Position numbers and translations under genes: made by a program. A stretch of DNA of 10,471 nt from an uncultured Flammeovirgaceae bacterium (GTDB lineage Bacteria; Bacteroidota; Bacteroidia; Cytophagales; Cyclobacteriaceae): the NCBI GenBank assembly GCA_946886805.1, contig CAMPJM010000102.1, positions 1-10,471 on the forward strand, read 5' to 3'. Below, piece after piece: positions 1 through 10,471 of the stretch; within the stretch, counting starts at the first letter, position 1, and each line of letters opens with the position of its first letter. The notes under the pieces are model-generated. The model was given only the letters and a program-made list of their open reading frames with translations, searched no databases and was not told the origin of the DNA.

Positions 1-2401
1 CCTATACACATTATTCTTTTTACTGCTTTTGCCAATTTGCCTTACGGCTCAGAATTCGAACGTCAGCGTTTCGGGAACGGTTAAAAATCAGATTTCGGGA
101 GAACCAATTCCTTTTGTAAATGTGGTATTAAAGCAGGCAGAGGGTGCAACATTTGTTACGGGTACAATCTCTAATGATAAAGGTCTTTTTACTATTTTAA
201 ACGTGAAGCCAGGGGAATACAGCATTGAAGCTACTTATATCGGATTCTCTAACTATTCAACCTCTCTTTTCGTGGGCTCCAACTCCGAATACCTGGACAT
301 TGGAGCGATTATGATGGAAGAGAGTGTTCAACAACTTAATGACGTAGTAGTAACAACGAAGCAGGACGCCATCACCAAAACAATGGATAGGAAAACATAT
401 TCTGTAAATGATAATGTGAGTCAAAGCGGAGGAAGTGTCCTCCAGTCAATGAGCAACCTGCCCGGAGTAACCACCCAAGATGGCCAGGTTCAGCTAAGGG
501 GAAATAATCAGGTGATGATCTTGATTGATGGAAAGCAGACCGCCATGGCCGGGTTCGGCAATCAGAGTGGATTGGAAAACATACCTGCTTCGGCAGTTGA
601 TCAAATTGAGATTATAAACAACCCTTCAGCAAGGTATGATGCGAACGGAAATGCCGGAATCATCAATATCGTCCTCAAAAAAGAAGATCAAAATGGTTTT
701 CACGGAAACGTTGGGCTTTCTACAGGATTGGGCGCTCTTTGGGTACGAAAGGAAAACCTGCCGAGCATACGAGCTCAATATCAGGCTACACCAAAAATCA
801 ACCCTTCCGTTTCTTTGAACTATAGAAAAAAGAAAGTGAACCTCTTTCTGCAAGCTGATAATCTCTACACCCAAACGCTGAATAAAAATGAGTTTGTAAC
901 CAGAACCTATGATGATGGGACAGTGATCAACCAGCAATTGAAAAGAAATCGTAATACAAACTTCTTTACCTCCAAGGCAGGCTTAGATTGGTTCATCAAC
1001 GATTATAACAGTCTCACTATCTCGGGGCTATTCAGTCAGGAATCCATCATGGACAGAGGCGATCAACCATTTTTTAATGCAGGAAACACCGATAGACTAA
1101 GACTTTGGCAGTTTCTGGAAGATGAAGTGCTTACCGCTGCAATGGCATCTGTAGCCTATGAGCATAGATTTCAGCAACCGGGCCATAAATTGAATGCAGG
1201 CTTTAACTACACTTTCGACAGGGAGGATGAAAAGTATTTTTTCACCAACACCCGCCCTTCATTCACCACCGAGGAATGGTTCTATCTCATTGCGGATCAA
1301 AAGGTGGCCGACTTTACCCTTGATTACACAAGGCCTATGAAACACGGTTTGCTGGAGACGGGAATAAAATTCAGAAGGAGAACCATTCCAACAGACATGC
1401 AATTCAACCCCTCGGCAACTAATTCGGTACTGGATACAGGCGCAGATGGCTTGGCCACCTACAAAGAAACTATCCCGGCGCTCTATGGTAACTATACTTA
1501 TGAAGTCAAAAAACTCGAAGCAGAAATTGGTGTGAGGTTGGAATATGTTGATTTGAAATATGAGGTCGACCCCAACCACAATACCTACCAAAGCGATGGC
1601 TATAACTACCTGCAACCCTTTCCAAATATGCGCTTATCATACAAGGTCAACGACCGAAACCGGCTAACCGCATTTTACAACCGCAGAGTTGACCGTCCTG
1701 ATGAAGTGGACATTCGGATTTTTCCTAAATATGATGATGCGGAAATCATCAAAGTTGGTAATCCGGAACTACTGCCTCAGTTCACCAACAGTTTTGAACT
1801 TGGATATAAAAATGGCTGGAACACAGGCTATCTCTATGGGGCAGCGTATCATCGCATTTCAGACGGAACCATTACTAGAATTTCCACTACAGTTGACACA
1901 ACAAACCTGATATACAATGTTTCGCAGAATGCCGGAAAAAGCTACAATTCGGGAATTGAAGTAGTGGTCAGCCAGGAGTTTTCAGAAAAGATAACTATGA
2001 ATTTAAACCTTAACGGTTACTACAATCAAATCGATGCTTTTACAGTAGTCAATCAATACCCGGTAGTAAATACCTTCACCGCAGAAAATCAGGCGGTGTA
2101 TTCAGGTAACGTCAAGTTAAACACCAATTTCAAGTTGGGCAAAAGCACAGAAGCACAGCTTACAGCAATATATCTCGCACCGGATATTATTCCCCAAGGA
2201 ACCATTGATTCACGGTTTTCCCTTGACTTGGGGATAAAAACGGCTGTCCAGAATGGTAAAGGGGAACTCTTTTTCAATGCTACTGACCTCCTAAACACCA
2301 TGGTCATCAGAAAAGAAGTTAACGGAAATAACTTTAGCTACACCAGCTCGGATTATTATGAAACCCAGGTTATCAGGCTAGGTTATAATTACAAGTTCTA
2401 A
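1..2401 (+). CDS. TonB-dependent-receptor-like outer membrane beta-barrel protein (5' end outside window)
   Basis: The reading frame is open from base 2. The first visible codons (LYTLFFLLLLPICLTAQ) are the hydrophobic core and AQ cleavage region of a signal peptide, so the true start lies upstream and the TTG at 29 is not the start. After the signal comes a carboxypeptidase-regulatory-like beta-sandwich (about bases 65-310: SGTV, then GEPIPFVNVVL, then PGEYSIEATYIGF). A plug domain follows (about 340-690: VLQSMSNLPGV, QVQLRGNNQVMILIDGK, IEIINNPSARYDANGNAGII). The rest is a long barrel rich in alternating aromatic strands, ending in YNYKF as outer-membrane barrels do. The plug wording fits the OMP_b-brl_3 type of Bacteroidota receptors rather than SusC. 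The substrate cannot be read from sequence, and no SusD partner follows. The next gene is 403 bp away, so co-transcription with it is unlikely. Confidence 0.93.
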   Translation, partial: LYTLFFLLLLPICLTAQNSNVSVSGTVKNQISGEPIPFVNVVLKQAEGATFVTGTISNDKGLFTILNVKPGEYSIEATYIGFSNYSTSLFVGSNSEYLDIGAIMMEESVQQLNDVVVTTKQDAITKTMDRKTYSVNDNVSQSGGSVLQSMSNLPGVTTQDGQVQLRGNNQVMILIDGKQTAMAGFGNQSGLENIPASAVDQIEIINNPSARYDANGNAGIINIVLKKEDQNGFHGNVGLSTGLGALWVRKENLPSIRAQYQATPKINPSVSLNYRKKKVNLFLQADNLYTQTLNKNEFVTRTYDDGTVINQQLKRNRNTNFFTSKAGLDWFINDYNSLTISGLFSQESIMDRGDQPFFNAGNTDRLRLWQFLEDEVLTAAMASVAYEHRFQQPGHKLNAGFNYTFDREDEKYFFTNTRPSFTTEEWFYLIADQKVADFTLDYTRPMKHGLLETGIKFRRRTIPTDMQFNPSATNSVLDTGADGLATYKETIPALYGNYTYEVKKLEAEIGVRLEYVDLKYEVDPNHNTYQSDGYNYLQPFPNMRLSYKVNDRNRLTAFYNRRVDRPDEVDIRIFPKYDDAEIIKVGNPELLPQFTNSFELGYKNGWNTGYLYGAAYHRISDGTITRISTTVDTTNLIYNVSQNAGKSYNSGIEVVVSQEFSEKITMNLNLNGYYNQIDAFTVVNQYPVVNTFTAENQAVYSGNVKLNTNFKLGKSTEAQLTAIYLAPDIIPQGTIDSRFSLDLGIKTAVQNGKGELFFNATDLLNTMVIRKEVNGNNFSYTSSDYYETQVIRLGYNYKF

Positions 2402-2474
2402 AGTTGAGCGTACTGAAAACTAAATCTCACTATCAGCCTGTATCTGTTTCCTTTAACATTAATTTATATAACCC

Positions 2475-2491
2475 AATAATAATAATAATAA
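2475..2491. repeat. (AAT)n trinucleotide microsatellite
   Basis: Five AAT units plus AA form an uninterrupted 17-base tract, 73 bp after the receptor stop codon. It is not close to any -7 element I can identify, so a phase-variation role has no direct support. Confidence 0.85.
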
Positions 2492-2503
2492 GCAAAAAGC
2501 TCG

Positions 2504-2519
2504 TATTCAGATCAGAATA
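2504..2519. repeat. short inverted repeat TATTC-N6-GAATA
   Basis: A perfect 5-bp dyad with a 6-bp spacer, the geometry of a dimeric regulator site. It lies about 285 bp before the next gene with no promoter element nearby, and such short AT-rich dyads arise by chance. Confidence 0.25.
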
Positions 2520-2645
2520 TCCATCAATTGAACATAAGCATACTATGGCATACCCTGACATTGGATAGCAAAACGGGAACTATTTAAAAAAATACCTCTT
2601 TAGAAAATAGGTTGTATCTATTCCACCGCTTTGCAAAATAAAGTT

Positions 2646-2723
2646 ATGAAAAAGGCCAAATACACTCATAAAGTTTGGTTATGGAAATCCTCACCAAATC
2701 AAAAAGGATGGTTCGAAACTTGA
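2646..2723 (+). CDS. doubtful 25-codon ORF
   Basis: ATG to TGA, 25 residues, lysine- and tryptophan-rich (it contains YTHKVWLWKSS and KGWFET). A CCGCTTTG sequence at 2626-2633 resembles the TTTG half of a Bacteroidota -7 element but lacks the TA, and there is no -33 TTG at a proper distance. I do not recognise the peptide. It could be a remnant of an older gene or chance. Confidence 0.12.
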   Translation: MKKAKYTHKVWLWKSSPNQKGWFET

Positions 2724-2804
2724 GTTATTTGGTATCTCAGGTGAACTTTATCGTACCTCTTGTAGGTTAGAATTAGCAATTAACTTATAAAAGTCTGATA
2801 AAAC

Positions 2805-3443
2805 ATGAATTATAGCCTTCCTTTTATTACTGATCCCCATCTCCTACGGGCCATTGAGAAAGAAGCAAAAACAATGGAGTTTGAAGTAGGTCAGACTATT
2901 ATTGATAAGGGACAGTATATCAAAATTGTTCCTATCATTCTCCAGGGTTCGGTAAAAGTATTGAGGACTGACGAGGCCGGTCACGAACTTTTTTTGTACT
3001 ATATTGAAGCTGGTGAGACCTGTGCGGTGTCATTGACCTGTTGCAACACTTCAACTCCCAGCGAAATCAAAGCTGTAGCGGAAGAAAAAACGGTTATATT
3101 AGGAGTTCCTGTAAGGAAGCATGAGGAATGGACCAATGATTTCAGGCAATGGAAGGACTTCGTTGCCCTTACTTTCCAAAAACGATTTCAAGAGCTGCTT
3201 TTAACGATTGATGCCATTGCATTTCAAAAAATGGATGAACGCCTATTGGGCTATCTGGTTACCAAATCCGGACAGCTAAAATCCCTTGAGCTCGCCATCA
3301 CGCACCAGGAAATAGCCATTGAACTGGGATCGTCCCGAGAAGTAATTTCCCGCCTGCTAAAGCAGCTGGAGAAGAAAAAACTCGTCGAATTGGGCAGAAA
3401 TATCATTTATGTACGGGACGGATTGGAGGACTATATGAAATAA
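2805..3443 (+). CDS. Crp/Fnr-family transcriptional regulator with a C-x5-CC effector-domain cluster
   Basis: A 212-residue protein with the two-domain Crp/Fnr plan. The N-terminal cyclic-nucleotide-binding-like beta-roll spans about 5-115 (QTIIDKGQ, IILQGSVKVLRTDEAGHELFL). A dimer helix spans about 115-145 and a winged helix-turn-helix about 146-205. The recognition helix SSREVISRLLKQLE (176-189) places R178, E179 and R183 where CRP has R180, E181 and R185, which read TGTGA half-sites. The cAMP-binding phosphate loop is not conserved: the corresponding stretch is GETCAVSLTCCN, which holds the protein's only cysteines (C73, C79, C80). The four-cysteine Fnr iron-sulfur arrangement is absent. 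CRP-like inverted repeats precede the next two genes, a sulfur-oxyanion exporter and a persulfide dioxygenase. I infer that it controls them and may sense reactive sulfur through these cysteines. The family call is firm; the ligand is inference. Confidence 0.9.
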   Translation: MNYSLPFITDPHLLRAIEKEAKTMEFEVGQTIIDKGQYIKIVPIILQGSVKVLRTDEAGHELFLYYIEAGETCAVSLTCCNTSTPSEIKAVAEEKTVILGVPVRKHEEWTNDFRQWKDFVALTFQKRFQELLLTIDAIAFQKMDERLLGYLVTKSGQLKSLELAITHQEIAIELGSSREVISRLLKQLEKKKLVELGRNIIYVRDGLEDYMK

Positions 3444-3467
3444 AACTGATCTCCCGTCTCTTTTATC

Positions 3468-3661
3468 TTAAACATCCGGCACAAGCTCCGGGCCTTCGCC
3501 AAGCGCTCCGCTTAATTCCATAGTATCATCATTAACTTCCCCTCTGGCCATATTCGCGGCTACATTATCAAACATTTTTATAGCAATCTAAGCAGAAGAA
3601 TTCGCCAGTGCTTAATCAGTTTCAGCTCAACAAAGCCATAAGCCGAAAAGCCTGCCACGTC
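3468..3661 (-). pseudogene. possible broken gene remnant on the minus strand
   Basis: Two coding-like stretches run on the minus strand in different frames. One (3661 to 3578) reads DVAGFSAYGFVELKLIKHW onward to TAA. The other (ATG at 3575 to TAA at 3468) gives 35 residues including MFDNVAANMARGEVND and ending GEGPELVPDV. In the second frame a TAG at 3588-3590 lies just upstream of readable codons (ALANSSA before it, IAIK after it). The pieces could therefore be one C-terminus broken by a frameshift and a nonsense change. The composition looks more coding-like than the surrounding AT-rich spacer. I do not recognise the family. It could also be a chance open stretch. Confidence 0.3.
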
Positions 3662-3695
3662 CTATAAAAAAGCCACAAAGGGAATTCTTAACGCC

Positions 3696-3705
3696 TGTTA
3701 TAACA
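3696..3705. promoter_or_regulatory. perfect 10-bp palindrome upstream of the exporter operator
   Basis: TGTTATAACA, a perfect palindrome flanked by ACG and CGT. Its centre is exactly 30 bp (about three helical turns) upstream of the centre of the CRP-like operator at 3723-3738. It could be an accessory site or chance; the second promoter of the module has no equivalent that I can see. Confidence 0.3.
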
Positions 3706-3722
3706 ACGTGAGGATTCTCTTA

Positions 3723-3738
3723 TGTAACAAACGTCACT
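3723..3738 (+). promoter_or_regulatory. CRP-like operator before the exporter gene
   Basis: TGTAACaaacGTCACT. Read against the CRP consensus TGTGA-N6-TCACA it is TGTAA-N6-TCACT, two mismatches in ten informative bases. Its right edge is 21 bp upstream of the TAGCTTTG -7 element, which puts the centre about 41-42 bp before the likely transcription start, the classical class II activator position. The right half covers the place where the -33 TTG would be, and no good TTG is there, as expected for an activator-dependent promoter. The same arrangement recurs at 4595-4610. Confidence 0.7.
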
Positions 3739-3759
3739 AAAAATAGCTTAACGCTATGG

Positions 3760-3767
3760 TAGCTTTG
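3760..3767 (+). promoter_or_regulatory. Bacteroidota -7 element (TAGCTTTG) of the exporter gene
   Basis: A perfect match to TAnnTTTG. Transcription would start around 3772-3777, leaving a leader of only about 8-13 bases before the ATG at 3785. That is near-leaderless, and no Shine-Dalgarno sequence is present. Confidence 0.7.
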
Positions 3768-3784
3768 CCTCATAATCTTGAATT

Positions 3785-4591
3785 ATGGAAGTAATAACAA
3801 TAATAGGATTTTTGTCAGCAATCATCATTGGAATAAGTCTCGGGCTGATTGGTGGTGGGGGTTCCATTCTTACAGTTCCGGCGCTGGTATATTTGCTGCA
3901 TGTAAGTCCGGTGCTGGCCACAGCCTATTCCCTATTTGTGGTAGGAGCTACTTCGCTTGCCGGCTCAGTCTCCTTTATGCGCAAGGGATTGGTGGATTAT
4001 AAAACAGCCTTCGTTTTTGCCACTCCTTCTTTCATTGCGGTTTTCTTGACCAGAAAATTTCTTATACCGGCCATCCCTGAAATGCTTTTCAACATAGGCG
4101 ATCTCACTATTAGTAAGAATGTTGGAATAATGGTTTTCTTTGCGCTGATCATGGTGGTAGCTGCTATTTCAATGATCAAAAAAAATGGTTTTGATACCAA
4201 CAATAAAGAGGAAAAAGTTAAATTCAATTATCCAATGATCGCACTGGAGGGAGCAGTGGTAGGCACCCTCACAGGAATTGTTGGTGCCGGTGGTGGCTTT
4301 TTGATCATTCCGGCTTTGGTGCTTTTTGCGAAATTACCCATGAAACTGGCAGTGGGAACTTCGCTGTTGATTATTGCTGCGAAATCGCTGATAGGCTTTT
4401 TGGGTGATATTGGTAACCAACCCATAGATTGGTCATTCATGCTCTTGTTCACTTCGCTTTCCCTGGGGGGTATTTTTGTAGGAAGCTGGCTTTCTACAAA
4501 AATAGACGGGAAACATCTTGAAAAGGGATTCGGCTGGTTTGTGCTGGTAATGGGAATCTATATCTTATTCACTGAGCTTATATTGCAATAG
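3785..4591 (+). CDS. TauE/SafE (TSUP) family sulfur-oxyanion exporter
   Basis: A 268-residue inner-membrane protein with about eight hydrophobic segments and the internal two-fold repeat typical of TSUP transporters. The glycine-rich motif appears once in each half: GLIGGGGSILTVPALV (20-35) and GIVGAGGGFLIIPALVL (164-180). A charged loop (about 132-148, IKKNGFDTNNKEEKVKF) separates the halves. Length is normal for the family and there are no cysteines. Family members export sulfite, sulfoacetate or related anions, and some import thiosulfate. Lying between a Crp/Fnr regulator and a persulfide dioxygenase-rhodanese, sulfite or thiosulfate export is the likeliest job. The ATG at 3785 directly follows the promoter. 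The exact substrate and direction are inferred. Confidence 0.9.
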   Translation: MEVITIIGFLSAIIIGISLGLIGGGGSILTVPALVYLLHVSPVLATAYSLFVVGATSLAGSVSFMRKGLVDYKTAFVFATPSFIAVFLTRKFLIPAIPEMLFNIGDLTISKNVGIMVFFALIMVVAAISMIKKNGFDTNNKEEKVKFNYPMIALEGAVVGTLTGIVGAGGGFLIIPALVLFAKLPMKLAVGTSLLIIAAKSLIGFLGDIGNQPIDWSFMLLFTSLSLGGIFVGSWLSTKIDGKHLEKGFGWFVLVMGIYILFTELILQ

Positions 4592-4594
4592 ACA

Positions 4595-4610
4595 TGTGAC
4601 AAGAGTTACA
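4595..4610 (+). promoter_or_regulatory. CRP-like operator before the persulfide dioxygenase gene
   Basis: TGTGACaagaGTTACA, an inverted repeat with 5 of 6 arm positions symmetric. Against the CRP consensus it reads TGTGA-N6-TTACA, one mismatch in ten. Its right edge is 21 bp upstream of the TATTTTTG -7 element, exactly as at the exporter promoter (3723-3738), so the centre is again near -41.5. It begins only 4 bp after the exporter stop codon. Confidence 0.75.
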
Positions 4611-4631
4611 GACATTCGAAAAAACATTCTC

Positions 4632-4639
4632 TATTTTTG
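4632..4639 (+). promoter_or_regulatory. Bacteroidota -7 element (TATTTTTG) of the dioxygenase gene
   Basis: A perfect match to TAnnTTTG with no TTG at -33, where the CRP-like site lies instead. The leader to the ATG at 4692 would be about 45 bases, AT-rich and without a Shine-Dalgarno sequence. The gene therefore has its own promoter in addition to possible read-through from the exporter gene. Confidence 0.7.
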
Positions 4640-4691
4640 TATTATTAGATATTGAAACAACAATTACTGAATTAAAAAATCAAATTTACTC

Positions 4692-6032
4692 ATGAAAATA
4701 AAACAATTTGAAGATAAGGGCCTGGCGCATTTTTCCTATGCCATATTGACTGAAGAAAAGCATGAAATCATCCTGGTGGATCCTGCGCGGAATCCGCAGC
4801 CTTATTATGATTATGCAGAAGCCCATCAGGCAAAAATTGTCGGGGTGATCGAAACACATCCACATGCTGATTTTGTGAGCTCTCATTTGGAAATTCATAA
4901 AACCACCGGAGCAAATGTTTATATCAGCGAAATGGTGGGAGCAGATTATCCTCACATTCCGTTTGATGAAGGGGATATCATTGAGCTGGGTGAGTTAAAA
5001 CTGAAAGCTTTACATACCCCTGGTCATTCTCCTGACGGCATTAGTATAGTTTTGGAAGAAAAAGGAAAAGATAAAGCTATTTTTACTGGAGACACCTTGT
5101 TCATCGGCGATGTAGGCAGACCTGACCTGCGAGAGAACTCTGGAAAAATGATGGCTAAAAGGGAGGAGCTTGCCAAACAAATGTTCCACAGTACCAGAGA
5201 GAAGTTGATGAAGCTCGACGATGATGTGATTGTTTATCCTGCGCATGGCTCCGGTTCTCTTTGCGGAAAATCGATGAGTGATGCTAAAACCAGCTCTATA
5301 GGCGCAGAAAAGGTGGGCAATTATGCGTTACAACCCATGTCAGAAGAGGAGTTTGTAACACTTTTGCTTCAAGATCAACCCTTTATTCCGAAGTACTTTC
5401 CCTATGATGTAGGGCTAAATAAAAAAGGAGCTCCTGATTACACAGCCTCCCTCGGAGCAGTAAAGATGCTGGAAAAAAATTTTAAACCTGAGCCAACCCA
5501 AATTATTGTAGACGGAAGGCCTCAAAAAGCTTTTAAAGAAAGCCATATTAAAGGTGCATTTAATATCCAGAACGGGGAGAAATTTGAAACCTGGCTGGGA
5601 AGTATAGTGGGGCCAGATGAGCAAATTTATTTAGTGGCGGCTTCGGAAGGAGATTTGAATGAACTGATAAAAAAAGCTGCAAAAATCGGCTACGAACTGA
5701 ATATTGCAGGTGCTTTTGTATATGGCAAAACAGAAGACACCAGAAGTGCAGACTTTGACAAAACCACTTTCGAGACCGATCAGGATAAATATACCATAGT
5801 CGATATCCGGAATGCCAGTGAAACAAAAGCAGGCAGTTTCTTTGACGGTGCCATCACTATTCCCCTACCGGAATTAAGAGGAAGAGCAAACGAGATCCCC
5901 ACCGATAAACCCGTCGTAGTGCATTGCGCCGGAGGCTATCGTTCTGCCGCAGGAAGCAGTATTCTGGAAGCCAATCTTCCGGTGCAGGTGCTGGATATGA
6001 GTGAGGCAGTGACTGAACTGAAAAATCAGTAA
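4692..6032 (+). CDS. persulfide dioxygenase-rhodanese fusion (CstB-like)
   Basis: A 446-residue cytoplasmic protein with three domains. The metallo-beta-lactamase-fold persulfide dioxygenase spans about 1-235: THPHADFVSSH supplies H56 and H58, TPGHSPDG supplies H112, GDTLFIGDVGRPDL supplies D134, and H185 lies in PAHGSGSLCG. H56, H112 and D134 would hold a single Fe(II); phenylalanine replaces the second histidine of the HxHxDH motif of two-metal enzymes. A first rhodanese domain (about 260-345) keeps the DGRPQKAF...HIKGAFNI scaffold but has VAASEGD where the catalytic cysteine belongs, so it is a pseudo-domain. The second rhodanese (about 360-446) has the active loop HCAGGYRSA with C412. The only cysteines are C191 and C412. 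As I recall, S. aureus CstB has the same order, nearly the same length and key cysteines C201 and C408. Expected chemistry: persulfide to sulfite, then thiosulfate by sulfur transfer. Confidence 0.92.
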   Translation: MKIKQFEDKGLAHFSYAILTEEKHEIILVDPARNPQPYYDYAEAHQAKIVGVIETHPHADFVSSHLEIHKTTGANVYISEMVGADYPHIPFDEGDIIELGELKLKALHTPGHSPDGISIVLEEKGKDKAIFTGDTLFIGDVGRPDLRENSGKMMAKREELAKQMFHSTREKLMKLDDDVIVYPAHGSGSLCGKSMSDAKTSSIGAEKVGNYALQPMSEEEFVTLLLQDQPFIPKYFPYDVGLNKKGAPDYTASLGAVKMLEKNFKPEPTQIIVDGRPQKAFKESHIKGAFNIQNGEKFETWLGSIVGPDEQIYLVAASEGDLNELIKKAAKIGYELNIAGAFVYGKTEDTRSADFDKTTFETDQDKYTIVDIRNASETKAGSFFDGAITIPLPELRGRANEIPTDKPVVVHCAGGYRSAAGSSILEANLPVQVLDMSEAVTELKNQ

Positions 6033-6050
6033 GTCAGTCGCGTCAGATTA

Positions 6051-6102
6051 ATGCTATACCACTGCAAACTGCTTGAAGAGGCCAGTTGTTGCGGTATGGC
6101 AT
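6051..6102 (+). terminator. long hairpin after the dioxygenase gene (possible terminator)
   Basis: The outer arms ATGCTATACC (6051-6060) and GGTATGGCAT (6093-6102) pair over 10 bp with one G-U wobble. Inside them GCAAACTG pairs with CAGTTGTTGC apart from a two-base bulge, leaving a loop of about 11 bases (CTTGAAGAGGC). The stem is far longer than chance would give and begins 18 bp after the stop codon at 6032. It is followed by ATTTAACAAAC and not a proper T-run, so it may protect the 3' end or be a small mobile hairpin rather than an intrinsic terminator. Confidence 0.5.
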
Positions 6103-6163
6103 TTAACAAACAAAGAATATCTCAACTACTCGCTGTTAAACTAAACAATGATTTATTTTCTCC

Positions 6164-6185
6164 CTGAAAATCTTACATCTTTCAG
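6164..6185. promoter_or_regulatory. inverted repeat CTGAAA-N10-TTTCAG, candidate operator
   Basis: A perfect 6-bp dyad with a 10-bp spacer, ending 6 bp before the TTG of the putative promoter for the small membrane protein gene. It does not resemble the CRP-like sites of the sulfur genes, so a different regulator would be involved if it is real. Confidence 0.3.
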
Positions 6186-6191
6186 AAATAA

Positions 6192-6224
6192 TTGCCTGGT
6201 AATGGAATTTTATCTACAGCTTTG
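6192..6224 (+). promoter_or_regulatory. probable promoter for the 6266 gene
   Basis: A TTG at 6192-6194 lies 22 bp before CAGCTTTG (6217-6224), which matches TAnnTTTG except for C in place of T at its first base. The leader to the GTG at 6266 would be about 35 bases. No CRP-like repeat is present at the place where it occurs in the two upstream promoters (6180-6195). Confidence 0.45.
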
Positions 6225-6265
6225 CGTTACCTCTACATAACAAGAAAAAAAGAATAAAATAAATA

Positions 6266-6658
6266 GTGCATAGATTATTAATCCTTTTTATATCCTTACT
6301 GATGCTTTTTTCATCGACTTGTACGATGAAGGCTATGCTATGGGAGCAACTGGGGATTGAAGTTCCCGCACCTACCAAACCTTATTCTTCAAAAGGAATT
6401 TCTTTCCAAAGTCATGCTGCTGCTTCCGTTGCGGAATTATGTTCCTCGAATATGAGTAGCTTCTTTGATGAAGCAGAAATACTTCCAGGCAGTTCGTTGA
6501 AAGCACCTTTAGTACTGCTCTCGGTACTTTTTATACTCTCTTTAACTCTGCCCGAATTATTACAAACAAAGAGCAATTCAAATTTTTCTTTTCATTCTTC
6601 CGAATCCGGAACGGTTCCGATCTACCTCAGACTGGGACAACTTATTTATTACTCCTAA
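6266..6658 (+). CDS. small membrane protein of unknown function upstream of an RND operon
   Basis: A 130-residue protein. The start is taken as GTG because a stop codon precedes it closely in frame (6260-6262) and because this start gives a complete hydrophobic leader, MHRLLILFISLLMLFSSTC. The next ATG (6302) would cut that leader in half. C19 at the end of the leader does not sit in a proper lipobox. A second hydrophobic segment lies at about 79-98 (KAPLVLLSVLFILSLTLPEL), and the tail is GTVPIYLRLGQLIYYS. The region between the two segments is polar with a few possible ligands (H50, C59). I do not recognise a domain. It precedes the TolC-RND genes and may be transcribed with them; an accessory envelope role is only a guess. 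Confidence 0.6.
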   Translation: MHRLLILFISLLMLFSSTCTMKAMLWEQLGIEVPAPTKPYSSKGISFQSHAAASVAELCSSNMSSFFDEAEILPGSSLKAPLVLLSVLFILSLTLPELLQTKSNSNFSFHSSESGTVPIYLRLGQLIYYS

Positions 6659-6664
6659 ATTATT

Positions 6665-6728
6665 TTGAGGCTTATTCATCAATAGGGAAGCACAAGCTTC
6701 TCCATTGAAGTGGACTTCTGTGCCTCAA
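6665..6728 (+). ncRNA. possible three-way-junction RNA structure
   Basis: A closing helix forms between TTGAGGC (6665-6671) and GCCTCAA (6722-6728), perfect over 7 bp. Inside it GGGAAGC/GCTTCTC (6685-6702, ACAA loop) and GAAG/CTTC (6707-6718) form two further stems. An alternative pairing GCACA (6690-6694) with TGTGC (6719-6723) excludes parts of these, so two folds are possible. I could not match it to a known riboswitch: no THI box and no B12 box core. It begins 7 bases after the stop codon of the small gene. Confidence 0.35.
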
Positions 6729-6743
6729 CACCTCTCTTCTGCT

Positions 6744-6759
6744 ATCACCCTCCGGTGAT
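6744..6759 (+). terminator. tight hairpin ATCACC-CTCC-GGTGAT, weak terminator or attenuator
   Basis: A perfect 6-bp stem with a 4-base loop, followed by CCACATTTTCATATTTCTC, which is T-rich but not a clean T-run. It could reduce read-through from the small membrane gene into TolC, or be part of a larger leader fold. Confidence 0.35.
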
Positions 6760-6791
6760 CCACATTTTCATATTTCTCAATTAAATGTTCA

Positions 6792-6856
6792 ATGGGAAAT
6801 AACCATAAGCCTAAGCCACATCGACTTGATGGCAGCTTGACACCTGGTTATTCCAT
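6792..6856 (+). repeat. imperfect long-range inverted repeat before TolC
   Basis: ATGGGAAATAACC (6792-6804) is complementary to GGTTATTCCAT (6846-6856) apart from two unpaired bases in the left arm. The 41-base interior contains a further short dyad (CATC-GACTT-GATG). The right arm ends 26 bp before the TolC ATG, so the fold could sit in the TolC 5' leader. Confidence 0.35.
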
Positions 6857-6882
6857 GTGATCATTTATAAATATCAAAGCAC

Positions 6883-8265
6883 ATGAAATTCAGCTATCTT
6901 CTGACCTGCATGGTTTTTTTGCTCGTCAGTCTCAAGGGATTCGGACAGGATACCACTGGCCTTTCACTGCCCCGGCTTTGGGAGCAGGCCTTTGCAAATT
7001 ATCCCAGTTTAGAAGCTTACCGTTCGCAACAACGTCAGGCGAACATCAATCAAAAGCTTGCCAGAAACCAATATTTGCCCAACGTATTGCTGCAAGCGCA
7101 AAACACGCTGGGAACACAACATGGCATCAATGGCGCCTTTTTCCCTTTACCTGGCTTGTTCAATGTAAATGGTGCGGGTATCAATAGCGGTGCTGATTAT
7201 GCCGCGAACATGTTTGGGTCTGTGGTGATGGACTGGCAATTCATGCAGTTTGGCAGGCAAAAAAAATCAATGGAAGCCGCTGCGGTTTTATCCAACCAGG
7301 CTGCACATCGCCTGAATGCAGAGCAGGTCGCGGTGCAGGCGGCATTGAGCAGAGACTATTTTCAACTGCTTTACTATCAACGCATGCAACATTGGGCACA
7401 GGCAAATACTCAGCGTCTCCAAACCATTTTCCAGGCCTCGGCAGCCAACGCAAGAGCAGGTTTGTCGCCGGGAGCAGATTCGCTGCTTATAAAAGCAACG
7501 CTTGACCAAACCGGGGCCGACCTCCATAAATGGCAGGGCTTTGAGGAAGAGGCAAAAATTGCTTTGGCCCAGTGGGTAAATATACCTGCAAGCCATCTGA
7601 CTGTTCAAAATGAGTTGTTTCTAAATGAAGGTGAACCACATTTGATTCGGGAAACAGAGCAAGATTTGGCGACACACCCGCAGTTAGCTTTTAAAAAGGA
7701 GCAAATCGCCTATGCCGAAAAACAAAAGGAACTGGCCTTTTTGGGCGCCCTCCCTTCCCTATCCATATTGGGTGGGGTGCAACTTCGGGGGCATTCCATG
7801 AATAGAGAAAATTCCGTTTATGAAAACTGGGGCCAAAGCTATAACAATACGGCGGATAATTACCTGGTTGGCCTTGGCCTTACCTGGAACTTAGGCCAGG
7901 CTTTCGACTCCAGACTGGAAAAAAGCTTGTACCTGGAGGAGGCTCAGCAACGCCAGGCAGAAACAGAAGCACTTGCTTTGAACCTGCGCAGTCAAAAAGA
8001 GATGGCCCAACAGCAGATGGCCCAAAGCCGCCAGCAAATAGATAATACCGAACAGGCTTATGAAGCCGCCAGTCAGGCATATGGATTATTTGAGGCACGG
8101 TATAACAGCGGTCTGATCTCGATTACAGAACTGTTGCAAATCCAGGATATACTACAAAATACGGAAAGGACCCGGATTGAAGCCTACTATCAGTATTGGC
8201 TGCAACAGACTAACATGGCTGAATCAACAGCCGATTTTTCCTATCTGCAAAATGTATTTGAATAA
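6883..8265 (+). CDS. TolC-family outer membrane efflux protein
   Basis: A 460-residue protein with signal peptide MKFSYLLTCMVFLLVSLKGFGQ (cleavage after GQ). It has the two-fold OEP architecture: LWEQAFANYPSLEAYRSQQ (about 33-51) opens the first repeat, and THPQLAFKKEQIAYAEKQKE (about 264-283) opens the second. Each is followed by a beta-strand segment and long glutamine- and alanine-rich coiled-coil helices. The closing motif AYGLFEARYNSGLISITELL (about 399-418) is typical of the last helix pair of TolC proteins. Length is normal. It forms the trimeric outer-membrane channel of a tripartite pump. The permease gene starts 8 bp after its stop codon, so the two are certainly co-transcribed. Confidence 0.93.
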   Translation: MKFSYLLTCMVFLLVSLKGFGQDTTGLSLPRLWEQAFANYPSLEAYRSQQRQANINQKLARNQYLPNVLLQAQNTLGTQHGINGAFFPLPGLFNVNGAGINSGADYAANMFGSVVMDWQFMQFGRQKKSMEAAAVLSNQAAHRLNAEQVAVQAALSRDYFQLLYYQRMQHWAQANTQRLQTIFQASAANARAGLSPGADSLLIKATLDQTGADLHKWQGFEEEAKIALAQWVNIPASHLTVQNELFLNEGEPHLIRETEQDLATHPQLAFKKEQIAYAEKQKELAFLGALPSLSILGGVQLRGHSMNRENSVYENWGQSYNNTADNYLVGLGLTWNLGQAFDSRLEKSLYLEEAQQRQAETEALALNLRSQKEMAQQQMAQSRQQIDNTEQAYEAASQAYGLFEARYNSGLISITELLQIQDILQNTERTRIEAYYQYWLQQTNMAESTADFSYLQNVFE

Positions 8266-8273
8266 AAAATATT

Positions 8274-10471
8274 ATGAACATCATTCGATTAGCCCTGCGA
8301 AAACCAATAGCAATTATTGTGGCAGTAATAGCCATAGCTTATTTCGCAGTCATTTCTATCAATAACATCAAGGTCGATATTTTTCCAGAAGTGGAGTCGC
8401 CCTCAATTTATATTGCCATGCCTTACGGGGGTCTGTCTCCTGAATATATGGACGGCTTTATGGCCAGCAATTTTCAGAAAGTACTGATTTTTGTGAGCGG
8501 GGTAAAAGACATGGAATTTAAAAGTGTACAGGGGCTCACCCTCATGCAACTGTCTTTCTATCCGGGCACCGATATGGCGCAGGCTTCCGCAGAAGTAGCC
8601 ATGATGGTTTCGCGTGCCATGGCATTCCTGCCTCCTGGTGCTGTTACACCACAGGTAGTACGCTTCGATGCCAGTGCATTGCCTGTCGGCCAACTGGTAT
8701 TTGAAAGCTCCACCCGCTCTATTGGTGAGCTGCAAAACCTCGCGGTGACCAGAATCCGGCCGATGTTCGTCAATATTCCGGGCATCACGGCACCGGCGCC
8801 TTTTGGAGGAAACGTTCGAACCATTGTTACCAATGTAAATCCTGAGCTCATGCAGTCCTACGGGCTTTCAGCAGAAGAGGTCACCATAGCAATTGCCAGA
8901 AATAACCTCCCCTCGCCTGCCGGAAACGTGCAAATTGGTGATCAGAATTTCATGAGCCCTGTCAATTCTTTGGTAAAAGGCCCGGAAGAGTTGCTAAACA
9001 CGCCAATCCGGGAAGGGAGCGGGCATACGGTTTTTATCAGGGACATCGCTACGGTAACAGACGGAACAGACAAAACCACTGCCTATGCCCTGGTAAATGG
9101 CAAAAGAACTGTCTATCTCCCCATTATTAAAAAGTCTGATGCTTCCACGCTGGATGCCGTTGATAATTTAAAAAATGCGTTGCCGATGCTGGAAGCGGCT
9201 TTACCGGAAGACGTATCCATTGATTATGTTTTTGACCAGTCGGGATATATTTCACAATCATTGTCCAATTTGATTCACGAAGGAATATTAGGCGCTATTC
9301 TTACAGGTTTAATGGTACTGTTGTTTCTTGGCGACAAACGCGGTGCTTTGATCGTGGTGCTGACAATTCCAATTGCCATCTTATCTGCCGTTACCCTGCT
9401 TTATTTGTTTGGACAAACCATAAATGTAATGACCCTGAGTGGCCTTGCATTGGCCATTGGGGTACTGGTGGATGAAGCGACGGTGACCATTGAAAACATA
9501 CACCAGCACTTTGAGGCCAGAAAACCCAAAGCAAGAGCCATTCTGGATGCGCTTCTTGAAATTTCACTGCCTAAATTGCTGATCCTGCTTTCTATTCTGG
9601 CGGTTTTAACACCTTCCCTCATGATGAGCGGCATCCCTAAAGATATGTTTATGCCGTTGTCCATGGCCGTAGGTTTTGCCATGATTGCCTCATTTTTGGC
9701 CTCTCAAACCTTTATTCCGGTAATGGCCAACTGGATTATGAAAAATAAACACATGGGAAAGGAAGTCAAAGGAAAACCAGTATATACCCGCTTTGATAAG
9801 TTCAGGATACGCTATCTGATGGTGGTGAGAAAATGGCAAAGGAAAATGTCTCTGATAACAATAGGCTATACTGTAGTCGTGATCGCTTTAATAGGCGTAG
9901 GCTTTTCGGTGATTGGCACGGACATTATGCCACCCAGCGGCACCAGAGATCTTCAGTTGAGAATTGCCTCACCTCAGGGAACAAGGCTTGAAAAATCAGA
10001 GGAAAACATGCTGGCCGTAGAAAAGTTGATCCGGGAGGAAGTGGGCCCGGGTGGAGTAAAGATTTCCTCCGCTTTTGTGGGGATGCATTCTCCCAATACC
10101 CCTATTAATCCAATTTTTCTTTTTACTTCAGGCTCGCATGAGGCCGTACTTCAGGTTTCTATCGACGGCGAAGTCTATGACGGTTCTATCGACGGTTTAA
10201 AGGAAACCATCCGGCAAAAAGTAGCAGCACAACTCCCCGACCTCGCCATTACTTTTGAACCCATGGAGATGGTTGAAAAAATCTTGAGCCAGGGTGCAAC
10301 AACACCTGTTTCGGTAAAAATATTAGGAAAAAACCTGCAGGAGGCCAACCAACATGCTAAAAAAATACAGAAGGAATTACAAAAAGTAGCTTCCTTCAGA
10401 GATGTGCATATTGCAGAACCCATTGACTACCCCAGTATACAGATAGAGGTGGATCGGGAGTTGGCGGCGCA
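8274..10471 (+). CDS. RND efflux permease (AcrB/CzcA superfamily), 3' end outside window
   Basis: The frame stays open from ATG 8274 to the window edge: 732 codons of an expected length slightly above 1,000. The N-terminus MNIIRLALRKPIAIIVAVIA begins TM1, followed by DIFPEVESPSIYIAMPYGG, a hallmark of the family. The first porter region follows, then TM2-TM4 (about 335-410) with GVLVDEATVTIENIH (397-411). Here D400 corresponds to the proton-relay D407 of AcrB, and E401 replaces D408. TM5-TM6 follow, then TM7 (about 525-548) ending GTDIMPPSGTRD, and the start of the second porter region. The motif lies between the HAE (VDDAIVVVEN) and CzcA/CusA types, so the substrate (metal, organic or other) cannot be fixed. 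No membrane-fusion adaptor is in the window; it probably follows. Confidence 0.92.
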   Translation, partial: MNIIRLALRKPIAIIVAVIAIAYFAVISINNIKVDIFPEVESPSIYIAMPYGGLSPEYMDGFMASNFQKVLIFVSGVKDMEFKSVQGLTLMQLSFYPGTDMAQASAEVAMMVSRAMAFLPPGAVTPQVVRFDASALPVGQLVFESSTRSIGELQNLAVTRIRPMFVNIPGITAPAPFGGNVRTIVTNVNPELMQSYGLSAEEVTIAIARNNLPSPAGNVQIGDQNFMSPVNSLVKGPEELLNTPIREGSGHTVFIRDIATVTDGTDKTTAYALVNGKRTVYLPIIKKSDASTLDAVDNLKNALPMLEAALPEDVSIDYVFDQSGYISQSLSNLIHEGILGAILTGLMVLLFLGDKRGALIVVLTIPIAILSAVTLLYLFGQTINVMTLSGLALAIGVLVDEATVTIENIHQHFEARKPKARAILDALLEISLPKLLILLSILAVLTPSLMMSGIPKDMFMPLSMAVGFAMIASFLASQTFIPVMANWIMKNKHMGKEVKGKPVYTRFDKFRIRYLMVVRKWQRKMSLITIGYTVVVIALIGVGFSVIGTDIMPPSGTRDLQLRIASPQGTRLEKSEENMLAVEKLIREEVGPGGVKISSAFVGMHSPNTPINPIFLFTSGSHEAVLQVSIDGEVYDGSIDGLKETIRQKVAAQLPDLAITFEPMEMVEKILSQGATTPVSVKILGKNLQEANQHAKKIQKELQKVASFRDVHIAEPIDYPSIQIEVDRELAA
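10157..10195 (+). repeat. 12-nt in-frame direct repeat inside the RND gene
   Basis: TTCTATCGACGG occurs at 10157-10168 and 10184-10195, a 27-nt period. It encodes SIDG twice, nine residues apart (SIDGEVYDGSIDG), in the second porter region. It may be a small tandem duplication or coincidental codon reuse. Confidence 0.6.

Follow-up and report, generated by a model that had tools for sequence, protein, structure and literature searches.

The window analysed here, a stretch of 10,471 nucleotides from an uncultured Flammeovirgaceae bacterium, raises the question of whether two similar inverted repeats, each in front of a gene with a putative link to sulfur compounds, are bound by the Crp/Fnr-type regulator encoded just upstream, and, if so, with what effect and in response to which signal. 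Very probably, both dyads are operators of this regulator, which would act as a class II activator of a TauE gene and of a metallo-beta-lactamase-rhodanese gene and would most likely respond to persulfide or polysulfide. The genes concerned are all encoded on the + strand. A TonB-type receptor gene (2-2401; ORF list and Pfam) precedes the regulator gene (2805..3443), whose product has 212 amino acids. Putative target 1 is a TauE/SafE family sulfite exporter-like gene (3785..4591, 268 amino acids; PF01925, 2.9e-43). Putative target 2 (4692..6032, 446 amino acids) encodes a metallo-beta-lactamase domain (PF00753) with two rhodanese stretches (PF00581) and resembles persulfide dioxygenase (ETHE1). 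This domain pair suggests the name persulfide dioxygenase (PDO); no NCBIfam model matched the product above its cut-off. Further downstream is a small ORF with a GTG start (6266-6658, 130 amino acids), for which Pfam and NCBIfam searches (E up to 0.001) gave no match. It is followed by two genes identified with Pfam: OEP/TolC at 6883-8265 and an RND pump gene that runs from 8274 to the window end.

Operator 1, TGTAACaaacGTCACT (3723..3738, + strand), reads TGTAAC-aaac-GTCACT and is kept before TauE homologues, and operator 2, TGTGACaagaGTTACA (4595..4610, + strand), reads TGTGAC-aaga-GTTACA. Each is followed, 21 bp later on the same strand, by a Bacteroidota -7 element of the form TAnnTTTG, namely TAGCTTTG (3760..3767) and TATTTTTG (4632..4639), and the positions and gaps given in a preliminary description of this DNA proved to be exact. 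That description also called both sites CRP-like inverted repeats. This applies at both positions, except that operator 1 is not a perfect dyad, having T instead of the last A. Each operator consists of one TGTAA-type and one TGTGA-type half-site. In the relevant part of a flavobacterial transcription-start map, TAnnTTTG is placed at -12 to -5 (PMC9723704); transferred to the window, this placement predicts starts at 3772 and 4644 and puts both dyad centres at -41.5, the class II position, which agrees with the centres near -41.5 proposed earlier. Neither promoter has a TTG at -33, again as described before. When the window was scanned with relaxed criteria, no third credible site emerged, the two other matches being intragenic with 2-3 dyad mismatches, and no element was found upstream of the regulator gene itself.

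Clear evidence for conservation of this arrangement comes from two sets of loci: 80 (L001-L080) fetched by regulator homology and 80 (L168-L247) selected by regulator score alone from a phylum-wide search, for which a broader regulator alignment was used that included some members first chosen for having sites. In these 160 loci, 245 readings of the dyad TGTnAY-N4-RTnAC were obtained in both directions, versus 59 in the reversed sequences. A dyad and TAnnTTTG were separated by 0 to 52 bp in 89 pairs, namely by 21 bp in 60, by 22 bp in 23 (together 83) and by some other distance in six. The reversed sequences contained two such pairs in total, with gaps of 32 and 35 bp, and 400 dinucleotide shuffles of the window produced no match to the dyad, a 21/22-bp gap and TAnnTTTG. 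Within L001-L080, the full element (gap 21 or 22) was present upstream of 36 of 40 TauE genes versus 7 of 1101 other ORFs; it preceded two of seven PDO homologues and 8 of 78 regulator genes. Because of the latter number, and because no element was found before the window regulator gene, general autoregulation was rejected. The preliminary description had suggested examining orthologous promoters for a dyad located 21 bp upstream of the -7 element, and for TauE it is found there, at 21 or 22 bp, in these 36 cases, many of which come from a single genus, Algoriphagus, and are hence non-independent.

The TauE sites assigned to named bacteria include those of Algoriphagus (the majority), Echinicola shivajiensis, Pontibacter and Rufibacter; the full element was not found before TauE in Echinicola pacifica (L067) and Fulvivirga (L079). 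In Rhodocytophaga, one TauE copy is preceded by the element (L081), and another (L011) has a dyad in common with a divergent gene and no -7 element in its own direction at 21/22 bp. The search pattern partly sets the letters of the dyad and of the -7 element and leaves those of the spacer free. Among 109 distinct gap-21 elements, the information content is 0.36 and 0.52 bit in the first two spacer columns and at most 0.17 bit in each of the 19 others, and in 24 distinct gap-22 elements letters are still common at the spacer start. A TTG directly after the dyad, at the place of a -33 element, was seen in 14 of the 109 and 5 of the 24 elements. At the level of sequence comparison, these data show that the operators, their geometry and the evolutionary constraint on them are real and conserved in many relatives.

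The regulator has the features of the Crp/Fnr superfamily: matches above cut-off to cNMP_binding, HTH_Crp_2 and Crp (PF00027, PF13545 and PF00325) and an AlphaFold2 model (mean pLDDT 86) with a Crp fold, for which the first two PDB matches in Foldseek were 4ev0_A (TM 0.70) and 4ev0_D (TM 0.76). Its recognition helix is S-S-R178-E179-V-I-S-R183. The alignment places R178, E179 and R183 at R180, E181 and R185 of CRP, which bears out the CRP-type helix claimed earlier and is matched by the TGTGA-type half-sites of the operators. The only cysteines, C73, C79 and C80, lie around the position of the cAMP pocket in CRP, in a loop that we take to be the equivalent of the cAMP phosphate loop; residues 76-78 of this loop form the sole segment of at least three residues with a pLDDT below 50. 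Sensing of the cAMP type was rejected: in the alignment with E. coli CRP, the cassette sequence is C-A-V-S-L-T-C-C, a cysteine-bearing loop instead of one with the cAMP-pocket residues E72 and R82, and the score with the NCBIfam CRP model was 52.7 versus a cut-off of 266. FNR, a member of the same superfamily with the same activator geometry, carries an N-terminal cysteine cluster for its 4Fe-4S centre. The window regulator, unlike FNR and FNR-like oxygen sensors, has no such cluster, and FNR-type sensing was also rejected, the NCBIfam Fnr score being 21.7 versus a cut-off of 228.

C73 was found in all 203 family ORFs, which were picked with a profile including the C73 column, and in none of 17 other Crp/Fnr proteins from eight genomes. 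C79 and C80 are constant in the nearer relatives of the window regulator only and vary in the wider family, so that both were rejected as universal sensors, leaving C73 as the one constant cysteine. The best PDB sequence match to the regulator is 3dv8, a Crp/Fnr protein of Eubacterium rectale annotated as a putative transcriptional regulator; this species belongs to a phylum other than Bacteroidota. Despite an identity of only 24%, C73 and C79 both have a cysteine counterpart in 3dv8, equally spaced, and this type of cysteine pocket may thus reach beyond Bacteroidota.

Two lines of evidence link the regulator to the operators. The first is co-occurrence. In a sample of the order (regulator threshold E up to 1e-30), the site was present in 85 of 121 genomes with a regulator homologue and in 5 of 120 without; in a sample of the phylum (E up to 1e-42), which has 15 genomes in common with the former, the respective figures were 69 of 152 and 8 of 243. 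The reversed-pattern control was found in 25 of 121 and 7 of 120 genomes of the order sample and in 13 of 152 and 8 of 243 of the phylum sample; it is commoner in regulator-positive genomes, and genome size and composition therefore account for part of the co-occurrence. The exact site was not found in 36 of the 121 and 83 of the 152 regulator-positive genomes.

The second line is covariation between recognition helix and operator. The 203 family ORFs, which stem from the fetched loci and represent a few genomes twice, comprise 147 with Glu at residue 179, 55 with Val and one with Ala. For 84 regulators with a site within 1 kb, at least one half of the nearest site is of the TGTGA type for 61 of 65 Glu179 members, and no half has the G for 17 of 19 Val179 members, leaving six of the 84 that break the rule; part of this set (L128-L167) was chosen partly for having sites, with a pattern that leaves the G base free. 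When all sites within 1 kb are considered, the halves contain 96 G and 50 A for Glu members and 29 A, 8 T, 2 G and 1 C for Val members. The association persists after clustering at 90, 70, 60 and 50% identity; at 50%, there are 11 clusters, three of them with both residues, and by majority class the eight Glu groups are all G and the six Val groups all without G. The covariation was also tested on a tree with long branches, calculated by a quick method from the 71 of 84 rows left after removal of near-duplicates, with the helix columns excluded. Five changes of residue 179 occur on it, and independent pairs (three on supported branches, five on all), too few for a significant sign test, never oppose the rule. 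In CAP, replacement of Glu181 by Val alters specificity at the G4:C4 pair of TGTGA. The covariation of Glu179 with G is the expected contact, given that CRP Glu181 is described as contacting the C of this same pair (PMC11253593). The locus L226 (10901 bp) is well suited for testing the recognition code: of its two paralogues, which lie about 3.5 kb from each other, the Val-type one adjoins TGTTAC/TGTAAC operators and the Glu-type one a TGTGAC-N4-GTCACT operator.

For the Crp-type helix matches of the eight genomes mentioned above, loci were obtained for 30 of 33, comprising 13 family members and the 17 other Crp/Fnr proteins. All 13 have C73 and 12 have Arg178, the exception (L262) having Trp, and at positions 178-179 none of the 17 combines Arg with a following Glu or Val. 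The near-match helix K-E-T-V-I-R is present in four of these 17, which makes it less certain that the site is readable by this family alone; several genomes also carry two or more family members. Co-occurrence and covariation together support, indirectly, the regulator at 2805-3443 as the binder of both dyads, in line with the action on both sites ascribed to it in the preliminary description.

The genes downstream of the element were determined in three sets. Twelve whole genomes, reached via named loci, contained 19 sites, in 10 genomes, and no reversed pattern. These sites precede six TauE, four PDO-like (the one in L086 identified via the same gene in L066), one YeeE-like, one rhodanese, one thioredoxin-like, two fatty-acid-hydroxylase-like, one cytochrome-c-like and one methyltransferase-like gene, one regulator gene of the family itself and one unknown gene, names without a BLAST match to window proteins being judged from the sequence by eye; TauE, PDO-like, YeeE-like or rhodanese genes thus make up 12 of the 19. 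Among 28 more loci (L100-L127), 27 have a central site, intergenic in 26. Assigned by Pfam (10 proteins) or close resemblance, the genes behind are 10 TauE, three rhodanese, three YeeE (Sulf_transp), two FA_hydroxylase, two OEP and one each of PDO-like, Cons_hypoth698, OprD, OsmC and LPG_synthase_TM, the last with an intra-ORF site, and two further genes have no clear assignment. In the phylum sample, one site each from 20 of the 77 site-bearing genomes was followed up, giving four PDO-like genes (one, in L292, judged by resemblance), two TauE, three OEP, one rhodanese, one YgaP-like TM protein, one flavoprotein resembling sulfide:quinone reductase by eye, three intra-ORF sites ahead of DsbD, and, as the remaining five, a carbonic anhydrase, DUF6132, a LytTR regulator, a matchless protein and an intra-ORF site with no gene behind. 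Sulfur genes are the largest downstream group in every set and not the sole one. The earlier term "local" regulon is too narrow, the element being found elsewhere in the genomes and throughout the phylum sample.

In the mechanism that we favour, a regulator dimer would sit at -41.5 in place of the -33 contact and recruit RNA polymerase to an otherwise bare TAnnTTTG promoter, switching on the TauE and metallo-beta-lactamase-rhodanese enzyme genes; persulfide or polysulfide would most likely be sensed by reacting with C73, together with C79/C80, in what is left of the cAMP pocket. The contrary view that the pattern is a chance resemblance or a residual similarity of related promoters has a negligible probability. 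The close relationship of many footprint genomes speaks for residual similarity, but the dyad, the gap and the -7 element are kept around a spacer with little conservation, and the pattern recurs throughout the phylum sample. Chance was rejected by the gap histogram, the near-zero counts in reversed DNA and shuffles, and the difference between TauE and other ORFs, all of which confirm the earlier argument from equal spacing. We consider it improbable that the dyads, as real operators, are bound by some other Crp/Fnr protein of the genome, for which a second subfamily member would be the prime candidate. Several relatives have two or three members, an identical helix should read the same site, and near-match helices exist outside the family; however, the regulator gene directly adjoins both targets, and the L226 paralogues each keep their own operator type alongside.

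A limited though appreciable chance remains that the regulator binds the dyads and acts as a repressor, or that its signal is nitric oxide, redox state or haem instead of sulfur. Related Crp/Fnr proteins sense many signals, C73 is the one cysteine common to the whole family, and quite a few of the downstream genes have no obvious sulfur role. As to repression, a fixed distance over a mostly unconserved spacer together with the lack of a -33 element points to direct polymerase contact of the class II type, whereas a repressor needs neither; the rigid 21/22-bp spacing and the scarcity of TTG hence make activation the likelier effect. As to the signal, the element is repeatedly followed by TauE, PDO-like, rhodanese and YeeE genes, and a PDO-like enzyme and a sulfite exporter-like protein as putative targets in the window make reactive sulfur species the most likely candidate for our proposed activator.

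Compared with E. coli CRP at class II promoters, where the sites are centred at -41.5, the window system has the same type of fold, an R-E-x-x-x-R helix, a site of the TGTGA-N6-TCACA type and the same centre, but its putative targets include sulfur genes and its promoters have the Bacteroidota -7 element. SqrR, OxyR, LasR, OhrR and BigR belong to protein families other than Crp/Fnr. Along with CstR and FisR, the first four are treated as reactive-sulfur regulators in a review (PMC9774590), and BigR is a further one (PMC7315123). According to the sections concerned, several of these regulators control persulfide dioxygenase-type sulfur-oxidising or detoxifying genes through cysteine-based sensing, as would the window regulator, whereas CstR (CsoR family) and FisR (sigma54 activation) are of other families (PMC9774590). 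The text of this review contains "Crp" twice, in reference titles only, and "Fnr" not at all. In Acinetobacter, a Crp-like protein was found to be persulfidated, with an effect given as unknown in the section on it (PMC7315123).

Crp/Fnr regulators, class II promoters and the TAnnTTTG element are already known. None of the reactive-sulfur regulators named in the consulted parts of PMC9774590 and PMC7315123 is a Crp/Fnr protein acting on CRP-type operators, and the open-access literature searched gave no description of a Crp/Fnr sulfur regulator in Bacteroidota, the wording "Crp Fnr" probably missing the slash spelling. The family is present in 152 of 395 sampled Bacteroidota genomes. For a wider proposal, the arguments on either side seem to us evenly balanced: a Bacteroidota-wide CRP-like subfamily may have given up the cAMP site, with one essential cysteine in its stead, and may serve as the reactive-sulfur activator of the phylum, controlling PDO, sulfite/thiosulfate transport, rhodanese and efflux pump genes from rigid -41.5 operators, with a repeated Glu/Val operator switch at the CRP E181 position and paralogues with separate regulons in one cell. 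If true, the rigid operator code would make sulfur sensing in Bacteroidota directly testable, would supply a usable motif for regulon prediction and would repeat in nature the specificity change associated with E181 of CRP.

Some further genes associated with the element deserve mention. Fatty-acid-hydroxylase-like genes, which have no obvious sulfur role, are located behind it in L085, L088, L120 and L123 (assigned by Pfam in L120 only). The sites ahead of DsbD (L287, L290 and L293) are intra-ORF elements with a 22-bp gap, about 260 bp before the DsbD gene, and may be operators or coding coincidences. In the window, the OEP/TolC and RND pump genes (6883-10471) come after the PDO-like gene, with no element before them. 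OEP genes are found directly behind the element in L124, L125, L281, L294 and L295, and by this analogy the efflux pump of the window may also form part of the regulon.
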